Shown: one piece after another, positions 1-64,000 of the stretch | Layout of the letters: each line of letters begins with the position of its first letter | Numbering within the stretch: position 1 is the stretch's first letter | Assembly: GCA_030041475.1 (NCBI GenBank) | Contig: JASHNU010000025.1 | Location: forward strand, 1 to 64,000 | From: Candidatus Sulfotelmatobacter sp. | Lineage (GTDB): Bacteria > Acidobacteriota > Terriglobia > Terriglobales > Acidobacteriaceae | Direction of reading: 5' to 3' | Length of the DNA stretch: 64,000 nucleotides | The notes under the pieces: model-generated | Seen by the model: only the letters and a program-made list of their open reading frames with translations | Told to the model about the DNA's origin: nothing | The model's database searches: none | Position numbers and translations under genes: made by a program

Positions 1-2172
1 CTCACTGGCGCCTGGCAGCGCGGCAGCGTTCCCTCCACGCTGGGCCTGTATAACAACGGCTACAACGGCGAAGTGCCCGGCATCAGCTTGAGCGACACGC
101 AATATAGCTTTGCCGAAGATCCTGGCTACGTTCCCGAAGGCCCGTTGAACTCGAACCCGACGTTCACCTACCGCGACAACATTACGAAGATCACCGGCAG
201 CCACAACCTGCAGTTCGGTCTTTACTACGTGAACGCTCACAAAAACGAAATTCCTCAGCCGGGTACCGGTATCAACGGTATTTTGGCTTTCACAAACTCA
301 AGCACCATCACCACCGGAAACGCGTTTGCTGATTTGCTGCTTGGAAATATTGGCAGCTACACGCAGGAGCAGAATGCGTTCAAGATGCACGAGGAGTTCA
401 ACATTACCGAGGGATACCTGCAAGACGATTGGCACGCGACTCACAGGCTGACTCTAAATCTCGGTGTGCGTCTCAGCTACTACGGTACCTATCGCGAGAA
501 GAATAATCTCGCTTGGAATTTTGATCCCGCATTTTATGTACCGGGAGCCAGCAGCGTGAATCCGGTTCTGAATGCAGCAGGTCAGAACGGACAGGTGATT
601 GGGAATCCGTACAACGGGTGGGTAGACTGCGGAGTCACGCCCGGCGTTCCCAAGGGTTGCATGAGCAACCACCTGCTCAACCCGGGTCCGCGCATCGGAT
701 TTGCACTTGACCCCCAGGGAGACGGCAAGTGGGCGGTACGCGGCGGTTACGGGATTTTCTTTGAGCACACCAACGGCAATGAAGCCAACACAGAATCGCT
801 TGAGCAGTACAACATCAATACCCAGATTACGAGCGTGCCCAACATCTCCGGATACTCCACCCTCAACCCCGGCCTTCTCACGAGTAGCACCGGCGGTCCC
901 AGCACGTTTCCATTACAATTCGTATCTCTACCGAACAGAGCCGTCTGGCCCTACATGCAGCAGTGGCATCTTGACGTCCAGCATGATATCGGCAAAAGCA
1001 CCGTAGCCACAGTCTCCTATGTGGGCAGCGCGGGCGTGCACCTGACCCGCTCCTACGAGCTCAATCAGATGGTGCCGGTTCCCGCAGGTCAGAATCCGTA
1101 CGCGCCGGGCCAGGTCATCACAGCCGACGACTGCAGCTCAGTCTCGATAAGCACCACGACGGGTCAGGCCACGGCAACTGCGAACGTGGATACCAGCAAC
1201 CCGGTCACGATGACCGGCGGCTGGGCCAATAATCTTGCAGTCGCCTGCGGCAACAACGCCAATTTCTATCGCCCCTATTTGGGTATTGGCAGCATCCTGC
1301 GCAAAGACCAGACCGGCTCTTCCAGCTACAACGCGCTGGAAATGTCACTGCGCCACAATATCGGCGGACTCGAACTCAATGCTGCCTACACTTACAGCCA
1401 CTCCATTGACGACTCTTCCGACAACGGCGATTTCGGCTTCGTAAACTCGTACAATCTGAACGCCTATCGGGCCAGCTCCAACTTCGATCAGCGGCAGAAC
1501 ATCTCGCTCGCGTACGTCTACGACGTGCCGTTCTTCAAGGGCAAAGGTCTCGCGCACACAACGCTGGGAGGCTGGCAATGGTCCGGCATCACTCTGATTC
1601 AGAGTGGCACGCCATTCAGCGTCTATAACAAAAGCTCAACGCCCGATAACGCCGGTGTGGGCAACGGCTTCTCTACCGCTGGTTCTTATCCCGACCTTAT
1701 CGGCGACGCAAGAGCCGGAGTCAGCAGCAGTCCGTTGGCGGGCAACCTTAAGGCGGACGGCTTCGGGCCTCTCCTCTACAACCCGGGAGCTTTTGCCGAG
1801 CCCACAGGATTAACTTTCGGCAACTCTGGCAGGAACATTTTGAGCAATCCTTGGCGCACGAACTTCAACATGGCGCTGCTCAAGCACTTCCCCATCAGTG
1901 AGAGCAAGTATTTCGAGTTTCGAGCCGAGGCCTTCAACGTGTTCAACCACCTGGAATACAACTGGCTCGGCGGCGACGGCGGCTCGGCTGCCGACAATGC
2001 TGGACTGGGCACTCTCGCTAACGAGCTTACCTGCTACGGCGGGGCTTCCCCATACTCGGCGGGAGATCCCGGCTGCTCGAGCGCAAGCCTTGGCGCCGCA
2101 AACCCTGAGCTGCGTCCGGCCGCAACGCATCTTCCACGCATCCTGCAGCTCGCATTGAAGTTTATTTTCTAG
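1..2172 (+). CDS. TonB-dependent receptor, Oar-like (3' part of gene)
   Basis: The frame is open from the first base to the stop at 2170-2172, so this is the C-terminal part (about 723 residues) of a longer gene; the carboxypeptidase-regulatory-like and plug domains expected upstream are outside the window. The visible part has the look of an outer-membrane beta-barrel of the Oar/TonB-dependent receptor class that is expanded in acidobacteria: 'YLQDDW', 'LNLGVRLSYYG', 'VATVSYVGSAGVHL', 'GWQWSGI' and 'FNVFNHLEYN' are recurrent strand and loop motifs, and the protein ends in alternating hydrophobics with a terminal Phe, as barrel proteins do. The ligand cannot be told; family members are usually assigned to uptake of large or polymeric substrates, so a transport role is inference. 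Confidence 0.88.
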   Translation, partial: LTGAWQRGSVPSTLGLYNNGYNGEVPGISLSDTQYSFAEDPGYVPEGPLNSNPTFTYRDNITKITGSHNLQFGLYYVNAHKNEIPQPGTGINGILAFTNSSTITTGNAFADLLLGNIGSYTQEQNAFKMHEEFNITEGYLQDDWHATHRLTLNLGVRLSYYGTYREKNNLAWNFDPAFYVPGASSVNPVLNAAGQNGQVIGNPYNGWVDCGVTPGVPKGCMSNHLLNPGPRIGFALDPQGDGKWAVRGGYGIFFEHTNGNEANTESLEQYNINTQITSVPNISGYSTLNPGLLTSSTGGPSTFPLQFVSLPNRAVWPYMQQWHLDVQHDIGKSTVATVSYVGSAGVHLTRSYELNQMVPVPAGQNPYAPGQVITADDCSSVSISTTTGQATATANVDTSNPVTMTGGWANNLAVACGNNANFYRPYLGIGSILRKDQTGSSSYNALEMSLRHNIGGLELNAAYTYSHSIDDSSDNGDFGFVNSYNLNAYRASSNFDQRQNISLAYVYDVPFFKGKGLAHTTLGGWQWSGITLIQSGTPFSVYNKSSTPDNAGVGNGFSTAGSYPDLIGDARAGVSSSPLAGNLKADGFGPLLYNPGAFAEPTGLTFGNSGRNILSNPWRTNFNMALLKHFPISESKYFEFRAEAFNVFNHLEYNWLGGDGGSAADNAGLGTLANELTCYGGASPYSAGDPGCSSASLGAANPELRPAATHLPRILQLALKFIF

Positions 2173-2186
2173 CGCTGTGCGCGAAC

Positions 2187-2228
2187 AAAAACGACCCCGG
2201 CCTGGTCAGAGGCCGGGGTCGTTTCTTA
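2187..2228. terminator. Bidirectional rho-independent terminator
   Basis: A 14-bp perfect stem (2188/2189-2202 with 2211-2224, core GACCCCGGCC/GGCCGGGGTC) and an 8-base loop is flanked by A's on the left and T's on the right. It lies between the stops of two converging genes and can end transcription from both sides. Confidence 0.9.
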
Positions 2229-2257
2229 TCGGGCTCGAAATCCGATCCAACGCCGCA

Positions 2258-3457
2258 TCACCCAACACTGACCGTCTGCCTCGTCCCGACGGCTTCGAGC
2301 GCGTGCTCCAGATCAGCGATCAGGTCGTCGCCGTTCTCAATTCCCACAGACAGCCGCACCATCTGCTCGGTAACGCCCATTTTTTCCCGCAGCTCGGCCG
2401 AAATCATTGCGTGTGACGTCAGCACCGGAATCGACACCAGCGACTCCACCCCTCCCAGGCTCGTAGCCAGCGTGAACAGGCGCATGGCTTCGCTCACCCG
2501 CCGCGCGTCCAGGCCCGTGCCCTCGACCTCGAACGTGACCATGCCGCCGCCGCCCGTCATTTGCTCGCGCGCCAGCCCGAACTGCGCGTGGCTCTTCAAG
2601 AACGGATAATGCACGCGCCGGACTTTTTCGTGTCGACCCAAGAACTCTGCAACGCGCATCGCGTTCTCATTCTGCCGCGCCACGCGCACCGCCAGCGTCT
2701 TCAGCCCGCGGATCAGCATCCACGCCGCATGCGGGTCCATGCAGTTGCCGAGCGTGGTCCGCGCTTCGTTGATCTGCGTAATCAGTTCCCGGCTCCCTGA
2801 GACCACCCCACAGGTCAGGTCCGCATGCCCGCTTAAGTATTTCGTGCCCGAATGCATCACCAGATCAATGCCATAGTCCGCCGGATGCTGGTTGATGGGC
2901 GTGCCGAATGTGCCATCGAGCATGCTGATCAATCCGTGTTTCTTCGCCAGCGCCGTAATTCTTCTGAAATCCACCACCCGCAAAACAGGATTGGTCGGCG
3001 ACTCCACATAGAGCAGCCTCGTATTCGCACGAATCGCCCGCTCATGCTGCTCATAGTCGGTCGTATCGACGAATGTGGTCTCAATTCCGAGCCGCGGCAG
3101 CCACTGCGACAGAAACTTCGCCACGCCACCGTAGACATCACGCTGCGCGACTATGTGATCTCCCGTCTTCAACAGCGCCATGATCGTGGTCGTGATCGCG
3201 CCCATGCCCGAAGCGAAGGTCCGTGCTGCCTCCATGCCTTCCAGCTCGGCGACAGTTTGCTCGGCCACCGTAATCGTCGGATTCCCCCAGCGCGTGTAAT
3301 AGCGGTCGGTCTCGGTTACACGGACTTGTTCGTCGTTGTCAGTAACTTCGAAGGTCGAAGTCTGATAAATGGGCGTCGCGACCGGCGCATTTTTCTTTTC
3401 CAGATCCGCCGCCCCGTGCACCGCCGCGGTTTCAGGACGACGCGTCTTTCGTTTCAT
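2258..3457 (-). CDS. Cystathionine gamma-synthase / trans-sulfuration PLP enzyme
   Basis: A 399-residue Cys/Met-metabolism PLP-dependent enzyme (fold type I). The PLP lysine lies in 'MHSGTKYLSGH' and the PLP-phosphate region in 'YYTRWGNPT' and 'FASGMGA'. The family includes cystathionine gamma-synthase, cystathionine beta/gamma-lyase, O-acetylhomoserine sulfhydrylase and methionine gamma-lyase; sequence alone does not separate them. The nearby homoserine kinase and threonine synthase genes make use of a homoserine-derived substrate plausible, but they are on the other strand. The ATG at 3457 is preferred over an upstream in-frame TTG at 3505 because it begins at the usual start of the conserved domain. 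It is divergent from the SDR gene with 87 bp between starts. Confidence 0.85.
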   Translation of the reverse strand: MKRKTRRPETAAVHGAADLEKKNAPVATPIYQTSTFEVTDNDEQVRVTETDRYYTRWGNPTITVAEQTVAELEGMEAARTFASGMGAITTTIMALLKTGDHIVAQRDVYGGVAKFLSQWLPRLGIETTFVDTTDYEQHERAIRANTRLLYVESPTNPVLRVVDFRRITALAKKHGLISMLDGTFGTPINQHPADYGIDLVMHSGTKYLSGHADLTCGVVSGSRELITQINEARTTLGNCMDPHAAWMLIRGLKTLAVRVARQNENAMRVAEFLGRHEKVRRVHYPFLKSHAQFGLAREQMTGGGGMVTFEVEGTGLDARRVSEAMRLFTLATSLGGVESLVSIPVLTSHAMISAELREKMGVTEQMVRLSVGIENGDDLIADLEHALEAVGTRQTVSVG

Positions 3458-3544
3458 GGCTGCCTCGTTGGTCAAAAGCTTACCTGTCCGCTTGCGCTCC
3501 CGCAACCAGCTTTCACATCAGCGACCGTTTATAATCGCTCGCTC

Positions 3545-4333
3545 ATGGATTTAGGGCTCCAAAGTCGTGTCGCCCTGGTTGCCGCGTCCAGTCAGGGAAT
3601 TGGGCTTGCCACTGCGGAGGCCCTCGCTGCCGAAGGCTGCCGAATCGCCATGTGTGCGCGGAATCAGTCGTCTCTCACCGCAGCCGCAGACAAGATCAAA
3701 AAGCGATACAACGCCGAAGTCCTCGCTGAAATCTGTGACGTTACAGATGCGGCCGCGGTTGAGCATTTCGTCGCCGCAGTCGCCGGCAGATTCGGCGGCG
3801 TGGATATCTGCGTCACCAACGCCGGCGGTCCACCCGCCAAAGGATTCCTCTCGACTACTCCCGACGACTGGCGCCGCGCCATCGAGGCAAATTTCCTCAG
3901 CGCAGTCCATTTCGCACGCCAGGTCATCCCGCATATGCAGCGCAAACGCTGGGGACGCATCATCACCATCACTTCGCTAACAACGAAGCAGCCGGTTGCT
4001 GACTTGGTGCTGTCAAATGCCGTACGCACAGCCGTCGTCGGCCTGGTGAAAAGTCTCGCCAACGAGTTCGGCAAGGACGGAATTCTCGTGAACAACGTTG
4101 GCCCCGGATTCACCGCGACCGAGCGGCTAAGAGAATTGGCGAAGTCGCGCTCGGTGGCGTCAGGAAAAACTGAACAGGAAATATTCGACGGCTGGGCAGC
4201 CGACGCTCCGCTGAAGCGATTGGGCGAGCCGCGCGAGATCGCCGACGCCATCGTCTGGCTCGCGTCCGAACGCGCCTCCTATGTCACGGGCCAAACCCTC
4301 CTGGTTGACGGAGGCATGTATAAAGGGTTGTGA
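3545..4333 (+). CDS. SDR-fold protein lacking the canonical catalytic Tyr-Lys
   Basis: A 262-residue short-chain dehydrogenase/reductase-fold protein close to the 3-oxoacyl-ACP-reductase-like group. The Rossmann loop is 'ASSQGIG' (residues 14-20) where classical members have TGxxxGIG, and 'TNAGG' (91-95) stands for NNAG. Ser144 is kept, but at the positions 13 and 17 residues later, where Tyr and Lys should sit, there are Ser157 and Arg161. A CDD subgroup of BKR-like SDRs with imperfect NAD motif and tetrad is known, and this fits it. The C-terminus has the usual 'VTGQTLLVDGGM'. The ATG at 3545 is chosen; the open frame upstream is only the shadow of the divergent gene. Activity and substrate are unknown. 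Confidence 0.85.
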   Translation: MDLGLQSRVALVAASSQGIGLATAEALAAEGCRIAMCARNQSSLTAAADKIKKRYNAEVLAEICDVTDAAAVEHFVAAVAGRFGGVDICVTNAGGPPAKGFLSTTPDDWRRAIEANFLSAVHFARQVIPHMQRKRWGRIITITSLTTKQPVADLVLSNAVRTAVVGLVKSLANEFGKDGILVNNVGPGFTATERLRELAKSRSVASGKTEQEIFDGWAADAPLKRLGEPREIADAIVWLASERASYVTGQTLLVDGGMYKGL

Positions 4334-4390
4334 TGGATGTGCCTCCGGAGCTACCTGCTCCCGCGCTCTGTGCAACTGAAGAAGGGCATC

Positions 4391-4843
4391 ATGACAAAGC
4401 AGAAAACGAAGTCGAAGTCGAAATCACGCAGCAGTTCACACTCCCGTGCCAAACGCGCCGTCACCAAGCACAGCGCCGGCACTGCCGCGCTGCAGTACAC
4501 TCCCTGGAGTTCGGTTCCGCTTGAAGATCTTAATCCTTTACTGCAGCGCCAGTTCGTAGTAGGCCAGGAAATCATGCTGGCGCGCGTGCTGCTGAAAAAA
4601 GGTTGTATCGTTCCCGAACACAGCCATCACAACGAGCAACTGACCTACATTCTCGAAGGCGCGCTCAAGTTCTGGATCGATGGCCGCGAGATCACCGTGA
4701 ATGCCGGCGAGACTCTCTGCATTCCGTCCAACATGCCACACAAGGCCGAAGCGCTCGAAGACACGGTGGATCTCGACGTGTTCGCTCCGCCGCGCGCAGA
4801 CTGGATCAACAAGACCGATCAATATCTGCGCGGCCAGAAATAA
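4391..4843 (+). CDS. Cupin-domain protein with basic N-terminal tail
   Basis: A 150-residue protein with a single cupin barrel (about residues 45-135). The metal-binding pattern 'PEHSHHNEQ' and a later His in 'PSNMPHKAEAL' gives the HxH..E/Q..H set of a metal-binding cupin. The first 30 residues are a Lys/Ser/Arg-rich low-complexity tail not usual for the family. The ATG at 4391 follows a GAAGAAGGG ribosome-binding stretch. It lies 57 bp after the SDR gene and 6 bp before threonine synthase, so it is probably co-transcribed with them. Small single-domain cupins can be dioxygenases, isomerases or binding proteins; no specific role can be given. Confidence 0.8.
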   Translation: MTKQKTKSKSKSRSSSHSRAKRAVTKHSAGTAALQYTPWSSVPLEDLNPLLQRQFVVGQEIMLARVLLKKGCIVPEHSHHNEQLTYILEGALKFWIDGREITVNAGETLCIPSNMPHKAEALEDTVDLDVFAPPRADWINKTDQYLRGQK

Positions 4844-4849
4844 TCCTGC

Positions 4850-6205
4850 ATGCCTCCTTTTCCCATTTCTGCGTCAGGCACGCAAACGGATTTTCGGTTC
4901 CGCTGCATTGCCTGCGGCGATCTCACCGACCGCGCCAGCCAGGACTTCCGTTGTGCTCGCTGCGGCGACCTGCTCGAAATCACGTGCCCGCACTGGAGTG
5001 AAACCAGGCCCAACGCCGAAGGTCTGAAATCCGTCTGGCGCGGGCGTCGTGCCTCGAATGACGCGGCCGATTTGAGCGGCGTTTGGCGCTTCCGTGAACT
5101 GCTGCCCACGCTCAAAGCCGACCAGCCGATCATCACGCTCCGTGAAGGCAACACGCCGCTGTACGACCTCGCACGGTGCGCGCGCATCACCGGTGTGCCG
5201 CGACTATTCGCCAAGCATCAGGGCACGAATCCCACCGGCTCTTTCAAGGATTGCGGAATGACCGTTGCCACCACCTTTGCCCGGAGTGCCGGATTTCGCT
5301 GGGTTGCCTGTGCCTCGACCGGCAACACTTCCGCATCCATGGCCGCCTACGCCGCCCGCGGAGGTATGCGCAGCCTCGTTCTCGTTCCCGAGGGGAAAAT
5401 TTCCTGGAGCAAACTTTCCCAGGCTCTCGATTACGGCGCCGTGACCTGCCAGTTGCGCACCGACTTCGACGGTTGTCTCCGCCTCCTGCAAGAGCTTGTC
5501 TTGCGCGCGCCCGTCTATCAGCTGAATTCCATCAACCCATTTCGCCTCGAAGGTCAGAAGACACTCGCGCTCGAACTGCTCGAACAACTCGACTGGCAGC
5601 CGCCCCATCACATCATCGTCCCGGGCGGAAATTTGGGGAACAGTTCCGCCATCGGTAAAGCGCTGCGCGAAATGCGCATGCTGAACTTGATTTCGCGCTT
5701 GCCCAAGCTGTCCGTCATTCAGGCCGAGGGAGCGAACGCTCTGGTGCGGACACTTCGTGAAGCGGACGGCAAACGTTTAGTCAGCGTGCAGCCGGAAACG
5801 CGCGCCACCGCCATCCGCATCGGCAATCCCGCTTCGTGGAAGAAAGCCGTGGCAGTCGTCGAAGCCACCGGAGGCACGGGCGAGCAAGTGAGTGAAGTCG
5901 AAATCGCGCAGGCGAAGGCGGAGATCGGCGAGGAAGGTCTGGGTTGCGAACCGGCGTCGGCAGTCACGCTCGCGGGCCTGAAGAAATTGGTGAAGCAAAA
6001 CTTTGTCCAGCCCGATGAAACCGTGGTGCTGGTACTCACAGGAAACCTGCTGAAAGATCCTGACTATACGATCGAATTCCATCGAGGCGATCTTTTTCCC
6101 GGCGCGCCTGCCCCAACGCTGGACCATCTGCGCCGCCCGCCCATCGTGCTCGAGGCTACGTTGGACGCGGTAATTCGCACGCTCGAGCAGGCGGAAAAAT
6201 CCTGA
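4850..6205 (+). CDS. thrC: Threonine synthase
   Basis: 451 residues, converting O-phosphohomoserine to threonine with PLP. A zinc-ribbon-like N-terminus (Cys19, Cys22, Cys35, Cys38) precedes the fold-type II PLP domain, as in the longer threonine synthases. The PLP lysine is about Lys134 in 'NPTGSFKDCGM', and 'PGGNLGNSSAIGKA' forms the phosphate-binding loop. It sits 6 bp after the cupin and only 2 bp before the homoserine kinase, so the two enzymes of the last steps of threonine synthesis are made together. The long form, its zinc site and the kinase partner support threonine synthase over a related beta-replacing enzyme. Confidence 0.92.
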   Translation: MPPFPISASGTQTDFRFRCIACGDLTDRASQDFRCARCGDLLEITCPHWSETRPNAEGLKSVWRGRRASNDAADLSGVWRFRELLPTLKADQPIITLREGNTPLYDLARCARITGVPRLFAKHQGTNPTGSFKDCGMTVATTFARSAGFRWVACASTGNTSASMAAYAARGGMRSLVLVPEGKISWSKLSQALDYGAVTCQLRTDFDGCLRLLQELVLRAPVYQLNSINPFRLEGQKTLALELLEQLDWQPPHHIIVPGGNLGNSSAIGKALREMRMLNLISRLPKLSVIQAEGANALVRTLREADGKRLVSVQPETRATAIRIGNPASWKKAVAVVEATGGTGEQVSEVEIAQAKAEIGEEGLGCEPASAVTLAGLKKLVKQNFVQPDETVVLVLTGNLLKDPDYTIEFHRGDLFPGAPAPTLDHLRRPPIVLEATLDAVIRTLEQAEKS

Positions 6206-6207
6206 AC

Positions 6208-7143
6208 ATGCCATCGACATCCAGAACGACGCTGCGCCTCGCTCTTCCCGCGACTTCCGCCAACCTCGGCCCCGCATTCGACGCCGCGGCACTCGCCATG
6301 GATTTCTACATCAACATCGAGGCCCGCGTGGCTGAAGAATTCTCCATCACTGCAACCGGACGCGATGCCGGAATCTGCGGGCAACTCGAAAATCACCTGA
6401 TTCTGAACACCTATCGTGAAGTCCTCGAAGAAGCAGGGAAGCCTGCGCGGCCTCTGTCGCTCCGAATCGCCAACGACATTCCCATCGGCAAAGGGTGCGG
6501 CTCTTCCGCCGCGGCACGTCTGGCGGGCATCGCTCTCGCAGTTCATTTCGGCCGCCTCCGGTGGACCGACGGCCAGATTATCGGCGAGGCCTCGCGTCGC
6601 GAGCACCATCCCGACAACGCCTCCACCTGCTGGATGGGCGGTCTCACCGTCGCGCGCATGGGCGAAGAGCATGCCGAGCAAGCGCAAGTCATTTGCATCC
6701 GTCCGAAAGGGAAGTGGCCGCTGCTGCTTGCTGTTCCTGAGACCGCCCTCGCCACCGAAGAAGCGCGCGGCGTTCTTCCCGCGCACTACTCGCGTGCCGA
6801 CGCGGTTACCAATGTGCAGAATTCCATGCTCCTGCTGGCGGCGTTTACCGAAGGATGTCCTGATTTGCTCTCTGCAGCTTTGGAAGACCGCATCCATCAG
6901 CCCTACCGCGCCGCGCTCTGCCCGCTGCTTCCGTGCCTGCAGGAGTTGAAAGGCAAGCGCGGAATTCTCGGCGCGGTGCTGAGTGGTGCCGGACCGTCAG
7001 TGTTGATTTTTCTGGATCGACGTGCTTCGCAGAACGCGTCGCGGAAGCTAGTTGCGACCCATCTGTCGCAAAGCGGACTGAGCGCAGAGTTGCTGACTGC
7101 CGCCATCACCCTGCGAGGGGCGCGCTCCAGCTTGAGGAAGTGA
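6208..7143 (+). CDS. thrB: Homoserine kinase
   Basis: 311 residues of the GHMP kinase superfamily. The N-terminal 'LPATSANLGPAFD' and the glycine/serine-rich ATP loop 'PIGKGCGSSAAA' (about residues 91-103) are the family signatures; a third motif 'GAVLSGAGPSVLIF' is near the C-terminus. It phosphorylates homoserine, feeding threonine synthase encoded immediately upstream (stop TGA, two bases, then ATG). The length is normal. The coupling with thrC leaves little doubt about the reaction. Confidence 0.92.
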   Translation: MPSTSRTTLRLALPATSANLGPAFDAAALAMDFYINIEARVAEEFSITATGRDAGICGQLENHLILNTYREVLEEAGKPARPLSLRIANDIPIGKGCGSSAAARLAGIALAVHFGRLRWTDGQIIGEASRREHHPDNASTCWMGGLTVARMGEEHAEQAQVICIRPKGKWPLLLAVPETALATEEARGVLPAHYSRADAVTNVQNSMLLLAAFTEGCPDLLSAALEDRIHQPYRAALCPLLPCLQELKGKRGILGAVLSGAGPSVLIFLDRRASQNASRKLVATHLSQSGLSAELLTAAITLRGARSSLRK

Positions 7144-7180
7144 TGCCGCGACAAGACCTCGGGAGCGAGACAACCGCAAT

Positions 7181-7765
7181 CTAATACCGACTGGCCGGCG
7201 GCACGATTCCATTCATCCGCAGATACACGACCATCTGCCCGTAGTGGTCGTACCCATGTGACGCGACTGCTGACGCCAATCCGAGGCGCGACACAGTGCC
7301 TTCGCCAAAAGGACTCTTCACAGTCTCAACCAAATTCTGCTCGTTGATCGTAGCGATTGCCTTGTGCACGTACTCGAAGGAATCCTTCAGATACTTCATA
7401 ACGTGGGCCTTCGACGTAATCGACGCCGGTCCCGCCTCGTCGCCAATTTCCACCGGAGGCTTCTCTTCCAGGATCGCCGCAGCCAGTTCGTAGTTCACAG
7501 CCGCCACGTGCTTGATTTGCTGCGCAAACGTGCGCACGCCCTTGAATTCGCCGTTCGTGGGCGCGAATCCGAACTTGTCTTCCGGCATGGCTTCGGCTGC
7601 CGGAACAAACTCCTTCTCAAGATTCTGGACAGTATGATCAATCACGTCTGTGACGTTACGGCGCTCCACCTTGGGCTTGGGCATCTGGGCCGCGGCGCCA
7701 ACTGCCAGCACCATCACGGCGCACGCGGCCAACCCACCCGCCATGACTCCGGACGTCATCCTCAT
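7181..7765 (-). CDS. Secreted DinB-family protein
   Basis: 194 residues. A signal peptide covers about residues 1-27 (hydrophobic stretch ending 'VGAAAQ'), followed by a four-helix DinB/YfiT-like domain. His residues in 'IKHVAAVNYE' and 'ASHGYDHYGQMVVYLR' match the three-His metal site of the DinB superfamily, which holds putative metal-dependent enzymes of mostly unknown reaction. An exported DinB protein is common in acidobacteria. A GGAGG site lies 7 bases before the ATG. It begins 16 bp after the stop of the MFS gene and is probably in its operon. Confidence 0.82.
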   Translation of the reverse strand: MRMTSGVMAGGLAACAVMVLAVGAAAQMPKPKVERRNVTDVIDHTVQNLEKEFVPAAEAMPEDKFGFAPTNGEFKGVRTFAQQIKHVAAVNYELAAAILEEKPPVEIGDEAGPASITSKAHVMKYLKDSFEYVHKAIATINEQNLVETVKSPFGEGTVSRLGLASAVASHGYDHYGQMVVYLRMNGIVPPASRY

Positions 7766-7781
7766 GCCAATCCTCCGAGTG

Positions 7782-9053
7782 TCAGTCCCGTACCACTGCC
7801 GGAGCCATCCTCAACTCCGCTGCCGTCAGGCGGTGGCGCCGGATGCTTGTCAATCCCACCACCATGGCCAGCGCCGACCAGGCCAGCGCCACCGGAACGC
7901 CTTGCCTGGCGGCTAATTCGCCCCACAACGCGCTGCCCAGCGCCATGCCTCCCTGCAGCACAAGCAGGTACATCGAGAGCGCGCGCGCCCGCATGCGCGA
8001 GGGACACATCGTCTGGGCCACGACATTGAAGCAAGCCAGGATTCCTATCCATGCCGCTCCCGCCGTAAACAATACCAGACAGAGCCCGGTAAAGGTACAT
8101 GCTTGTCCGGCCAGGTAAGTCATCGCTGCGAACACGACGGTTGCACCAGCCACCAGCGCGTCCAGCGAATACAATACCCGCAACCGCGGCAGGGCCGCAG
8201 CGCCCGCTAATGCGCCCACGCCAAAACAAGTGAGCAGGAACCCGTATCCCTGCGCCCCATGCGGCTGGCAGATCAGGGGAAGCAATGCCAGTAGCGAAGT
8301 TGCGCCCACGCTGAACGCTCCCGTGCGGATCAGAACGGATCGCACTTCTGGAGCGCCGCGCACATAGCGGAAGCCTTCCGCGATCGCGTCCCGCACTCGC
8401 ATTGTTGCCAGAGGCTGGTGCGGAGCCCTGCGCCACTTGCACAGAAATAAGATCACACCGAAAAAAGACGCTGCGTTCAGCAGGAAGGACCATCCCGACC
8501 CCGCCGATGCCACTACCATTCCCCCCAGTGCCGGGCCCGCCGCCCGTGCCAAATTGAATCCGGCAGAATTCAGCGCCACTGCTGCAGCATGCCGCGGCGG
8601 CGATACCACTTCCGGCGTGATTGCCTGCCACGCCGGATCATTCATCACCGCGCCCACGCCCATCACAAACGTGAACGCCAGCAGAACCAAAGGCGTGACT
8701 GCATGCAAAAGAGTCAGCACGCCGAGTGCGGCTGCCGCCGCGACCATCCAGCTTTGTGTGAACAACAACAGCCTGCGACGATCCACCATGTCCGCCAGCG
8801 CGCCCGCCGGCAGCACCACTAGAAACACGGGAACCGCGGCTGCTGCCTGCACCAGACTGACCATCAACGGCGAGGTCGTAAGCTGCGTCATCAGCCAGCC
8901 TGCGCCCACGTTCTGCATCCAGGTTCCAGTGTAGGAAACGACCGCGGCGATCCAGAGTGAACGGAACAGCGACTCTGATAGCGGAGCCCATGCCGAATCG
9001 GCCCGCCGAAGCCCTGCTCCTTCCATCGCTGGAACTGAAATGTGATCCGCCAC
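7782..9053 (-). CDS. MFS transporter, EntS-like (MFS_3)
   Basis: 423 residues with about 12 predicted membrane segments. The N-terminus 'LFRSLWIAAVVSYTGTWMQ', 'AGWLMTQL' and 'PAGALADMVDRRRLL' are typical of the MFS_3 (enterobactin-exporter-like) group, and the third is the loop 2-3 MFS signature. The role is efflux of an unidentified small molecule across the inner membrane. The start is uncertain: the GTG at 9053 and an ATG at 9026 are both without a good ribosome-binding site. It stands 36 bp after the amino-acid permease gene on the same strand and 16 bp before the DinB gene. Long open frames in other phases here are shadows. Confidence 0.85.
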   Translation of the reverse strand: MADHISVPAMEGAGLRRADSAWAPLSESLFRSLWIAAVVSYTGTWMQNVGAGWLMTQLTTSPLMVSLVQAAAAVPVFLVVLPAGALADMVDRRRLLLFTQSWMVAAAAALGVLTLLHAVTPLVLLAFTFVMGVGAVMNDPAWQAITPEVVSPPRHAAAVALNSAGFNLARAAGPALGGMVVASAGSGWSFLLNAASFFGVILFLCKWRRAPHQPLATMRVRDAIAEGFRYVRGAPEVRSVLIRTGAFSVGATSLLALLPLICQPHGAQGYGFLLTCFGVGALAGAAALPRLRVLYSLDALVAGATVVFAAMTYLAGQACTFTGLCLVLFTAGAAWIGILACFNVVAQTMCPSRMRARALSMYLLVLQGGMALGSALWGELAARQGVPVALAWSALAMVVGLTSIRRHRLTAAELRMAPAVVRD

Positions 9054-9089
9054 TCTATGAATTCCCCGTGTCCTCTGTGCCCTCGGTGG

Positions 9090-10559
9090 TTAAGACTTTT
9101 GCGGCGCGCTCCGGAACGGCCACTCCGCGTCTTTCCACGCTCGTATCATGTAAATGACCACTCCGGTCAACAAAATCAGTGCCGCATACCGCACTTCCCG
9201 CTGCCAGTTATTACGGCTGAATAGAATGAAGATGAAGCCCGCACTCGCCAGCAGGGTCGGCAGCGGATAGAGCCACATGCGAAACGGCCGGGGCAGTTCC
9301 GGTTCGCGGATTCGCAGGACGATCAGTCCCAGCGCCTGCACCAGGAACTGCACAATAATCCGAATGACTACGAGTGCCGCAATCGCATCTTTCAGCCGCA
9401 GAAAACAGAACGCTGCCGCCACCACGCCCAGCGCGGCCAGCGAAACCGAGGGAAACCTGTATACCGGATGCACCTTGGCAAACGCCCGAAAAAAATTGCC
9501 GTCTTTTGCCGCCGCATAGGGCACCCTCGAATACCCCAACGTCAGGGAGAAAACCGAGGCGAACGCCGTCCAGATCACCAGTCCAGTCACCAGCCGCGCC
9601 GCCCACTTCCCATAGATTCGTTCCATGAATAACGAAACAACGTACAGCCCGCTGTTGTTCTGTCCTGACTGCACCATCTCGCGCCACGGCACGACTGCAA
9701 GTACGCACACATTCATCACGATATATAGACAGGCGACGAAGAGAATGGAAAGCAGCAGCGCGCGCGGAATATTTTTCCCCGGGTCTTTGATTTCGTCGCC
9801 CAGAAAGCACACATTGCCGTAACCCCAATAATCGTATGCGGCAAACACCATGGCTCCGCCCAGCCCGGTCAGAAAATTGTGGTTGATGGTGAACGCTCCC
9901 GGAGGAAAGTCGAAGGCTTTCGCGGCATTGAAGTGAGTGAGCCCGGCGAAGATGATCCAGGCCATCGTCCCCATCACCCCCAACCACAGCACTTTCGAGA
10001 GGCGGCCGATCACCGTGATCTGCCGATAGAGAAGAAAGACCGTAAACAGGCAGACGACCACCGCGACCGCCGTCCCGGGCGTGACGATCCAGCCCACTTG
10101 TAACGTACCCGCCCACGGAATGTGTAGCGCTGCGTCGTGATGCGCCAGCACGGTTTCGAGCGACGGCCAGTAGTACGCCGCATATCCCGCCAGGCCGATG
10201 CACCCGGAGGCGATCGACAGGGGCGCGGAAAAAGTCAGCTGCCAGATGAACAAAAACGAAATCAGCCGGCCCAGTTTCTGCGGCCCATACGATTCGCGCA
10301 GGAAACGGTAGGACCCGCCTGATCCTGGAATCGCCGCGCCCAGTTCGGCCCATACCAGTCCGTCGCACATGGCAAACAGCGCGCCCGCAATCCATCCCAG
10401 GATGGCCTGCGGGCCGCCCATGGCGGCCACCACCAGCGGCATGGTGATGAACGGACCGACACCGATCATGTCGATCATGTTCAGCGCAGTCGCGCTCCCC
10501 AGCCCCATGCCGCGAATCAGAGTGGGAGAACTGGCTTCTGGTCTTGTGGAAGAGCCCAT
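9090..10559 (-). CDS. APC-superfamily amino acid permease
   Basis: 489 residues, 12-14 hydrophobic segments. The N-terminal 'GSATALNMIDMIGVGPFITMP' region (helix 1, unwound GVG substrate site) and 'IPGSGGSYRFLRESYGP' are signatures of the amino acid-polyamine-organocation superfamily (AA_permease_2). It is an inner-membrane secondary transporter of amino acids or related amines; the specificity is not readable. The start ATG at 10559 fits the family. It follows the PIG-L gene by 52 bp on the same strand, so the four reverse-strand genes from 13449 to 7181 may be one transcription unit. Confidence 0.88.
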   Translation of the reverse strand: MGSSTRPEASSPTLIRGMGLGSATALNMIDMIGVGPFITMPLVVAAMGGPQAILGWIAGALFAMCDGLVWAELGAAIPGSGGSYRFLRESYGPQKLGRLISFLFIWQLTFSAPLSIASGCIGLAGYAAYYWPSLETVLAHHDAALHIPWAGTLQVGWIVTPGTAVAVVVCLFTVFLLYRQITVIGRLSKVLWLGVMGTMAWIIFAGLTHFNAAKAFDFPPGAFTINHNFLTGLGGAMVFAAYDYWGYGNVCFLGDEIKDPGKNIPRALLLSILFVACLYIVMNVCVLAVVPWREMVQSGQNNSGLYVVSLFMERIYGKWAARLVTGLVIWTAFASVFSLTLGYSRVPYAAAKDGNFFRAFAKVHPVYRFPSVSLAALGVVAAAFCFLRLKDAIAALVVIRIIVQFLVQALGLIVLRIREPELPRPFRMWLYPLPTLLASAGFIFILFSRNNWQREVRYAALILLTGVVIYMIRAWKDAEWPFRSAPQKS

Positions 10560-10611
10560 GTGTGTGGCTTGCGATCAGCTTGTCACAACTAGGCACCGGT
10601 ACTCACACTAG

Positions 10612-13449
10612 CTACTGCTTCTCATGTCCCGCGCTCAGCAGATTCACAAACAGCCGTACCGCGCCCGGCACTCCCGCCGGCAGCTGACGAAAGAAGGCAT
10701 ACCCGGTATAGATGTAAATTCCCTTGCCGTACTGTGCCCGCAGTAGTCCGCCTTTCTGCGCCTCCTCGCTCGGATCGTGACAAGACAGCAGCGGCGTGAA
10801 ATGTTCATCCCACTTCCTCATGAAGTACAGGCCGCGCTCCTGTACCCAGCCGTCGAAGTCCTGAGCAGTGATCGCGTTCGGATAATGAAAGACAGAATCT
10901 TCCGGCGCCAGAACTTCCACCGGCGCCTCTTCCACCGAAACCCGCGCCCGGCTCAGATCGGCTGAATAAGGGGTGAACTTGCCTGCATTGAAATCGGCTA
11001 CTCCGGTGTTGTACTGCACGACCAGTGTCCCACCCGCGGAAACGAAATCCAGAAGCCGCCCGTTGTTTGTCGCCACATCTTTCTGCGTGTCGTAGGCGCG
11101 AATGCCCAGCACGATCGTTCCGTACTGGCTCAAATCTTCGCTCGCCAGTTTTTCCGCGGGAATCAGCGTGACATCCATTCCCACCTGCTTCAAGATCGTC
11201 GGAATCTCGTCGCCCGCACCCATGATGTAGCCGACTTTTAGATCATGCGGCGCGCGCACGTCTACAATGCTCACGCGCTGGCGCGCCGGCTGGTAGTAGT
11301 AGAAGCTGCCCAGATCCTCGCGCGTAACCAGCGTGTATCCCTCTTTGTATTTTTCACCCTCGGACTCCAGCACCGCATGCACGGCCGCCTTGCCTTCCTG
11401 CAACCCAGACGGGAAGACCTTGAACTGAAAATCCTGTTTTTCTCCCCGATGCCCGAACTTCACATCCAGCCGTTCCGGCTCTGAGCGCCAGCCCTCGGGC
11501 AGATCGAGCCGCAGCGCTCCGCTCACTTCGTGCGAAACATTGCTCTCCACTCCCACCGTGACGGTGGTCGTCGAGCCGTTGTGCGTCGAGATCACCTGCG
11601 TGCCCGGCTCCAGCTCCACCGAGAACGACGGTACAATCGCCAGCGGCTGCGTGCGCCGCTTTCCCGCGTCGTCTAGAAACCGTGTTACGACGGCTGCGTT
11701 AATTCCTGTATGAGTTTCTTTTCCCTCGGCCGCCTTCGCCGAATACTCTACTCGCGCCCGGAGCGCCGGAGGCGGGAAAGGGAGCGTCGCATATTTCTCG
11801 TTGTCCACGTGGTGAATGCTGTCTGTGTCGGGATTGTCGCGATGCCAGTACGGCCGCGTGTAAGTTGTATCTTTCGGCACGCGCAGCCGGAAGTTAGCGT
11901 GTAAATCCCCATCCGGCTTCACCGTTTCCGGTTTCGTTTTGCCGCTGATCGTGTTCCACCCCGCTGGCACTTCCAGCTTGATGTGATCGATCACCTGCGG
12001 CACCTTCGAGCCATTGTGAAACGTGACCGCAATCAGAAATTCCTGACCGGGCGAAACGGTAGTCACCGCTTCAGCCTCTTTCAACGCCGGCGAGTCCGGC
12101 CTGCCATTCGAGGCTACATCCGCCGTCAGGCTCACTCCCAGCGCCAGATTCAGCGCCGTCTCCGCCTGCTGCCGCTTGTCTGCGACCCGCGTCAGCAAAG
12201 TGACTTTTTCCTCTGCGCTCAAGTCGCTTCCAGTGATCTCGTCACTCACCCGGCTCAACTCCGCCACAACTTTCATCAGTGGCGCCGTAGTCGCCGATGG
12301 ATCGCTGCCCTTCGCGGCGTCGCCAGCCTGCACAACCTGCAGTGAAATTTCTGCTAACTCCGTTCTCAAGTGCGGCAGCGTCTCCCCAAATCCAGCCGCC
12401 ATCGCGGTCAAGCTTGTGTCGAGCCCATCGAAGAAATCTCTCTCGTGCCCTTTCTTATCCAGCGTCGGCGGGATCGCCGAATCTTCCAGCTTGTAAAACG
12501 TAAACCGGTCTCCCGGATCGACCGTCCAGTTCGCTGCGCCCTGCGACAACTGATGCCGCAACCCCTGCATGGCGAACTGAACGTACGACTCGCCCAGAAG
12601 TTCGCTCCTCGAGCCCGTGTTCAGGCGCACCGTCCATTTCTCGTCCTCGCACGTCATGGCGCCGAAGCCGCACACGTTGCCGATATACAGCTTCTTCGCC
12701 TGCCACGGCTCCAGCCCTTCGGCAATCTGCTCTGGAAACCGCTTCGGATCGGCTGCCGCACGAAACGCCTCCTTCGTCAGAATCCCCGACGCCTGATGAT
12801 TTCCGTGCCCGTCCCGCGGGGTCCCCGAAAACCGAGCCACCAGCACATCCGGACGAAACGTGCGAATCACCCGCACCAAGTCCGCCAGCGCCACGTCATG
12901 CCCGCCCCACTTCTGAAACGTCTCATCGGCAGTCTTCGAAAATCCAAAGTCGGCCACGCGCGAAAAACGGTCCTGCACTCCGTAATACTGATCCGAGGCC
13001 AGCAATTCCAAAGTCCGCAGCACGCCCAGCACATCCGACAGATTGCTGCCGACCTTATTCTGCCCGCCTTCGCCACGATTCAGCGTCATCAGCAGCGTAT
13101 TCACGCCGTGCCCCCGCGCCTCGAGCGTAAGCATTCCGCCATCTTCATCATCCGGATGTGCCACCACCTGCATGAGCCGCGCCGTCGTGCCGAGCCGCGT
13201 CAGTTGCCACCTCAACCCGGCTATGCCCTCGTCTTGCAGAATTTCCTCCGGCATGCCCTGGTAGAGCAGCCCGGGAGGATCGGCATTAATTTCGAATTTC
13301 GCCGGGCTCTGCGCCGCGGCCTTGGCCGCCGTTTCGGTCCCGTGGCTTGCTGGATTCTGCGCTGCGCCAACGAGGGTAAGCGCAATCGAAGCAAGAACAA
13401 TTAGCAGGCAGATCGTCTTCAGCAGGGAAGAGTGAAGGCGCCGAAGCAT
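10612..13449 (-). CDS. Secreted PIG-L family deacetylase, multidomain
   Basis: 945 residues. A signal peptide (about 1-30, 'LIVLASIALTLVGAAQ') leads into a PIG-L/LmbE zinc-dependent N-acetylglucosaminide deacetylase domain: 'VVAHPDDEDGGML' carries the His-Pro-Asp-Asp metal motif and 'PRDGHGNHQASG' the later metal His. After about residue 400 come beta-rich NEW3/CARDB-like segments with 'GWNTISGKTKPETV', and the last 250 residues resemble a glutamine-amidotransferase-like fold ('MGAGDEIPTILKQVGM', 'IVLGIRAYDT'). This long architecture is common in acidobacteria and Bacteroidetes. It probably acts outside the cytoplasm on a glycan, but the substrate is unknown. The ATG at 13449, directly before the signal peptide, is preferred to the one 31 codons upstream. 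Confidence 0.86.
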   Translation of the reverse strand: MLRRLHSSLLKTICLLIVLASIALTLVGAAQNPASHGTETAAKAAAQSPAKFEINADPPGLLYQGMPEEILQDEGIAGLRWQLTRLGTTARLMQVVAHPDDEDGGMLTLEARGHGVNTLLMTLNRGEGGQNKVGSNLSDVLGVLRTLELLASDQYYGVQDRFSRVADFGFSKTADETFQKWGGHDVALADLVRVIRTFRPDVLVARFSGTPRDGHGNHQASGILTKEAFRAAADPKRFPEQIAEGLEPWQAKKLYIGNVCGFGAMTCEDEKWTVRLNTGSRSELLGESYVQFAMQGLRHQLSQGAANWTVDPGDRFTFYKLEDSAIPPTLDKKGHERDFFDGLDTSLTAMAAGFGETLPHLRTELAEISLQVVQAGDAAKGSDPSATTAPLMKVVAELSRVSDEITGSDLSAEEKVTLLTRVADKRQQAETALNLALGVSLTADVASNGRPDSPALKEAEAVTTVSPGQEFLIAVTFHNGSKVPQVIDHIKLEVPAGWNTISGKTKPETVKPDGDLHANFRLRVPKDTTYTRPYWHRDNPDTDSIHHVDNEKYATLPFPPPALRARVEYSAKAAEGKETHTGINAAVVTRFLDDAGKRRTQPLAIVPSFSVELEPGTQVISTHNGSTTTVTVGVESNVSHEVSGALRLDLPEGWRSEPERLDVKFGHRGEKQDFQFKVFPSGLQEGKAAVHAVLESEGEKYKEGYTLVTREDLGSFYYYQPARQRVSIVDVRAPHDLKVGYIMGAGDEIPTILKQVGMDVTLIPAEKLASEDLSQYGTIVLGIRAYDTQKDVATNNGRLLDFVSAGGTLVVQYNTGVADFNAGKFTPYSADLSRARVSVEEAPVEVLAPEDSVFHYPNAITAQDFDGWVQERGLYFMRKWDEHFTPLLSCHDPSEEAQKGGLLRAQYGKGIYIYTGYAFFRQLPAGVPGAVRLFVNLLSAGHEKQ

Positions 13450-13600
13450 AGTTGGGAAGCCGCGGCGAAGATGCCGCGGCACTTTGGCAGGTCCGGAATG
13501 TCTCACGCTACAAGGATGGGGCCTGACCCGGTTTTGACGCAAATTCTTTCCCCAGGCATCCGATTAGATTCCACGACCTGCAAACGGTAAGCCGAGCCGA

Positions 13601-13650
13601 CGGGTGCCCCATTTCTCGCGCGCTTTTAGCGCGAGAAGTGGAGACTCTTG
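13601..13650. repeat. Family C hairpin repeat (copy 1)
   Basis: 'GGGTGCCCCA' followed by a 9-bp stem TTCTCGCGC/GCGCGAGAA. Same design as the copies at 31336, 31400 and 34447: a GTGCCCCA arm and a palindrome of varying sequence. It lies between the isomerase stop and the PIG-L gene start. Confidence 0.6.
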
Positions 13651-13666
13651 CTAGCGGGACGGGACC

Positions 13667-14533
13667 CTATACGTCACACAACTCCACCGCTTTCCGCAGT
13701 GCAATCAGCGGATCGCCCGCCGGCTCAAATTCGTGCGCCACATATCCGTTGAATCCTGCGTCCGCGATCGCCCTCATCACCGCGTTCCACTGAACTTCCT
13801 GCGTGTCATCCAGTTCATGCCGCCCCGGCACGCCGCCGGTGTGAAAATGCCCGATCCACTGAATGTTCTCGCGAATGGTTGAGATCAGGTCGCCCTCCAT
13901 GATCTGCATGTGGTAGATGTCGTAGAGCAGCTTCACATTCGGCGAATTCACCTCGCGCACCACGCGCACTCCCCAAGCGCTATGATCGGCCATGTAATCG
14001 GGATGATCGCGCTTGCTGTTCAGCAATTCCATGCAGATGGTCACGCCGTGATCCTCGGCAATCTTCTTCACCCGCTTCAACCCCGCGATTGTATTTCTCG
14101 CTCCTTCTTCATCCGTCATGCCGCCACGGTTGCCGGAAAACGTGATCACGTTGGGTACGCCCGCCTTCGCCGCCCGCGGAATATTCAGGCGAAGTCCTTC
14201 CTCGATCGCCGCATGATTTTCAACCCGGTTTAGTGCCTTCCCGATGTCGCCGCCGCCCGCATATCCCATCGTGCAGACGAGGCCATACCTCCGCGGGATT
14301 TCGTATTCCGCCGGCTGCAGCAGGTCCACTCCGCGCAACCCGACCTTCGCAGCGTATTCCGCCAGCTGATCCACCGACATGTGCGGGTAGCACCACTGAC
14401 AGACGGATTGATGAATCCGTCCCTTGCGCGCGGGAACTTGTGACATCAAGCTCGCGGACAGAGCGGGGACCTGCAGCGCCGCCACTCCCGCCACCGAACC
14501 TTTCAGCAGCGACCGACGCGTCCAGTTCCGCAT
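13667..14533 (-). CDS. Tat-exported TIM-barrel sugar isomerase (Hyi-like)
   Basis: 288 residues. The first 30 residues form a twin-arginine signal ('RNWTRRSLLKGS' then a hydrophobic stretch), so the ATG at 14533 is used. The mature part is a xylose-isomerase-like TIM barrel close to hydroxypyruvate isomerase: 'MELLNSKRDHPDYM', 'LLYDIYHMQIMEGDL', 'HFHTGGVPGRHELDD' and 'GYVAHEFEP' carry the expected Glu, Asp, His and Glu metal ligands. Exported Hyi-like proteins are frequent in acidobacteria and planctomycetes; their true substrates are not known. It begins 87 bp after the kinase gene stop on the same strand. Confidence 0.87.
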   Translation of the reverse strand: MRNWTRRSLLKGSVAGVAALQVPALSASLMSQVPARKGRIHQSVCQWCYPHMSVDQLAEYAAKVGLRGVDLLQPAEYEIPRRYGLVCTMGYAGGGDIGKALNRVENHAAIEEGLRLNIPRAAKAGVPNVITFSGNRGGMTDEEGARNTIAGLKRVKKIAEDHGVTICMELLNSKRDHPDYMADHSAWGVRVVREVNSPNVKLLYDIYHMQIMEGDLISTIRENIQWIGHFHTGGVPGRHELDDTQEVQWNAVMRAIADAGFNGYVAHEFEPAGDPLIALRKAVELCDV

Positions 14534-14620
14534 AAACTCCAAGTTTGATTTGATAGAGAAAACCGAAGAACAGCCGTGTCGTTGACCACTGAGCACCAGC
14601 CACTATCACTAGCGTCTCTC

Positions 14621-17032
14621 TCACTGCCCACTGACCTGCCTGCCTTCCTTCAACACCGCCTGACAGTTGCTCGCCGCTGTCAGCACTTCGTTGAACGCCG
14701 TTTCTTTGCGCAGATCCTTCAGCAGAGGATCATCCAGCAATGCCGTGTAGGCGCAATAATTCTGTTGTACCGCCGCTTTGAGCAGGCGCAGCGCCGGCTC
14801 GTTCTGCCCGCAGGCCGCCATCAAACCTGCGATGTGATACCACTCCTCAGGATCCAACTCCAGCATGACCGACGATTCTGTCGCGCGCACAATCGTCTGC
14901 AGGTCTGCCGGACGTTGCGCAGCGGTACAGGCCTCCATCAGCGCTTTGTGATACGTCGAGGCCGTCCCCATGTTCTTGGCGGCGGCGCGCGCTTCCGCGA
15001 GTTTGCCTTCGCCCAGATACACATAAGGAGTCACCCAGGCGGCCCACTCCGAACCCGCATCCAGATGCACGAACTCCATGGCCTGGTCCGGCTTATCCAT
15101 CTCCTGGAACGCCCACGCACACGAGCGGAACGCAAAATTCCCCGGATCGAGCGCCCGTGCGGTGTTGCATTCCTGCGTCGACTGCTCCAGCATTCCGGCA
15201 TAACGCAAGACGTAGCTCAATGCATAATGCGCATCTGCGCTTTGCGGACGTCGCTTCACCAGGTCCGTGGCCGCGTCATAGGCCTCTCCCAGCGCGCCCC
15301 GTTCGACCTTCAGCGTGATCAACTGGCTCGCCGCCATTACCCGGTTCGGATCCAGCGTGATTGCCCGCTCGTACGCCGCATTGGCCCGCTGGAAGATCTC
15401 TTCCCCGCCGCCGCCATACTGCGAATCGAAGTAATACCTTTGCCCCAGGGCCTCCCACGCCGGCGCGTAGCTGGGATCGATTCCCACCGCCCACTCCAGC
15501 ATCTTGATGGCTTCCTTGTTCGGCTTGGGGTCGTGCGGCACAGCCACACTGCGCAAATAAAAGTCATAAGCCTGCTGACTCTTCGGCCGCGACGCCGCCG
15601 CTTCCACCGCGCCTCCGCCTCCCAAAGCCGGCAACAACCCGTGCTGCACCTGCGCGCTCAGTTGCTCTTGCAGTCCGATCATGTCTTCAGCCTTGGCCGC
15701 GACCGTGGTCTGCCACAGTAGCTTGTCGCTGGGTACGTCGATCGCTTCCAGCGTCACCAGCAACTGATCGCCCTGCTTACGGAACGATCCCATAATCAGC
15801 CGCCCCACGCGCAATTCCTGCGCCACCTTGTGCGGATCCAGGTCGAGCGCCACGAACTTCCGCGTCACCGACGAAGGCCGCACGTCGAGCGTGCGCGAAT
15901 ACGTCAGCACGCTCGTCAATTCATCGGCCAGGGCGAAGCGCAAATAATCGACGTTGAAGTCCCCGTTCAAGTTCTGAAGCGGCAGAACCGCAATCGCGTT
16001 TTTCTGCTCCGCATTCGCCAGTTCCCGGTGCTTCAGCCACCACGCTCCCACCGACGCCAGCACCGCCACCAGCAGTCCCGCCATGCCCAGCAGCAGATAC
16101 ATCTGAAGCCGCGACGTACTATGCCCAAAAGTCTTGGTCGCGACCCGCAGCTTGGTGGTGGCGCTTCCGCTCTTGATCGTGCCCGACTCGGTTTCCTTCT
16201 TCAGCAGGACCAGATCCGACTTCATCTCCGCCGCACTCTGGTAGCGGTGCGTGCGGTCCTTCTCCATCGCCTTGCCGATGATTCCTTCCAGCTCAATGGG
16301 AATTTTCGGGTTGATCTCGCGCGGCGGTACCGGTTTTGAATGCAGTACCGCGTCGAGCGTCATCAGCGAGTTGCTGCCGGCAAAGGGTTTCTTCCCCGTC
16401 GCCATTTCATACAACACCACGCCGAAGGAAAAAAGATCGCTGCGGGCGTCCACCGTCTCGCTGCGCGCCTGCTCCGGCGACATGTACACCGCCGTCCCGG
16501 GAATCACTCCCACCGCCGTCAGCGAATTATCCGCTCCCGCGTCGTCCTCGGTCCCGAGATTGTGCACCAGCTTCGCCAGCCCGAAGTCGAGAACCTTCAC
16601 CTGCCCGTGCGGCGTCAGGAAAATGTTGGCCGGCTTGATGTCGCGGTGAACAATATTCTTGGCATGCGACGCCACTAGCGCGTCGGCCACCTGCACACCG
16701 ACGTCGAGCACCCTCTCCACATCCATCGGGTGACCGGAAATATGCTGCTTCAGGCTCTCGCCCTCGAGCTTTTCCATCACGATGAACGGATGCCCGTTGT
16801 TATCCTCAATGCCGTGGATCGTGCAGATATTGGGATGGTTGAGTTGCGAGGCCGCCCGCGCCTCGCGCGTAAACCGCTCCAGCGATTTGGGATCGCCGGT
16901 TAGATTTTCTGGAATGAATTTCAGCGCGACGTGTCGCCCTAGCTTCAGGTCCTCAGCCTCATAGACCACGCCCATACCACCGCCCCCAAGCTTGCCCAGA
17001 ACGCGGTAATGGGATACGGTCTGGCCGATCAT
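14621..17032 (-). CDS. Receptor-like Ser/Thr protein kinase with TPR domain
   Basis: 803 residues. An N-terminal Hanks-type kinase (about 8-275) shows '[14 protein letters not shown]' (P-loop), 'VALKFI' (Lys), '[10 protein letters not shown]' (catalytic loop), 'DFGLAK' and 'MSPEQAR'. A single membrane helix lies at about 310-332, so the C-terminal half is probably outside the cytoplasm. That half has a TolB/FlgO-like stretch ('[12 protein letters not shown]', '[10 protein letters not shown]') and then tetratricopeptide repeats. This layout is one of the most abundant kinase types in acidobacteria; the signal and target proteins are not predictable. The ATG at 17032 directly before '[10 protein letters not shown]' is the conserved start. 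Confidence 0.9.
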
Positions 17033-17309
17033 GATGGCGTGCGACCCCGCCCGGCCGTTAATGTTAGGCCGCCGCAGGACTCCGGTCAACTGGCTTGTTT
17101 TCCGGAGCCTAGAGACCACGGCGGTTCAACGTCACGCAGATTGGCCTGCCTCGTCCGGACGTTGCAACCCGGTTTCCCAAACTGGCGCGGCTACGTCCAT
17201 TCGGTAGGATGCCAGATCGCCAGGCGCGGTTTACGCATGAGATTCCGCATTAAGATTGCTATCGATAGTCGTTCCGCCGCACGAGGTTAAACGCACGAAG
17301 TTAAACATC

Positions 17310-17690
17310 ATGAACACGAATACCGAGTCACCTACTCCCAAGCCCGGGCCCGTCGCTCCGAGCGACCTGCACGAACTCATTCGCCATCGCGCCGAAGAGA
17401 TTTACATTCGCAACGGCCGCATCCCCGGCCGCGACGTGGAAAACTGGCGCCAGGCGGAACAGGAAATTCAGGCCGAAATCGAGAAGCGTTCTCGCCGAAC
17501 CGCCGTCGTGGTCAACGTCGGTGGAGTGCAGTATGTCGGTGAGTACTCGCCCGACTCAGCCCAAGGCTATGCCCCCGGCGAGTTCGCTCCGGGTCAGCCC
17601 ATCCCGGTTCGTATTGAGGACGAAAAAATGTTCATCCAACGCGCCAACGGCACAGAACTCGAAACCACCATCGTGAATAAAGTCGGCTAA
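17310..17690 (+). CDS. DUF2934 domain protein
   Basis: 126 residues. The segment from about 20 to 60 ('HELIRHRAEEIYIRNG', then '..VENWRQAEQEI') is the DUF2934 signature, a short helical motif found in soil bacteria and of unknown role. The second half contains a beta-rich stretch ending 'ETTIVNKVG' with no family recognised. There is no signal peptide or membrane segment, so it is probably cytoplasmic. The ATG at 17310 fits the conserved length. It is divergent from the kinase gene across 277 bp in which no clear promoter was found. Confidence 0.75.
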   Translation: MNTNTESPTPKPGPVAPSDLHELIRHRAEEIYIRNGRIPGRDVENWRQAEQEIQAEIEKRSRRTAVVVNVGGVQYVGEYSPDSAQGYAPGEFAPGQPIPVRIEDEKMFIQRANGTELETTIVNKVG

Positions 17691-17855
17691 GATGGCGGGC
17701 AGGTCTCGGAGACAAGCACACTCGGGAAGGGCACTGCTTCAACCGTGCCATTGAGCTCTTGCAGGAAATTCCGGGCTTCGGCCCTTGAGGTCCACAAACC
17801 GCCTCCGCTCTCCGGATTCCTCCAGCCCATCCACCGCTGTTGATATATTTCCCAA

Positions 17856-18488
17856 ATGTTCTATCTGCTCCAGACGCGGACGCGTCGCGCTAGCCCGACC
17901 CTGCTCACGACTCTCCGCCACCTGGGAGCTGCCGGCCTGTTCTTCCTCGCGATTCTCGACAGCTCTCCGCTTCCTACCTTCGGCGGTCCCGACATTCTCA
18001 CCGCCATCTTCGCCGCCAGCCACAGTGCCCTGTGGTATGAGTATGCGGCCACGGCCACGGCCGGCTCTGTCGTCGGCGCCTATCTCACTTACCGCTTGGC
18101 ACGCCAGGCGGGAGCTGCCTACCTCGACCAGAAATTCAGGAAAAGCAATCTGTCGAAGTTCCTGAAGTTTTTTCAGCACTGGGGCACATGCACTCTGGTC
18201 GCCTCCACCATGATTCCTCTGCCCACCCCGACCAGCATGTTCTTCGCCGCAGCCGGCGTTTCTGATTATCCGAAAGGTAGGTTCATCGCCATCGTCGCCG
18301 CCAGCCGCGCCGTGCGCTATTTCACCGTGGCATTTATCGCCGCACACTACGGTCGTCACTTTCTGCGCGTGCTTCGGCACCCCGGCCAGCACTGGGGATG
18401 GATGCTCGTCTTTGCGCTCTCGACTCTTGCCCTGATTGCCGCGGGAATTTTGATCAACCGCCGCCTGGCTGTGGTTCCTGCAGAATGA
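17856..18488 (+). CDS. DedA/VTT-domain membrane protein
   Basis: 210 residues with about five hydrophobic segments. The pattern of a re-entrant loop ('LDSSPLPTFGGPDIL'), 'AGSVVGAYLTYRLARQAG' and 'TMIPLPTPTSMFFAAAG' is that of the VTT (SNARE-associated/DedA) family, inner-membrane proteins now linked to lipid flipping and membrane homeostasis. The acidic and proline residues of the two re-entrant loops are present. It is a single gene, convergent with the M50 protease gene. Which lipid it handles cannot be told. Confidence 0.8.
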   Translation: MFYLLQTRTRRASPTLLTTLRHLGAAGLFFLAILDSSPLPTFGGPDILTAIFAASHSALWYEYAATATAGSVVGAYLTYRLARQAGAAYLDQKFRKSNLSKFLKFFQHWGTCTLVASTMIPLPTPTSMFFAAAGVSDYPKGRFIAIVAASRAVRYFTVAFIAAHYGRHFLRVLRHPGQHWGWMLVFALSTLALIAAGILINRRLAVVPAE

Positions 18489-18545
18489 ACGAGTCAGGAA
18501 TTCAACGACAAGCGAGGGCCGCTTGAATACGTCCAGCGGAATGAC

Positions 18546-19490
18546 TCACACGCTGCGGCCCATCTGAAATGTACTCGCGTCTGGCGCGCACACTGCCGCC
18601 TCTGCCCATTCGCCCATCGCATGCGTCCGTCCGCAGTCCTGGCACGTCGTCGCCGGATACTGCGTCCCGCATCCCGGACACGCTGCCCGCGTCTCGAACG
18701 TGTCAAACGACCGGCCGCATTGCCCGCATTTCCACAATTCGCCCACCGGCGGCGCCGATCCGCACTCCGGACACACAAATCCATTCCGCCGCGGCAGCTT
18801 CGACATTCGCAGCAGCGCCCGCGCATGTTGCAGCCCGCCCCAGCAGTTCATCAGCATGAAGACCGCGAGAATCGCAAACCATCCTGAATGAACCCACACC
18901 GCTAGCCCAATAAACCCAACCACGCCCACGAAGCCAAGAATGGTCGCCACCAGCAGGCTGCGCGCCCGTCCCAGCGCAAACCACAAGAGCGACCGCAGAA
19001 TCTGCCCACCATCCAGCGGATAGATCGGCAGAATATTGAAGACTAGCAACCACCAGTCAATAGTCCACACCGCCCGCAGCAGCTCATGAACATCAGGCAT
19101 GGTCGTTGCCCAACCCAGCGCGCGGCTCGTCTTGCCCATGGCGTAGATCACCGGCAGCAGCGCCACATTCACCAGCGGCCCAGCGGCGATACTCCACAGC
19201 GTCGCTCCCGGACGCGGCGGCGGGTCCACATACGCCACGCCGCCCAGCGGCCAGAGCACAATCTGGTTCGCCCGCCCTCCCACTTGTCGGCAGGCAAGCG
19301 CGTGCCCAAACTCATGCATGGTGACGATCAGGAACAGCGCCAGAAACTCGGCCACATTCCAGAAGTTGGCAGAGTAGCCACCGATCCCGCCCCGGGACTC
19401 AAACACCGCCCACAGAAACCACGACCAATGCAGATAGAGAGTAATTCCGTTGAAGGTCAGGAGCCGGAAAGCGCCTTGGCGACTGGGCAT
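18546..19490 (-). CDS. Site-2 protease family (M50) with C-terminal zinc ribbons
   Basis: 314 residues with about six membrane segments. The zinc protease motif 'HEFGH' is at 59-63 and the third ligand in 'ILPIYPLDGGQ' near residue 165, both intact. The last 75 residues form four Cys pairs ('CPECG', 'CGQCG', 'CPGCG', 'CQDCG'), a double zinc ribbon on the cytoplasmic side, probably for substrate or partner recognition. Site-2 proteases cut membrane-spanning anti-sigma or signalling proteins; the substrate here is unknown. It lies 214 bp after the ATP-grasp-like gene but beyond its terminator, so it may be a separate unit. Confidence 0.87.
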   Translation of the reverse strand: MPSRQGAFRLLTFNGITLYLHWSWFLWAVFESRGGIGGYSANFWNVAEFLALFLIVTMHEFGHALACRQVGGRANQIVLWPLGGVAYVDPPPRPGATLWSIAAGPLVNVALLPVIYAMGKTSRALGWATTMPDVHELLRAVWTIDWWLLVFNILPIYPLDGGQILRSLLWFALGRARSLLVATILGFVGVVGFIGLAVWVHSGWFAILAVFMLMNCWGGLQHARALLRMSKLPRRNGFVCPECGSAPPVGELWKCGQCGRSFDTFETRAACPGCGTQYPATTCQDCGRTHAMGEWAEAAVCAPDASTFQMGRSV

Positions 19491-19628
19491 GTGCCTGAGT
19501 TATAACACAGCGGGGAGAATGGATTGACGCCTGACCGGGAAGGGCACGGCTCAGACGCATCATTCAGCGCCTGAAATAGTGCGGGCGCCGACCACCGACA
19601 GCAGACACCGCAGCCGCCTGCACTGACC

Positions 19629-19655
19629 GTGGAAGAGCGGCGGTTAGCGCCGCGT
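19629..19655. repeat. Family B repeat (copy 1)
   Basis: 'GTGGAAGAGCGGC' plus a short palindrome ending 'GCCGCGT'. The same 5' arm and closing arm occur at 29576 and 34161. All three copies are intergenic. Confidence 0.6.
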
Positions 19656-19678
19656 AAAGCGTCCAAGAAAGAGCGTTC

Positions 19679-19703
19679 AAGAAGAAAGGGGGCTCTGGCC
19701 CCC
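19679..19703 (-). terminator. Rho-independent terminator after the ATP-grasp-like gene
   Basis: Read on the reverse strand, the stop codon at 19705 is followed at once by GGGGGC-CAGA-GCCCCC and a TTTCTTCTT tract. This ends the transcription unit of the gene that stops at 19705. Confidence 0.75.
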
Positions 19704-19704
19704 G

Positions 19705-20982
19705 TCACTCCACCCACAACGCCGCCGACGCTCCCACCCACGCCATATTCTTGTTGTGATCCACACCCATTTGCAGCCCGCGCCCCATCCGGATAATCGT
19801 TAGCACCGGCTTCAACTCCTCCTGCCAGATGTACATCACCCGTACCTCCGCCTTCGTCCTGCCAAATGGAGTTTCGATCACCGGCTCAAAATGCATCCGC
19901 TCCTGCAAAATGTAATACGGACGTTTCTCCGGCGGAATCGCCGCAATGTCCTCCTTCTTCGGCGCGATCACCACACCCAGCCCGGCAAACGAATACAGCG
20001 GCTTGAGCGCGTAATTCTCCGGATCCGCCGGAATCTCCTGCAGCCGATCCAGAAACCAGGTCTTCGGCACGGACGCATGTTGTAAGTACGGAATCGAAAA
20101 CTTGCTGATGCGGAAATACCAGTTCGGATGTCCCGCCCACTCCACATCCAGCTCATCGCGCCAATCGAAATTCAGTTTGACGTTCTTGCGCTCCAGTTCA
20201 TCCACAATCGCCCGGTTGTAAATGCGCCGGATGGGCACCCGCTTCCCGTCGCGCTCGTAATAAAGCCGCGATCCTTCCTTCTTAATACTGACAATGTCCA
20301 CCGCCCGCACGCCCAGCATCTTCTCCGTCAGCAGAAAATCCGGGAGCGTCTTCTGATGCAGCGGATCGGTCTCCATCAGAACCACGTTCTCTGGATCATG
20401 CGATCCCACAATCGCCCGCCGCAACAGTTGCCGATAAGAGTCCGCATCAAGCCCGCCGAGAAAATACTTCGGCCCACAACCGACCGGCCCATCTCTTTCC
20501 GATGTCATTCCGAACCGCTCCGAAGGGGCGGTGAGGAACCTGCTTTTGTCTGGATGCCATCCCAGTTTCCGCAGGCCATACACGTCGATGTACGCCTCCG
20601 CCAGCGGCCCCTGATACGCATAAAGAGAAGGAAAGGCCTGCAACTCCACGAGCTTCGGCTGCAACTCACCGTGCGCGTCGCGAACCAGTCCGAAATCCAC
20701 CTGCACAAACATCGGGTGCGCCGCCTCATTCGGCACCCTGAATTCCGCCGGCACCGCCTCGTCCGATTTCTTGCGGTACTCCGGATTCTCGACAAGTTGC
20801 CGGATCAACTCCTCTCCATCGCGCACCAGGCGGTCAATCAACTCCTTGGGGAAGAAGCACGGCGTCTCCGATAACCGGAACTGCACGTGCGTCCCGCACG
20901 CGTCATCAATCCGCCGCAGGAATGCCTGATATTTTTCGGGAGTGAAACTCGCGTTGAACTGCTTGCGAAGAGAGGGAATCAT
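19705..20982 (-). CDS. ATP-grasp-like conserved protein of the amide-ligase cluster
   Basis: 425 residues. I do not recognise a named family, but the C-terminal half looks like an ATP-grasp ligase: 'NYALKPLYSFAGLGVVIAP' gives a nucleotide-binding lysine and flexible glycine loop, 'YYILQERM' a hinge and 'KAEVRVMYI' a later strand. The N-terminal half ('LVELQAFPSLYAYQGPLAEAY') is conserved in character but unassigned. No signal or membrane segment is seen. ATG at 20982 is taken; a GTG two codons upstream is possible. It is downstream of the M29 and GCS2 genes, 173 bp away. A short stretch of the protein ('FLTAPSERFGMTSER') is encoded by a dispersed repeat. A role as an amide or peptide ligase is inference. 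Confidence 0.6.
   Translation of the reverse strand: MIPSLRKQFNASFTPEKYQAFLRRIDDACGTHVQFRLSETPCFFPKELIDRLVRDGEELIRQLVENPEYRKKSDEAVPAEFRVPNEAAHPMFVQVDFGLVRDAHGELQPKLVELQAFPSLYAYQGPLAEAYIDVYGLRKLGWHPDKSRFLTAPSERFGMTSERDGPVGCGPKYFLGGLDADSYRQLLRRAIVGSHDPENVVLMETDPLHQKTLPDFLLTEKMLGVRAVDIVSIKKEGSRLYYERDGKRVPIRRIYNRAIVDELERKNVKLNFDWRDELDVEWAGHPNWYFRISKFSIPYLQHASVPKTWFLDRLQEIPADPENYALKPLYSFAGLGVVIAPKKEDIAAIPPEKRPYYILQERMHFEPVIETPFGRTKAEVRVMYIWQEELKPVLTIIRMGRGLQMGVDHNKNMAWVGASAALWVE
20504..20547 (+). repeat. Family A repeat inside the ATP-grasp-like gene
   Basis: 'GTCATTCCGAACCGCTCC' to 'GAGGAACCTGCTTTT' matches the intergenic element seen at 21022, 23456, 25020 and (inverted) 35449. It lies in frame within the coding sequence of the gene at 19705-20982 and adds about 15 residues without a stop. 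Confidence 0.65.
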
Positions 20983-21021
20983 GATCACCGACTCAGATTA
21001 CGGCGATCATTCTACGCGATT

Positions 21022-21087
21022 GTCATTCTGAGCGAAGAAAAGCGCTCACAAAAAATGAGCGCTTTTCGCAGTCGGAGAATCCCTGCC
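21022..21087. repeat. Family A repeat with 12-bp hairpin, M29/ATP-grasp intergenic
   Basis: Begins 'GTCATTCTGAGCGAAG' and ends 'GGAGAATCCCTGC'. The centre is a hairpin GAAAAGCGCTCA / TGAGCGCTTTTC around 21036-21066 with loop CAAAAAA. It could also act as a weak transcription end or mRNA-stability element between the M29 and ATP-grasp-like genes. Confidence 0.55.
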
Positions 21088-21154
21088 CTGTGCTTAAATG
21101 TTTGCTTTCCTCACAAAACTTTGAAACTTCGCCACTTTGTCACCCTGGAACCCT

Positions 21155-22201
21155 TTACACTTCCACCAGAAACTTCCCCTCACTCATAATCTGGTGGTCA
21201 TCGACCCAGATGTTGAACTTCCGTCCCACCACATCAATATGCGTGGTTGAGTCCCACTCCGCGCCGGTGTGCGCGCCGTAGGGATTTCCAAACGCAATAT
21301 GCACGCCAGGATATTTCTCATCCTGCAGAATCTGTCCGATCACATTTTTCAAATCAATGTTGGTCCCTATCGCGAACTCGCCCACGCGGTCGCTGTTCTC
21401 GTCGGTATGCGTGTATTTCCAGAAATCATTTTCCAGTTCCCGATTTTCCGAATGCGCCTCGGTCAGCCGGTTGCTCTTCATCCGTACTGTCAGCGGATTT
21501 TCCTCGAGGTTGCCGAACTTCGCGCAAAGATAATCGCCGACCACCCCGTCAATCACAAACGTGCCGTTCACCTCGCCCGGGGTAGTAAAAATTTCTCCGC
21601 CCGGCAGATTGCCCCACTTTTCCGGCGAAATAATTCCGCTCGTCTTCAGCCACTTGTAATTTGGATTCAGCGTCGCAGTCAGGTCCGTGCCCGCCGCAGT
21701 TGTCGCGCGCACCTTCTTCGCCTTCCGCACCATCTCCACCACTTTCTGACTGAGCCGGTCCACGCGCCCGAAATCCGCCCGCATGCCTTCCAGCATGATC
21801 TGCCGGTTGATGTTGACCATGTGCGCATGCCGGATCTTGCGCCGGTTCACCACGTCTGTCATCTGAATGCGCGTCCGCAATTCGTTCCGCTGCGCCTGCA
21901 CTGCGAAGATCGAAACCCGCGAAATTTCCAGGTGATCGAGAATCTCCCGCGGCAAATCCGTCAGGGGACGCTTCGCCACTTCCTCGAGCACCCAGGCGCG
22001 ATACGGAGCCCCCACTTTTTCAAGTTCGGCCACAATCGCCGCCGCGATTTCAATGGTCGCCAGATCGGTAATCACGCACACGCGTTCGCTGCGCTGCACG
22101 CGCAGACAGACATTTACAGCGTTGTTTGCACCAGGGGTATACTCCGGATCGAAGGGAAGTTCTCTCAGATCGATGTGGCCAGACTTATCAGAAATGCTCA
22201 T
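21155..22201 (-). CDS. M29-type metallopeptidase (aminopeptidase T-like)
   Basis: 348 residues resembling family M29 thermophilic metalloproteases, which are cytoplasmic dimetal aminopeptidases. The probable ligands are all present: Glu in 'LPGGEIFTTP', Glu in 'RVGEFAIGTN', the strand 'DEKYPGVHIAFGN' with its His, and 'STTHIDVVG' with His and Asp. The N-terminal half is the usual helical/Rossmann-like region. It starts at the stop of the upstream ligase gene in a TAATG overlap, so the two are translationally coupled. A peptidase coupled to an amide ligase suggests trimming or turnover of the product; this is inference. It could also be a general aminopeptidase. Confidence 0.82.
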   Translation of the reverse strand: MSISDKSGHIDLRELPFDPEYTPGANNAVNVCLRVQRSERVCVITDLATIEIAAAIVAELEKVGAPYRAWVLEEVAKRPLTDLPREILDHLEISRVSIFAVQAQRNELRTRIQMTDVVNRRKIRHAHMVNINRQIMLEGMRADFGRVDRLSQKVVEMVRKAKKVRATTAAGTDLTATLNPNYKWLKTSGIISPEKWGNLPGGEIFTTPGEVNGTFVIDGVVGDYLCAKFGNLEENPLTVRMKSNRLTEAHSENRELENDFWKYTHTDENSDRVGEFAIGTNIDLKNVIGQILQDEKYPGVHIAFGNPYGAHTGAEWDSTTHIDVVGRKFNIWVDDHQIMSEGKFLVEV

Positions 22202-23337
22202 TACCCAACTTTCTCGAGCGAAGCGGGCTCTTCCACCAACCCTGCTTCAGTCTCTTCAATAATGTAATCGACTACTTTTTTCAAATCTCCAGTCTCCTGG
22301 AACAGGCGCAGCTGCCGGTCCGCGCCGCTGCCCGTTTCCAAAATCCTTCGGATGTAATTCAACTCCTCGCGCGAGCCCAACTCGTCCACAACATCGTCCA
22401 CAAAATCCAGGTACTCATTGATCAGGTCGCGCGTCGGAACTTCCTTCTGCTTGCCGAAATCAATCAGCTTTCCGTTCAGTCCGTACCGCGACGCCCGCCA
22501 CTTGTTCTCCATGATCAGCGCCCGCCGATACAGCCGGAATCCCTGATTCGCGGCATACAGCTTGTACAACTTGGCCACTGTCGCCTGAATCAGCGCCGCC
22601 AGTGCGATCGTCTCGTCGGCACGCATGGGAATGTCGCACACTCGAAATTCGATTGTGTTGAAGAAGGGATGCGGCCGGATGTCCCACCAGATCTTTTTCG
22701 CGTTATCAATGCAGTTGGTCTTGATCAGCAGCTTGATGAAGTTTTCGTACTCGCCCCAGCTCGGAAAATAATCCGGAATATTCGTCCGCGGAAACTTGTC
22801 GAACACCTTGCAGCGGTACGACTTCAGCCCAGTGTTCATCCCAAGCCAGAACGGCGAATTGGTTGAGAGCGCCAGAATGTGCGGCAGAAAATACCGCGCA
22901 TGATTCATCATATGGATCGCGGTCTCGCGATCCTCAATTCCGATGTGCACATGCAGTCCAAAAATCAGGTTCGCCCGCGCCACCAGCTGCATGTCCTCGA
23001 CAATATTCTTGTACCGATCGTCGGGATAAATTTCCTGCACCTTCCAGTCCGCAAACGGATGCGTCGCCACCGACGCCACCCGCAGACCGCTTTCCCGTGC
23101 CAGGCGGATGATGTGCCGCCGCAGCTCCTTCACCTCGGCCTTGGCTTCCTTGATGTTCTTGCAAATCCCCGTCCCGACTTCCACCACCGACTGATGCAGC
23201 TCCGCCTTCACCCGCTCCTGTAGCACCATCTTGCCGCGCTCGAGCAGCTCCGCCTGGATATGCGAACGCAGATCCCGCGTGACCGGATCGATCGTCTGAT
23301 ATTCCTCTTCAATCCCGATGGTAAATGTCGGCAGCAT
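22201..23337 (-). CDS. Carboxylate-amine ligase, GCS2 (YbdK-like)
   Basis: 378 residues of the glutamate-cysteine ligase type 2 family within the glutamine-synthetase-like ligase fold. Motifs: 'IGIEEEYQTIDP' (metal Glu residues) at residues 7-18, 'GLHVHIGIEDRE' in the middle, and 'IEFRVCDIPMRADE' near the C-terminus. The family joins a carboxylate, often glutamate, to an amine with ATP; E. coli YbdK has weak glutamate-cysteine ligase activity. The actual substrates are unknown. It is coupled by TAATG to the M29 gene and is preceded by a small membrane-protein gene and an ATP-grasp ligase gene, so a two-step peptide-like product is possible. Confidence 0.87.
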   Translation of the reverse strand: MLPTFTIGIEEEYQTIDPVTRDLRSHIQAELLERGKMVLQERVKAELHQSVVEVGTGICKNIKEAKAEVKELRRHIIRLARESGLRVASVATHPFADWKVQEIYPDDRYKNIVEDMQLVARANLIFGLHVHIGIEDRETAIHMMNHARYFLPHILALSTNSPFWLGMNTGLKSYRCKVFDKFPRTNIPDYFPSWGEYENFIKLLIKTNCIDNAKKIWWDIRPHPFFNTIEFRVCDIPMRADETIALAALIQATVAKLYKLYAANQGFRLYRRALIMENKWRASRYGLNGKLIDFGKQKEVPTRDLINEYLDFVDDVVDELGSREELNYIRRILETGSGADRQLRLFQETGDLKKVVDYIIEETEAGLVEEPASLEKVG

Positions 23338-23667
23338 AAAGACTCATGTCGGGACAGCCGCCCTCCGTCGGGGTCCCCGGCGCGCCCGGTTTTGGCGTGA
23401 CGGGGTGATCAGCTGTCCGGCCGAGCGAAGCTCGGCAGCAATCTGACGTACGGTTGTCATTCCGAGCGGAGCGAGGAATCTGCTGTCCGCCGGTCAGAAC
23501 TAGGCCTTAACAGTATATCAACGATAGAAAGAAGACCGGCCCAATCCGTGCCTGCGGTTACCTTCGTTTTGCGCCACGCGGGCCGCCTGGTTTTCTGGAC
23601 CACCGTCTGCGGACGATCAGATGCCATCCGTGACTTGCGAGGCGATCTTTTCTTCAAAGCCCTAGCG
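23338..23667. other. Intergenic, 330 bp with repeat elements
   Basis: No coding sequence is supported here. The stretch holds a small hairpin CCGAGC-GAA-GCTCGG at 23421-23435 and a family A repeat ('GTCATTCCGAGCGGAGCGAG') at 23456-23487. The leader of the GCS2 gene must begin in this interval or be read through from upstream; no convincing promoter was seen. Confidence 0.6.
23456..23487. repeat. Family A repeat (intergenic copy before GCS2 gene)
   Basis: 'GTCATTCCGAGCGGAGCGAG' then 'GAATCTGCT', the cleanest copy of the family A element in the window. Confidence 0.65.
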
Positions 23668-24009
23668 TCACCTTCTCAGCAGCCACGCGGACCGTGCAAA
23701 AAAGACCATCAGGACAAGCATCAATCCGCTCATGGCGATCGTCGCCACACCGACGACGTTCCTGAAGAAGTTGTTGCGCGAAAAACTTCGCCACAACCAG
23801 ACAATCGCCACAAGCTGGCTGGTGAGCAAGGTCGCGACTCCCCACAGAACAAGCATCTCAGCAAACCCGCCCGTGACCGCAGCCAGTCCAGTCGCCTTTG
23901 CCGTCCACATGTCTCGGAGCACGTAGCCAAACTCGATCAAAGTGGCGACCCAAGGCGCCCAAGCCAGTAACACAGCCCACCAGAATCGTGCGCTCGGTTG
24001 CTCATTCAC
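23668..24009 (-). CDS. Small three-helix membrane protein
   Basis: 113 residues, not recognised. Hydrophobic segments at about 9-28, 44-68 and 84-107 suggest three membrane helices with basic loops. The GTG start at 24009 lies 6 bp after the stop of the ATP-grasp ligase, so it belongs to the same unit, although no strong ribosome-binding site is visible. It may be a membrane partner or exporter component for the cluster, but nothing in the sequence proves this. Confidence 0.6.
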   Translation of the reverse strand: MNEQPSARFWWAVLLAWAPWVATLIEFGYVLRDMWTAKATGLAAVTGGFAEMLVLWGVATLLTSQLVAIVWLWRSFSRNNFFRNVVGVATIAMSGLMLVLMVFFARSAWLLRR

Positions 24010-24015
24010 GGACGT

Positions 24016-24999
24016 CTATGCCTTCGATCTTTTTCTCGCGGCGACCTTGGGAAGCGGAGCATCCCCGCCCGCCAGAAACTCCGCCCACCGCATCTCCTTC
24101 ACCGGACTCTCCCCGCTCGTCGCCAGTTTCACCGACATCTCTGCGACGGCATTCACAATCCAGTCGAAATTCTCCTGCCCTACCGACGTAATCTCCGCAT
24201 CCGGCGCCGGATTCAGAAAGTCAATCGCATAGGGCACACCGCCCTCCACCGCAAACTCCACCGTGTTCAAGTCGTACCCCAGCGCACGGCACAAAGCCAC
24301 TGCATCTTTTTCGATTCTGCCCCTCAAAGCCTCCGTAGACGGCGGCGGGTTCCCCTTCACGTAGCGCTCATGATGCGGCGCCTTCGGATCGTACTTCATG
24401 ATGTGCACCTTCTCCTGCCCCACCACATAGCAGCGGTAATACTCGTCAAACTCCACGCCGTGCTGCAGCGTCATGCACAAGTCACCTGTCTGGTTGTAGT
24501 GATGAAAGAATTCCTCTGGCGAATGCACCTTGTACACATGCTTCCATCCGCCGCCGGAATACGGCTTCAGGAACGCCGGAAAGCCGACATAGTCGAAAAG
24601 CTCCTGCCAGTTCAGCGGATAAATCAGATTCCGCATGGACTTGTCCGTTGTGTCCGGAGGATGCTTGTGGTGCGGCAGAACCACCGTCGGCGGAATGGCC
24701 ACGCCCATCTTGTGCGCCAGCGAATAATTGAAGAACTTGTCGTCAGCCGTCCACCAGAACGGATTGTTCACCACAATCGTCCCGTGCAGCACGGCGTTCT
24801 TCAACCACGCGCGATAAAACGGAATGTCCTGCGAAATCCGGTCGATCACGACGGCATACTTCTTCGGCTCATCCATCCGGATGCCGCCGATCTTCACAAA
24901 CTCCGCCTCAACGCCGTCGACCTTCATCGCGTTGATCTTCTCCACCACGGCGGGCGGAAACGTGTTCTCCATGCCAAACAACAGCCCAATCTTTTTCAT
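24016..24999 (-). CDS. ATP-grasp ligase (D-Ala-D-Ala ligase/RimK-like)
   Basis: 327 residues. 'MKKIGLLFGMENTFP' begins the pre-ATP-grasp domain. 'YVGFPAFLKPYSGGGWKHVY' holds the ATP-binding Lys and Gly-rich loop, 'LMTLQ'-like hinge is 'DLCMTLQHGVEF', and 'VEFAVEGGVPYAIDFLNPAPD' gives the Glu/Asp/Asn metal ligands of the ATP-grasp core. Such enzymes form amide bonds through acyl-phosphates. The substrate is unknown. A clear ribosome-binding site (AAGGTGGAG) precedes the ATG. The gene lies between the esterase and the small membrane-protein genes, all on the reverse strand, with a family A repeat in the gap to the esterase. Confidence 0.85.
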   Translation of the reverse strand: MKKIGLLFGMENTFPPAVVEKINAMKVDGVEAEFVKIGGIRMDEPKKYAVVIDRISQDIPFYRAWLKNAVLHGTIVVNNPFWWTADDKFFNYSLAHKMGVAIPPTVVLPHHKHPPDTTDKSMRNLIYPLNWQELFDYVGFPAFLKPYSGGGWKHVYKVHSPEEFFHHYNQTGDLCMTLQHGVEFDEYYRCYVVGQEKVHIMKYDPKAPHHERYVKGNPPPSTEALRGRIEKDAVALCRALGYDLNTVEFAVEGGVPYAIDFLNPAPDAEITSVGQENFDWIVNAVAEMSVKLATSGESPVKEMRWAEFLAGGDAPLPKVAARKRSKA

Positions 25000-25019
25000 T
25001 GCAACTCCACCTTCATGTT

Positions 25020-25056
25020 GTCATTCCGAGCGGCTTGAGCCGAGGAATCCGCTTTT
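25020..25056. repeat. Family A repeat (esterase/ATP-grasp gap)
   Basis: 'GTCATTCCGAGCGGCTTGAG' to 'GAGGAATCCGCTTTT', with a small inner palindrome CGGCTTGAGCCG. Confidence 0.65.
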
Positions 25057-25101
25057 AGCTGCGCAGTGCGACAAGCCTTACTAACGGGGCACGACTAACG
25101 A

Positions 25102-25812
25102 CTAGAAGTACTTCCCCGCCATCCTCTGCCACAGCGGCCAGTCATGCTTCGAATGATCGCCCCACACATCCAGCCAGTGCGGAATCGCCTTCGCGTTCAG
25201 CATCGCCGAAAACTTGATGTTCTGATCCAGGCACATATCCCAATCCGCCGATCCCAGCACGAGCTTCATCTGCCGGTAGCGGCTCAGAAACCAGTCATCG
25301 GACAAATTCGGCACGTAGTCCGGAGGATTATTGAAGTAGCAATTGTCGTCGTAATATCCGTCTAGAAATTGCTTGATGTCGAACGACCCGCTCATGCTCA
25401 CGCAATGCGTCACCACATCCGGATGTTTCAGCGCGAAATTCACGCAGTGATATCCGCCAAAACTGCAGCCCGTCACCGCCAGCTGCCACGCCGGATTCTT
25501 CCACCGGACGAAAGGAAGGAATTCGTGCAGAATGTGGCGCTCGTACTGCAAATGCCGCAGTACCCTCACCCACGGATGCACGCTCCGGTTGTACCAGCTC
25601 TCCAAATCCACGCCGTCGGGGCAGAACACCTGCAGCTCGCCGCGCTCGATCTTCGGCGCGAGTACACCAATCATGCCCCGGTCTTCGTACTCGAAAAACT
25701 TCCCCATGGAAGTGGGGAACACCAGCAGGGGCATGCCGGCATGGCCGAACACCAGCGCCTCCATCTCACGATGCAGTTCCTGGCTGTATCCCTTGTGATA
25801 TTCGCGATTCAT
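25102..25812 (-). CDS. Alpha/beta-hydrolase esterase (esterase D-like)
   Basis: 236 residues of the putative esterase family (PF00756 type). The nucleophile elbow is 'GCSFGGYH' (GxSxG), an Asp candidate follows 'VLGSADWDMC', and the catalytic His is in 'WGDHSKHDWPLW'. 'MPLLVFPTSMGKFFEYED' is the oxyanion-strand region. No signal peptide, so it is probably cytoplasmic. The ATG at 25812 has a GGGAAAAAAG site and overlaps the end of the upstream membrane-protein gene by 47 bp. Within the cluster it may release or hydrolyse an ester or thioester of the product; that is inference. Confidence 0.85.
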   Translation of the reverse strand: MNREYHKGYSQELHREMEALVFGHAGMPLLVFPTSMGKFFEYEDRGMIGVLAPKIERGELQVFCPDGVDLESWYNRSVHPWVRVLRHLQYERHILHEFLPFVRWKNPAWQLAVTGCSFGGYHCVNFALKHPDVVTHCVSMSGSFDIKQFLDGYYDDNCYFNNPPDYVPNLSDDWFLSRYRQMKLVLGSADWDMCLDQNIKFSAMLNAKAIPHWLDVWGDHSKHDWPLWQRMAGKYF

Positions 25813-26449
25813 TTCTTTTTTCCCGGCGTTTATCCAGGCGCACAAACTCCTCAAGAAACGCGACGCACACGACTGCCGCCGTCGTCAGCGACGCGAACAT
25901 AGCGGGTCGCGGGCAACAACCCCTCCACCTCAGAACGGCATCCACCAGCGGAAAGAACCACGCCCCAAGCACGGGAGCATAAATCAGTGACAACCCAATG
26001 TCATGCTTAATGAGCACAAACCCCAGCAATCTGAAGCTGGCTTTAACGCGGCTCTTAAAATTCAATAACGGTGGCGAAAACCTGTCTTCGAGTTCATGGC
26101 CTCGCCGTATCAGAAGCTCGTAGAGTTCGCTGTTGCGCAGATCGTAGACGGTCACGCCCAGCGTAGCCAGAAAACCCAGAGACGAGAGTAAACCAACAAG
26201 CGCGTAGTCGAAAGCTGCTGCGTCTGCAACCGAAGAAGCAGATCCAACCGCGTCGGCGGAGTGCGCCGCAATCAGCTTCGACAACAACGTCACCGCCGCT
26301 CCGCTGAGTGCAGGAACCAGTGCGAGGAGCTTGAATCGAATCTCAGCCAGCATTCGATAGTTGCTGTTGATCTGGTCGTATTCCGCCTTCCACTCCTCCG
26401 AGTAGCCGATCGGATGCGCTGTGCCCCTGCCCATGGTGACTTCAGGCAT
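25766..26449 (-). CDS. Four-helix membrane protein of unknown function
   Basis: 227 residues, not recognised. Hydrophobic segments lie at about 42-64, 80-102, 138-168 (long, perhaps two) and 184-204; the N-terminal 40 residues are soluble and the tail is highly charged. The ATG at 26449 is preferred because a perfect GGAGG stands 5 bases before it, over a TTG four codons upstream. Its 3' end overlaps the esterase gene by 47 bp, which suggests co-expression. It may be the first gene of the reverse-strand cluster. Confidence 0.6.
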   Translation of the reverse strand: MPEVTMGRGTAHPIGYSEEWKAEYDQINSNYRMLAEIRFKLLALVPALSGAAVTLLSKLIAAHSADAVGSASSVADAAAFDYALVGLLSSLGFLATLGVTVYDLRNSELYELLIRRGHELEDRFSPPLLNFKSRVKASFRLLGFVLIKHDIGLSLIYAPVLGAWFFPLVDAVLRWRGCCPRPAMFASLTTAAVVCVAFLEEFVRLDKRREKRNESRISQGIQPGTAS

Positions 26450-26800
26450 ACAAGCCTCCAATCAATCCAACGAAAGAGCCTGCCGAAAGCCGGTCTATAG
26501 TTTCCGGATACTCTGGTCCTTGAACAAGGTAAGTGCTCATGCACCACAGCCGGAGTATCTTACCCGATCGGTGCGATCAAGCGCGCAAAGGCTGGTGCCC
26601 GGAATACAAAACAAAAGGCCTGCTCGTTCCGAAAGCAGGCCGTTATGCAAGCTAGGCTCTGTTCGAGGCAGGCGGCTCGGGCTAACGCCGCCGGAACACC
26701 GCCGTGGAAGCCGGAAATGCCAGGTTTTCCGGGTACACGCCGACCCTCACGGTCTGCGCCGCCCTTCCGGAACAGCCACAAAACCGTGGTTCTCCCCGCG
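26450..26800. other. Intergenic, 351 bp
   Basis: No gene is supported. It includes a hairpin GGCCTGCT / AGCAGGCC around 26614-26639 which, read on the reverse strand, is followed by TTTTGTTTTG and so is a good terminator for a reverse-strand gene further right, such as the 29-residue ORF at 26801. Confidence 0.6.
26606..26640 (-). terminator. Rho-independent terminator (reverse strand)
   Basis: On the reverse strand: GGCCTGCTTT-CGGAACG-AGCAGGCC followed by TTTTGTTTTG. It would end transcription arriving from higher coordinates. Confidence 0.65.
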
Positions 26801-26890
26801 CTATCGCTTGTACAGAAAAATCGCCAGAATGACGAGGACGACGGTGATGATCCAGAGGATTGTGTTCTTGCTGCTCTTGTCTTCCGCCAT
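26801..26890 (-). CDS. Possible 29-residue single-helix membrane protein
   Basis: A short frame, ATG at 26890 to TAG at 26801. It encodes a polar N-terminus ('MAEDKSSKN'), one hydrophobic helix of about 17 residues ('ILWIITVVLVILAIFL') and the tail 'YKR'. This is the classic layout of a bacterial small membrane protein. The ribosome-binding site is weak (AGGG close to the ATG). The terminator at 26606-26640 lies on the right strand downstream. Not recognised as a known family. Confidence 0.45.
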   Translation of the reverse strand: MAEDKSSKNTILWIITVVLVILAIFLYKR

Positions 26891-27002
26891 GGCCCTAGAG
26901 TACAGCACAGTCCGTCGTCATCTTCAAGTGCCTCGTGAAGTCACCTTTCAGACCCGCCATTGCCCGTCGTGAATCAACTTTGAGCCGTGGCGAGACGGGT
27001 GC

Positions 27003-27782
27003 TCAGGGTTTCGTCGATCCCGCCGCTGTTTTCCGCTTGTACCCCGTCAGCTTGACGGTCTCGCGGATGTGCACCGACTGGGCGCGAAAATGCAGCGTGT
27101 CATCCACGCGCGCATAGGCTGGAAACCAGTATCCATCCACCAGCTGCCGGTAACTTACAAATGTCGGCCGCAGCTCCTGCGGCCCTTTCTTCTTCTTTGG
27201 CGCATCCGGTATGCTCTTGCCGCACACTTTCACGATCTCGAAGTCGCGATTGTCCACCCACACCTTGCCTTCAAAATACCGTTTGTTTTTTTCCGGCTTC
27301 TTGGCGACGATGTGAAACAGATAAGTATCCAGGTCATCTACATGCTGTTGGCCGGAGTACGTCAGGTTGTACTGCGGCAGGTCTTCCGTGGTGAGAATCA
27401 GCGGCATGAAGGTGCGGATGTCCTCCATGTCTTCCTCTGACAACTGCACCCCGCGCAGCGTCGACTGCTCGGCGAAAGTCACGAGTTCCGTGCGCTTTCC
27501 TTTGTCGTCGTAAGAAACCGTGGCGACTTCGTGAAACTGCCCGTCGACAGTGATGTCGCTGAGCGTCTGCACCAGCACATCCTGTATGAAGCTGTAATGC
27601 GTGCGCGCTTCTTTGACTTTCGTTTCCTGCGCCGCAAACTTCTGGATGATCTGCTCCGGCGTAATATCCTTCGGTGGCGACGTGTCAAGATCGCCATTGC
27701 CGGCGGAGCAGTCGGTCTGTGCCGCCGCACTCGCGGCCACGATTAGAAGCGCAGTGACCACGGCCGCCAGCTTCATTGCCAT
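27003..27782 (-). CDS. Secreted lipoprotein-sorting-like protein
   Basis: 259 residues with a signal peptide ('LAAVVTALLIVAASAAAQ'). The body reads as the LolA/LolB-like beta-sheet group common in acidobacteria: 'FAAQETKVKEARTHYSF', 'RYFEGKVWVDNRDFEIVKV' and 'YRQLVDGYWFPAYAR' are typical strands of 'outer membrane lipoprotein-sorting protein' homologues. It should act in the periplasm, perhaps binding a lipid. Starts at 27782 and 27776 are both possible; both retain the signal peptide. It is a single gene. Confidence 0.7.
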   Translation of the reverse strand: MAMKLAAVVTALLIVAASAAAQTDCSAGNGDLDTSPPKDITPEQIIQKFAAQETKVKEARTHYSFIQDVLVQTLSDITVDGQFHEVATVSYDDKGKRTELVTFAEQSTLRGVQLSEEDMEDIRTFMPLILTTEDLPQYNLTYSGQQHVDDLDTYLFHIVAKKPEKNKRYFEGKVWVDNRDFEIVKVCGKSIPDAPKKKKGPQELRPTFVSYRQLVDGYWFPAYARVDDTLHFRAQSVHIRETVKLTGYKRKTAAGSTKP

Positions 27783-28108
27783 TCGTGTTCCGTTTCGGTT
27801 CGCCTCAGCATTGCCCACAATCATGTCGCTCGCTCCGTCTCGAGCCCGCAACCGAAACATACAACCGCACGTGCAGCCTGCGCAAACGCCACTGGGATGG
27901 TCACCGCCTGCGGCACTTGTCGCAGGCTCCCCGCGGAAAGGCAGAGCCCCCGCCCGGCGCGGCTTTTCGCCCGATTTCCCCTCATTCCCTAAATGTGCAA
28001 AGTGTTGCGCCCTGCTTCATGTATTGCTTGTAAGATTAAGAAAATAAATAGCTCTAGATTGGTACAGGGGTTGCACTTGTAGGTTGTGAAATCAAGGTGA
28101 CAAACGCT
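27783..28108. other. Divergent intergenic region, 326 bp
   Basis: No gene is supported. A hairpin GCCTGCG / CGCAGGC spans 27906-27927. The promoters of the two diverging genes must lie here; the A/T-rich stretch at about 28025-28060 is the likely place for the forward one, but no clear -35/-10 pair could be fixed. Confidence 0.5.
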
Positions 28109-28429
28109 ATGAAAACCACACTCTTCGTCCTGTTCATTCTTTGCTCTGCGATGACTTTCGGGCAGCTCGCGGGTTCGGCCAGCGCCAACGCCCAGCCACT
28201 GCAGATGACGGGCAATCCACAGCATGCCCAGCAGCACGATATGGCTACCGAATCACCTCTGGTCGGCGGACGCGCCGACAATTACACCTACGCCCACGGA
28301 GAGCGTCCGCTGTGGGAGTTCGGCCCGGCCACTCAGCCGGTGCCGCTCGGCGATGTCGCCCGCGAATATCGCAAGCAGAAGATGAACGCAAAGAAAGCGG
28401 AATTCGTCTTCGAAAAACAGGGCTCCTAG
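28109..28429 (+). CDS. Small secreted protein of unknown function
   Basis: 106 residues. A signal peptide (about 1-20, 'LFVLFILCSAMTFGQ') precedes a polar chain with a Gln/His-rich patch and a Lys-rich C-terminus ('YRKQKMNAKKAEFVFEKQG'). The ATG at 28109 follows AAGGTGA and is preferred to a GTG four codons upstream. It is followed by a clear terminator. No family was recognised. Confidence 0.65.
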   Translation: MKTTLFVLFILCSAMTFGQLAGSASANAQPLQMTGNPQHAQQHDMATESPLVGGRADNYTYAHGERPLWEFGPATQPVPLGDVAREYRKQKMNAKKAEFVFEKQGS

Positions 28430-28834
28430 ATTCTCTGATCGCAGATTGTCCTCGTCTCGCAGGGTTGTCTCATCGAGGCGGACACTCCCTTCGCCAGGGC
28501 AGATCTGTCCGCCTCTTCTCTTTTTCTCTCCTGCCGCCGGAACTGCTCCACGTTGATCGATCGGCGCGACGCAGCCAATTCAAGCATTGCATGCATCAGA
28601 CATAAACATGCCATCAGCCAACTGGGCGGCCCACTGTCGCGCAGTCTTCGCCCGAGTGTACACTGCCCACTTAGAATTACTGCTACAGTGGAATGGCGGT
28701 CAGGTGAGTCATCTCGAAGCCTGCCCTGACGAACGAGGCGGATGCACCGTCATCGCGCAGTCGAATAGGTGTTTCTCGTGTCGCCTGACAGCGGCCGCGG
28801 CACGCACTCATACACACTGGTGAGAGGACAATTG
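28430..28834. other. Intergenic, 405 bp
   Basis: Apart from the terminator at 28475-28528 nothing is supported. Short open frames here have no good start sites and no recognisable protein. Confidence 0.5.
28475..28528 (+). terminator. Rho-independent terminator
   Basis: Stem GAGGCGGACA (28475-28484) / TGTCCGCCTC (28506-28515) followed by TTCTCTTTTTCTC. It ends the small secreted protein gene. Confidence 0.8.
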
Positions 28835-29554
28835 ATGAAGCTTCGCAAGACTCGTGTTCTGTTGTTCTTGTTCGTTTCCCTCTGCTTGTTGGCTGCGATC
28901 CCGGCCTATTGTCAACGGGTGATGCTCGGCATGGATCTCGGCGGCACCTCCGACCAATTCGGCCCCCTTAAGTCCGTGGGCGGTTCCGAGGCTGGCATCG
29001 ACGGCCAGGCCGTCATTATTCAGGGCAGCGCCAAGGACGACATACCGAATATCGTCGTTGGCGGTGAAATCATCCTGCCCGAAAAAACTTCGTCCCATGC
29101 CACCGAGTTCGCACTTTTCGGCGGTCCCGAGTTTCTCTTTCCTCATCACTTGAGCGCGGGTTTCCACGTGCAGTTTCGCAAGCTATACATGCCGTCAGGT
29201 ACCCTGAACGGAGTGCTCTTCGGCCGCGACAACATGTGGCTGCTCGAGTTGCCCATCGTCATCGGATATAAATTCGGACCCGCCAATCACGCTTTCGTGC
29301 AGGCCCAGGGCGTAGCAGAGTTCAGTCCGAAGTTCAGCACCAAGATTTCGTCCGCCTCGGTCTATCCGCCCCCGCCGCTCGATCACGGCTACACCATGCG
29401 CGGCGTTGCCGGCTACGACTTCGGCAGATGGTACCTCAAGGCCACCTACTCAACCCGCTACCTGAAATTCATCCAGGATGCCAGCCGAAATCCCGGCAAC
29501 CTCTACAACTGGCGCAACCAGTCGGCGACCATCGGCTTCGGCCTGTCTTTCTAG
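28835..29554 (+). CDS. Outer-membrane beta-barrel protein
   Basis: 239 residues. A signal peptide (about 1-27, 'LLFLFVSLCLLAAIPAYCQ') is followed by alternating aromatic and polar strands, with 'HHLSAGFHVQFRKLYM', 'WLLELPIVIGYKFG' and a terminal 'IGFGLSF' ending in Phe. This is the porin-family OM beta-barrel (OMP_b-brl type) pattern. The ATG at 28835 follows GAGAGGA. It is inferred to sit in the outer membrane; no ligand is suggested. Confidence 0.75.
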   Translation: MKLRKTRVLLFLFVSLCLLAAIPAYCQRVMLGMDLGGTSDQFGPLKSVGGSEAGIDGQAVIIQGSAKDDIPNIVVGGEIILPEKTSSHATEFALFGGPEFLFPHHLSAGFHVQFRKLYMPSGTLNGVLFGRDNMWLLELPIVIGYKFGPANHAFVQAQGVAEFSPKFSTKISSASVYPPPPLDHGYTMRGVAGYDFGRWYLKATYSTRYLKFIQDASRNPGNLYNWRNQSATIGFGLSF

Positions 29555-29575
29555 GGATAGCGTCCGACACGCACC

Positions 29576-29644
29576 GTGGAAGAGCGGCCCTTCAGGGCCG
29601 CGTCAGGCCCTTAAAGGGGAGAACGGGCTTTAGCCCCTGAGGGT
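29576..29644. repeat. Family B repeat (copy 2)
   Basis: 'GTGGAAGAGCGGCCC' with palindrome to 'GGGCCGCGT', then a second hairpin 'GGGGAGAACGGGCTTTAGCCCC'. Matches the arms at 19629 and 34161. Confidence 0.6.
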
Positions 29645-29736
29645 TAGCCTTTGAACTCGCGGGAGAATTTGTGCGGTGAGTTTTAGAATCCTCTAATCTA
29701 TCTAAAGTTTTTTCAGCTACAGCCGATAGCCACCGT

Positions 29737-29988
29737 ATGGACATCACCTCGGTCATACTGCAAGCGCTCCAGCAAGCAGATGCGCAGGCCAACGCGGCCG
29801 CCAGCAACCTGGCCGTAGCGGCAACAGGCTCGTCCAGCGGAACGTCTGACGAAAGCGGCGTCGACACCGTCAGCCTTAGCGACTCCATGGTCGCCCTTAT
29901 GTCCGCCGAAAATCAGTACGCCGCCAACATCGCCACTCTGAACACCGCCGATCAGGTCGAGAACGCCATGCTAAACGTTCTTGCCTGA
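29737..29988 (+). CDS. Miniature flagellar-rod-like protein
   Basis: 83 residues. The N-terminus ('ILQALQQADAQANAAASNLA') resembles the rod-protein signature of FlgB/FlgC/FlgG in which a helix ends in 'AxNLAN'. The C-terminus ('MVALMSAENQYAANIATLNT' then 'ADQ') resembles the closing motif 'MVxxxxAQxxYxANxxxxxTAD' of the same proteins. The whole middle domain is missing and a Ser/Gly linker is found instead. No flagellar gene is nearby. It could be a self-assembling coiled-coil protein or a degenerate rod gene. No strong ribosome-binding site is present. Confidence 0.6.
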   Translation: MDITSVILQALQQADAQANAAASNLAVAATGSSSGTSDESGVDTVSLSDSMVALMSAENQYAANIATLNTADQVENAMLNVLA

Positions 29989-30248
29989 TATCGCTCCTAC
30001 TGGCCCGCTTCGTCATCTCTTTCTGTGCAACCGTCCCTCAATTTGGTATGACTGGCACGGCGAATAAGCTGACCGGCCCGCGCTCGCAGTCCACACTCCA
30101 CAGAGAATGCCGCTTAAGCTAAGAAAAATGCAGCCCCGCCGCTCACCCCTCACCGCCTCGCCAGTCTAAGTTCCGGACGAGTGTGGCCCTCCGCTCCACG
30201 CCGCGTCTCTCAACCAAAATTTCACCCACGCACCTCGAAGGAGGAAAC

Positions 30249-31319
30249 ATGTCTCGAGCACCGTTTCGTGCAGCCCTGCTGTTCTCCGCTTCGCTGCTGA
30301 CCCTCTCCGCCCTGAGCCTGGCCCAGTCGTTCGTCCTCGACCTGCCCGATCCCAGCCCGCGTGCCGAAATCTCCCAGCGCATCGGCATCACCACCATCGA
30401 CATCAGCTATCACCGCCCCATGGTCAAAGACCGCAAAATCTGGGGTGGCCTCGTTCCCTACGGACAAGTCTGGCGCGCCGGAGCCAACGAAAACACCACC
30501 ATCAGCTTCAGCGATCCGGTCACCATCGAAGGCCAGCCGCTCGCCGCCGGCACTTACGGCCTGCACATGATCCCCAACCAGGACCAGTGGACCATCATCT
30601 TCTCCAAAAACCACACCTCCTGGGGATCATTTACCTACGACCAGTCCGAAGACGCACTCCGCGTCAACGTGAAGCCCACCGCCGCCGACATGCACAACGC
30701 CCTCACCTACGAGTTTGACGATCTCACACCCGACTCCGCCGTTGTCACGCTCGAATGGGAGAAGCTCGCCGTGCCCTTCAAGGTCGCCGTCGATGTCCAC
30801 AGCGTCGTCGAAGCCAGCCTGAAGAACCAGCTCCGCCAGCTCTCGCAATACACCTGGATCAGCTGGGACGACGCGGCCGACTATCTGCTCACCGAAAAAA
30901 TCGACTACCCTGACGCCCTCACCTACGCCAGCAAATCGATCGAGAACGAAGACCGCTACGAGAATGAGATGACCAAGTCCAAGGCCCTCGCCGCGCTCGG
31001 ACGCAAAGACGACTCCACCGTCGCGCTGAAGAAAGCTCTCGACCTGGCGACGCCGCTTCAGCTCCACATCTACGCTCGTGGCCTGCAAGGCGAGAAGCGC
31101 TATGACGAGGCCTACGCCATCTTCCGCGAGAACGCCAAGAAGCATCCCAACGAGTGGTTCGTCCACACGGGTCTCGCCCGCGTCTACTCATCCCAAGGTA
31201 AGTTCGACGACGCGCAAAAAGAGATGAAGCTCGCCGTCGCCGCCGCCCCCGACAACCAGAAAGCCTATCTCGGCGGCCTGGAAAAGCGCCTGGAGAACAA
31301 GCAAGACATCAACCAGTAG
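30249..31319 (+). CDS. DUF2911 protein with C-terminal TPR
   Basis: 356 residues. Signal peptide about 1-24 ('LFSASLLTLSALSLAQS'). Residues 30-170 match DUF2911 ('GITTIDISYHRPMVKDRKIW', 'YGQVWRAGANENTTI', 'GTYGLHMIPN'), a beta-rich exported domain of unknown role in acidobacteria and Bacteroidetes. The remaining half has tetratricopeptide-like helices ('YDEAYAIFRENAKKHPNEWF'). An AAGGAGGA site stands 5 bases before the ATG. Probably periplasmic and involved in protein contacts. Confidence 0.82.
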   Translation: MSRAPFRAALLFSASLLTLSALSLAQSFVLDLPDPSPRAEISQRIGITTIDISYHRPMVKDRKIWGGLVPYGQVWRAGANENTTISFSDPVTIEGQPLAAGTYGLHMIPNQDQWTIIFSKNHTSWGSFTYDQSEDALRVNVKPTAADMHNALTYEFDDLTPDSAVVTLEWEKLAVPFKVAVDVHSVVEASLKNQLRQLSQYTWISWDDAADYLLTEKIDYPDALTYASKSIENEDRYENEMTKSKALAALGRKDDSTVALKKALDLATPLQLHIYARGLQGEKRYDEAYAIFRENAKKHPNEWFVHTGLARVYSSQGKFDDAQKEMKLAVAAAPDNQKAYLGGLEKRLENKQDINQ

Positions 31320-31335
31320 CAGAGATGGGAATCAG

Positions 31336-31379
31336 AGGTTGCCCCGCCCTTGTCGCGCTCGTTGCGACAGGGTGGGGAC
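31336..31379. repeat. Family C hairpin repeat (copy 2)
   Basis: 'GGTTGCCCCGCCCTTGTCGC' with arm 'GCGACAGGGTGGGGA'; the stem is about 12 bp. Adjacent in tandem to copy 3. Confidence 0.6.
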
Positions 31380-31399
31380 TTTCGCGCGGATCACCACAC

Positions 31400-31449
31400 G
31401 TGCGGGTGCCCCATCCTGACGTCGCGTTCGTGGCGACGTCAGGGTGGGG
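31400..31449. repeat. Family C hairpin repeat (copy 3)
   Basis: 'GTGCGGGTGCCCCATCCTGA' with the closing arm 'GACGTCAGGGTGGGG'; the inner stem is CCTGACGTCGC / GCGACGTCAGG. Confidence 0.6.
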
Positions 31450-31533
31450 TTTTGGTGTTCCTGAGGTGTTCCCGCGCGGCCCGATTTCGTCCTACGGCGC
31501 ACATTCCGGACGGGTTGCGGGAGATTTTCACAG

Positions 31534-31572
31534 TGTTCCTTCAGGAATACAATTATATACTTGACTTAGGAT
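31534..31572 (+). repeat. Left terminal inverted repeat of the IS1595 element
   Basis: Shares TGTTCCT, GAAT and ATTATATACTTGAC with the reverse complement of 33999-34034. The ends of this repeat also supply the -35 box of the passenger gene promoter. Confidence 0.7.
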
Positions 31573-31589
31573 GCCTGATCTGCCATAAT
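31561..31589 (+). promoter_or_regulatory. Sigma-70-like promoter at IS left end
   Basis: TTGACT (31561-31566), 17 bases, CATAAT (31584-31589). It points into the 67-residue passenger gene and the transposase. Confidence 0.6.
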
Positions 31590-31641
31590 GTCTCTAGAGT
31601 TGATTGATGTCACGCAGAATCAACAACTTAGGAGGTACAAA

Positions 31642-31845
31642 ATGGATCAAGATCAGACAGAAACGATTCTTAAGGCTGTTGTCGGGCTTCTGACGCGCTT
31701 AACGACAACAGTGGCGGAGATGGCTGAAACGAATGTTGCAAATCTTGCTCCCTTCGCTGTTGTCCGGCAGCGCGAACGTGCTCAAGAACTTCAGTCATTA
31801 TCCGAGTCATTGAACACAATGCTTCGTTCACTTGGTTCCAAGTAG
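31642..31845 (+). CDS. 67-residue IS passenger protein
   Basis: A helical, acidic protein ('TETILKAVVGLLTRLTTTVA', 'RERAQELQSLSESLNTMLR') with no recognised family; the heptad-like pattern suggests a coiled coil. AGGAGGT lies 6 bases before the ATG, an exceptionally good site. It lies 23 bp before the transposase gene and behind the promoter at 31561, so it is made with, or instead of, the transposase. It may regulate transposition; this is inference. Confidence 0.6.
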   Translation: MDQDQTETILKAVVGLLTRLTTTVAEMAETNVANLAPFAVVRQRERAQELQSLSESLNTMLRSLGSK

Positions 31846-31868
31846 CTCGTTCTAATTCTGGGGACATT

Positions 31869-32789
31869 ATGAACCTCCTAAACGTAACTCAAAAATTCGC
31901 TACCGAAGATGCTGCTTGGGACTATCTAGTTCGGACAAGATGGCCCGAAGGCGTTCGTTGCCTTGCTTGCGACCATGACAAGTGCTACCAGATCGCCACG
32001 CGCGGGAAAACGAACAAACCGATTCGCCTATTCGAGTGTGGCGAATGCAAACTGCATTTCTCAGCGACTACGGGCACCCTGTTTCACGACTCGCATCTGC
32101 CCCTGACGAAATGGTTCATGGCAATGGCGCTCATGGCCGAGGCCAAGAAAGGCGTTTCCGCGCTACAGGTTTCCCGTCATATCGGAGTCGCTTACAAAAC
32201 CGCATGGCATCTTTGCCACAGAATCCGCAAGGCAATGGAAGAACTGAATTCCGAGCCTCTAGGCGGACAGGGCAAGGTAATCGAAATTGACGAAACCTTT
32301 CTCGGTGGAAAGAAACTCGGCAAGGGAGTCAAGGCCGCGAAAGATGCCAAAATCCGAGTGCTCGGAATTGCCGAGCGCAATGGCCGCGTCCACCTTCAAA
32401 GAATCAAGGACGGCAAGGCTGGCGCACTCCGCGTAATCTTTGAGTCCAAGATTGACCCGACTACAAAGGCAGTCGTTACGGACGGCGCTCCGGTATTCGC
32501 ATCAATCTTTAATCCCGCAAAACATCATGCGTTCAAGCATGAAGAAGATTTCGCAGAACGCGGCGAGCTAACTGCCAAAACCGTCGAGGGCGCGTTTTCG
32601 CTGTTCAAGCGCGGAGTGATTGGCTCATACCATCACTTGTCCGAAGATCACGTTGACAGCTACTTACAGGAGTTCTGCTGGCGATTCAATCGTCGCAAAC
32701 TACAGCCGTTCATGTTCCAGACATTGCTTCGGGAACTGACTCAGAAGAAACCATTGACGTACAAGAAGCTGACGCGAGAAACTTTCTAG
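31869..32789 (+). CDS. IS1595-family transposase (ISXO2-like)
   Basis: 306 residues. The N-terminus has a zinc ribbon ('CLACDHDKCY', 'CGECKLHFS') and 'TGTLFHDSHLPLTKWFMAM', the typical IS1595 transposase head. The DDE-type nuclease follows: first Asp in 'VIEIDETFLGGKK', second Asp in 'VVTDGAPVF', and a terminal region 'VEGAFSLFKRGVIGSYHHLS', where Glu replaces or follows the usual third acidic residue. The protein looks intact, so the element may be active. ATG at 31869 fits the family N-terminus. Confidence 0.92.
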   Translation: MNLLNVTQKFATEDAAWDYLVRTRWPEGVRCLACDHDKCYQIATRGKTNKPIRLFECGECKLHFSATTGTLFHDSHLPLTKWFMAMALMAEAKKGVSALQVSRHIGVAYKTAWHLCHRIRKAMEELNSEPLGGQGKVIEIDETFLGGKKLGKGVKAAKDAKIRVLGIAERNGRVHLQRIKDGKAGALRVIFESKIDPTTKAVVTDGAPVFASIFNPAKHHAFKHEEDFAERGELTAKTVEGAFSLFKRGVIGSYHHLSEDHVDSYLQEFCWRFNRRKLQPFMFQTLLRELTQKKPLTYKKLTRETF

Positions 32790-32790
32790 A

Positions 32791-33057
32791 ATGATTACAA
32801 CTGTCGAAAACGCTACCCAAAAAGGTGGACTTCTCCAGATTGACAACAAGTACTTCATCAATTGCAAGTTTGACGACTGCGTTCTTATCTACAGTGGTGG
32901 AGACTGTAATTGGAGCAACACCGTATTTAACAACTGTACCTTGAATTGGCTCGGAGATGCGTCTAGGACGGTGAGCTTGCTGGCAGCCTTTGGATACCAA
33001 ATAACCACGCAGCCAGCCGCAAAACCTCCGAAAGAAAAGTTGGGATTTTCGCAATAG
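32791..33057 (+). CDS. Small IS passenger protein, beta-helix-like
   Basis: 88 residues, one base after the transposase stop. Not recognised by name. 'YFINCKFDDCVLIYSGGDCN' and 'WSNTVFNNCTLNWLGD' repeat an N/D-C-x-F/L pattern like a short pentapeptide- or right-handed-helix repeat. No signal peptide. Its tight spacing shows it is translated with the transposase. Function unknown. Confidence 0.6.
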   Translation: MITTVENATQKGGLLQIDNKYFINCKFDDCVLIYSGGDCNWSNTVFNNCTLNWLGDASRTVSLLAAFGYQITTQPAAKPPKEKLGFSQ

Positions 33058-33065
33058 GATTCCTT

Positions 33066-33257
33066 ATGAAAATACGATTGGCATTGCTGATCGTGCTGGC
33101 TTTCGTAACGGGTCTGTACGCGGAGAAAACCTACTACTATCGCGTTGACCCTATAGACGCTAACAATGTTTACGTGGCGTGTTCGGAAGGCAGACCTACC
33201 ACAAACATGCGGCTCGACGGGGTACTAGAAGTTTATTGCCACACGCCGAAACACTAG
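33066..33257 (+). CDS. 63-residue secreted IS passenger protein
   Basis: A signal peptide of about 19 residues ('LALLIVLAFVTGLYAE') precedes a short mature part with two Cys ('VACSEG', 'VYCHTPKH') that could form a disulphide. It is 8 bp after the previous passenger gene. Its last codons overlap the end of the convergent ORF at 33254. No family recognised. Confidence 0.5.
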   Translation: MKIRLALLIVLAFVTGLYAEKTYYYRVDPIDANNVYVACSEGRPTTNMRLDGVLEVYCHTPKH

Positions 33258-33382
33258 GCCGCTGGTTTCTTCTTCCGCGATCTGGGAGTCTTTACTTCGT
33301 CTTTTGGCAACGGCGGAGTCGCCAGCATCTTCTTGAGCAGCGAATCAAACTTGCTCTTATCAATTTTAATGTCTTGGGCCAT
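33254..33382 (-). CDS. Small basic passenger protein, 42 residues
   Basis: ATG at 33382 to TAG at 33254. The chain begins 'MAQDIKIDKSKFDSLLKKML' and ends in a Lys/Arg-rich tail ('RSRKKKPAA'). The pattern KxDKxKFDxLLxKML recalls small proteins I have seen next to mobile genes, but I cannot name a family. No strong ribosome-binding site. It converges on and overlaps by 4 bp the secreted passenger gene. Confidence 0.5.
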   Translation of the reverse strand: MAQDIKIDKSKFDSLLKKMLATPPLPKDEVKTPRSRKKKPAA

Positions 33383-33411
33383 AGTTCTATTTTAACAGCG
33401 GGCCAACCGAA

Positions 33412-33567
33412 ATGACTCTTGCGGCGATAGGCATAATTCTCGGAATCATAGGGCTGTATATTCTTTTTGAGTTAAAGAAGATTGCCGAGCAATTGGAGCA
33501 GCTAACGCGCATCACAGAACATCTGGAATTGATCTGGGATCGGATCGACAAGCATTTTCCGCCCTAG
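33412..33567 (+). CDS. Small single-helix membrane passenger protein, 51 residues
   Basis: ATG at 33412 to TAG at 33565-33567. One N-terminal membrane helix ('AAIGIILGIIGLYILFEL') is followed by an amphipathic helix ('IAEQLEQLTRITEHLELIWD'). The composition and layout are like small membrane-anchored coiled-coil proteins. It has no strong ribosome-binding site, and its promoter is unknown. Confidence 0.5.
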   Translation: MTLAAIGIILGIIGLYILFELKKIAEQLEQLTRITEHLELIWDRIDKHFPP

Positions 33568-33612
33568 TACATTTTCCGTACAAGGCTTTCTTCCCCCAGA
33601 AAGCGAATCGGT

Positions 33613-33876
33613 ATGCCGAATTACAAGGACCCCAAATACTTCTCTACAAATTCGTCGAATGCTTTTGATTCTCTACACAAGCCCGGCGACCCTACGCCCG
33701 TTTCAGGTATCTATCGCTGTGAGACGTGCGGATATGAAGCAGTTTCGACAAAAGAGCACCCATTGCCGCCAACCAAGATTTGCCCTGACCATGAGAAAGC
33801 TTGGAAATGCAATCATGGCCTCGTTCGCTGGCGTTTAGTCGCTGCTGCGATACACTCGAATACTGGTCAGGGTTAA
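33613..33876 (+). CDS. YjzC-like zinc-ribbon small protein
   Basis: 87 residues. 'KPGDPTPVSGIYRCETCGYE' followed by 'AVSTKEHPLPPTKICP' resembles the YjzC-like small proteins in which a Gly-Pro stretch precedes a CxxC ribbon. Later Cys residues ('KICPDHEKAWKCNHG') can complete the zinc site. The last 25 residues read like a chance extension into the antisense ORF, so the original stop may have been lost. No function is known for the family. Confidence 0.55.
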   Translation: MPNYKDPKYFSTNSSNAFDSLHKPGDPTPVSGIYRCETCGYEAVSTKEHPLPPTKICPDHEKAWKCNHGLVRWRLVAAAIHSNTGQG

Positions 33877-33994
33877 GGTGCGGCCAAGGAACGCCCGCGT
33901 CCGCGTTCGCCCGATAGCGGACCACAGCTTCGCGTAACTCGATAATGCGGGATTCTATACTGTCAGCGGCTTTCGCCCATTGTTTGCTATTCAT
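33692..33994 (-). CDS. Helical passenger ORF at IS right end
   Basis: 100 residues, starting with ATG at 33994 just inside the right inverted repeat. The first half ('SKQWAKAADSIESRIIELRE', 'AVVRYRANADAG') looks like a real helical protein. The second half is antisense to the zinc-ribbon ORF and looks like read-through. One of the two overlapping genes is probably truncated, with the junction near 33830. No family recognised. Confidence 0.4.
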   Translation of the reverse strand: MNSKQWAKAADSIESRIIELREAVVRYRANADAGVPWPHLNPDQYSSVSQQRLNASERGHDCISKLSHGQGKSWLAAMGALLSKLLHIRTSHSDRYLKRA

Positions 33995-33998
33995 AGTG

Positions 33999-34034
33999 TT
34001 CCTACGTCAAGTATATAATCATTCTTCAGGAACA
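33999..34034 (-). repeat. Right terminal inverted repeat of the IS1595 element
   Basis: Inverted partner of 31534-31572. Its reverse complement reads TGTTCCT...GAATG..ATTATATACTTGAC..TAGGAA. Confidence 0.7.
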
Positions 34035-34160
34035 TTCGCATGCACAAAATTGTACGTACAAATATCTCGAAATGAGATCGGCGATTTGATCCAAGGGGTT
34101 ACGGGGCCCGGAACCGGGAAGGCACAACTTCAGTCGCGCCGCGAAACAGCCAGAAAAGCC

Positions 34161-34230
34161 GTGGAAGAGCGGCGCTTCAACGCCGCGTCACGCGCCAATA
34201 AAAAGGAACCGCGGCTTCAGCCGCTGAGGC
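34161..34230. repeat. Family B repeat (copy 3)
   Basis: 'GTGGAAGAGCGGCGC' with arm 'GCCGCGT', followed by a second hairpin CCGCGGCTTCAGCCGCTGAG as in copy 2. Confidence 0.6.
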
Positions 34231-34446
34231 TGGGTCCCCGCGCACCCCAAACCCAGCCGCGCAGCGGCGACATACGACAGCCCGGGGCGCAAGCCCCGGG
34301 TCGACAGAAGAGAAACAGAACCGAGTCCCGTAGGGACGGCAGAAAATTGCTCGCGTATATTTGTCTAATATCTCAGCGGTGTACTATTCGCAACGATGAA
34401 CCTCAGCGTCACGATCCGCTATCGACCTCTTCGCATCGGGTGGCAC

Positions 34447-34488
34447 GTGCGGGCTGCCCCACCCTTCGCGGTTTTCGAAGGGTGGGAA
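34447..34488. repeat. Family C hairpin repeat (copy 4)
   Basis: 'GTGCGGGCTGCCCCACCCTT' with arm 'CGAAGGGTGGGA'; stem CCCACCCTTCG / CGAAGGGTGGG. Confidence 0.6.
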
Positions 34489-34508
34489 CATCCGCGAAAA
34501 GATCGACA

Positions 34509-34535
34509 ATGATATAGATTCATGATATATACTAT
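34509..34535 (+). promoter_or_regulatory. Possible VapB operator: repeated ATGATATA
   Basis: ATGATATA occurs at 34509-34516 and again at 34522-34529, 13 bp apart, just before the antitoxin start. AbrB-type antitoxins usually bind such repeats at their own promoter. The match is by position only. Confidence 0.35.
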
Positions 34536-34539
34536 TTTC

Positions 34540-34782
34540 ATGCCCAAACCTGACACCGCCAAACTTTTCCAGAACGGACGCAGCCAGGCAGTCCGTTTAC
34601 CCAAAGAATTCCGTTTCGAGGGAGACCGGGTTCGCATCCGCCGGGTCGCGCAGGGAGTTCTGCTCGAACCTCTGATCCCGGATACTGCCCGCTGGTTTGA
34701 GGAACTCGACAAGTTCAACTCTGAACCTTTCATGCCGCGCGGCCGCCGCCAGCCACGCACGCCCAAGCGCAAGATTTTTTAG
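34540..34782 (+). CDS. vapB: VapB-type antitoxin (AbrB/MazE fold)
   Basis: 80 residues. 'AKLFQNGRSQAVRLPKEFRF' and 'GDRVRIRRV' form the swapped-hairpin AbrB/MazE DNA-binding domain of VapB antitoxins. The C-terminal tail, rich in Arg and Pro, should wrap the toxin. ATG at 34540 is preferred to one six codons upstream because it gives the standard VapB start. The toxin gene follows 18 bp later. Confidence 0.87.
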   Translation: MPKPDTAKLFQNGRSQAVRLPKEFRFEGDRVRIRRVAQGVLLEPLIPDTARWFEELDKFNSEPFMPRGRRQPRTPKRKIF

Positions 34783-34800
34783 CTTCTCTTCAATCCCAGC

Positions 34801-35214
34801 ATGGATTACCTTCTCGACACAAACGCCTGCATTGCCCTCATCAATGGGTATCCACGTGCCGTCCGGACCCGCTTCGATAAGGCCCTTGCCTCTGGTGCCC
34901 GCATCCTGGTTTCATCCATTGCCCTGTTCGAGCTTTGGTACGGGGTCGCCAAGAGCGCCCGGCAGGACTTCAACCGAAAGCGACTCGAATCTTTTGTGTC
35001 CGGTCCCATCCTCATTCTTTCCTTCGACGACGCCGATTCCCATGTCGGCGGAACAATCCGCGCCACACTCGAAGCGGCTGGCAGGCCGATCGGTTCCTAC
35101 GATCTTCTGATCGCCGCACAGGCTGTTCGCCATCAACTGACGCTGGTGACCGCGAACGTCACGGAATTCTCTCGAGTGAAAAACCTGTCCTGGCAAGATT
35201 GGGCTGCGGGGTAG
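34801..35214 (+). CDS. vapC: VapC-type PIN ribonuclease toxin
   Basis: 137 residues with a complete PIN active site: Asp6 ('LLDTNACI'), Glu in 'IALFELWYG', Asp in 'PIGSYDLLIAAQA' and Asn in 'VTANVTEFSRV'. VapC toxins are Mg-dependent endoribonucleases that cut tRNA or rRNA and are held by VapB. Both genes appear intact. The ORF antisense here is a shadow. Confidence 0.9.
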   Translation: MDYLLDTNACIALINGYPRAVRTRFDKALASGARILVSSIALFELWYGVAKSARQDFNRKRLESFVSGPILILSFDDADSHVGGTIRATLEAAGRPIGSYDLLIAAQAVRHQLTLVTANVTEFSRVKNLSWQDWAAG

Positions 35215-35538
35215 GCTCCGCCCCTTTGCTTTCAATCACTTACCTGCCGTATAATCCCTCCAGTTACCTTTAAACCCCAAATTTGCACCATTCGTTGGGA
35301 TGTGGATGCGCCATTCCCCTCCTCTTCAATAGGATAGGTGCAGGTAAAAACCCAGGTATACGTGTAAGCGGGAACCAGGTTCAGTCCCGACACACTTTCA
35401 TCCGCAGGCCCAGTCAACGGGTCGTGGGAGAGATTTTGGTAGGGACGAAAAGCAGGTTCCTCACCGGGCTTCGCCCGGTTCGGAATGACATCAGGAATGA
35501 AGTGGTAGGGAGCTTAAAAAGCCAGGAGCCAGAAGCGA
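35215..35538. other. Intergenic, 324 bp with a possible gene remnant
   Basis: A reverse-strand frame (35417-35232) reads 'SGLNLVPAYTYTWVFTCTYP' with a Ser/Gly-rich, secreted-protein-like character, but has no good start or signal; it may be a relic of a larger gene. A family A repeat, inverted, lies at 35449-35490, just before the radical SAM gene. No complete gene is supported. Confidence 0.5.
35449..35490 (-). repeat. Family A repeat (inverted copy)
   Basis: Reverse complement of the 20504 element: 'AAAAGCAGGTTCCTC' to 'GGAATGAC', with inner palindrome CCGGGC / GCCCGG. Confidence 0.65.
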
Positions 35539-37743
35539 ATGCATAAGCCGATCAAGTATGTCGAAGCCGCCGCCGTCGGCGCCGCCAAGGGCACATGGAT
35601 GGTGTTTGAGCGCTTGAACCGCATCAAGCCCAATCCGTCGCCCAAGCCGAAGTGGAGCGACAAGCCGCTGCTCAAGTCCTACGAAAAGTCCAAGCCGCCG
35701 CTGGGCTGGCCGCGCTCGACCGATTCGCTCTGCCCCAGGTGTGTCCCGGAAATCCGCCAGCAGATTCTCGACGGCCACCTGCCTCACGAAGTTCTGATGA
35801 ACGAGAAGGTCGGCGAGATCAAGGCGACCATCATCGAAAAAAACGGGAAGATTTTGATGGTGAAGGAATGTCCGAAGCATGGCAAGTTCGAAGACGTGAT
35901 GTCGATCGACACGACATTCTCGAAGCACCTGGAAGACGTTTTCCCCGGCCGCGACATCCGCGCGCATAACGACGAGCACCTGCATCATCACGGATCTTCT
36001 ACTGTGAAATACGGACGCGGCTCGGTGCTCACCATCGACCTGACCAACCGCTGCAACATGATGTGCGATCCCTGCTTCATGGACGCCAACCAGGTCGGGT
36101 TCGTGCACGAGCTGACGTGGGAAGAAATCAAGCAGATGCTCGACAACGCCATCACCATCAAGCCGCGCCGGCAGATGAGCGTGCAGTTCTCGGGTGGCGA
36201 GCCGACGCTCTCGCCCTACTTCCTCGATGCGATTCGCTACTCGCGCAAGGTCGGATACAACTCGGTGCAGGCCGCGACCAACGGCATAGAGTTCGCCAAG
36301 AGTTTTGAATTCGCGCAGCAGGCAGTCGAAGCCGGCCTGCGCTACGCGTATCTGCAGTTCGATGGCATCGGCAACGCGGCCAACGCGCACCGCGCGGTGG
36401 GCAACCTGTTCGACGTGAAGCTGAAGGCGATCGAGAACCTGCACAAGGCGGGCTGCGAAATCGTGCCGGTGATCACGATCGTGAACGGCATCAACAACGA
36501 GCAGGTGGGGCGCATCGTCAAGTTCGCGCTCGATAATCCCAAGACGATCAGCTTCCTGTCGTTTCAGCCCGTCAGCTTTACCGGCCGCGACGAAGCCGTC
36601 ACCGACGACCGCCGCCAGGCGCAACGCTACACGCTGTCGCACCTGGCGCATGACGTGAAGAATCAGACTGGCCTGGGCGAGCCCGCGCGCGACTGGTTCC
36701 CAATTTCCTTCATGGGAACATTTTCCGACTGGGCAGATTTAATGCACGCGGGCGATCCAAACAACAACTGGGGCCAACTATCTTGCGGCTGTCACCCTAA
36801 TTGTGGGACGGGCATGGCGGTGATGATCGACAAGGAAACGAAGGAGAGCGTGCCGGTTACGGCGTTCCTGCATGGCGATCAGCTGGCGAAGGACATTGCC
36901 AAGGTGAACGATGCGGCGCGCGGGAAGTTCCTGACCGGATTGGGCATGGCGCTGTGTTTGATGAAGAACTACGATCCGTTCCAGTCGCCGACGCATTTCA
37001 AGCTGATGGATCTGCTGAAGAAGTTCGACAAGAACTACAACGTGACCGGGCGCAACTACGGCAAAGTCGGCCCGGACCGCACGATCGACGACGTGATGAA
37101 GCGGCGCACGGCCGATCGCTGGAACTTCCTGTTCATTGCGGGTATGTGGTTCCAGGATCTGTTCAACTACGACTTCCGGCGCACGGAGCAGTGCATTATC
37201 CCGTATGCGACGCAAGAGGGCGAGATTTCGTTCTGCGCCTACAACACGGGCGTGGGATGGCGGAACATCATCGAGAAGATGCACATGACGGCCACGCTCA
37301 CGAAGTGGTATGAGGAGCATGGGCGGCACGAGATCTTCGCGGGCGGCAAGAAAGTGAAGATGGAAGAAGAGCACGTCGACTATCTGAAGCTGCGCGAAGA
37401 GATTGTGACCAACGAATTGCAGCACGATCTCGATAAGCTGGGCATCGCGAAGACGGCGCGCGAGGAGAAGCTGCGGGCACGGGATGCGAAGCAAAAGGCT
37501 TCCGGCTCTGGGCTTTCAGCTTCCGGCGAGGCACGTGGGCCGCAGAAGAATGATGCGGCGTACAACGCGCGCATGGCGTCCTTGTATCGCGAGGTGGTGC
37601 TGAAGGAAAAGCCGGTGCAGTCGCAGGATGGGTTCATTCCTCTCGGTGCTCTAGTAACGCCCGCGCTGGCGAAGCCGAACGGCAACGGCAACGGCGCACA
37701 TGCGCCGAAGCCGGAGGTTGCCGAGCCGGTGGCGGGGGATTAG
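35539..37743 (+). CDS. Radical SAM protein, Tes-like (COG1964 type)
   Basis: 734 residues. An N-terminal metal-site motif (Cys65, Cys68, then Cys111 and His114 in 'ECPKHGKFED') is followed by the radical SAM core with 'CNMMCDPC' (Cys172, 176, 179) and 'SGGEP' (218-222). Further clusters are suggested by Cys416, 418, 422 and by 'CIIPYATQEGEISFC' (Cys552, 566). This layout and the 'NYDFRRTEQC' region match the tetraether synthase Tes/MJ0619 group, which joins lipid tails. The protein is longer than archaeal Tes. The last 150 residues are low-complexity and Ala/Pro-rich. An iso-diabolic acid or membrane-spanning lipid role is inference. The ATG at 35539 is the first in frame; no good site. Confidence 0.8.
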   Translation: MHKPIKYVEAAAVGAAKGTWMVFERLNRIKPNPSPKPKWSDKPLLKSYEKSKPPLGWPRSTDSLCPRCVPEIRQQILDGHLPHEVLMNEKVGEIKATIIEKNGKILMVKECPKHGKFEDVMSIDTTFSKHLEDVFPGRDIRAHNDEHLHHHGSSTVKYGRGSVLTIDLTNRCNMMCDPCFMDANQVGFVHELTWEEIKQMLDNAITIKPRRQMSVQFSGGEPTLSPYFLDAIRYSRKVGYNSVQAATNGIEFAKSFEFAQQAVEAGLRYAYLQFDGIGNAANAHRAVGNLFDVKLKAIENLHKAGCEIVPVITIVNGINNEQVGRIVKFALDNPKTISFLSFQPVSFTGRDEAVTDDRRQAQRYTLSHLAHDVKNQTGLGEPARDWFPISFMGTFSDWADLMHAGDPNNNWGQLSCGCHPNCGTGMAVMIDKETKESVPVTAFLHGDQLAKDIAKVNDAARGKFLTGLGMALCLMKNYDPFQSPTHFKLMDLLKKFDKNYNVTGRNYGKVGPDRTIDDVMKRRTADRWNFLFIAGMWFQDLFNYDFRRTEQCIIPYATQEGEISFCAYNTGVGWRNIIEKMHMTATLTKWYEEHGRHEIFAGGKKVKMEEEHVDYLKLREEIVTNELQHDLDKLGIAKTAREEKLRARDAKQKASGSGLSASGEARGPQKNDAAYNARMASLYREVVLKEKPVQSQDGFIPLGALVTPALAKPNGNGNGAHAPKPEVAEPVAGD

Positions 37744-37788
37744 CCGCCCCGGTCGTTACTGATCAGTTTTCAGTTATCAGTAAAATAA

Positions 37789-37817
37789 GGGCCGCCGAAA
37801 GGCGGCCCGAATATTTT
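37789..37817. terminator. Rho-independent terminator
   Basis: Stem GGGCCGCC / GGCGGCCC with GAAA loop (37789-37808) and ATATTTT after it. It ends the radical SAM gene. Confidence 0.8.
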
Positions 37818-37907
37818 GTCAGTTTGCGCGATCTGCCTTCGCCGCGACGCGTGCGTCGCTTTGCTCCTACGCGCCGAGGCCCAGGCGTTCCCCGCCCACT
37901 TGCCCAC

Positions 37908-37950
37908 GAACTACCCCGGCCCGTCGCCCGGCGACGGGCCGGGCAGTTCG
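37908..37950. repeat. Long perfect palindrome, G+C-rich
   Basis: CCCGGCCCGTCGCC / GGCGACGGGCCGGG (14 bp each) around 37915-37943, extended by CGAACT / AGTTCG outside a bulge. It lies between converging genes but carries no T tract. Confidence 0.55.
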
Positions 37951-37977
37951 CCCGATATGCGGCGACTTAAGACCTAA

Positions 37978-38676
37978 TTACTTAGCAGCGATCCTAATGC
38001 CAGCCCAGTCTGCAACTTGCGAGCCGGTCGGGGCTAGCCCTATTCTTTGGCCTATAACGAGGTAGAATGGCCCAGTTCCAGCTTGCAAGCTAGAAAGGGT
38101 GCCCAAGAGCTTCCCACCGCTGTAGACCTTCACGGTTCCGTCTCCGGTGCCGTTAATTTGAATTACGACTTTGTACTCCGTGTTCATCTGGGGAACCAAG
38201 TTGGGTGAGAACTGTTCACCCAAGTTGTACAGGAAGTCGACGTTCGGCGCATTCGCCCAAAAGCCTTCGTAGGTGGGACTCACATTGGCGTGCAAGGTCA
38301 GGTATTGGGTCAAGTCAGCGCTGGCAAGGTAGATCGCAAACGGGTTCGCAGTCCCCTCTGTTGGGGTTACCTCTGCGACGACCGTGAAAGGTGCACTGAA
38401 TGTAGCCAGCGACTGCAGGCCAGTCAGCGTGAAGTCCTCGGTCAGCCCGCTCATTTGCAGTCCGGTAGTTCCGGTGAAGGTTGTCTGCGGAGCTACAAAC
38501 GTTCCCGCAGGAGAGGACGTCGCAGCGGCTAGGTTATTAAGGAATGAGGAACTCGAAGTCCATAGGGTGAAATTGTCGAGCAAAAGCGTCTGCGCTGAAG
38601 CAGGTTGCGTGAGCTGAACAAGCGTTAGCAGCAAAACGGCAACGGACCAGAGTATCCAAGACACTGATTGTCTCAT
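37978..38676 (-). CDS. Secreted protein, LamG/concanavalin-like
   Basis: 232 residues. Signal peptide about 1-28 ('LWSVAVLLLTLVQLTQPASA'). The rest reads as a beta-sandwich: 'TFSAPFTVVAEVTPTEG', 'EYKVVIQINGTGDGTVKVYS' and 'FYLVIGQRIGLAPTGS' resemble a concanavalin A-like (LamG) fold in which a thin layer of Ser/Thr-rich strands binds a carbohydrate or protein. The ATG at 38676 has AAGGAG 10 bases upstream. It is divergent from the regulator gene at 38886. Confidence 0.65.
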   Translation of the reverse strand: MRQSVSWILWSVAVLLLTLVQLTQPASAQTLLLDNFTLWTSSSSFLNNLAAATSSPAGTFVAPQTTFTGTTGLQMSGLTEDFTLTGLQSLATFSAPFTVVAEVTPTEGTANPFAIYLASADLTQYLTLHANVSPTYEGFWANAPNVDFLYNLGEQFSPNLVPQMNTEYKVVIQINGTGDGTVKVYSGGKLLGTLSSLQAGTGPFYLVIGQRIGLAPTGSQVADWAGIRIAAK

Positions 38677-38885
38677 GGGCGTTTTCTCCTTATGGAGGCT
38701 GACAATATTCACTAACGTGGCATAGTCAACGAAGTTCCGCGTGAGCTAAGGATTAGGAAGGAAGTGCTAGGAAGATCGGGTAGTTGACGGCCAGGATGAG
38801 TTGGCGTAAGTTTCGGGCCAAGTTAGTTATCAGCAGCAAAGTGGAGCCCCACGACCCCGGGAAGGTAAGTGAGTAAGGAGGTGTC

Positions 38886-39866
38886 GTGGCTTTAGATAGA
38901 GAGTTCGAAGACGTAGTGCAGTTCGACTTGTACGAACTGGACCCAAGGACTTATCAACTCCGGCGAAGCGGAGTCATAGTCGACCTTCCACGGCAGGCCG
39001 TGAGAGTTCTTTCCTTGCTAGCGGCGCACCCGAATAAGCTGGTTACTCGACGGGAAATTAAGGACGCCCTGTGGCCCGGCGAATCTCATGGCGACTTCGA
39101 CAGCCGGCTGAACTTTGCCGTCAAAAAACTGCGTGAAAAGCTGGGCGACAACGCCGAGCAGCCGCGGTATGTTCAGACCATGCGCAACGCCGGATATATG
39201 TTCATTGCGCCGGTGCGGGCGGCGGCCGAATCCGAGTATGGCGTGGAGCAATCCAGACTCGGCAACGGCAAGGCTGGGCCGACTACCTTCGAGCTGAGCG
39301 AGCCTGCCGAGGCTCACGCTTCAAAGCTGAGATTTCGATATGGTCTGGGCGCGCTACTGATCGCTGCCGTTGGGGTGGCCGTTGCGGCGGTTGGGTTCGG
39401 GGCGTTTGCGTTGAGGCCGCGGGCGGGGAGTGCCGTCCTTAGCCCGCAGCTTGCATCGCAGGTGCAGATTTCGAATCTGGACGGAGCGGATGGCGTGCCT
39501 AAGATCGATTGGGTCAGTGAGATTTCGCCCGAGGCAGAACAGCGGATCGAAATTCGAGGAAGAGGCTTTGGGTTACACGTGCCGTACTCGCATACGGACT
39601 CGCCGTACCTCGCCATCCGCGATAAAACCTCGGATTGGGCGGCGGGCCGGATGATTCCGGAGAACTGGGACGAGGTGACGGTGGATGTGGAGAGCTGGAC
39701 CGCGGGCGAGATAGTGATCAGCGGTTTCAGTGGTGATTATGGGAAGAAAGGATGGAAACTTTCACCCGGTGATCAGGTAGAAATCGCGGTTTGGAATCCG
39801 CAAACCAAGACTGGACCGGCGATCTTTCGGGCGTGGGTAAACTCTGGCACGGATGGGGGGAAATGA
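38886..39866 (+). CDS. Membrane-tethered winged-helix regulator (CadC-like)
   Basis: 326 residues starting with GTG at 38886 behind AAGGAGG. An OmpR/PhoB-type DNA-binding domain (about 10-105: 'RQAVRVLSLLAAHPNKLVTR', 'FAVKKLREKLGDN', 'QTMRNAGYMFI') is followed by a membrane helix (about 150-172) and a C-terminal domain of about 145 residues that should be periplasmic. There is no phosphorylation domain. The layout is that of CadC/ToxR, one-component sensors that respond to an outside signal. It may control the divergent secreted-protein gene at 37978; this is inference from position. Confidence 0.82.
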   Translation: MALDREFEDVVQFDLYELDPRTYQLRRSGVIVDLPRQAVRVLSLLAAHPNKLVTRREIKDALWPGESHGDFDSRLNFAVKKLREKLGDNAEQPRYVQTMRNAGYMFIAPVRAAAESEYGVEQSRLGNGKAGPTTFELSEPAEAHASKLRFRYGLGALLIAAVGVAVAAVGFGAFALRPRAGSAVLSPQLASQVQISNLDGADGVPKIDWVSEISPEAEQRIEIRGRGFGLHVPYSHTDSPYLAIRDKTSDWAAGRMIPENWDEVTVDVESWTAGEIVISGFSGDYGKKGWKLSPGDQVEIAVWNPQTKTGPAIFRAWVNSGTDGGK

Positions 39867-39902
39867 CCTTCCGCGTGGTACCTCGCACTTCAAGGACAAT
39901 GT

Positions 39903-39933
39903 GGGCCGCCCGATCGGGCGGCCCTAATATTTT
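39903..39933. terminator. Bidirectional terminator
   Basis: GGGCCGCCC-GATC-GGGCGGCCC (a 9-bp stem plus T tract ATATTTT) between the converging regulator and PNGase A genes. Confidence 0.85.
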
Positions 39934-39975
39934 GGATGCTTGGTTTTCTTGAGAGAGCCCGAACGCCATCGTTCC

Positions 39976-41667
39976 TCACTGCGAGCACGTCGGTGCGAAG
40001 CCGGTTAGCACATTGTTGGCGGCGGAGATGTTGCAGATGTAATTGGTGCCGGTCGAGTCGATGTCGCTATAGAACTGCGAGGCAGACTGGCCGGTGTTGC
40101 CGAGGAAGTTACCGCTGGAGTCGAACTCGAGCGTGTCCTGATGCTGGGCGAAATTATTGAGCAAACTGAAGGAGCCCGCCCAGGCGCCCAGTCTGCTGAA
40201 TTGCTGGGCTCCGTAGGTTTGCCAGACTTTGGTGGTGACGTCGATGTCGCCATTGGACTGCGGGAGTTGAGAATAATCCAGAGTCAGCGGGAACTGGAAA
40301 CTCTTTGTGGATGTGGTGGTCGGCTGGCCGGGTGTGGTCACCGTGGTAGTAGAGTTAACGTCACTGGTCTGGTTGATGTTCTGCACGTACACCGTGTCGG
40401 TGATATTGAAAAACTGCTTGTTCGCAAAGTTCACACTTTCGGAAATCGTAGTAGTTACCTTTCCGTGAGAGGTGTTCACGTAGCCGCTCAGCACGAAGTT
40501 ACGGTTGGACGTTACTTTCACCGTCCCGGTAGAGGCGCTGGCGCCGACATTGATGTTCTCCGAGATGACGGGATTCGGAGCGACGGTGAGCGTGTTCTGG
40601 GTCAGAGCTCCGGTGACCGTGGTCGAGCCGGAATCGAGATAGAGAAGAAGCGTGGCCGTGTCGGAGAACCAGTTGTCGGCGTTATAAACGCTGAGCGAGA
40701 TGGTGTGCGGATCGCCGTTGCTGAGGTAGGCCGCGAAGGGAGTGAGATCGACGCGGAAAGGAGTGAAGTTCAAAGTCTGCACGCCGGGGATGGGGAACCA
40801 GAGGAAGGGATCGATGCCTCCGGTGAAAATCCAGGGGAACACGGGAGCGACGCCGGCGGGCTGGCCATCAATGGTGATCTCGGTTTCGCGGAAGCCAGTG
40901 TTGGTGCAGCTTTCGAGCTCGGTGGCGAGGTCGCTGGGCACGCAGGTGTACCAGAATTCATCGTCAATCTGGCTCTGCGAGTAGACATCGAGGTACGCGT
41001 TCTCGATGTTGGTGGGAAGCGTGAAGGTCGCAGCCAGAGTACTTGAAGTGGTGTCGAGAGCGACAGTGCCCCCGGTCGGCCCGGCGGAGAGCGGCAAAAC
41101 GACGCTGGCGGTGAGCGGAGCTGTCTGGTGGTAAGCGAGCGGGTAGAACTCCAGCGTGGCGCTCGCGGTTTGGATGCTGGTGTAGGTGCTATTCACGGTG
41201 TTGCCCAGGTAGACCGAGCCGCTCTGCGCAATGGTAAAGAGCGGAGAATAATCGGTGAGATCGCTCTCCACATGCCAGGAGGGGGAGAGCGTCGCTCCCG
41301 GCTCCGCTGTCGTTCCGAAAAAGATATTTGTTCCTCCCAGCCAGATATTGGCGGTGCGGTCGAACTGATTGCCGGCCGTCACAGAAATGTCGACTTCGAG
41401 AACAACTTTAGCCCAGGGTCCGGGGCAATCTTCGGGCGGCGTGTAGGAAAACGGATTCAGGTTGTAGTTGTTGTCAAATGTGTAGTCGCTGAACAGGGTG
41501 ACGACACACGGCTTGGTATTGGGTCGGGGTACGGTGGGATCGGCGGTGACGGTGTTGGCGGATCCGATGACGTAGGGTCCCGAGGCGAAAGCCAGTGGGA
41601 CGCCGGTGACGACGAGAAGGAAAAGGACCAGGCCGCAAAGCGTGGCTGGGGAAATGAAGCGCTGCAT
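39976..41667 (-). CDS. Secreted peptide-N-glycosidase A homologue (PF12222)
   Basis: 563 residues. Signal peptide about 1-28 ('LVLFLLVVTGVPLAFAS'). The N-terminal domain follows the PNGase A family closely: 'VVTLFSDYTFDNNYN', 'YTPPEDCPGPWAKVVLEVDI', 'GNQFDRTANIWLGGTNIFF', 'TTAEPG'. PNGase A cleaves the amide between Asn and the innermost GlcNAc of glycoproteins, including those with core alpha-1,3-fucose. The family is known from plants, fungi and a few bacteria, including acidobacteria such as Terriglobus to my recollection. The start ATG at 41667 follows GGGAGG. Glycoprotein breakdown outside the cell is likely, but activity is untested. Confidence 0.85.
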   Translation of the reverse strand: MQRFISPATLCGLVLFLLVVTGVPLAFASGPYVIGSANTVTADPTVPRPNTKPCVVTLFSDYTFDNNYNLNPFSYTPPEDCPGPWAKVVLEVDISVTAGNQFDRTANIWLGGTNIFFGTTAEPGATLSPSWHVESDLTDYSPLFTIAQSGSVYLGNTVNSTYTSIQTASATLEFYPLAYHQTAPLTASVVLPLSAGPTGGTVALDTTSSTLAATFTLPTNIENAYLDVYSQSQIDDEFWYTCVPSDLATELESCTNTGFRETEITIDGQPAGVAPVFPWIFTGGIDPFLWFPIPGVQTLNFTPFRVDLTPFAAYLSNGDPHTISLSVYNADNWFSDTATLLLYLDSGSTTVTGALTQNTLTVAPNPVISENINVGASASTGTVKVTSNRNFVLSGYVNTSHGKVTTTISESVNFANKQFFNITDTVYVQNINQTSDVNSTTTVTTPGQPTTTSTKSFQFPLTLDYSQLPQSNGDIDVTTKVWQTYGAQQFSRLGAWAGSFSLLNNFAQHQDTLEFDSSGNFLGNTGQSASQFYSDIDSTGTNYICNISAANNVLTGFAPTCSQ

Positions 41668-41771
41668 GGGAACCTCCCAGGAGATGATAGAAGCCGCGCC
41701 AATCGCGGGTTTCGCGGCAGATTCGGCGGGCAGGGAAGTGTGGCAGTTTGAAGGGTGGAGTGTCAAGCCCG

Positions 41772-42530
41772 CTAATTTCTGCCGAACACTTCCTTTAATA
41801 AATCCGTCGTCTGGGCCTCGGGATCCTTGCGGATTTTTTTCTCTTCTTCGCCGCACATCAGGAAAATGCCGTCCAGAGTTTTGTCCACGACGTATTTATC
41901 GAGATCGAACTCGCTGGCCAGAGCCTTTCCGCCGGGGGCGTTCTTGATGACCCGATTGTACTGCTCAACGACGCCGACGTGTTCCATCGACTGGTGCACG
42001 ATGGGGGTGAACGTGGTGGCGAGGTCGCCGGAAGTGGTGCGCCTGAAATATTCGGTGGCGGCAGTGTCATCGCCGGTCAGGATGAGGCGGGCATCGTGGA
42101 AGGTCATTTTCTTGAGGGCGGCAAGAAAGATTTGCTTGGCCTGGGGAGTGGCGCGTTCGGCGGCGCGATTCATGCCGATCTCCAGGTCGTCCACCTGCTC
42201 TCCCATGCCCAGCAGTCGCATGCCCTTCCCGATGGCTTCGAGCTTGGGCGGCAGAAGAATGCGGATGGCCTCGTTTTTGAGAAAACCGTCCGTTCGACCG
42301 GTGAGGGCGATGGCCTTGGTCGTGCTCACCTGGAGGGCCTCTTTCAGGCCGGCGATGATGTCGTCCTCAGCGAGGCTGGAGCCATCGTGATGGTCGTCGT
42401 AGTGCATGGCTGCGTCGGCCTTCCTGAGAACTTCTTCGACCTGGGCAGCGGAGGTGATGGAAATGAGGAGCGCGAAGGTGGCAGCGGGGACGAGGACGCG
42501 AGTGAGATTTCTCATAGGAAGATGACGCAT
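41772..42530 (-). CDS. Secreted DUF4197 protein
   Basis: 252 residues. A signal peptide (about 1-28, ending 'SITSAAQ') precedes the helical DUF4197 domain: 'DDIIAGLKEALQVSTTKAIA', 'LTGRTDGFLKNEAIRILLP', 'FHDARLILTGDDTAATEYF' and 'LVVDKTLDGIF'-like 'YVVDKTLDGIFLMCGEEE' are clear family blocks. Function unknown; all members are periplasmic. ATG at 42530 and 42515 are both plausible. It precedes the PNGase gene by 104 bp on the same strand. Confidence 0.85.
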   Translation of the reverse strand: MRHLPMRNLTRVLVPAATFALLISITSAAQVEEVLRKADAAMHYDDHHDGSSLAEDDIIAGLKEALQVSTTKAIALTGRTDGFLKNEAIRILLPPKLEAIGKGMRLLGMGEQVDDLEIGMNRAAERATPQAKQIFLAALKKMTFHDARLILTGDDTAATEYFRRTTSGDLATTFTPIVHQSMEHVGVVEQYNRVIKNAPGGKALASEFDLDKYVVDKTLDGIFLMCGEEEKKIRKDPEAQTTDLLKEVFGRN

Positions 42531-42571
42531 GATTCTACAGCACAAACGGAAACCGTGTGCCTGGCACGAAC

Positions 42572-42622
42572 AGCAGGTTGCTCAGTCGCCGTCGCGTTCG
42601 CTCCCGCAGCGTCCGGAATGAC
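42572..42622 (-). repeat. Degenerate family A repeat
   Basis: 'AGCAGGTTGCTCAG' ... 'GTCCGGAATGAC' matches the inverted form of the element at 35449. Less well conserved than the others. Confidence 0.4.
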
Positions 42623-42806
42623 AAAAATCGCGCTAGCGCAGTTGAGTTAGACAGGAAATGTGCAAACTCGTGACACGGTGCTGACAATTTTGGGCAGGCC
42701 GAAAGCCTACATTGGGACGGCTAGTCAGAGAACTGTGATTTGCCTGCGAAAGCAGCTGCACCCTCACTCCCCCTGCCCCTGACCTGGCATACAAAGGAGA
42801 TTCCAC

Positions 42807-43832
42807 ATGCAGCGTCGCATGATTGCACTCGCGCTTGCTCTGGGTGTCGCGCTGACGTTCGTCCCGGCGGCCCTGGCACAGTATCAGCTCACCAATCTGG
42901 TTTCGAATGTGAAAGGACAAGCACGCAACACCGATCCGTTGCTGGTCAACGCCTGGGGAGTGGCGTACTCGCCGACCGGGCCATTCTGGATCAGCGATGA
43001 AGGCACAGGCTGGTCCACGCTGTACAACGAAAATGGAGTGAAGCAAGGGTTGGAGGTGCTGATTCCGTCGGCGAGCGGGGCAGGACCAGGCTCGCCGACC
43101 GGGATCGTGTTCAACGGTTCCGGGGAATTTGCGGTGCAGGGATGGTCGGCGTTCTTTCTCTTCGCAACTCTGGATGGAACGATCAGCGGATGGGCGCCGC
43201 AATCGAATCCGAATCAGGCGATCATTGCGGTCAACAATTCGGGTTCCGGCGCCATCTACACCGGCCTCGCGATCACGAACAATCCGTCGGGCAATGTTCT
43301 TTTCGCCGCGGACAACTGGAACAACAAGGTTGACATGTATGACGGCAATTTCAACCTGTTAGGCTCGTTTACCGACGCAACCGTGCCGGCCGGGTTTTCT
43401 GTTTTTGGGATTCAGGACATCGACGGGCTCGTGTTCGTCTCGTTCGCTGCTGTGTCAGGAGCGTCGGGAGGATACATTGACATCTTCAGCGAAGGCGGGG
43501 TGTTTCTGAAGCGGCTGACGGAGGGAGGTCCTCTGAACCAGCCCTGGGGCTTCGCGGCTGCGCCGAAGAATTTTGGCCCTCTGAGCAACACGCTGCTGAT
43601 CGGGAACAATATCAATGGAAACAGCACCATCAATGCGTTCAATGCGCTGACCGGGCAATTTGTGGGCACGGTGCGCGATACCAACGGCAACCTTATCCAC
43701 ATCGACCAGTTGTGGGCTATCACGTTCGGCGGTGGGACAGTCAACAACGGTTCGAAGAACGAACTGTACTTCACCGCAGGACCAAACAACAATCTGGCGG
43801 GAACATTTGGCGTGATTTCGCTCGCGCCGTAA
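42807..43832 (+). CDS. TIGR03118 family secreted protein
   Basis: 341 residues. Signal peptide about 1-24 ('LALALGVALTFVPAALAQ'). 'DPLLVNAWGVAYSPTGPFWI', 'NGSGEFAVQGWSAFFLFATL' and 'IHIDQLWAITFGGGTVNN' are blocks of the TIGR03118 family, probably a beta-propeller of about six blades. Function unknown; secreted in soil bacteria. AAAGGAG stands 7 bases before the ATG. Confidence 0.82.
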   Translation: MQRRMIALALALGVALTFVPAALAQYQLTNLVSNVKGQARNTDPLLVNAWGVAYSPTGPFWISDEGTGWSTLYNENGVKQGLEVLIPSASGAGPGSPTGIVFNGSGEFAVQGWSAFFLFATLDGTISGWAPQSNPNQAIIAVNNSGSGAIYTGLAITNNPSGNVLFAADNWNNKVDMYDGNFNLLGSFTDATVPAGFSVFGIQDIDGLVFVSFAAVSGASGGYIDIFSEGGVFLKRLTEGGPLNQPWGFAAAPKNFGPLSNTLLIGNNINGNSTINAFNALTGQFVGTVRDTNGNLIHIDQLWAITFGGGTVNNGSKNELYFTAGPNNNLAGTFGVISLAP

Positions 43833-43852
43833 GACAGCAAAGCAAGAGATGC

Positions 43853-43889
43853 AAGGAAAAGGCCGCCCGCAAAGCGGCCTTTTCCTTTG
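43853..43889. terminator. Rho-independent terminator
   Basis: AAGGAAAAGGCCGC / GCGGCCTTTTCCTT (43853-43866 with 43874-43887), with a T-rich end. Both strands are possible. Confidence 0.85.
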
Positions 43890-43978
43890 GTGCTTAGGAT
43901 CACAGTGTTCTATCTTGCGCAGTTTCAGTGCGATACAGCCTTCCGTGAGTGTTGGCCGGATAGTAAAATAGGCACATC

Positions 43979-44224
43979 ATGACCAGCCATCTTAAGGAAT
44001 CTGTTTCGATCGCGGAAGTGTGCGTGAAAGTCAAACATCTTGGGTACGGCATTAACCAGAGCATTCGCCTCTACGGCGAGGAGTTTGAGGTGATCTCCGA
44101 TCCCTTTCCTGAGGCGGGCGGCATTGCGGTCAACGTGAGAACAAAGAAAGGCAATCGCATCCGCGTGGTTCAATTGCCGGCCACGGTCCTTCAGAGTGTA
44201 AGGGGATTGCCGCACGCTGCCTGA
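43979..44224 (+). CDS. Small conserved protein, unknown
   Basis: 81 residues, no signal or membrane segment. 'IRLYGEEFEVISDPFPE' and 'GGIAVNVRTKKGNRIRVVQL' suggest a small beta-sheet protein. 'AGGCACATC' stands before the ATG. No family is recognised. Confidence 0.6.
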   Translation: MTSHLKESVSIAEVCVKVKHLGYGINQSIRLYGEEFEVISDPFPEAGGIAVNVRTKKGNRIRVVQLPATVLQSVRGLPHAA

Positions 44225-44480
44225 AAAAGCCAGTTCTCACCGAGAATCGAAGCACTAACCTCAAACTACCAAAACCGGTTGCAAGGCTAACGCGTCAAGA
44301 AATGGTCGCGGCGGAAAGCTCCACACTATTGCAACTTCGCCGGGGCGGAGGGCCGCGCATGGTTGTGTCCAGAAGTTGGTGGGATCGTAATCTGACGGCA
44401 TCCGCACAGGTGCATGGTTGGCAGTTGCCGATTGATATTAGCGTTTTTCTTGGGTCTATAATTTGTATGTGGTCACGCAA

Positions 44481-44873
44481 ATGAGTGATGCGCAGGCTGA
44501 CCTGCTGCAGTCGTTCCGGGTCTTCATTAAAGAGGCAGAGGATGGCGCTGCCATACCACCGGTTGAGGAATCGGACCTGAAAGCCCTCCATGAGTTGTGT
44601 GTCGAGCGGGCCAAGCGCTATTGCGGCAAAAATGGCGTAATCAGCATCGACTTAATGGTTCGCGCTTGCGGTTCCGGTGCGAATCTTCCCGCTGTGTGGC
44701 TGCGCCACAGTCAACTCAGAGCGCTGTACAGGCAAGGTCTTCTTGCGGAATGGCAACATGGCACCACGCTGGATGAGGCTGTGTTTCAACTGGCGGCCAC
44801 CATTTCAATGAGCGGTACCGAGCTAGACACAGAAGCCTTCATCCGACGGCTGCGCTCGATGACCGCAAAATAG
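44481..44873 (+). CDS. Hypothetical helical protein
   Basis: 130 residues with no signal or membrane segment. A helical pattern ('ADLLQSFRVFIKEAEDG', 'ESDLKALHELCVERAKRYC', 'LDTEAFIRRLRSM') is seen, but no family is recognised. The ATG at 44481 is preferred to a TTG at 44463. It ends 22 bp before the spermidine-synthase-like gene and may be co-expressed. A TATAAT box at 44457-44462 is close to the start, but its -35 partner is poorly spaced. Confidence 0.55.
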   Translation: MSDAQADLLQSFRVFIKEAEDGAAIPPVEESDLKALHELCVERAKRYCGKNGVISIDLMVRACGSGANLPAVWLRHSQLRALYRQGLLAEWQHGTTLDEAVFQLAATISMSGTELDTEAFIRRLRSMTAK

Positions 44874-44895
44874 TCTCTCGCAGGATCGCCCGGAA

Positions 44896-47280
44896 GTGTT
44901 GAACTCTGATGATCTTGCTGTGAACTTGGGATCGCCACTCTCGGTAGCACGGCGCCCAGCCCTAAAGCTTCCCGTCATTACGGGTCTCATACTCATTACG
45001 ATCGGTTTCACTGCGACGATTGGGCAGATTGTTCTTCTGCGCGAGTTGATGGTCGTTTCCTACGGCAACGAAATGTCCCTGGGAGTCATGCTGGCCTCCT
45101 GGCTCCTTTGGACTGCGCTGGGCAGCAGCTTGTTCGGCGGGCTCGCGGGGCGGACAACACACCCGGCAAAGCTCATGGCAGTGCTGCAGTCGTTGCTCGC
45201 GCTTTTGTTGCCGGCGACTGTCTTCGCGGTGCGTGCCTCCCGCGGTGTGTTTCACGCTTATTCCGGCGAAGTCCTGGGACCTGCTCCAATCCTTCTGATC
45301 TCCTTATTCACGTTGAGTTGTTTTTGCGTCGTTTCCGGCTGGGCATTTGTCGCCGGCAGCCGGTTGCATGAGTGCGAAGCCGACTCTTCGACTACGGTCG
45401 CAGTGAACTCGATGTATTTGCTCGAGGCTGCCGGATCTGCACTTGGAGGAATCCTGGCAAGCCTGCTGTTCCTCCGCGTTCTTGACTCGCTGCAGATTGC
45501 ATTCCTAGTGGGCACGCTGAATTTGATGAGCGCAGCGGTTTTGGTTCTGCGACGGCTATCGCATCGGCTTACCGCGATTGTGATTTTGTCGGTCGCCTGG
45601 ATTGTGGTAGGTATGCCGGAAGGCCGCCAACTCGAAGCCATCTCGGTTTCGCGCGTGTGGCCGGGCTTTAAGCTGATCGATACACGTAATTCCGTCTATG
45701 GCAACCTGGCGGTCGTGGAAACTGGCGGAATTCGCAGCCTGCTGGAGAACGGATTGTTGATGTTCAACGCGCCAGATCCGGCTGCCGCCGAAGAAGCCGT
45801 GCACTTTGCGCTGCTTGAGCATCCGGCCCCCAAGAGTCTTTTTCTTATTGGGGGCGGCGCCGGCGGAAGCCTGCAGCAGGCGCTGCAGCATTCCAGTCTG
45901 GAACGCGTGGATTACGTTGAACTCGATCCTGCGGTCTTGGAACTGGCCGAAAAATATTTCCCTGACCAATGGGCCGCCGCGCGCGCCGACCCGCGCGTGC
46001 ATGTCCACCATGCAGATGGACGGCTGTACTTAAAATCAACGCCCCAGGTTTTTGACGTCATCATCGTGAACCTGCCCGCTCCGCAGACTGCCCAGCTGAA
46101 CCGCTTCTATACCGCAGATTTCTTTCACGAGGCAGCCGCGAAGCTTGCCGATGACGGAGTCTTCTCCTTCCAGCTGCACGCGGCGGAAGAATACCTGAGT
46201 CCCGACCTGAGCGCCTTTTTGCGCTGCATCATTAAATCGCTGAACCAGGCTTTTCCCGTAGTCCAGACAATTCCCGGCGACATCGTGCATTTCTTCGCGG
46301 CCAAGCGGGCGGGTGTTCTGGCCGCCGATTCGTCTGAGCTTCTTCTGCGCCTCCGGCAGCGGCATCTCAAGACCAGCTATGTGCGCGAATACTACATTCC
46401 ATTTCGCATGATGCCCGACCGCGTGGCGGACCTGAATCAGAACATTCAACCACGCGCTGACACGCCGCTCAATCGTGATCTGGCTCCCATCGCATACTAC
46501 TTCGATGTCGAGCTCTGGAGCACGCAATTTAATCGCGAGTATCAGCGTGTCTTTGAGACCATGGCGCAAATCCAGTTTCGCCGGCTCGTGGAGTGGGCGG
46601 TTCTGTTTCTCGCTCTTATTGCGGTAGCCATTGCCTGCTGGCCACGAGGCTCAGCTCGTGTTCGTGGAAGTGTTAGCTTCTGCGTCGCGCTTACAGGCTT
46701 CACAATGATCACCCTCCAAGTCCTCCTCCTGCTCGGTTTCCAGGCTATCTACGGCTACGTGTATCAGCGGCTGGCGATCTTGATCGCTCTTTGCATGACA
46801 GGCATGGCTCTGGGAAGTTGGGGCCGTTTGCGAGTGACCAACCGCTCTTCAGGAGTGATCGCCTTGCCTGCGGGCTTGAAGCAGTTGGCTGCCCTTCAAA
46901 TTGTCGCGGCGCTGTCTCCGGTTTTTCTGTATTTGTTCCTCTATTCTTTCGCTGGCATGAGAAGCCCGAATATGTTCGTGCTGGGGAGCGAAATTCTTTT
47001 CCCTGCTCTGGCTTTGTGTGCAGGTGTGCTTGGGGGTTATGAATTCGCGCTTGCCAGCGAGGTCTTCTTCACGGATGCGGGAGCGCGCCCGGCAAGCATA
47101 GGAGTGCTCTATGCGGTGGATCTGATTGGGGCGTGCGTGGGCGCGCTGGTGTTGAGCGCGTTTTTGATTCCGCTCTTTGGTTTTCTCAAAGCGGCAGCCT
47201 TTATTGCGGCGGCGAACCTGGTGCCGGCTGTCCTGGCCGCGCAGGTGGGCTGGGCCAGACGGGACCTTCGTTCGGCATAA
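44896..47280 (+). CDS. Fused membrane protein with spermidine-synthase-like domain
   Basis: 794 residues. About six N-terminal membrane helices ('GLILITIGFTATIGQIVLLR', 'NEMSLGVMLASWLLWTALG') are followed by a spermidine-synthase-like SAM-binding domain (about 290-510: 'SLFLIGGGAGGSLQQAL', 'VDYVELDPAVLELA', 'RVHVHHADGRLYL') and by about eight further helices. Such 'fused MFS/spermidine synthase' proteins are widespread in bacteria but no reaction is proven. The Asp proton-acceptor seen in true spermidine synthases is not clearly present after the strand 'DVIIVNLPAP'. The start is uncertain: GTG at 44896 and other non-ATG starts downstream are possible. Confidence 0.8.
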   Translation: MLNSDDLAVNLGSPLSVARRPALKLPVITGLILITIGFTATIGQIVLLRELMVVSYGNEMSLGVMLASWLLWTALGSSLFGGLAGRTTHPAKLMAVLQSLLALLLPATVFAVRASRGVFHAYSGEVLGPAPILLISLFTLSCFCVVSGWAFVAGSRLHECEADSSTTVAVNSMYLLEAAGSALGGILASLLFLRVLDSLQIAFLVGTLNLMSAAVLVLRRLSHRLTAIVILSVAWIVVGMPEGRQLEAISVSRVWPGFKLIDTRNSVYGNLAVVETGGIRSLLENGLLMFNAPDPAAAEEAVHFALLEHPAPKSLFLIGGGAGGSLQQALQHSSLERVDYVELDPAVLELAEKYFPDQWAAARADPRVHVHHADGRLYLKSTPQVFDVIIVNLPAPQTAQLNRFYTADFFHEAAAKLADDGVFSFQLHAAEEYLSPDLSAFLRCIIKSLNQAFPVVQTIPGDIVHFFAAKRAGVLAADSSELLLRLRQRHLKTSYVREYYIPFRMMPDRVADLNQNIQPRADTPLNRDLAPIAYYFDVELWSTQFNREYQRVFETMAQIQFRRLVEWAVLFLALIAVAIACWPRGSARVRGSVSFCVALTGFTMITLQVLLLLGFQAIYGYVYQRLAILIALCMTGMALGSWGRLRVTNRSSGVIALPAGLKQLAALQIVAALSPVFLYLFLYSFAGMRSPNMFVLGSEILFPALALCAGVLGGYEFALASEVFFTDAGARPASIGVLYAVDLIGACVGALVLSAFLIPLFGFLKAAAFIAAANLVPAVLAAQVGWARRDLRSA

Positions 47281-48796
47281 AGGGGCGTGATATCTCCGCT
47301 TCTCCAAAAACTACGGCCGTAAAGGCGAAGAGATCGGCATCGTTATCGCGCCACGCCTTCGGCGGCAATCCCGCTTTCATCGCGGTTTCATCGAGGAAGG
47401 TATCGCGATCCCAATGCTGCTCGGCGGCAACCTGCGGTAGCAGCACTCCGCGTGTCTGCCCTTTCACGATCATGAGTCCGTGCTCGCCGACTTTGACCTG
47501 ATTGGTATTGGCAACGTGCCGCAACGGGGAGAGAACGGAGATTTCGTACTTGATTTGAGGCAATTCGCCGGGAGTCACTGGACGAAAACGCGGATCGCGC
47601 AAGGCAGCGTAGGCAGCGACGTCGCGCACCGTTTCGGCCAGCGGTTGCACTGCCTCCGTGTATCCGATGCAGCCGCGAAGCTCGCCGTTTTCCTTGAGGG
47701 TGACAAATGCGGCTCGATCCTGCATCAAACTGGCGGGCAGGTTCGCGGGAAGCGGGTAGGGTTTGCCTTCCTTCACGGCCGATTCGACCGATTTTCGGGC
47801 GATCTCCAGCAATTGCCTTTTCTCTGATGAAGTCAGAGAGAACTTGGGCGTTTCGCTCCGGCCAGCATTGGCGTCTTTGAAAAACGCGACCGAACCATAT
47901 CCAACCACGCGGCTGCGATCGCCCGTCACGTCGCCCGAGTTGGCGTATTTGATTACCTGTGCGTGCGTAGCACCTAAGCGCTCGGCCGCGATCATGGCAG
48001 CAACAATCGGAGCGCCCCCACACGCTTCCCACGTGCGGTTCGCAAAATTGTCAGAGAGCGTGAGGTAGTCGAATTCACCAATCGCATTCAACGTTTTCCC
48101 ATCGATTTTGACTGCCTCATCGTATGGGTGGTAGTGCGAAAGATCGGAACTGGCAACAATGAGTGTGTCGGTTCCCCGAATGAGTTCTGCCAGGGCAACG
48201 CCGAGAGCGCGGCTCGACTGATAACTTTGTTCTCCCATCACGATCGGCACGAGCTGAAAATCTCCCAGCACTCGTTGCAGGAAAGGTAATTGGTCTTCGA
48301 GAGCATGCTCAGGGCCGGCCGCAGTCGGGACATGGCCCTGGCTGGAGAGTTGGATTTCCGGATTCAAGCTCACGAGCTTCCGCGCGAATTCTTTGTCCAC
48401 GCGAACTTCGCCAAGTGGAGTGGAGTAAGCGTCGCCGTCATAAACCGAGGTGAACGAAAAGGCTTCGAAATGAGAAGGCGCGATCACGACGACCCGATGG
48501 GTCGGCCGTCCCTTTATCAGTGCGTAGCTATGTCCCGCGACTGCGCCCGAAAATGGATAGCCGGCGTGGGGCGCGACCAGCGCGACAACTTCCGCCTTCT
48601 GCGCGGGCACATTCGCTTGCGCCACGAATCTGTCGACCATGGCGGCCAGTTCGTTGGGATCGGCGGGGTAGAACCCTCCTGCAACCGCGGCTTGCCGAAC
48701 CTGCTCCGATTTGGCGGGCGGGCTAGCCGCAAGCGACGAACAGACAACCAGACAGAGAATTGCGACAACCATGGTGATTTCAAGCTTTGCCCTCAT
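47201..48796 (-). CDS. AmmeMemoRadiSam Memo-AMMECR1 fusion, with signal peptide
   Basis: 531 residues. A signal peptide covers about 1-24 ('ITMVVAILCLVVCSSLAAS'). A Memo-like domain follows (about 35-315): 'VAPHAGYPFSG', 'APSHFEAF' and 'WEACGGAPIVAAM' hold the His, His and Cys that bind metal in MEMO1. Then comes an AMMECR1 domain (about 335-515) with 'RGCIGYTEAVQPLAETV' and 'IKYEISVLSPL'. The last 25 residues are Pro-rich. It lies 24 bp after the AmrS gene, with which it forms the AmmeMemoRadiSam system. Its end overlaps that of the converging membrane-protein gene by 80 bp. The pathway's product is not established. Confidence 0.87.
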   Translation of the reverse strand: MRAKLEITMVVAILCLVVCSSLAASPPAKSEQVRQAAVAGGFYPADPNELAAMVDRFVAQANVPAQKAEVVALVAPHAGYPFSGAVAGHSYALIKGRPTHRVVVIAPSHFEAFSFTSVYDGDAYSTPLGEVRVDKEFARKLVSLNPEIQLSSQGHVPTAAGPEHALEDQLPFLQRVLGDFQLVPIVMGEQSYQSSRALGVALAELIRGTDTLIVASSDLSHYHPYDEAVKIDGKTLNAIGEFDYLTLSDNFANRTWEACGGAPIVAAMIAAERLGATHAQVIKYANSGDVTGDRSRVVGYGSVAFFKDANAGRSETPKFSLTSSEKRQLLEIARKSVESAVKEGKPYPLPANLPASLMQDRAAFVTLKENGELRGCIGYTEAVQPLAETVRDVAAYAALRDPRFRPVTPGELPQIKYEISVLSPLRHVANTNQVKVGEHGLMIVKGQTRGVLLPQVAAEQHWDRDTFLDETAMKAGLPPKAWRDNDADLFAFTAVVFGEAEISRPFMPNEGPVWPSPPARPGQPAPGSPPQ

Positions 48797-48820
48797 GGGA
48801 GCTCCAATCTTCCTCCTGCC

Positions 48821-50095
48821 TCAGCTCCATATTCCGGGAATCGGATGCTGGCAGTATTCGCACTTTCCCTTGCGAATGTGATTCTGCGTGACCGTGAACC
48901 CGGCACGTTCGATGAGCAGTCTGCGGCACTGTGGGCAATACGTGTTTTCGGCAGGATGGCCGGGCACATTGCCGATGTAAACGTACTGCAAACCTTCGGC
49001 ATCGGCGATGGCCTTGGCGCGTTCCAGTGTTTCGACCGGGGTCGGCGGCAGGTTCTTGAGCAAGAACATCGGATGAAAGCGCGTGAAATGAATGGGAACT
49101 TCGTTGCCGAGATTGGCCTTGATCCACTTGGCAAGATCGCGGAATTCGGCATCGCCATCATTCAACGTAGGGACGACAAGATGAACGATCTCCATCCATT
49201 TTGCTTCCTTGCGAGTCGTCACCAGCGTATCCAGAATGGGCGAAAGCTCAGCGTCCACTACCTCGCGGTAATACTTCGCTGAAAATGCTTTCATGTCGAT
49301 CTTGATTGCGTCGACGTGCCGGCAAAGCCTTTTCAGTGGTTCTTGTTGAATGAACCCGTTCGATACGACAACGGCTTTCAATCCCTGGTCGCGAGCGGCA
49401 TCGGCTGCGTCGGTGACAAACTCGTTCCACACTGTCGGCTCACTGTAAGTGAAGGCGACTGCCGGGCACTGGTTCTGCTTGGCCAAGGAAGCCACGTCCG
49501 CTGGCGGCATGTAGCGTGCCGGCAACTCTTCCGGCTTGGCCTGCGAAATTTCCCAGTTCTGGCAGAATTTGCAGGTTACGTTGCAACCCACCGTTGCCAG
49601 TGAAAACGCGACAATCCCTGGGTGAAAATGAAAGAAGGGTTTTTTTTCGATCGGATCGACATGCGCAGCGCTCACCCGCGAATGCACCAGCGAATAATAG
49701 GTTCCGCCACGGTTTTCGCGGATGCGGCAATGCCCCCGCTCACCACTCGCAACGACGCAGCCGCGCGGACACAGATGGCAACGCACAATCTTGCCGGGCA
49801 GCTTTTCATAGAATCTTGCCTCTACGCGAAACCGGGCGTCGTCTTCGGTCGCCGACCACGCTGCCAACCCATGCGCCGGCTTGGCGCGGAGACAAACGGC
49901 GGCGCAAGCGGCCAGACACGGAAGCGTCGTTGTTTTCAGGAACGTCCTGCGATCGGTCGGTGCGCTAGCAATCGTTGAAAGTGGAATGGAGAATCCGAGA
50001 TCAGAAGAACGATCAGAAACAGCCCCGATCCGTGCATCTTCTGACCGGAGGGACGGCGAATAAGAGGCGTGGGCAGTAACTCGGGTATCCTGCAT
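48821..50095 (-). CDS. amrS: AmmeMemoRadiSam radical SAM enzyme (AmrS) with Tat signal
   Basis: 424 residues. Residues 45-75 form a twin-arginine signal ('TDRRTFLKTTTLPC' and an Ala/Cys-rich hydrophobic stretch). The body is the AmrS radical SAM enzyme: 'CHLCPRGC' in the N-terminal extension, 'CNVTCKFC' for the SAM cluster, 'FTYSEPTVWNEF' and 'MEIVHLVVPTLNDG'. The tail holds 'CPQCRRLLI' and 'CEYCQHP', probably a zinc or second iron site. A GAGGTGG site lies before the ATG at 50095, so the Tat region is in the translated protein. The Memo-AMMECR1 fusion gene follows 24 bp later. Confidence 0.9.
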   Translation of the reverse strand: MQDTRVTAHASYSPSLRSEDARIGAVSDRSSDLGFSIPLSTIASAPTDRRTFLKTTTLPCLAACAAVCLRAKPAHGLAAWSATEDDARFRVEARFYEKLPGKIVRCHLCPRGCVVASGERGHCRIRENRGGTYYSLVHSRVSAAHVDPIEKKPFFHFHPGIVAFSLATVGCNVTCKFCQNWEISQAKPEELPARYMPPADVASLAKQNQCPAVAFTYSEPTVWNEFVTDAADAARDQGLKAVVVSNGFIQQEPLKRLCRHVDAIKIDMKAFSAKYYREVVDAELSPILDTLVTTRKEAKWMEIVHLVVPTLNDGDAEFRDLAKWIKANLGNEVPIHFTRFHPMFLLKNLPPTPVETLERAKAIADAEGLQYVYIGNVPGHPAENTYCPQCRRLLIERAGFTVTQNHIRKGKCEYCQHPIPGIWS

Positions 50096-50259
50096 GGCCC
50101 ACCTCAGCGCTTGGATTTCCTACTCTTCATTGTATTCCCTCCGCTGCAGCGAGTGCGCGGTTCTGGACTCACCCGGGGCTGTGATTGCGGTCATTGATCG
50201 GGCCTGGTGGGAATGATTAACTCCGGGTGAAGACAAATTAGACGTCGCGGAGAACTGCT

Positions 50260-51846
50260 ATGACCCGGGTCTTGGATGAACAGGTGTTGCATGTAGAAGC
50301 TCGTGAGACGAAGCATCTGCAACGTCCCGTTGTTCTGGACGGACATTCGCTTTCGATTGAGGACGTCGCGGCGATTGCCCGCGACCGCCAGCCCGTTGAT
50401 CTGCATCCTGACGCGATCAGCCACATCAACGAGTGCCGCGACCTTCTCGAAGGAAAGATTCGCGCTCGCGAAATCATGTATGGCGTGAACACTGGAATCG
50501 GCGAGTTGTCGGAGGTCGTGCTGACTTCCGAGCAAGTTGAGAAATATCAGAAGTTCCTGCTTTATTCCCATGCCGCCGGATGCGGCGAGCCGGCCAGCGA
50601 AGAAAACGTGCGCGCGGCGATGCTCTCTCGTCTTAATACTCATTGCTGGGGGCATTCCGGCATCAGACTGGAGATTGTGCGCACGCAGGTGGAAATGCTC
50701 AATCGAGGTGTGACGCCGGTCGTGTGCCAGAAGGGGTCGGTGGGCGCTTGCGGAGATCTGTCTCCGATGGCGCAGATGGCGATCACTCTCATGGGTGAAG
50801 GCGAAGTGTTCTACAAGGGCAAGAGGCTGCCGGCAAAAGAAGGAATGGCCGAGGCAGGAATTCCTACAATTGTGTTCCGCGAACGAGACGGGCTCGCTGC
50901 CATCAACGGATCGAACTTCATCAGCGGGATGGGTTGTCTCGCGCTTTATGACGCCGAACGTTGGCTGAGAACCCAGGAAGTTGCTCTGGCGATGACCCTG
51001 GAGGCTCTGAATGCCAACATGCAGGCCTACGACGAGCGCATCCATTTGGTGCGTGGATACCCCGGCGCGCAGGAGTGTGCCGAGAATGTTCGCTGGCTTA
51101 CAGAAGGATCCGAACTCCTCAAATTGCCGGGCAAGAAAGTTCAGGATGCATACTCCTTGCGTTCGAGCCCGCAGGTGATCGGCGCCGCGCGCGAGGCGTT
51201 TAAGTGGATTCGCTACATGCTCGAGATCGAACTCAATCATGCGGCCGACAATCCCACCTTTTTCCCCGGCGAAAAACTTGTGCTGACGGGCGCGAATTTC
51301 CAGGGCACGCCGATGGCTTTTGCGTTGGAACTGCTTGGGATGTCTGTGACTACCGTCGCCGCCCTTTCAGAGCGAAGGTTGAACCGATTGATGAATCCTC
51401 ATCTTTCGGTCGGGCTGCCTCCGTTTCTGACTAAGGGAGCCGGGATGTTCTCCGGCTTAATGCTCACGCAATACACGGCAGGCGCGTTGGTCTGCGAGAA
51501 TCGCGTGCTGTGCAATCCTGCTGCGACCGGATCCATCCCCGCAGCCGCTGATCAGGAGGACTTCGTTTCGATGGGGATGACCACAGCCATCAAGACGCGG
51601 CAGATCATCGAGAATGCGTGGCACATAATCGCGATCGAACTGATGGCGGCGGCGCAAGCCTTCGATTTTCGATATCCTGTCAAGCCTGCCCCTGTGACCC
51701 AGGCTGTGTATGAAGTGATCCGGACCTACGTGAAGAGGCTGGATGAAGACCGGCCGCTCCACGACGACATCAATCGCCTCGCCAGTGTTGCCAGAGAAGG
51801 CACGATCTTGCGCGAAGTGCAGCGGGTCGTTGGTGAGTTGAACTGA
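50260..51846 (+). CDS. HAL/PAL-family aromatic amino acid ammonia-lyase with ACG triad
   Basis: 528 residues of the MIO-dependent lyase/aminomutase superfamily. Tyr74 ('YGVNTGIGE'), the 'SH' pair (Ser103, His104) and Asn in 'AAINGSNF', 'QDAYSLRSSPQV' and 'ERRLNRLMNP' are all kept. The MIO-forming triad is Ala163-Cys164-Gly165 ('SVGACGDLSP') where Ala-Ser-Gly is usual. The 'QEDF' motif (432-435) has Phe where histidase has His. The SH pair points to histidine, the Phe to another aromatic substrate, so specificity is open. It deaminates an amino acid to an unsaturated acid. No hut genes are near. The SnoaL-like gene follows 39 bp later. Confidence 0.85.
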   Translation: MTRVLDEQVLHVEARETKHLQRPVVLDGHSLSIEDVAAIARDRQPVDLHPDAISHINECRDLLEGKIRAREIMYGVNTGIGELSEVVLTSEQVEKYQKFLLYSHAAGCGEPASEENVRAAMLSRLNTHCWGHSGIRLEIVRTQVEMLNRGVTPVVCQKGSVGACGDLSPMAQMAITLMGEGEVFYKGKRLPAKEGMAEAGIPTIVFRERDGLAAINGSNFISGMGCLALYDAERWLRTQEVALAMTLEALNANMQAYDERIHLVRGYPGAQECAENVRWLTEGSELLKLPGKKVQDAYSLRSSPQVIGAAREAFKWIRYMLEIELNHAADNPTFFPGEKLVLTGANFQGTPMAFALELLGMSVTTVAALSERRLNRLMNPHLSVGLPPFLTKGAGMFSGLMLTQYTAGALVCENRVLCNPAATGSIPAAADQEDFVSMGMTTAIKTRQIIENAWHIIAIELMAAAQAFDFRYPVKPAPVTQAVYEVIRTYVKRLDEDRPLHDDINRLASVAREGTILREVQRVVGELN

Positions 51847-51885
51847 GAGTCAGGCGATTCGGTAATGAAGCAGAAGGAGAACCTT

Positions 51886-52323
51886 ATGAGTGAATCCAAC
51901 AAGGTTTTGATTCGACGGCTATTTGATGACTGTTTGAACGGGCATGACGCCGTCCTTTATCCGGAATTTTATGCCGACGTTGTTTATCACGCTCCTGCCG
52001 TCGGGGAACTCAGAAATGAACTTCACCGCCAATTTCTGGTCAGTGTCTTTACCGCGTTTCCGGATGGCCACTGGAATGTTGAAGATCAAATCGCGGAAGA
52101 CGACAAGGTCGTCACCCGCTGGACCTTCATCGGCACGCAGACTGGGACGTTCATGGGTCTAATCCCGTCGGGCAAGCAGTGGAGTGGTTTCGGCATATGC
52201 ATCGACCGGATCGTCGACGGAAAAATTGTGGAAGAGTGGGAGGAGTGGGACACACTCGGCTTGATGCAGCAACTTTCCGTGCTCGGCACCGAGGCAACTG
52301 TCTGGGACCTGGTTGCGCCATAG
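51886..52323 (+). CDS. SnoaL-like / ester cyclase domain protein
   Basis: 145 residues forming a single NTF2-like barrel of the SnoaL (ester cyclase) type: 'NKVLIRRLFDDCLNGHD', 'HRQFLVSVFTAFPDGHWNV', 'DDKVVTRWTFIGTQTGTFMG' and 'GICIDRIVDGKIVEEWEEWD'. AAGGAGAACCTT stands directly before the ATG. Probably transcribed with the lyase; a link to its product is possible but unsupported. Confidence 0.8.
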   Translation: MSESNKVLIRRLFDDCLNGHDAVLYPEFYADVVYHAPAVGELRNELHRQFLVSVFTAFPDGHWNVEDQIAEDDKVVTRWTFIGTQTGTFMGLIPSGKQWSGFGICIDRIVDGKIVEEWEEWDTLGLMQQLSVLGTEATVWDLVAP

Positions 52324-52376
52324 CCCTGGCACGCTACGGCCCCGGCTGCCTTAGGTCGAGTTCTTCCAGCGTATCC

Positions 52377-54038
52377 TCAGTGCACTGCGGCCTCCACCAG
52401 GCGTTTGGGCCCGGCTTCGAGGATGTGCTCGGGGCATTCCGCCATCATCAGCTTGAAATTCTCGATAAAGCGAGCTGCGAGCGCGTCGTATTTGCTGAAA
52501 TACTCCTCCCGGTTCGGCCAGGTGTTGGCCGGATCCAGAATGTCTGACGGCACACCTTCGCATTCCACCGGCACTTCGAATCCGAACACCGGATCTTTCT
52601 TGTATCGCACGTGCAGCAAAGAGCCGCTGAGTGCGGCGTTGAGCAACGCACGTGTGTGATGAATGCTGATGCGCTTGCCAATTCCAAACGGACCGCCGGT
52701 CCAGCCCGTATTCACCAGCCACACGTGAGCTCCATGCTTCTGGATCTTTTTCTTCAGGAGCTCTGCGTAAGCCAGCGGATGGTGCACCATGAATGGACCA
52801 CCAAAACAGGTGCTGAACGTAATTTCCGGCTCTACTCCGAGCCCAATCTCAGTGCCTGCGATCTTGCTGGTGTATCCGGAAATGAAATGGTAGATCGCCT
52901 GGTCTGGATTGAGCTTCGAAATCGGGGGCATGACGCCGGAAGCATCGCAAGTCAGGAAAATCACGTTCTTGGGATGGCCGGCGCGCTTCTCGGGCATGCA
53001 ATTGTCGATGTAGGAAAGCGGATACGCCGCGCGCGTGTTCTCGGTTACAGAATAATCGTTCAAGTCAAGGTGTCTTGAAACCGGATCGAAAGTTACGTTT
53101 TCCAGAACCGTTCCGAATCTGCGGGTGCAGGCGTAAATCTGTGGTTCGGCTTCCGGCGAAAGACGAATGACTTTTGCGTAGCAACCATCCTCGAAGTTAA
53201 ATACGCCGTTATCGCTCCAGCCATGTTCGTCGTCGCCGATGAGGCGGCGCCTGGGATCGGCAGAGAGCGTTGTCTTGCCCGTGCCCGAAAGCCCAAAGAA
53301 AATGGCAACGTCACCCTCCGTGCCCACATTGGCCGAGCAGTGCATCGAGAGAATGCCTTCAAGGGGCAGCAGAAAGTTCAGGACCGTGAAAATGGTCTTC
53401 TTGATCTCGCCCGCGTAGCTGGTGCCTCCAATGATGGCCAGGCGCTCGCGGAAGTTGATGATGATGAACGTTTCCGTGCGCGTGCCGTCGACCATGGGCG
53501 ATGCCTGGAAGGAGGGCACGGCAATCACCGTGAATTCGGGGATGTGGTGTTGGAGTGCGTCCTGATTGCGAGTTGTCAGGAACATGGTCCGCGCAAACAA
53601 GCTGTGCCAGGCCTTCTGCGTGATGATGCGCACGGGAAGGCTATGCTCGGGGTCCGCGCCCGCGAAGCAATCTTGTACGAATACATCGCGCCCTTGGAGG
53701 TAGCCCTGCAGCCGGGTCAACAACGCGCTGAAGCTTTCTCCAGTGAAGGGACGGTTGTACTGGCCCCACCAGACTTTCCCTTCAGTGGATTGTTCGCGCA
53801 CGACGAATTTGTCGGCCGCCGCCCGCGCCGTGTGTTTGCCGGTGTTGACCACCAGCGGTCCGAGATGTGACAGGCTGCCCTCCGAGCGGAAGATGCTCTC
53901 CTCGTAAAGGGCCGGCGTGGGCAGGTTCCAGTACACGCGCCGGAGGTTCACGAGTCCGTGATTCTGCAGACCATAGGCGCTGGCCAGTTTCCCGGCCTCT
54001 TTCACAGCAGGAGATTGGACATCAAGATAGATGTTCAT
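52377..54038 (-). CDS. pckA: Phosphoenolpyruvate carboxykinase (ATP)
   Basis: 553 residues. The phosphate-binding loop '[14 protein letters not shown]', '[20 protein letters not shown]'-like region ('NFEDGCYAK') and '[17 protein letters not shown]' are the signatures of the ATP-dependent enzyme. It converts oxaloacetate to phosphoenolpyruvate with ATP in gluconeogenesis. Length is close to the usual 530-550. The ATG at 54038 overlaps the stop of the upstream aminotransferase (ATGA), so the two are coupled. Confidence 0.93.
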   Translation of the reverse strand: [553 protein letters not shown]

Positions 54039-55252
54039 ACCCACTCCCTCACCAGCTTGCGGTCGCCAAGGTACAGTTCGTTCGGCGAGTTCGGGTCCAG
54101 TGCCCACTTGATGCGATCCAAGCCTTCCGTTATATCGCGGACCGTCCCGCAATAACTGAGCCGCAGGTGGCCTTCGAAGCCGAATTCCTTGCCCGGCACG
54201 GTCACTACGCGTACTTCGTCCAGCAGGAGTTTGGAGAGTTTTTGCGAATCCTTTATATAGGCGCTGAAATCCGGGAAGCAGTAGAACGTGCCGTCGGGTG
54301 CGTGGACCTTTACGCCGTCAAAGGCTTTGAGCCGGTCCATCATTACAGTTCGATTGTTCTCGAGCGTGAGCCGCAGGCTGTCGATGGCGGATTGCACTCC
54401 ATTGAGCGCACCAACGGCTGCCCACTGCGACGGCGCCGATGGCCCGGAGGTCTGCTGCGATTGGATCGTGGCCATCGCTGCAATCAGCTCTTCGTTGGCT
54501 ATCGCCCAGCCGATGCGGAAGCCGGTCATGGCGTACATTTTCGAAACGCCATTGATAACGATGAGCTTGGACTGCTCGAACGGCGCTTTCACGAAGTCGT
54601 AGCAGATGGGCGCGGTCTTGCCGTTGAACACCAGCCGGTTGTAAATGTCGTCCATGATCAGGTAGATGCTCTTCTTCTCGCAGAACTCCACCATCTCCTG
54701 TATAAAGTCCTTCGAGTACATGACTCCCGAGGGGTTGTTCGGACTGTTGATGATGATGGCCTTGGTGTAAGAGCTGACCACGTCCGCGATCTCCTTCACC
54801 GTCGGGCAAAAGCTGCCGTCTTCGGCGGTCACCGGAACCGGTACGCCTCCTGCGAGCTTCACCATCTCCGGATAACTCACCCAGTACGGCGCGGGGAAGA
54901 TCACTTCTTCCTTGGGATCGAGAATTGCATGCAAAAGCACCATCAGTGCCTGTTTTGCGCCACCGGATGCGATTAAGTTGTGCGCCGACACGACTTTCTT
55001 ATAGTGTTCTTCCGTGTAACGGATGATGGCTTTCTTGAGCGAGGGAATTCCGTCAGGTGGCGTGTACCGAATTTCTCCAGTGTTCAGCAGTGATGTGCAG
55101 TTAATTACTGCGTCTATGGGCACTTTGGTTTTCGGCTCCCCGCCCCCCAAATGAATGACCGGCTCTCCTTTCTCGCGAAGCAGAGCGGCGGTTTCGTTCA
55201 GCTTGAGAGTTACCGACTCTTTGATGGACCTGGCGAGCTGACTGAGGCTCAT
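54035..55252 (-). CDS. Class I PLP aminotransferase (aspartate-type)
   Basis: 405 residues of fold-type I aminotransferases. 'SGGAKQALMVLLHAIL' and 'NSPNNPSGVMYS' are family blocks; the PLP Lys lies in 'VINGVSKMYAMTGFRIGW' and the carboxylate-binding Arg in 'GHLRLSYCG'. Aspartate aminotransferase is the likely activity because its product oxaloacetate is the substrate of PckA, whose start overlaps this stop (ATGA). ATG at 55252 is chosen because AAGGTGA stands before it; a GTG at 55261 is close. Confidence 0.85.
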   Translation of the reverse strand: MSLSQLARSIKESVTLKLNETAALLREKGEPVIHLGGGEPKTKVPIDAVINCTSLLNTGEIRYTPPDGIPSLKKAIIRYTEEHYKKVVSAHNLIASGGAKQALMVLLHAILDPKEEVIFPAPYWVSYPEMVKLAGGVPVPVTAEDGSFCPTVKEIADVVSSYTKAIIINSPNNPSGVMYSKDFIQEMVEFCEKKSIYLIMDDIYNRLVFNGKTAPICYDFVKAPFEQSKLIVINGVSKMYAMTGFRIGWAIANEELIAAMATIQSQQTSGPSAPSQWAAVGALNGVQSAIDSLRLTLENNRTVMMDRLKAFDGVKVHAPDGTFYCFPDFSAYIKDSQKLSKLLLDEVRVVTVPGKEFGFEGHLRLSYCGTVRDITEGLDRIKWALDPNSPNELYLGDRKLVREWV

Positions 55253-55613
55253 GATGTTCACCTTCTCATTTCTGCAGACTGGGACTTGGCGACTCCAGTG
55301 GCATTCCCCTGTAGTTCGCCAATGACCTATACCGGTCAGACCTGCCCGATTGGCGATAGCGAGTTTGTCCGTATAAAGACCGAACTACTCAGCTTATCCG
55401 AGGCAGAAGCCCCCGCAGTGATTGGAATCACGCTCTAGGGCAGGAGTTATTGGCGCGGGCCGTTTATGGTTCCTCAGCACTGTGCGGAGCATCACAGACC
55501 GAAAATATTTCTAGGGCTAGTTTTAAGCTGTCAGTAACTGTCGCGGGCACACCAGTTCCCACGCCGCGCGAGATCTTGCCGCCCAATGGCGCCCGCGACG
55601 AGAAGGAGGCCTT
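55253..55613. other. Divergent intergenic region, 361 bp
   Basis: No gene is supported. Promoters of the aminotransferase and Cache-domain genes should be here. A 38-residue frame from 55323 ('MTYTGQTCPIGDSEF') has no ribosome-binding site. Confidence 0.5.
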
Positions 55614-56741
55614 ATGCCTCTCGAGACTCTCGAATTCCATACATCCCTTCAGAAGTTGCTCATCGGGCTTATTTTGATTCTTGTTCCGGTCACGGTCTTC
55701 GGCTTCTATGTGGCCTTGCAAGGAGACGGTCACATACGGCAGTTGAACGGGGAGCACCTACGCTCGCTCACCCTGACCGCTGCGGAATCTGCGTCTGATT
55801 ACGTCGCCGAACGTGTGCGCGATGTTAGTGTGATCGCGAACACGCCCAGCCCCGTGCAAGCAGTGACTTTGGCGAACCGTCAATACGAACATCTGTCGGA
55901 AGAGGCGATTCGCGCCAAGATCAATGCTATCAACCAAACCTGGGAAAGTTCAGAGACCGACAAGTTGTCCGGCCAGATCCTGACCTCAGACTTGGCAGGG
56001 CAGTTACGGCGTCTGCGAGAACTCAATCCCACATTACTAAAAGTCACGGTTTTCGACGTCACAGGATCGACCGTTGCCGCCACGAATCGCCCTGTCCACT
56101 ACTCGCAGACCGATCTGCAGTCCTGGCAGGCACTCTCCTCGGATGGGGTGGGGGCAATTCAGGTGTCGGACCTGCGTTACGACGAGTTGAACCGGCTTTA
56201 CTACATCAGTATCAGCTACCCCATTCTGCAAGAGGGAACCGGGCGATTCATCGGGGCAGTTACGGCCACGGTGGACATGTCGCCGCTGTTTGCCCAACTC
56301 AACCGGCGCCAGATCGGCCGCACAGGCCGGTTGTTCATCGTGCGCGACGATGGAACCGTCATCGAGGCGCCGGGCGTCAGCCCCTCGATGAAGATGAAGT
56401 CAGAGGAATACGCGGCGATCCGGGACGCTCTCGGCAGCTTGCGAGGCCGACAAACGGGGTACTTCTACACGTCGCTGTCGAATCGCGAGTCTTACGTGAT
56501 CGCTTTTGCCGATACGGGGTTGAGGGACGCTTACGCGAATCTGCCCTGGATTGTACTTGCCAGTCAGCAAACCAAAGAGATCACGGGACCGATCCGCAGC
56601 ACGGTCGCTTTTGCACTGATCGTGATGATCCTCGCTCTGTTGGTCTTGACCCTGCTTGCTGTTTACGTATTTCTGCATCGGAAGCAGGAACTGGAGGACA
56701 TCGAAACACCGGACGACGGACCGCGCGCTGTTGCGGCCTGA
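55614..56741 (+). CDS. Membrane-anchored Cache-domain sensor
   Basis: 375 residues. A membrane helix at about 14-34, then an extracytoplasmic dCache-type domain (about 40-325: 'YYISISYPILQEGTGRFIGA', 'GRLFIVRDDGTVIEAPG', 'YVIAFADTG'), then a second membrane helix (about 330-352) and a short acidic tail with no output domain. It should sense a small molecule, but signals only through a partner protein. GAAGGAGG stands before the ATG. It leads the forward run to the ferredoxin-methyltransferase gene. Confidence 0.8.
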   Translation: MPLETLEFHTSLQKLLIGLILILVPVTVFGFYVALQGDGHIRQLNGEHLRSLTLTAAESASDYVAERVRDVSVIANTPSPVQAVTLANRQYEHLSEEAIRAKINAINQTWESSETDKLSGQILTSDLAGQLRRLRELNPTLLKVTVFDVTGSTVAATNRPVHYSQTDLQSWQALSSDGVGAIQVSDLRYDELNRLYYISISYPILQEGTGRFIGAVTATVDMSPLFAQLNRRQIGRTGRLFIVRDDGTVIEAPGVSPSMKMKSEEYAAIRDALGSLRGRQTGYFYTSLSNRESYVIAFADTGLRDAYANLPWIVLASQQTKEITGPIRSTVAFALIVMILALLVLTLLAVYVFLHRKQELEDIETPDDGPRAVAA

Positions 56742-56808
56742 GGCAGAGGCGGAATCAGGTAGTGGTCAGATTGACGAGCACATATATCTTTCACAGCCGG
56801 AGAGCGCC

Positions 56809-57390
56809 ATGGTGACTGCATCGGAAATGGCTGAGGGAATGGTTGTCCGGGTTGAGGGACAGGTCTACCGGGTCCTGCAGATCGAGGCGAAGGCCGCGGC
56901 TGCGAAGCTCGGTGGCGTAGTCAAAGCTGAGCTAAGCAACGTGAAGACCGGTCGACTCTGGGAAGCGCGCTTCCGGCCGCAAGAGCGCCTGGAAGACCTG
57001 CAGGTCGAACGGTGGAACATGGAATTTCTGTTTCGCGAAGCCGGCGCCTGCACATTTATGGATCCCAACTCGTTCGAACAGGTCGAAGTGGGTGACGAAA
57101 TTCTCGGACCCGCGGTGAACTTTCTGCAATCGGGCGCCATGGTGCCTCTTGACTTTTTTGAAGGCAAACCCATTACTGCCCATTTGCCAGACATCGTGGA
57201 AGCTCGCGTCGTGGATACCGCGCCACCCTCTCATTCCCAACAGGACAGCGCCTGGAAAGAGGCGAAGCTCGAAAACAATGTTTCCATTCGCGTCCCGCTG
57301 TTCATCGCGACCGGCGCATGGGTGCGCGTGGATCTACGCACGGGCCGTTATCTGGAACGCGTACACAGTGATCGCAAACGGATTGCCTGA
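56809..57390 (+). CDS. EF-P-like protein
   Basis: 193 residues with the elongation factor P three-domain layout: KOW-like N-terminus ('MVVRVEGQVYRVLQIEAKA'), OB-fold with 'FLFREAGACTFMDPNSFEQV' and C-terminal 'VSIRVPLFIATGAWVRVDLR'. True EF-P rescues ribosomes at poly-proline stretches and needs a modified Lys at the tip of its first domain. Here the loop reads 'EAKAAAAKLGG', unusual for EF-P, though a Lys is present. It is probably a paralogue. ATG at 56809 has CCGGAGAG before it. It is 17 bp before the adenosine-kinase-family gene. Confidence 0.8.
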   Translation: MVTASEMAEGMVVRVEGQVYRVLQIEAKAAAAKLGGVVKAELSNVKTGRLWEARFRPQERLEDLQVERWNMEFLFREAGACTFMDPNSFEQVEVGDEILGPAVNFLQSGAMVPLDFFEGKPITAHLPDIVEARVVDTAPPSHSQQDSAWKEAKLENNVSIRVPLFIATGAWVRVDLRTGRYLERVHSDRKRIA

Positions 57391-57407
57391 CAGAGCGGAG
57401 GCCAAAC

Positions 57408-57893
57408 ATGTTGGAGATCAAGGCCGTGCCCATGGAGTTTCCCGCCGATGCCAACATCATCGTTGGGCAGTCTCACTTCATCAAGACTGTGGAAGACCTT
57501 TACGAAGCCATGAGCACGACTGCTCCTCAGGCCAAGTTCGGCCTGGCTTTTAACGAAAGTTCGGGCGCGTGCCTGACTCGAGCGGAGGGAAATGACCAGG
57601 CGCTGCGCGATTGCGCGGTGCGCAATGCTCAGGCCTTGGCCGCAGGACATACGTTTGTGCTCGTGATGCAGAACGCCTATCCGATTAACGTGTTGCCCGT
57701 GATTCGCAATGTCCCTGAGGTGTGCTCGATCTTCTGCGCCACTGCCAACCCGATACAGGTGATTGTTGCCCAGAGCGAACAGGGACGCGGGGTCTTGGGT
57801 GTGATTGACGGAAGTTCGCCGAAGGGAGTCGAGGCGGACTCCGATATTGCGTGGCGGCATGACCTGCTGCGCAAGATTGGGTACAAGCGATAA
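57408..57893 (+). CDS. Adenosine-specific kinase family protein
   Basis: 161 residues of PF04008 (DUF355). 'NIIVGQSHFIKTVEDLYEAM', 'FGLAFNESSGACLTR' and 'GHTFVLVMQNAYPINVL' are typical. Archaeal members are annotated as adenosine-specific kinases, but the chemistry is poorly studied. It is probably cytoplasmic. It is 17 bp after the EF-P-like gene and so likely co-expressed. Confidence 0.85.
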   Translation: MLEIKAVPMEFPADANIIVGQSHFIKTVEDLYEAMSTTAPQAKFGLAFNESSGACLTRAEGNDQALRDCAVRNAQALAAGHTFVLVMQNAYPINVLPVIRNVPEVCSIFCATANPIQVIVAQSEQGRGVLGVIDGSSPKGVEADSDIAWRHDLLRKIGYKR

Positions 57894-58242
57894 GGCTGAC
57901 ATCACCTCCAACGAGTAGCCCGCAAATCGAAAGGCAAGTGAGTCAGGCAGTGCGCACCAGAAAAACCACTGCCGCCGGGAACGAAAGGAGGAGTCGTGCA
58001 GAGACACTTTTCAAATCGGGGGGAAGCTCTGTCAGAGGTAACGGCTGCCAGAGTATTGGCTCGCCGAAGACAGACGGCAAAGTCATCTTTCACGAAACAA
58101 GACGTTCGAAGGAATACGCCCGCAGAATGGTTCGCCCGGCCGGAGGAAACAACTCATCGCCCTGGAACGAAGCTGCCGCATCGGGAGGGAAATGATTTCT
58201 TGTTGCTTTGACCCGTTCCCGGATTGAAGAAGGAGGTTCACT
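57894..58242. other. Intergenic, 349 bp
   Basis: No recognisable family. A weak small gene is possible at 57996-58211. A strong AAGAAGGAGG site at the right end belongs to the gene at 58243. Confidence 0.5.
57996..58211 (+). CDS. Possible small basic protein (GTG start)
   Basis: 71 residues from a GTG with AAAGGAGGAGTC directly before it, an excellent site. The product is basic, polar and unrecognised ('HFSNRGEALSEVTAARVLAR'). The composition is not clearly protein-like, so the call rests on the ribosome-binding site alone. Confidence 0.3.
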   Translation: MQRHFSNRGEALSEVTAARVLARRRQTAKSSFTKQDVRRNTPAEWFARPEETTHRPGTKLPHREGNDFLLL

Positions 58243-58659
58243 ATGAGCGCTGCTGCTCTTACAACCGAAACGTACGAATCAGTCGCTGTACTCGAGCGCT
58301 ATCAAAATTCCTATCGCACTGCGGAAAAAGAAATTGCTTTCGGTGAATCCATATGGTTCGCCGGCATCGTCGTGGGAGGTGTGATTCTCGTCGCGTCTCT
58401 GGTCGAATTCTTACTGAATCCGGCAGAACACCACGGTTTTCCCGTGGTGTTTGCTTCGTTTCTTGCCTGCGCGGTCTTGTTTGTCCTGGTTTCGCAGATT
58501 CTTGGTACAGCAATTCGCTGCCAGGGGCAACTGCTGAGGGCTGTTGTCGATTCCGACGTTAATTCGTCGCCATTCCTCAGTAACGCGCAGCGGGCAAAGG
58601 CGATGAAGTTGAGGAGACCGCTGACGATGCCAGAGCGCATGCGAGTGAGGGCCGCATAA
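58243..58659 (+). CDS. Small two-helix membrane protein
   Basis: 138 residues. Two hydrophobic helices (about 38-59 'WFAGIVVGGVILVASLVEFL', and 67-90 'PVVFASFLACAVLFVLVSQI') lie between a soluble N-terminus and a basic C-terminus. AAGGAGG stands before the ATG. The C-terminal half recalls acidobacterial proteins of unknown role; no family is named. Confidence 0.65.
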   Translation: MSAAALTTETYESVAVLERYQNSYRTAEKEIAFGESIWFAGIVVGGVILVASLVEFLLNPAEHHGFPVVFASFLACAVLFVLVSQILGTAIRCQGQLLRAVVDSDVNSSPFLSNAQRAKAMKLRRPLTMPERMRVRAA

Positions 58660-58741
58660 GCTCTGCGTTGCTGAACACGGTCTCACGACCGCATCACGCG
58701 CAGCAACCTTTTACTGAAGTGGTGGTCCGGAGCAAAAGCAA

Positions 58742-60097
58742 ATGGAGCCGTTTCGTCAGCATATCTTCGTCTGTACGCAGGGAAAAGCGGAGGGAGTAAC
58801 GTGTTGCCCAGGCAACGGATCGTTGCGAGTCTTGCAGGCCTTGGAACAAGAATTAACCGCACAAGGACTGGACGATGAAGTTCAGGTCACCACCTGCGGC
58901 TGCCTCGGCTTATGCGATGACGGACCTGTTCTGATCACCTACCCGGAAGGCGTCTGGTATCACAAAGTACGGGAAGAAGACGTTCCAGAGGTCGTCAATT
59001 CTCATTTGCGCTTGGGCAAAATAGTGTCGCGAATCGCCTCGAACGACCTGTCGGCAATGAACGCACAAGCCAAGGATCATCGGGACCGCTATCGGGCGAT
59101 GGTTCGAGCCAGAGATGAAGCGGGCACTCTTCCTGACGATCTCAATGAAATGATTCGAGGCTTCATGCCCAGCCGGGCAGTACTCACAGCGCTCGAACTG
59201 GATGTATTCACCGCCGTCGGCGCCGGAGCCACTGCCGAGACGGTCGCCGACCAGATTCAGTGCGATTCCCGGGCCACCGAGATGCTTCTGAATGCGCTGG
59301 CCAGCCTGAAACTGCTCGACAAGAAAGATGGGATGTTCTTTTGCACTCCAGTGAGTGCTCGTTTCTTCGCAGACGGCACTCGCGACAATGCGCGTCCGGC
59401 TCTGATGCACACCGCTAACCTCTGGCATCGATGGTCGACACTGACGGAGTGCGTGCAGGCGGGTACCTCGGTCAAGAAAGATGGCCGCGACCAGAACTCA
59501 GTGACAGCGTTCATCGCTGCGATGGACCGCAACGCGAGGGAGCGCGCTGCGGCAGTGGTGAACGCCGTCGGTGTTGCGGGAGTCAGGCGCATGCTGGACT
59601 TGGGCGGCGGATCAGGAGCATACTCCATCGCTTTTGCGCGAGCGCTGCCCGAGCTGCAGTCCGAAATACTGGACCAGGGCGATGTCGTTGCTCTGGCCCA
59701 GAAATTTATTCGCAACGCCGGGCTTAGTGACCGCGTCACGGCGCGAATCGGGGACATGCGGCAAGATCCACTAGGTGAGAACTATGACCTGATTCTGCTG
59801 TCAGCCATCTGCCACATGTTCTCTCCCGACGAGAACCGCAAATTGCTCCGCCGCGTTTACAATGCCCTCGCTCCCAAGGGTCGGGTTGTGGCACAGGATT
59901 TCATTCTTGAGCCAAGCAAGACAGCCCCGCGCTTTGCTGCCCTGTTCTCGTTAAACATGCTGGTCGGAACACTCGCCGGAAGCAGCTATAGCGAGCCGGA
60001 ATTCACAGGCTGGTTGCAAGGCGCAGGCTTCTCGGATGTGCGCCGGCTGCGTGTGCCCGGACCAGCCGGATTGATGGTCGGAGTCCGAGCCGAGTAG
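58742..60097 (+). CDS. [2Fe-2S] ferredoxin-methyltransferase fusion
   Basis: 451 residues. Residues 1-95 form a thioredoxin-like [2Fe-2S] ferredoxin with Cys11, Cys22, Cys54 and Cys58 ('CLGLC'), the same spacing as the Aquifex ferredoxin. A linker (about 96-135) leads to an O-methyltransferase dimerisation domain ('MPSRAVLTALELDVFTAV') and a class I SAM-dependent methyltransferase with 'MLDLGGGSGAYSIAFA' and 'YDLILLSAICHMFSPDE'. The [2Fe-2S] cluster may sense redox state or carry electrons to the substrate site. The substrate is unknown. This fusion is rare in my reading. It is followed by the tRNA gene. Confidence 0.82.
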   Translation: MEPFRQHIFVCTQGKAEGVTCCPGNGSLRVLQALEQELTAQGLDDEVQVTTCGCLGLCDDGPVLITYPEGVWYHKVREEDVPEVVNSHLRLGKIVSRIASNDLSAMNAQAKDHRDRYRAMVRARDEAGTLPDDLNEMIRGFMPSRAVLTALELDVFTAVGAGATAETVADQIQCDSRATEMLLNALASLKLLDKKDGMFFCTPVSARFFADGTRDNARPALMHTANLWHRWSTLTECVQAGTSVKKDGRDQNSVTAFIAAMDRNARERAAAVVNAVGVAGVRRMLDLGGGSGAYSIAFARALPELQSEILDQGDVVALAQKFIRNAGLSDRVTARIGDMRQDPLGENYDLILLSAICHMFSPDENRKLLRRVYNALAPKGRVVAQDFILEPSKTAPRFAALFSLNMLVGTLAGSSYSEPEFTGWLQGAGFSDVRRLRVPGPAGLMVGVRAE

Positions 60098-60302
60098 TAC
60101 GATCGTCCATCATCGCAAGTTGTGCGAGCCCGCCTCGGGTTTCTCCGTCGCGTGTTGGCGCTACAGCATCCTGATCTCTGTTCGAACACCCTCGGGCTCA
60201 GCGTGAGTGGTGGCAAGCACGCAAGCGAACCGATCTTTGCTAGTATGAATAGAAGGTCACTAGCGGTCGTTCAGAGTTGGGCAACTGAAGTCACTGCAGA
60301 AT

Positions 60303-60378
60303 GGGCGCGTAGCTCAGGTGGTAGAGCAATGCCCTTTTAAGGCATGGGTCGCAGGTTCGAATCCTGCCGCGCTCACCA
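60303..60378 (+). tRNA. tRNA-Lys (UUU), CCA encoded
   Basis: A complete cloverleaf: 7-bp acceptor GGGCGCG/CGCGCTC, D-arm 'GCTCAGGTGGTAGAGC', anticodon stem ATGCC/GGCAT with loop CTTTTAA (anticodon TTT at 60336-60338), T-arm with 'GGTTCGAATCC', discriminator A and an encoded CCA at 60376-60378. Confidence 0.97.
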
Positions 60379-60482
60379 ATTTTGTCAATCACTTGGCCAA
60401 CTCAGCCCCTGGCGCACCATCCACAGTGCTAGCGTTGGTGAGAGAAGTCGGCGGTTCAGGAGGCGGATGCTGTCTTAGTTTT

Positions 60483-63400
60483 CTAGTCGGCAGCCATTCC
60501 CTGCGCTTCCGGCTCCAGGCGCTCCATCGAAGTTCCGGATAATTCGCCGTCGATTTTCTCGCTGCGCAGCTGCGCTTCCAGCAATGCCAGCTGCTGTTCG
60601 ATTTCCTGCTCGGCTTTGCGTTTGCGAATGACTTCTTCGCGGTAGCGGCGCAGGAAGTAGTCGATGGTTTCAACGCGAATCCGGATCGATCCTGAAGGTT
60701 TGTTCTCGTCGAGATCCTTGAAGCAGAAGTAAGGCGTTCCGGACTGTTCGATAATGCCTTCGATCACGCCGTAGATAGGCGCGTCGTGGCCGCACTTGAA
60801 ACTTGAAATTTCCAGCGCCACCAGGTTCGGATGCCGTGCCGTAAACTTCGCCGCCCACACTTTGTGGTTAGTGCTGCAGGAGTAGGAGTTCTTCCACGCA
60901 TCGGTAATGTCGAGCGGGCTGCTGATGATTCCGGCCCGCACTTCTTCCCCGAACAGCCGCTCCAAAAGATCCTCATCCAGTGGCAGTGTGTTCTGCGAAA
61001 AGATCGGGTACCCGAGCTTCTGAAACTCATCCAGAATCTCGTGATTCAATCCTGGATCGTGGTGGTACGGGCGCCCCAGCATGACGATGCCGATGCGATC
61101 TTCCCGCTCGAGCTGATCCAGCACCTGGCGCGCACGGCGGCGGATGTTGGTCTCGTAGTCTTTCAGCGCCTGGAATCCTGATTCGATGGCACGATCGTTC
61201 TCTTCTTGCGAGAGACCGAGAACCGGCTGCCACGCCTGCAGCATCTGGTGCGCAAACAGTTTGCGATCGGAAAAGTTGAGTACCGGGTCGATGTACTTCA
61301 CATTGTGTTCGGCAAAGACGTCGTTCTCTTTCGTGAAAGCCGCCTTCACGGTCTCGGGAGTCGCAGTCACAGTCGGACATGCGTTCGCGCCGACAATCTT
61401 CACCAGGGGCGAGTGCAGCACGTCATACATCGGGAAGAAAATCGCGTCCAAGGGCTTCTTGCGATGCTTTTCCTGAATCAGGTTGTAAACGTGCGAGATG
61501 CCAATCTTCGCTGGGAAGCACGGATCGATGGCACCGCGGCTGGCTCCGGCGCGATAGAGCTCTGAGCTTGTGTAATCGGAATAAATGACGTTTTCGGGCT
61601 GCACGCCCAGACTCTCAAAATACGCATTGAACAGAGGAGCATACGTGTAGATGTTGAGCACGCGCGGAATGCCGATGCGAATTTTCGACCGGTTCTCCAT
61701 CAATGCGCGGCGTTCTTTGTCACCCTTTTTCCAGCCGGCCCATCGTTTCGTCGGAAGCGGGTCCGCTACGCTCTTCGCATTCGTTGGCCGGAACACTTCT
61801 TTCGCGGCATAGTCAACAAAATTCGGGTGCTGTGCGCGGATCGAGTCCAGCCCGGCCTTGATCTCCTTCATGTCATTTACATCTTCCACCGTGCCCTTTT
61901 CACAGGTGGCGATGATCAGGCGCTGTTCGCCATGCATCAACGGAACCTTCGTGACTTTCTGGATCGGCACGAAGCTGAGATCGTTCTTGGGTTGCGTGCG
62001 GATGTCAATGAAGGTGCGCAGACAATCATTCTTGCAGAAATGGCAACGCGTATCTTCGTTGCGTGTGGTGCGATATTCGATCTTGCGAACTGCATCGAGG
62101 CCGACAAATGTGGTGGTTTGGCCGTTGCGCCACAGACGCAACGATTCCTGCGCAGCGCCGATCGCTCCAGATTCTCCGCAGTGCTCGTGCACAATGATTT
62201 CCGGGTGCTTGCCGGTTGCGCGAAAACTGTTGCGGATAAAGTCGACTTCGGCCTTGACCACCGCGAGGTTGTTCTGCGTTCCTCCTTGCAGCACGAAGCG
62301 GGAGCCGAGAGCGGCGAGGTTCGGGATGCTGGCGACGTATAGAAAGACATTTTTTGGCAGCACCGCCGCGAGCCCAGCGAGGATTTCCTCAGCACGCCAG
62401 CCTTGCCGCTGGAAATTCACGATGTCCGACTGCATGAAGACGGCGCAACCGTAACCGAATACGGGCATGGCCTGCGCGGAGAACGCGAGGTCGGCATACT
62501 GATTCACGCTGAGTCCAAAACCTTCTGCCGTGGACTGCAGAAAGTATCCGTTGCCTGCGGAGCATTGCGTGTTCAGCTTGAAGTCTTTCACGCGGCCGTT
62601 GTGCAGGATGATGATCTTGATGTCCTGACCGCCGACATCCACGATCACGTGCGGGTCTTCGTAAAATTTCAGCGCCGACTCCGTGTGCGCAACCGTCTCC
62701 ACCAGCGCCACATCGGCCTTGAGAACGTCTTTCAGAATGTCTTTGGCGTAGCCCGTCGTGGCGACGCCGAGCACTTCCAGTTTGGCGTTCTGCGACTCTA
62801 CCTGGCCGCGCAGGCTCTCGAACATCTCAATCGTGTCTTGAATCGGATTTCCGTTGGAGAGTTGATAGGACTTGCACAAGATGTCGCCATGTTCGTCAAG
62901 CAAGACGGCCTTGGTTGAGGTCGAGCCGCCGTCGATGCCGATGAAGCCGCCCACGGTGCTGTTCTTGGCAAAAACCGCGGGCGTGAATTTCTTGCGCCGG
63001 TATGCGTCCTTGAAAACGTCGAGTTCGCCGGGCTTCGCCACCAATCCCTTGCCGCCCGACTTGGCTTTCTCTTCTTGGCGCCCGTACTCGATGTAATGGA
63101 CGAGTTTTTCGTGGCCGCAATAACAACCGATGCAGTCTTCTTCGCCCCGGCCGAACTCAACCGCTCCCAGCGCCGCAAAGTACTGCGCATTTTGAGGAAC
63201 TTTAATGAGATCTTCCGGCTTCGCGCCCTCCGGAATCGTAACCTTGCGTTCCTGCCACATGCGCGGAATATTGGCCTGCCAGGCTTCGCGCATGCCGCGA
63301 ATGAAACTGTTGGGGCCGCCCAGCAGCAGAACATGGGGGCGCAGAGTGTTTCCGCGCGTGAGCACGCTGAGATTCTGGAGCACGATGGCTTCAAACAGCG

Positions 63401-64000
63401 ATGCCATTAGTTCGTCCGGAGGAGTGCCGACCTTCTGCAATCCGTTAATGTCGGTCTCAGCAAAAACCCCGCACTTGCCGGCAACTTTGTGCAGCTTGAT
63501 GCCGTGATATTTCTGGCTGGCAAGTTCTTCGGTAGGAATTTTCAGCTTGGCATTGATCTTGTCGATCACCGCGCCAGTCCCGCCCGCGCACTTGTCGTTC
63601 ATCGAAGGAATTTTCTTTTTGCGGCCCGTCTCGTCATCATCTTTGAAGACGATGATCTTAGCGTCCTGTCCTCCGAGTTCAATGACGGAATACACCTCGG
63701 GATGCAGCTTCTCTACGGCCAGCGACACCGCGGTGACTTCCTGAACGAACTTGGCGCCGATCTGCTCGGCGATCCCAGTTCCTCCGGAGCCAGTCAGAAA
63801 CATGCGCGTGTTGTGCCGATTCACTCCAATTTCCGCCTCAATTCGCTTCAGAAACTCCAGCGTCTTTTCCGGCTGTTTAGTCTCGTGCCGCTGGTAGTCC
63901 TGCCACAGCACCTTGTCGGTGGCTGCGTCGACGACGACTGCTTTGACGGTGGTTGAACCCACGTCGAGTCCGACGAAAAATCGCGTGCTGTGATCATGCG
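60483..64000 (-). CDS. CoA-dehydratase activase, double module (5'-partial)
   Basis: At least 1172 residues, open to the right edge; the visible start is not the true start, because 'FFVGLDVGSTTVK' runs in frame beyond 63962. It holds two ASKHA activator modules of the BcrAD/BadFG type, each with cluster-binding Cys: 'NDKCAGGTGAVIDKI' with 'GKCGVFAETDI', and 'TQCSAGNGYFLQ' with 'GYGCAVFMQSDI'. Then follow 'CHFCKNDCLRTF' and a DUF2229/dehydratase-like C-terminus ('LGRPYHHDPGLNHEIL', 'FKCGHDAPIYGVIEG'). Such activases drive electrons into 2-hydroxyacyl-CoA dehydratases or benzoyl-CoA reductases with ATP. The dehydratase partners, if any, are outside the window. The reaction is uncertain, and these giant forms are often annotated only as CoA activases. 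Confidence 0.85.
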   Translation of the reverse strand, partial: HDHSTRFFVGLDVGSTTVKAVVVDAATDKVLWQDYQRHETKQPEKTLEFLKRIEAEIGVNRHNTRMFLTGSGGTGIAEQIGAKFVQEVTAVSLAVEKLHPEVYSVIELGGQDAKIIVFKDDDETGRKKKIPSMNDKCAGGTGAVIDKINAKLKIPTEELASQKYHGIKLHKVAGKCGVFAETDINGLQKVGTPPDELMASLFEAIVLQNLSVLTRGNTLRPHVLLLGGPNSFIRGMREAWQANIPRMWQERKVTIPEGAKPEDLIKVPQNAQYFAALGAVEFGRGEEDCIGCYCGHEKLVHYIEYGRQEEKAKSGGKGLVAKPGELDVFKDAYRRKKFTPAVFAKNSTVGGFIGIDGGSTSTKAVLLDEHGDILCKSYQLSNGNPIQDTIEMFESLRGQVESQNAKLEVLGVATTGYAKDILKDVLKADVALVETVAHTESALKFYEDPHVIVDVGGQDIKIIILHNGRVKDFKLNTQCSAGNGYFLQSTAEGFGLSVNQYADLAFSAQAMPVFGYGCAVFMQSDIVNFQRQGWRAEEILAGLAAVLPKNVFLYVASIPNLAALGSRFVLQGGTQNNLAVVKAEVDFIRNSFRATGKHPEIIVHEHCGESGAIGAAQESLRLWRNGQTTTFVGLDAVRKIEYRTTRNEDTRCHFCKNDCLRTFIDIRTQPKNDLSFVPIQKVTKVPLMHGEQRLIIATCEKGTVEDVNDMKEIKAGLDSIRAQHPNFVDYAAKEVFRPTNAKSVADPLPTKRWAGWKKGDKERRALMENRSKIRIGIPRVLNIYTYAPLFNAYFESLGVQPENVIYSDYTSSELYRAGASRGAIDPCFPAKIGISHVYNLIQEKHRKKPLDAIFFPMYDVLHSPLVKIVGANACPTVTATPETVKAAFTKENDVFAEHNVKYIDPVLNFSDRKLFAHQMLQAWQPVLGLSQEENDRAIESGFQALKDYETNIRRRARQVLDQLEREDRIGIVMLGRPYHHDPGLNHEILDEFQKLGYPIFSQNTLPLDEDLLERLFGEEVRAGIISSPLDITDAWKNSYSCSTNHKVWAAKFTARHPNLVALEISSFKCGHDAPIYGVIEGIIEQSGTPYFCFKDLDENKPSGSIRIRVETIDYFLRRYREEVIRKRKAEQEIEQQLALLEAQLRSEKIDGELSGTSMERLEPEAQGMAAD

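What the first reader, a model, noticed from the sequence alone, without database searches (positions are those of the whole stretch)
18546..26449. Reverse-strand cluster joining two ATP-grasp-type ligases, a GCS2 ligase, a coupled M29 peptidase and an esterase
Seen: on one strand lie a membrane protein, esterase, ATP-grasp ligase, small membrane protein, GCS2 ligase, M29 metallopeptidase and an ATP-grasp-like protein, with overlaps (47 bp; TAATG) and 6-bp spacings. Established: GCS2 and ATP-grasp enzymes form amide bonds through acyl-phosphates, and comparative work on amidoligases has linked such ligases with peptidases in conserved neighbourhoods. Inferred: an undescribed pathway for a non-ribosomal amide or peptide metabolite, with the peptidase and esterase trimming or releasing the product. 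Which metabolite is unknown. The M50 gene after the terminator may be unrelated.
Basis: partly seen in the sequence, partly recalled or inferred. Interest (0 to 1): 0.78.

Follow-up and report, generated by a model that had tools for sequence, protein, structure and literature searches.

The report
Uncharacterised three-ligase peptide-building gene cluster
A soil acidobacterium carries a conserved set of genes (three bond-forming enzymes plus a peptidase and an esterase) that probably builds a small peptide-like molecule whose identity is not known.

Summary
In detail: on the minus strand lie EST, AGL1 (ATP-grasp), TM113, GCS2, M29 and AGL2, with the stated overlaps. Of 56 related loci with at least 4.5 kb past AGL1, 49 keep AGL1-GCS2-M29-AGL2 in order. 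In 31 sampled genomes of the window's family, GCS2, M29 and AGL2 occur in the same 16 and are missing from the same 15, although AGL2 lies over 30 kb from M29, or on another contig, in 8 of the 16. Candidate catalytic residues are conserved. AGL2 matches no Pfam or NCBIfam model but is predicted to have the eukaryotic glutathione-synthetase fold; AGL1 has the Ddl/LysX/RimK fold. TM231 and M50 are not core; a Ser/Thr kinase outside the coordinates follows the unit in 31 of 47 loci. Best reading: an uncharacterised non-ribosomal pathway building a small, perhaps gamma-glutamyl, peptide or amide, with EST and M29 as processing enzymes. Product unknown; transcripts untested. Ligase-peptidase neighbourhoods were predicted before (Iyer 2009, not readable here), so I call it a new variant of a known kind.

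The parts
25102..25812 (-). EST: alpha/beta hydrolase of the Esterase family; ORF open to 25854, homologues start at MNREY (25812)
   Evidence: PF00756 30.7 bits, cut-off 22; S131, D206, H237 (numbering of the ORF from 25854) in 70 of 70; upstream of AGL1 in 64 of 71 loci
24016..24999 (-). AGL1: ATP-grasp ligase of the Ddl/LysX/RimK fold
   Evidence: No Pfam match; rimK_fam 27.7 bits, cut-off 143.4; AF2 mean pLDDT 91.0; Foldseek Ddl/LysX/RimK E 9e-14 to 2e-12 in the 50 rows shown; K145, Q179, E248, D260, N263 in 78 of 78
23668..24009 (-). TM113: small protein, membrane-like by eye; local accessory
   Evidence: 6 bp after AGL1; found in 9 of 56 related loci, median 43% identity over 14 hits
22201..23337 (-). 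GCS2: carboxylate-amine ligase (YbdK/PRK13515 type)
   Evidence: NF010039 555 bits, cut-off 371; PF04107 216 bits, cut-off 21; G-h-E-x-E motif GIEEE in 66 of 67, one row gapped
21155..22201 (-). M29: divergent M29-type metallopeptidase
   Evidence: PF02073 62 bits, cut-off 27; E203, E275, H301, H321, D323 in 60 of 60; TAATG junction with GCS2; only PF02073 match in the genome
19705..20988 (-). AGL2: ATP-grasp ligase of the glutathione-synthetase fold; ORF opens at GTG, likely ATG two codons in
   Evidence: No Pfam/NCBIfam match at E 0.01; AF2 mean pLDDT 91.3; Foldseek 1m0w, 8fbz, 2hgs E 9e-14 to 8e-13, TM about 0.5-0.6; D98, E115, Q117, K329, G338, R400 in 52 of 52
19688..19703 (-). terminator-like stem-loop with T-rich tail after AGL2
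   Evidence: 6 G-C pairs, tail TTTCTTCTTG; consensus match only
14621..17119 (-).
   Evidence: PF00069 159 bits; same-strand match downstream of AGL2 in 31 of 47 loci: 11 within 126 bp, 11 at 0.47-0.65 kb, 9 at 1.4-3.8 kb, by extrapolated starts
18546..19490 (-). M50-type metalloprotease; not part of the conserved unit
   Evidence: PF02163 62 bits; found in 2 of 56 related loci
25766..26461 (-). TM231: ORF overlapping the start of EST, membrane-like by eye; not conserved
   Evidence: no family match; found in 0 of 80 related loci

Best explanation
The unit encodes a non-ribosomal pathway that assembles a small peptide or amide from amino acids or amines, using three ligases of families that work through acyl-phosphates made from ATP. 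Proposed order (inferred): GCS2 makes a gamma-glutamyl (or similar) amide; AGL2, of the glutathione-synthetase fold, extends it; AGL1, a Ddl/LysX/RimK-type ATP-grasp, adds a further residue or caps it. EST hydrolyses an ester or thioester of the product or a precursor. M29 removes N-terminal residues, for maturation or recycling. The Ser/Thr kinase downstream may regulate the unit. Shown here: gene content, conservation, co-occurrence, conserved candidate catalytic residues, predicted folds. Inferred: reaction order, substrates, roles of EST and M29, regulation and co-transcription.
For: Order AGL1-GCS2-M29-AGL2 in 49 of 56 loci and EST upstream in 64 of 71. In 297 phylum genomes: AGL1 in 88, EST in 88, both in 85 (Fisher p 1e-66, not corrected for phylogeny); 36 of 37 AGL2 genomes have AGL1; contrast: AGL2 and its relative c5 are not associated, p 0.65. 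In 31 family-f1 genomes the same 16 carry GCS2, M29 and AGL2; the trio changes state at least 6 times on an rpoB tree of 30 of them; AGL2 lies over 30 kb from M29 or on another contig in 8 of the 16 (places). Candidate catalytic residues conserved among close relatives. The 14 PDB matches of AGL2 at E up to 0.001 are glutathione synthetases, YgiC, YjfC, glutathionylspermidine synthetase, a putative one (3n6x), Cp1B and nematode glutathione-synthetase-like effectors; Cp1B makes an amide from a diacid and an amino acid (PMC12568646, passages). AGL1's matches are Ddl, LysX/ArgX, RimK and macrocyclase MdnC (50 rows seen). No precursor-like small ORF among the 14 largest clusters of gap ORFs.
Against: No substrate, product or expression data. 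The tree-aware pair test gives only p 0.0625 for the trio, with 5 pairs whose agreement follows from the identical sets; trio versus AGL1 agrees in 3.7 of 5 (p 0.125) and AGL1 versus EST in 4.6 of 5 (p 0.0625). EST and AGL1 occur without the trio in 4 f1 genomes and EST alone in 2; 4 of 56 loci lack the downstream trio, so there may be two modules. G151 has M29 and AGL2 without AGL1; 19 genomes have GCS2 without AGL1; c5 occurs in 10 genomes without AGL1; 16 AGL1 genomes have neither AGL2 nor c5. The 330- and 166-bp gaps leave room for extra promoters. AGL2's structural matches have low identity (11-16%) and rmsd of 6-12.
Confidence: 0.55

Rival explanations
1. Glutathione-like pathway (a special case of the best explanation): GCS2 makes a gamma-glutamyl dipeptide, perhaps gamma-Glu-Cys, and AGL2 completes a glutathione-like tripeptide, so the unit makes a new low-molecular-weight thiol or analogue, with EST acting like S-formylglutathione hydrolase.
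For: AGL2's best structural matches are eukaryotic glutathione synthetases; GCS2 also scores against glutamate--cysteine ligase models, though under their cut-offs; GshA (PF04262) and GshB (PF02955) have no match in the genome; the EST profile matches one chain named S-formylglutathione hydrolase, E 2e-4.
Against: BshC (bacillithiol) is found in 39 of 41 family genomes including the window's own, so a thiol pathway probably already exists. AGL2 is 12-14% identical to the glutathione synthetases listed and has Q117 where I recall an Asn in them. Polyamine ligases match too. EST matches several other esterases better.
Confidence: 0.18
2. Tagging: the ligases add amino acids to a protein or surface polymer (as RimK and LysX do), and M29/EST remove or edit the tag.
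For: AGL1 resembles RimK and LysX/ArgX in fold, which act on proteins (recall, and the LysW and RpsF complexes named there); a peptidase is linked to the ligases.
Against: No carrier-like small ORF among the 14 largest clusters of gap ORFs, though a carrier could lie elsewhere. Three ligases and an esterase are more than RimK-type tagging needs (recall).
Confidence: 0.15
3. Amine or amide utilisation: the ligases gamma-glutamylate amines and M29/EST break the conjugates down for nitrogen or carbon.
For: Some GS-fold ligases gamma-glutamylate amines (recall); M29 and EST are hydrolases with conserved sites.
Against: No oxidase or uptake gene was recognised as a recurrent direct neighbour in the 54 loci clustered: ABC-ATPase-type genes (cluster c7, one member Pfam-tested) occur in 9 of 54, and in the five of these with a called AGL1 they lie at least 2.5 kb from it; an isocitrate/isopropylmalate dehydrogenase follows AGL1 in only 2 (L128, L139). 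Most neighbour clusters were not annotated. Three ligases are not needed for this (inference).
Confidence: 0.1
4. No single pathway: EST-AGL1 and GCS2-M29-AGL2 are separate modules that sit together.
For: EST+AGL1 without the trio in 4 of 31 f1 genomes; EST beside an annotated ATP-grasp gene on Peptoclostridium and Pararhizobium plasmids.
Against: In f1 the trio never occurs without EST and AGL1 (16 of 16), and 65 of the 72 genomes with AGL1 plus AGL2 or c5 have GCS2.
Confidence: 0.1

Closest known systems
Glutathione biosynthesis (glutamate-cysteine ligase + glutathione synthetase)
   Same: A GCS2-family ligase next to a ligase with the glutathione-synthetase fold
   Different: Third ligase, M29 and EST added; no GshA/GshB family match in the genome; substrates unknown; AGL2 matches no Pfam or NCBIfam family
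Amidoligase neighbourhoods of Iyer et al. 2009 (10.1039/b917682a; not held, abstract recalled)
   Same: Links among ATP-grasp and GS-fold ligases and peptidases in conserved neighbourhoods
   Different: Whether this gene set is listed there could not be checked; the permuted ATP-grasp/GS/NTN-peptidase system of its abstract is not this one
NRPS-independent pseudopeptide pathway of E-64 with ligase Cp1B (PMC12568646, passages seen)
   Same: A free-standing ATP-grasp, among AGL2's structural matches, makes an amide bond on a small acid
   Different: Fungal; the second ligase is an ANL-family enzyme; no GCS2, M29 or EST mentioned in the passages I saw
RimK / LysX ligases
   Same: Fold of AGL1
   Different: No carrier-protein partner seen; AGL1 is far under the rimK_fam cut-off

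Membership tests
GCS2/YbdK carboxylate-amine ligases | score above NF010039 curated cut-off | tested here: met
   555 vs 371 bits
GCS2/YbdK carboxylate-amine ligases | GhExE signature (as given in PMC2588565, passages) | tested here: met
   GIEEE in 66 of 67, one row gapped
GCS2/YbdK carboxylate-amine ligases | gamma-glutamyl-amide forming activity | not testable with these tools
   needs enzyme assay
M29 metallopeptidases | score above Pfam cut-off | tested here: met
   62 vs 27 bits, stretch 159-311 only
M29 metallopeptidases | five metal ligands (positions recalled) | tested here: met
   E203, E275, H301, H321, D323 in 60 of 60; first three align to E, E, H of AmpS, the HxD pair to H, D of NicX
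M29 metallopeptidases | aminopeptidase activity rather than NicX-like oxygenase | tested here: inconclusive
   profile matches AmpS E 1e-6 and NicX E 4e-4; NicX has Phe at the E203 place in that alignment
Ddl/LysX/RimK-type ATP-grasp (AGL1) | fold | tested here: met
   Foldseek E about 1e-13, TM about 0.6
Ddl/LysX/RimK-type ATP-grasp (AGL1) | family model above cut-off | tested here: not met
   rimK_fam 27.7 vs 143.4 bits; no Pfam match
Glutathione synthetase (AGL2) | fold | tested here: met
   1m0w, 8fbz, 2hgs E 9e-14 to 8e-13, TM about 0.5-0.6
Glutathione synthetase (AGL2) | family model match | tested here: not met
   0 Pfam and 0 NCBIfam matches at E 0.01
Glutathione biosynthesis in this genome | GshA (PF04262) and GshB (PF02955) present | tested here: not met
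   0 matches each in G000; the GshA search rings in 2 and the GshB search in 9 of 14 control genomes
Graspetide-type RiPP | precursor peptide gene in the cluster | tested here: not met
   the 14 largest clusters of gap ORFs (20-130 aa) are, by my reading, gene starts, TM113, the kinase start, and antisense or out-of-frame copies; smaller clusters not inspected
Permuted ATP-grasp / GS ligase / NTN-peptidase system (recalled) | NTN-hydrolase peptidase and alpha-helical domain genes in the unit | tested here: not met
   none among the Pfam matches of the ten proteins scanned
Known anti-phage defence systems | PADLOC model match | tested here: not met
   0 matches for 7 proteins at E 0.01

The most novel reading that the evidence does not exclude
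Acidobacteriota without detectable canonical glutathione genes (shown for the window's genome) make a glutathione-like gamma-glutamyl peptide by a separate route: a GCS2 ligase plus a bacterial ligase with the eukaryotic glutathione-synthetase fold, extended by a third ligase and serviced by a dedicated M29 peptidase and esterase, in parallel with bacillithiol.
Probability: 0.18. Interest if true: 0.8.

Novelty: new variant of a known kind. Interest (0 to 1): 0.5.

Why it matters
A five-enzyme set kept together across much of a large soil lineage points to a metabolite that matters to these poorly understood bacteria. Two of the three ligases have no Pfam match, and all three can be tried with purified enzymes, so the product can be sought directly. 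If it proves glutathione-like, it would change the picture of thiol or gamma-glutamyl chemistry in Acidobacteriota.

Tried and rejected
Anti-phage defence: no PADLOC match for 7 proteins. Graspetide/RiPP: no precursor-like ORF among the 14 largest gap-ORF clusters. TM231 and M50 as members: not conserved. Plasmids: AGL1 and AGL2 gave no match; EST gave 16 records, of which I opened five: two show an annotated ATP-grasp gene beside it, one does not, two have no gene table; one of the two ATP-grasps was compared with AGL1 and is only remotely alike. GCS2 gave 70 records; the two opened show no ATP-grasp or M29 neighbour. Literature: listings seen (20 of 48 papers; 0; 20 of 79; 25 of 65; 10 of 10; 8 of 8), and passages, gave no description of this gene set; the most relevant paper (Iyer 2009) is not held, so I do not claim absence from print. 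Bacillithiol: BshC in 39 of 41 family genomes weakens the new-thiol reading. Promoter scan uninformative (5 found, 3.8 expected). My simple gene caller was rough on GC-rich DNA and was used only to find recurrent neighbours.

Thresholds were mine, and the genome sets were typed by hand: AGL1 E up to 1e-30 (88 of 112 matched genomes kept), EST up to 2e-26 (88 of 93), GCS2 over 400 bits (90 of 96), M29 over 270 bits (23 of 97), AGL2 over 200 bits (37 of 40), c5 over 120 bits (51 of 76). Dropped: AGL1 matches at E 7e-6 and weaker (carboxylase-like by my reading), AGL2 fragments or weak matches in G132, G134 and G213, M29 paralogues and the G134 M29 remnant, and weaker GCS2, EST and c5 matches. 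The tree used 30 of the 31 f1 genomes (G000 left out because at most 30 loci are returned; G084 stands for its genus). Structures were predicted for AGL1 and AGL2 only.
Full report
What is there. The minus strand of 19,705-25,812 encodes, in transcription order, EST (alpha/beta hydrolase), AGL1 (ATP-grasp), TM113 (small protein, membrane-like by eye), GCS2 (carboxylate-amine ligase), M29 (metallopeptidase) and AGL2 (ATP-grasp) (the ATP-grasp nature of AGL1 and AGL2 rests). Consensus scans gave promoters at the chance level (5, 3.8 expected) and terminators mildly above it (16, 9.7 +/- 3.0 expected), one of them right after AGL2. Transcripts were not testable.

Is it more than a chance neighbourhood? 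Of 71 with 1.6 kb upstream, 64 have EST within 1.6 kb upstream; of 56 with 4.5 kb downstream, 49 have GCS2, M29 and AGL2 in that order, 3 were scored with two of them and 4 with none. In L067, one of the three, GCS2 was missed by the rule only because its match overlaps that of AGL1 by about 40 bp. Median identities to the window are 79% EST, 81% AGL1, 84% GCS2, 78% M29 and 64% AGL2. TM231 was found in 0 of 80, M50 in 2 of 56 and TM113 in 9 of 56.

Co-occurrence. Five proteins were searched in the same 297 genomes of the phylum, and a distant AGL2 relative, c5, in a sixth search. With the thresholds given under Tried and rejected, AGL1 is in 88, EST in 88, both in 85; AGL2 in 37, of which 36 have AGL1; GCS2 in 90, of which 71 have AGL1; M29 in 23, of which 21 have AGL2. 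AGL2 and c5 are not associated (5 of 37, p 0.65), and 72 of 88 AGL1 genomes have one or the other, which fits replacement; but c5 also occurs in 10 genomes without AGL1, and 16 AGL1 genomes have neither. Fisher values (down to 1e-66) ignore phylogeny. Within family f1, GCS2, M29 and AGL2 occur in exactly the same 16 of 31 genomes; AGL1 in those and 4 more; EST in those 20 and 2 more. On an rpoB tree of 30 of them the trio changes state at least 6 times; pair tests give 5 of 5 for the trio (by construction, as its three sets are identical; p 0.0625), 3.7 of 5 for trio versus AGL1 (p 0.125) and 4.6 of 5 for AGL1 versus EST (p 0.0625), with no pair going the other way. Loss as one block could explain this where the genes are adjacent, but in 8 of the 16 (G094, G103, G139, G155, G163, G233, G241, G281) AGL2 lies over 30 kb from M29 or on another contig (places).

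The enzymes. GCS2 scores far above the PRK13515 cut-off and keeps the GhExE signature (signature from passages of PMC2588565). M29 keeps five candidate metal ligands in 60 of 60 close relatives; its profile is nearest to aminopeptidase AmpS and second to the NicX oxygenase, so peptidase function is likely but not certain. It is the genome's only PF02073 match. EST keeps a Ser-Asp-His set in 70 of 70. AGL1 and AGL2 were modelled with family alignments at mean pLDDT 91.0 and 91.3. AGL2's 14 PDB matches at E up to 0.001 are yeast and human glutathione synthetase, YgiC, YjfC, nematode glutathione-synthetase-like effectors, glutathionylspermidine synthetase, 3n6x and Cp1B, at 11-16% identity and rmsd of 6-12. 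AGL1's are D-Ala-D-Ala ligases, LysX/ArgX, RimK and macrocyclase MdnC (50 rows seen). Of two c5 proteins scanned, one passes the cut-off of a circularly permuted ATP-grasp model (PF04174, 27.1 vs 23.1 bits) and one does not.

How it most likely works. Three ligases of acyl-phosphate type, kept together with two hydrolases and with no precursor-like ORF seen, fit a stepwise non-ribosomal assembly of a small peptide or amide. I propose GCS2 first, AGL2 as extender, AGL1 as second extender or cap, EST as hydrolase of an ester or thioester form, and M29 for maturation or recycling. Only gene content, conservation, co-occurrence, residues and folds are shown; order and substrates are inference. A glutathione-like product is the boldest form: the window's genome has no GshA or GshB family match, but BshC is nearly universal in the family (39 of 41), which weakens the case for a new main thiol.

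Outside the given coordinates. A Ser/Thr kinase with TPR-like repeats (14,621-17,119) lies downstream on the same strand. A same-strand match to it follows AGL2 in 31 of 47 loci with at least 1.5 kb after AGL2: 11 within 126 bp (L031 and L036 by long extrapolation), 11 at 0.47-0.65 kb and 9 at 1.4-3.8 kb; 16 have none in the 2-4.7 kb seen. Acidobacteria carry many such kinases (recall), so orthology rests on position and identity (50-97%) alone. In the window M50, a convergent VTT-domain gene and another plus-strand ORF lie between. A regulatory role is inference.

A second arrangement. In eight loci holding AGL1 relatives of about 30% identity (L111-L118), seven carry a gene of one cluster (c8; S51-peptidase model at 23.5 and 25.0 bits in the two members scanned, cut-off 23.9) and seven a gene of another (c4; Esterase family in both of the members scanned from these loci). 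Members of c4 also lie beside the unit, on the opposite strand to EST, in L063 and L066. Again an ATP-grasp sits with a peptidase-like gene and an esterase, which supports the theme.

Novelty. The kind, clustered amidoligases with peptidases, was predicted in 2009 (abstract recalled; paper not held). My searches found no description of this set in what I saw, but the library lacks most subscription papers, so I do not claim it is unpublished. I call it a new variant of a known kind, interest 0.5.

Noticed in passing
14621-17119: Ser/Thr kinase with TPR-like repeats; a same-strand match follows AGL2 in 31 of 47 related loci, so it is probably linked to the unit.
   Followed up: partly
17856-18488: VTT-domain protein convergent to the unit, also matched in L004, L005, L007 and L010; a gene of the same cluster lies just upstream of AGL1 in L128 (Pfam-tested) and L139.
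   Followed up: partly
L128:7989-9038 and L139:8713-9741: An isocitrate/isopropylmalate dehydrogenase gene directly follows AGL1 in these two loci.
   Followed up: partly
27003-27860: LolA-like (below cut-off) gene upstream of the unit, matched in 12 of the 80 related loci.
   Followed up: no
34255-34300: Acido-Lenti-1 RNA, 50.5 bits, gathering score 37.
   Followed up: no
G134:C7 around 67468-67930 and G151:C33 around 196716-198910: Two genomes of one genus: G151 keeps M29 and AGL2 without AGL1, G134 shows only fragments of both, one with a stop codon; the unit may be decaying there.
   Followed up: no
L111-L118: A different arrangement: distant AGL1 relatives (about 415-470 aa) near an S51-like gene (7 of 8) and an Esterase-family gene (7 of 8).
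   Followed up: partly
L063:6147-7019 and L066:6117-6980: A second Esterase-family gene lies upstream of EST on the opposite strand.
   Followed up: no
L152:6803-8768 and L153:6873-8801: EST homologue next to an ATP-grasp (PF13535) gene on plasmids of Peptoclostridium and Pararhizobium, so the pairing is not confined to Acidobacteriota.
   Followed up: partly
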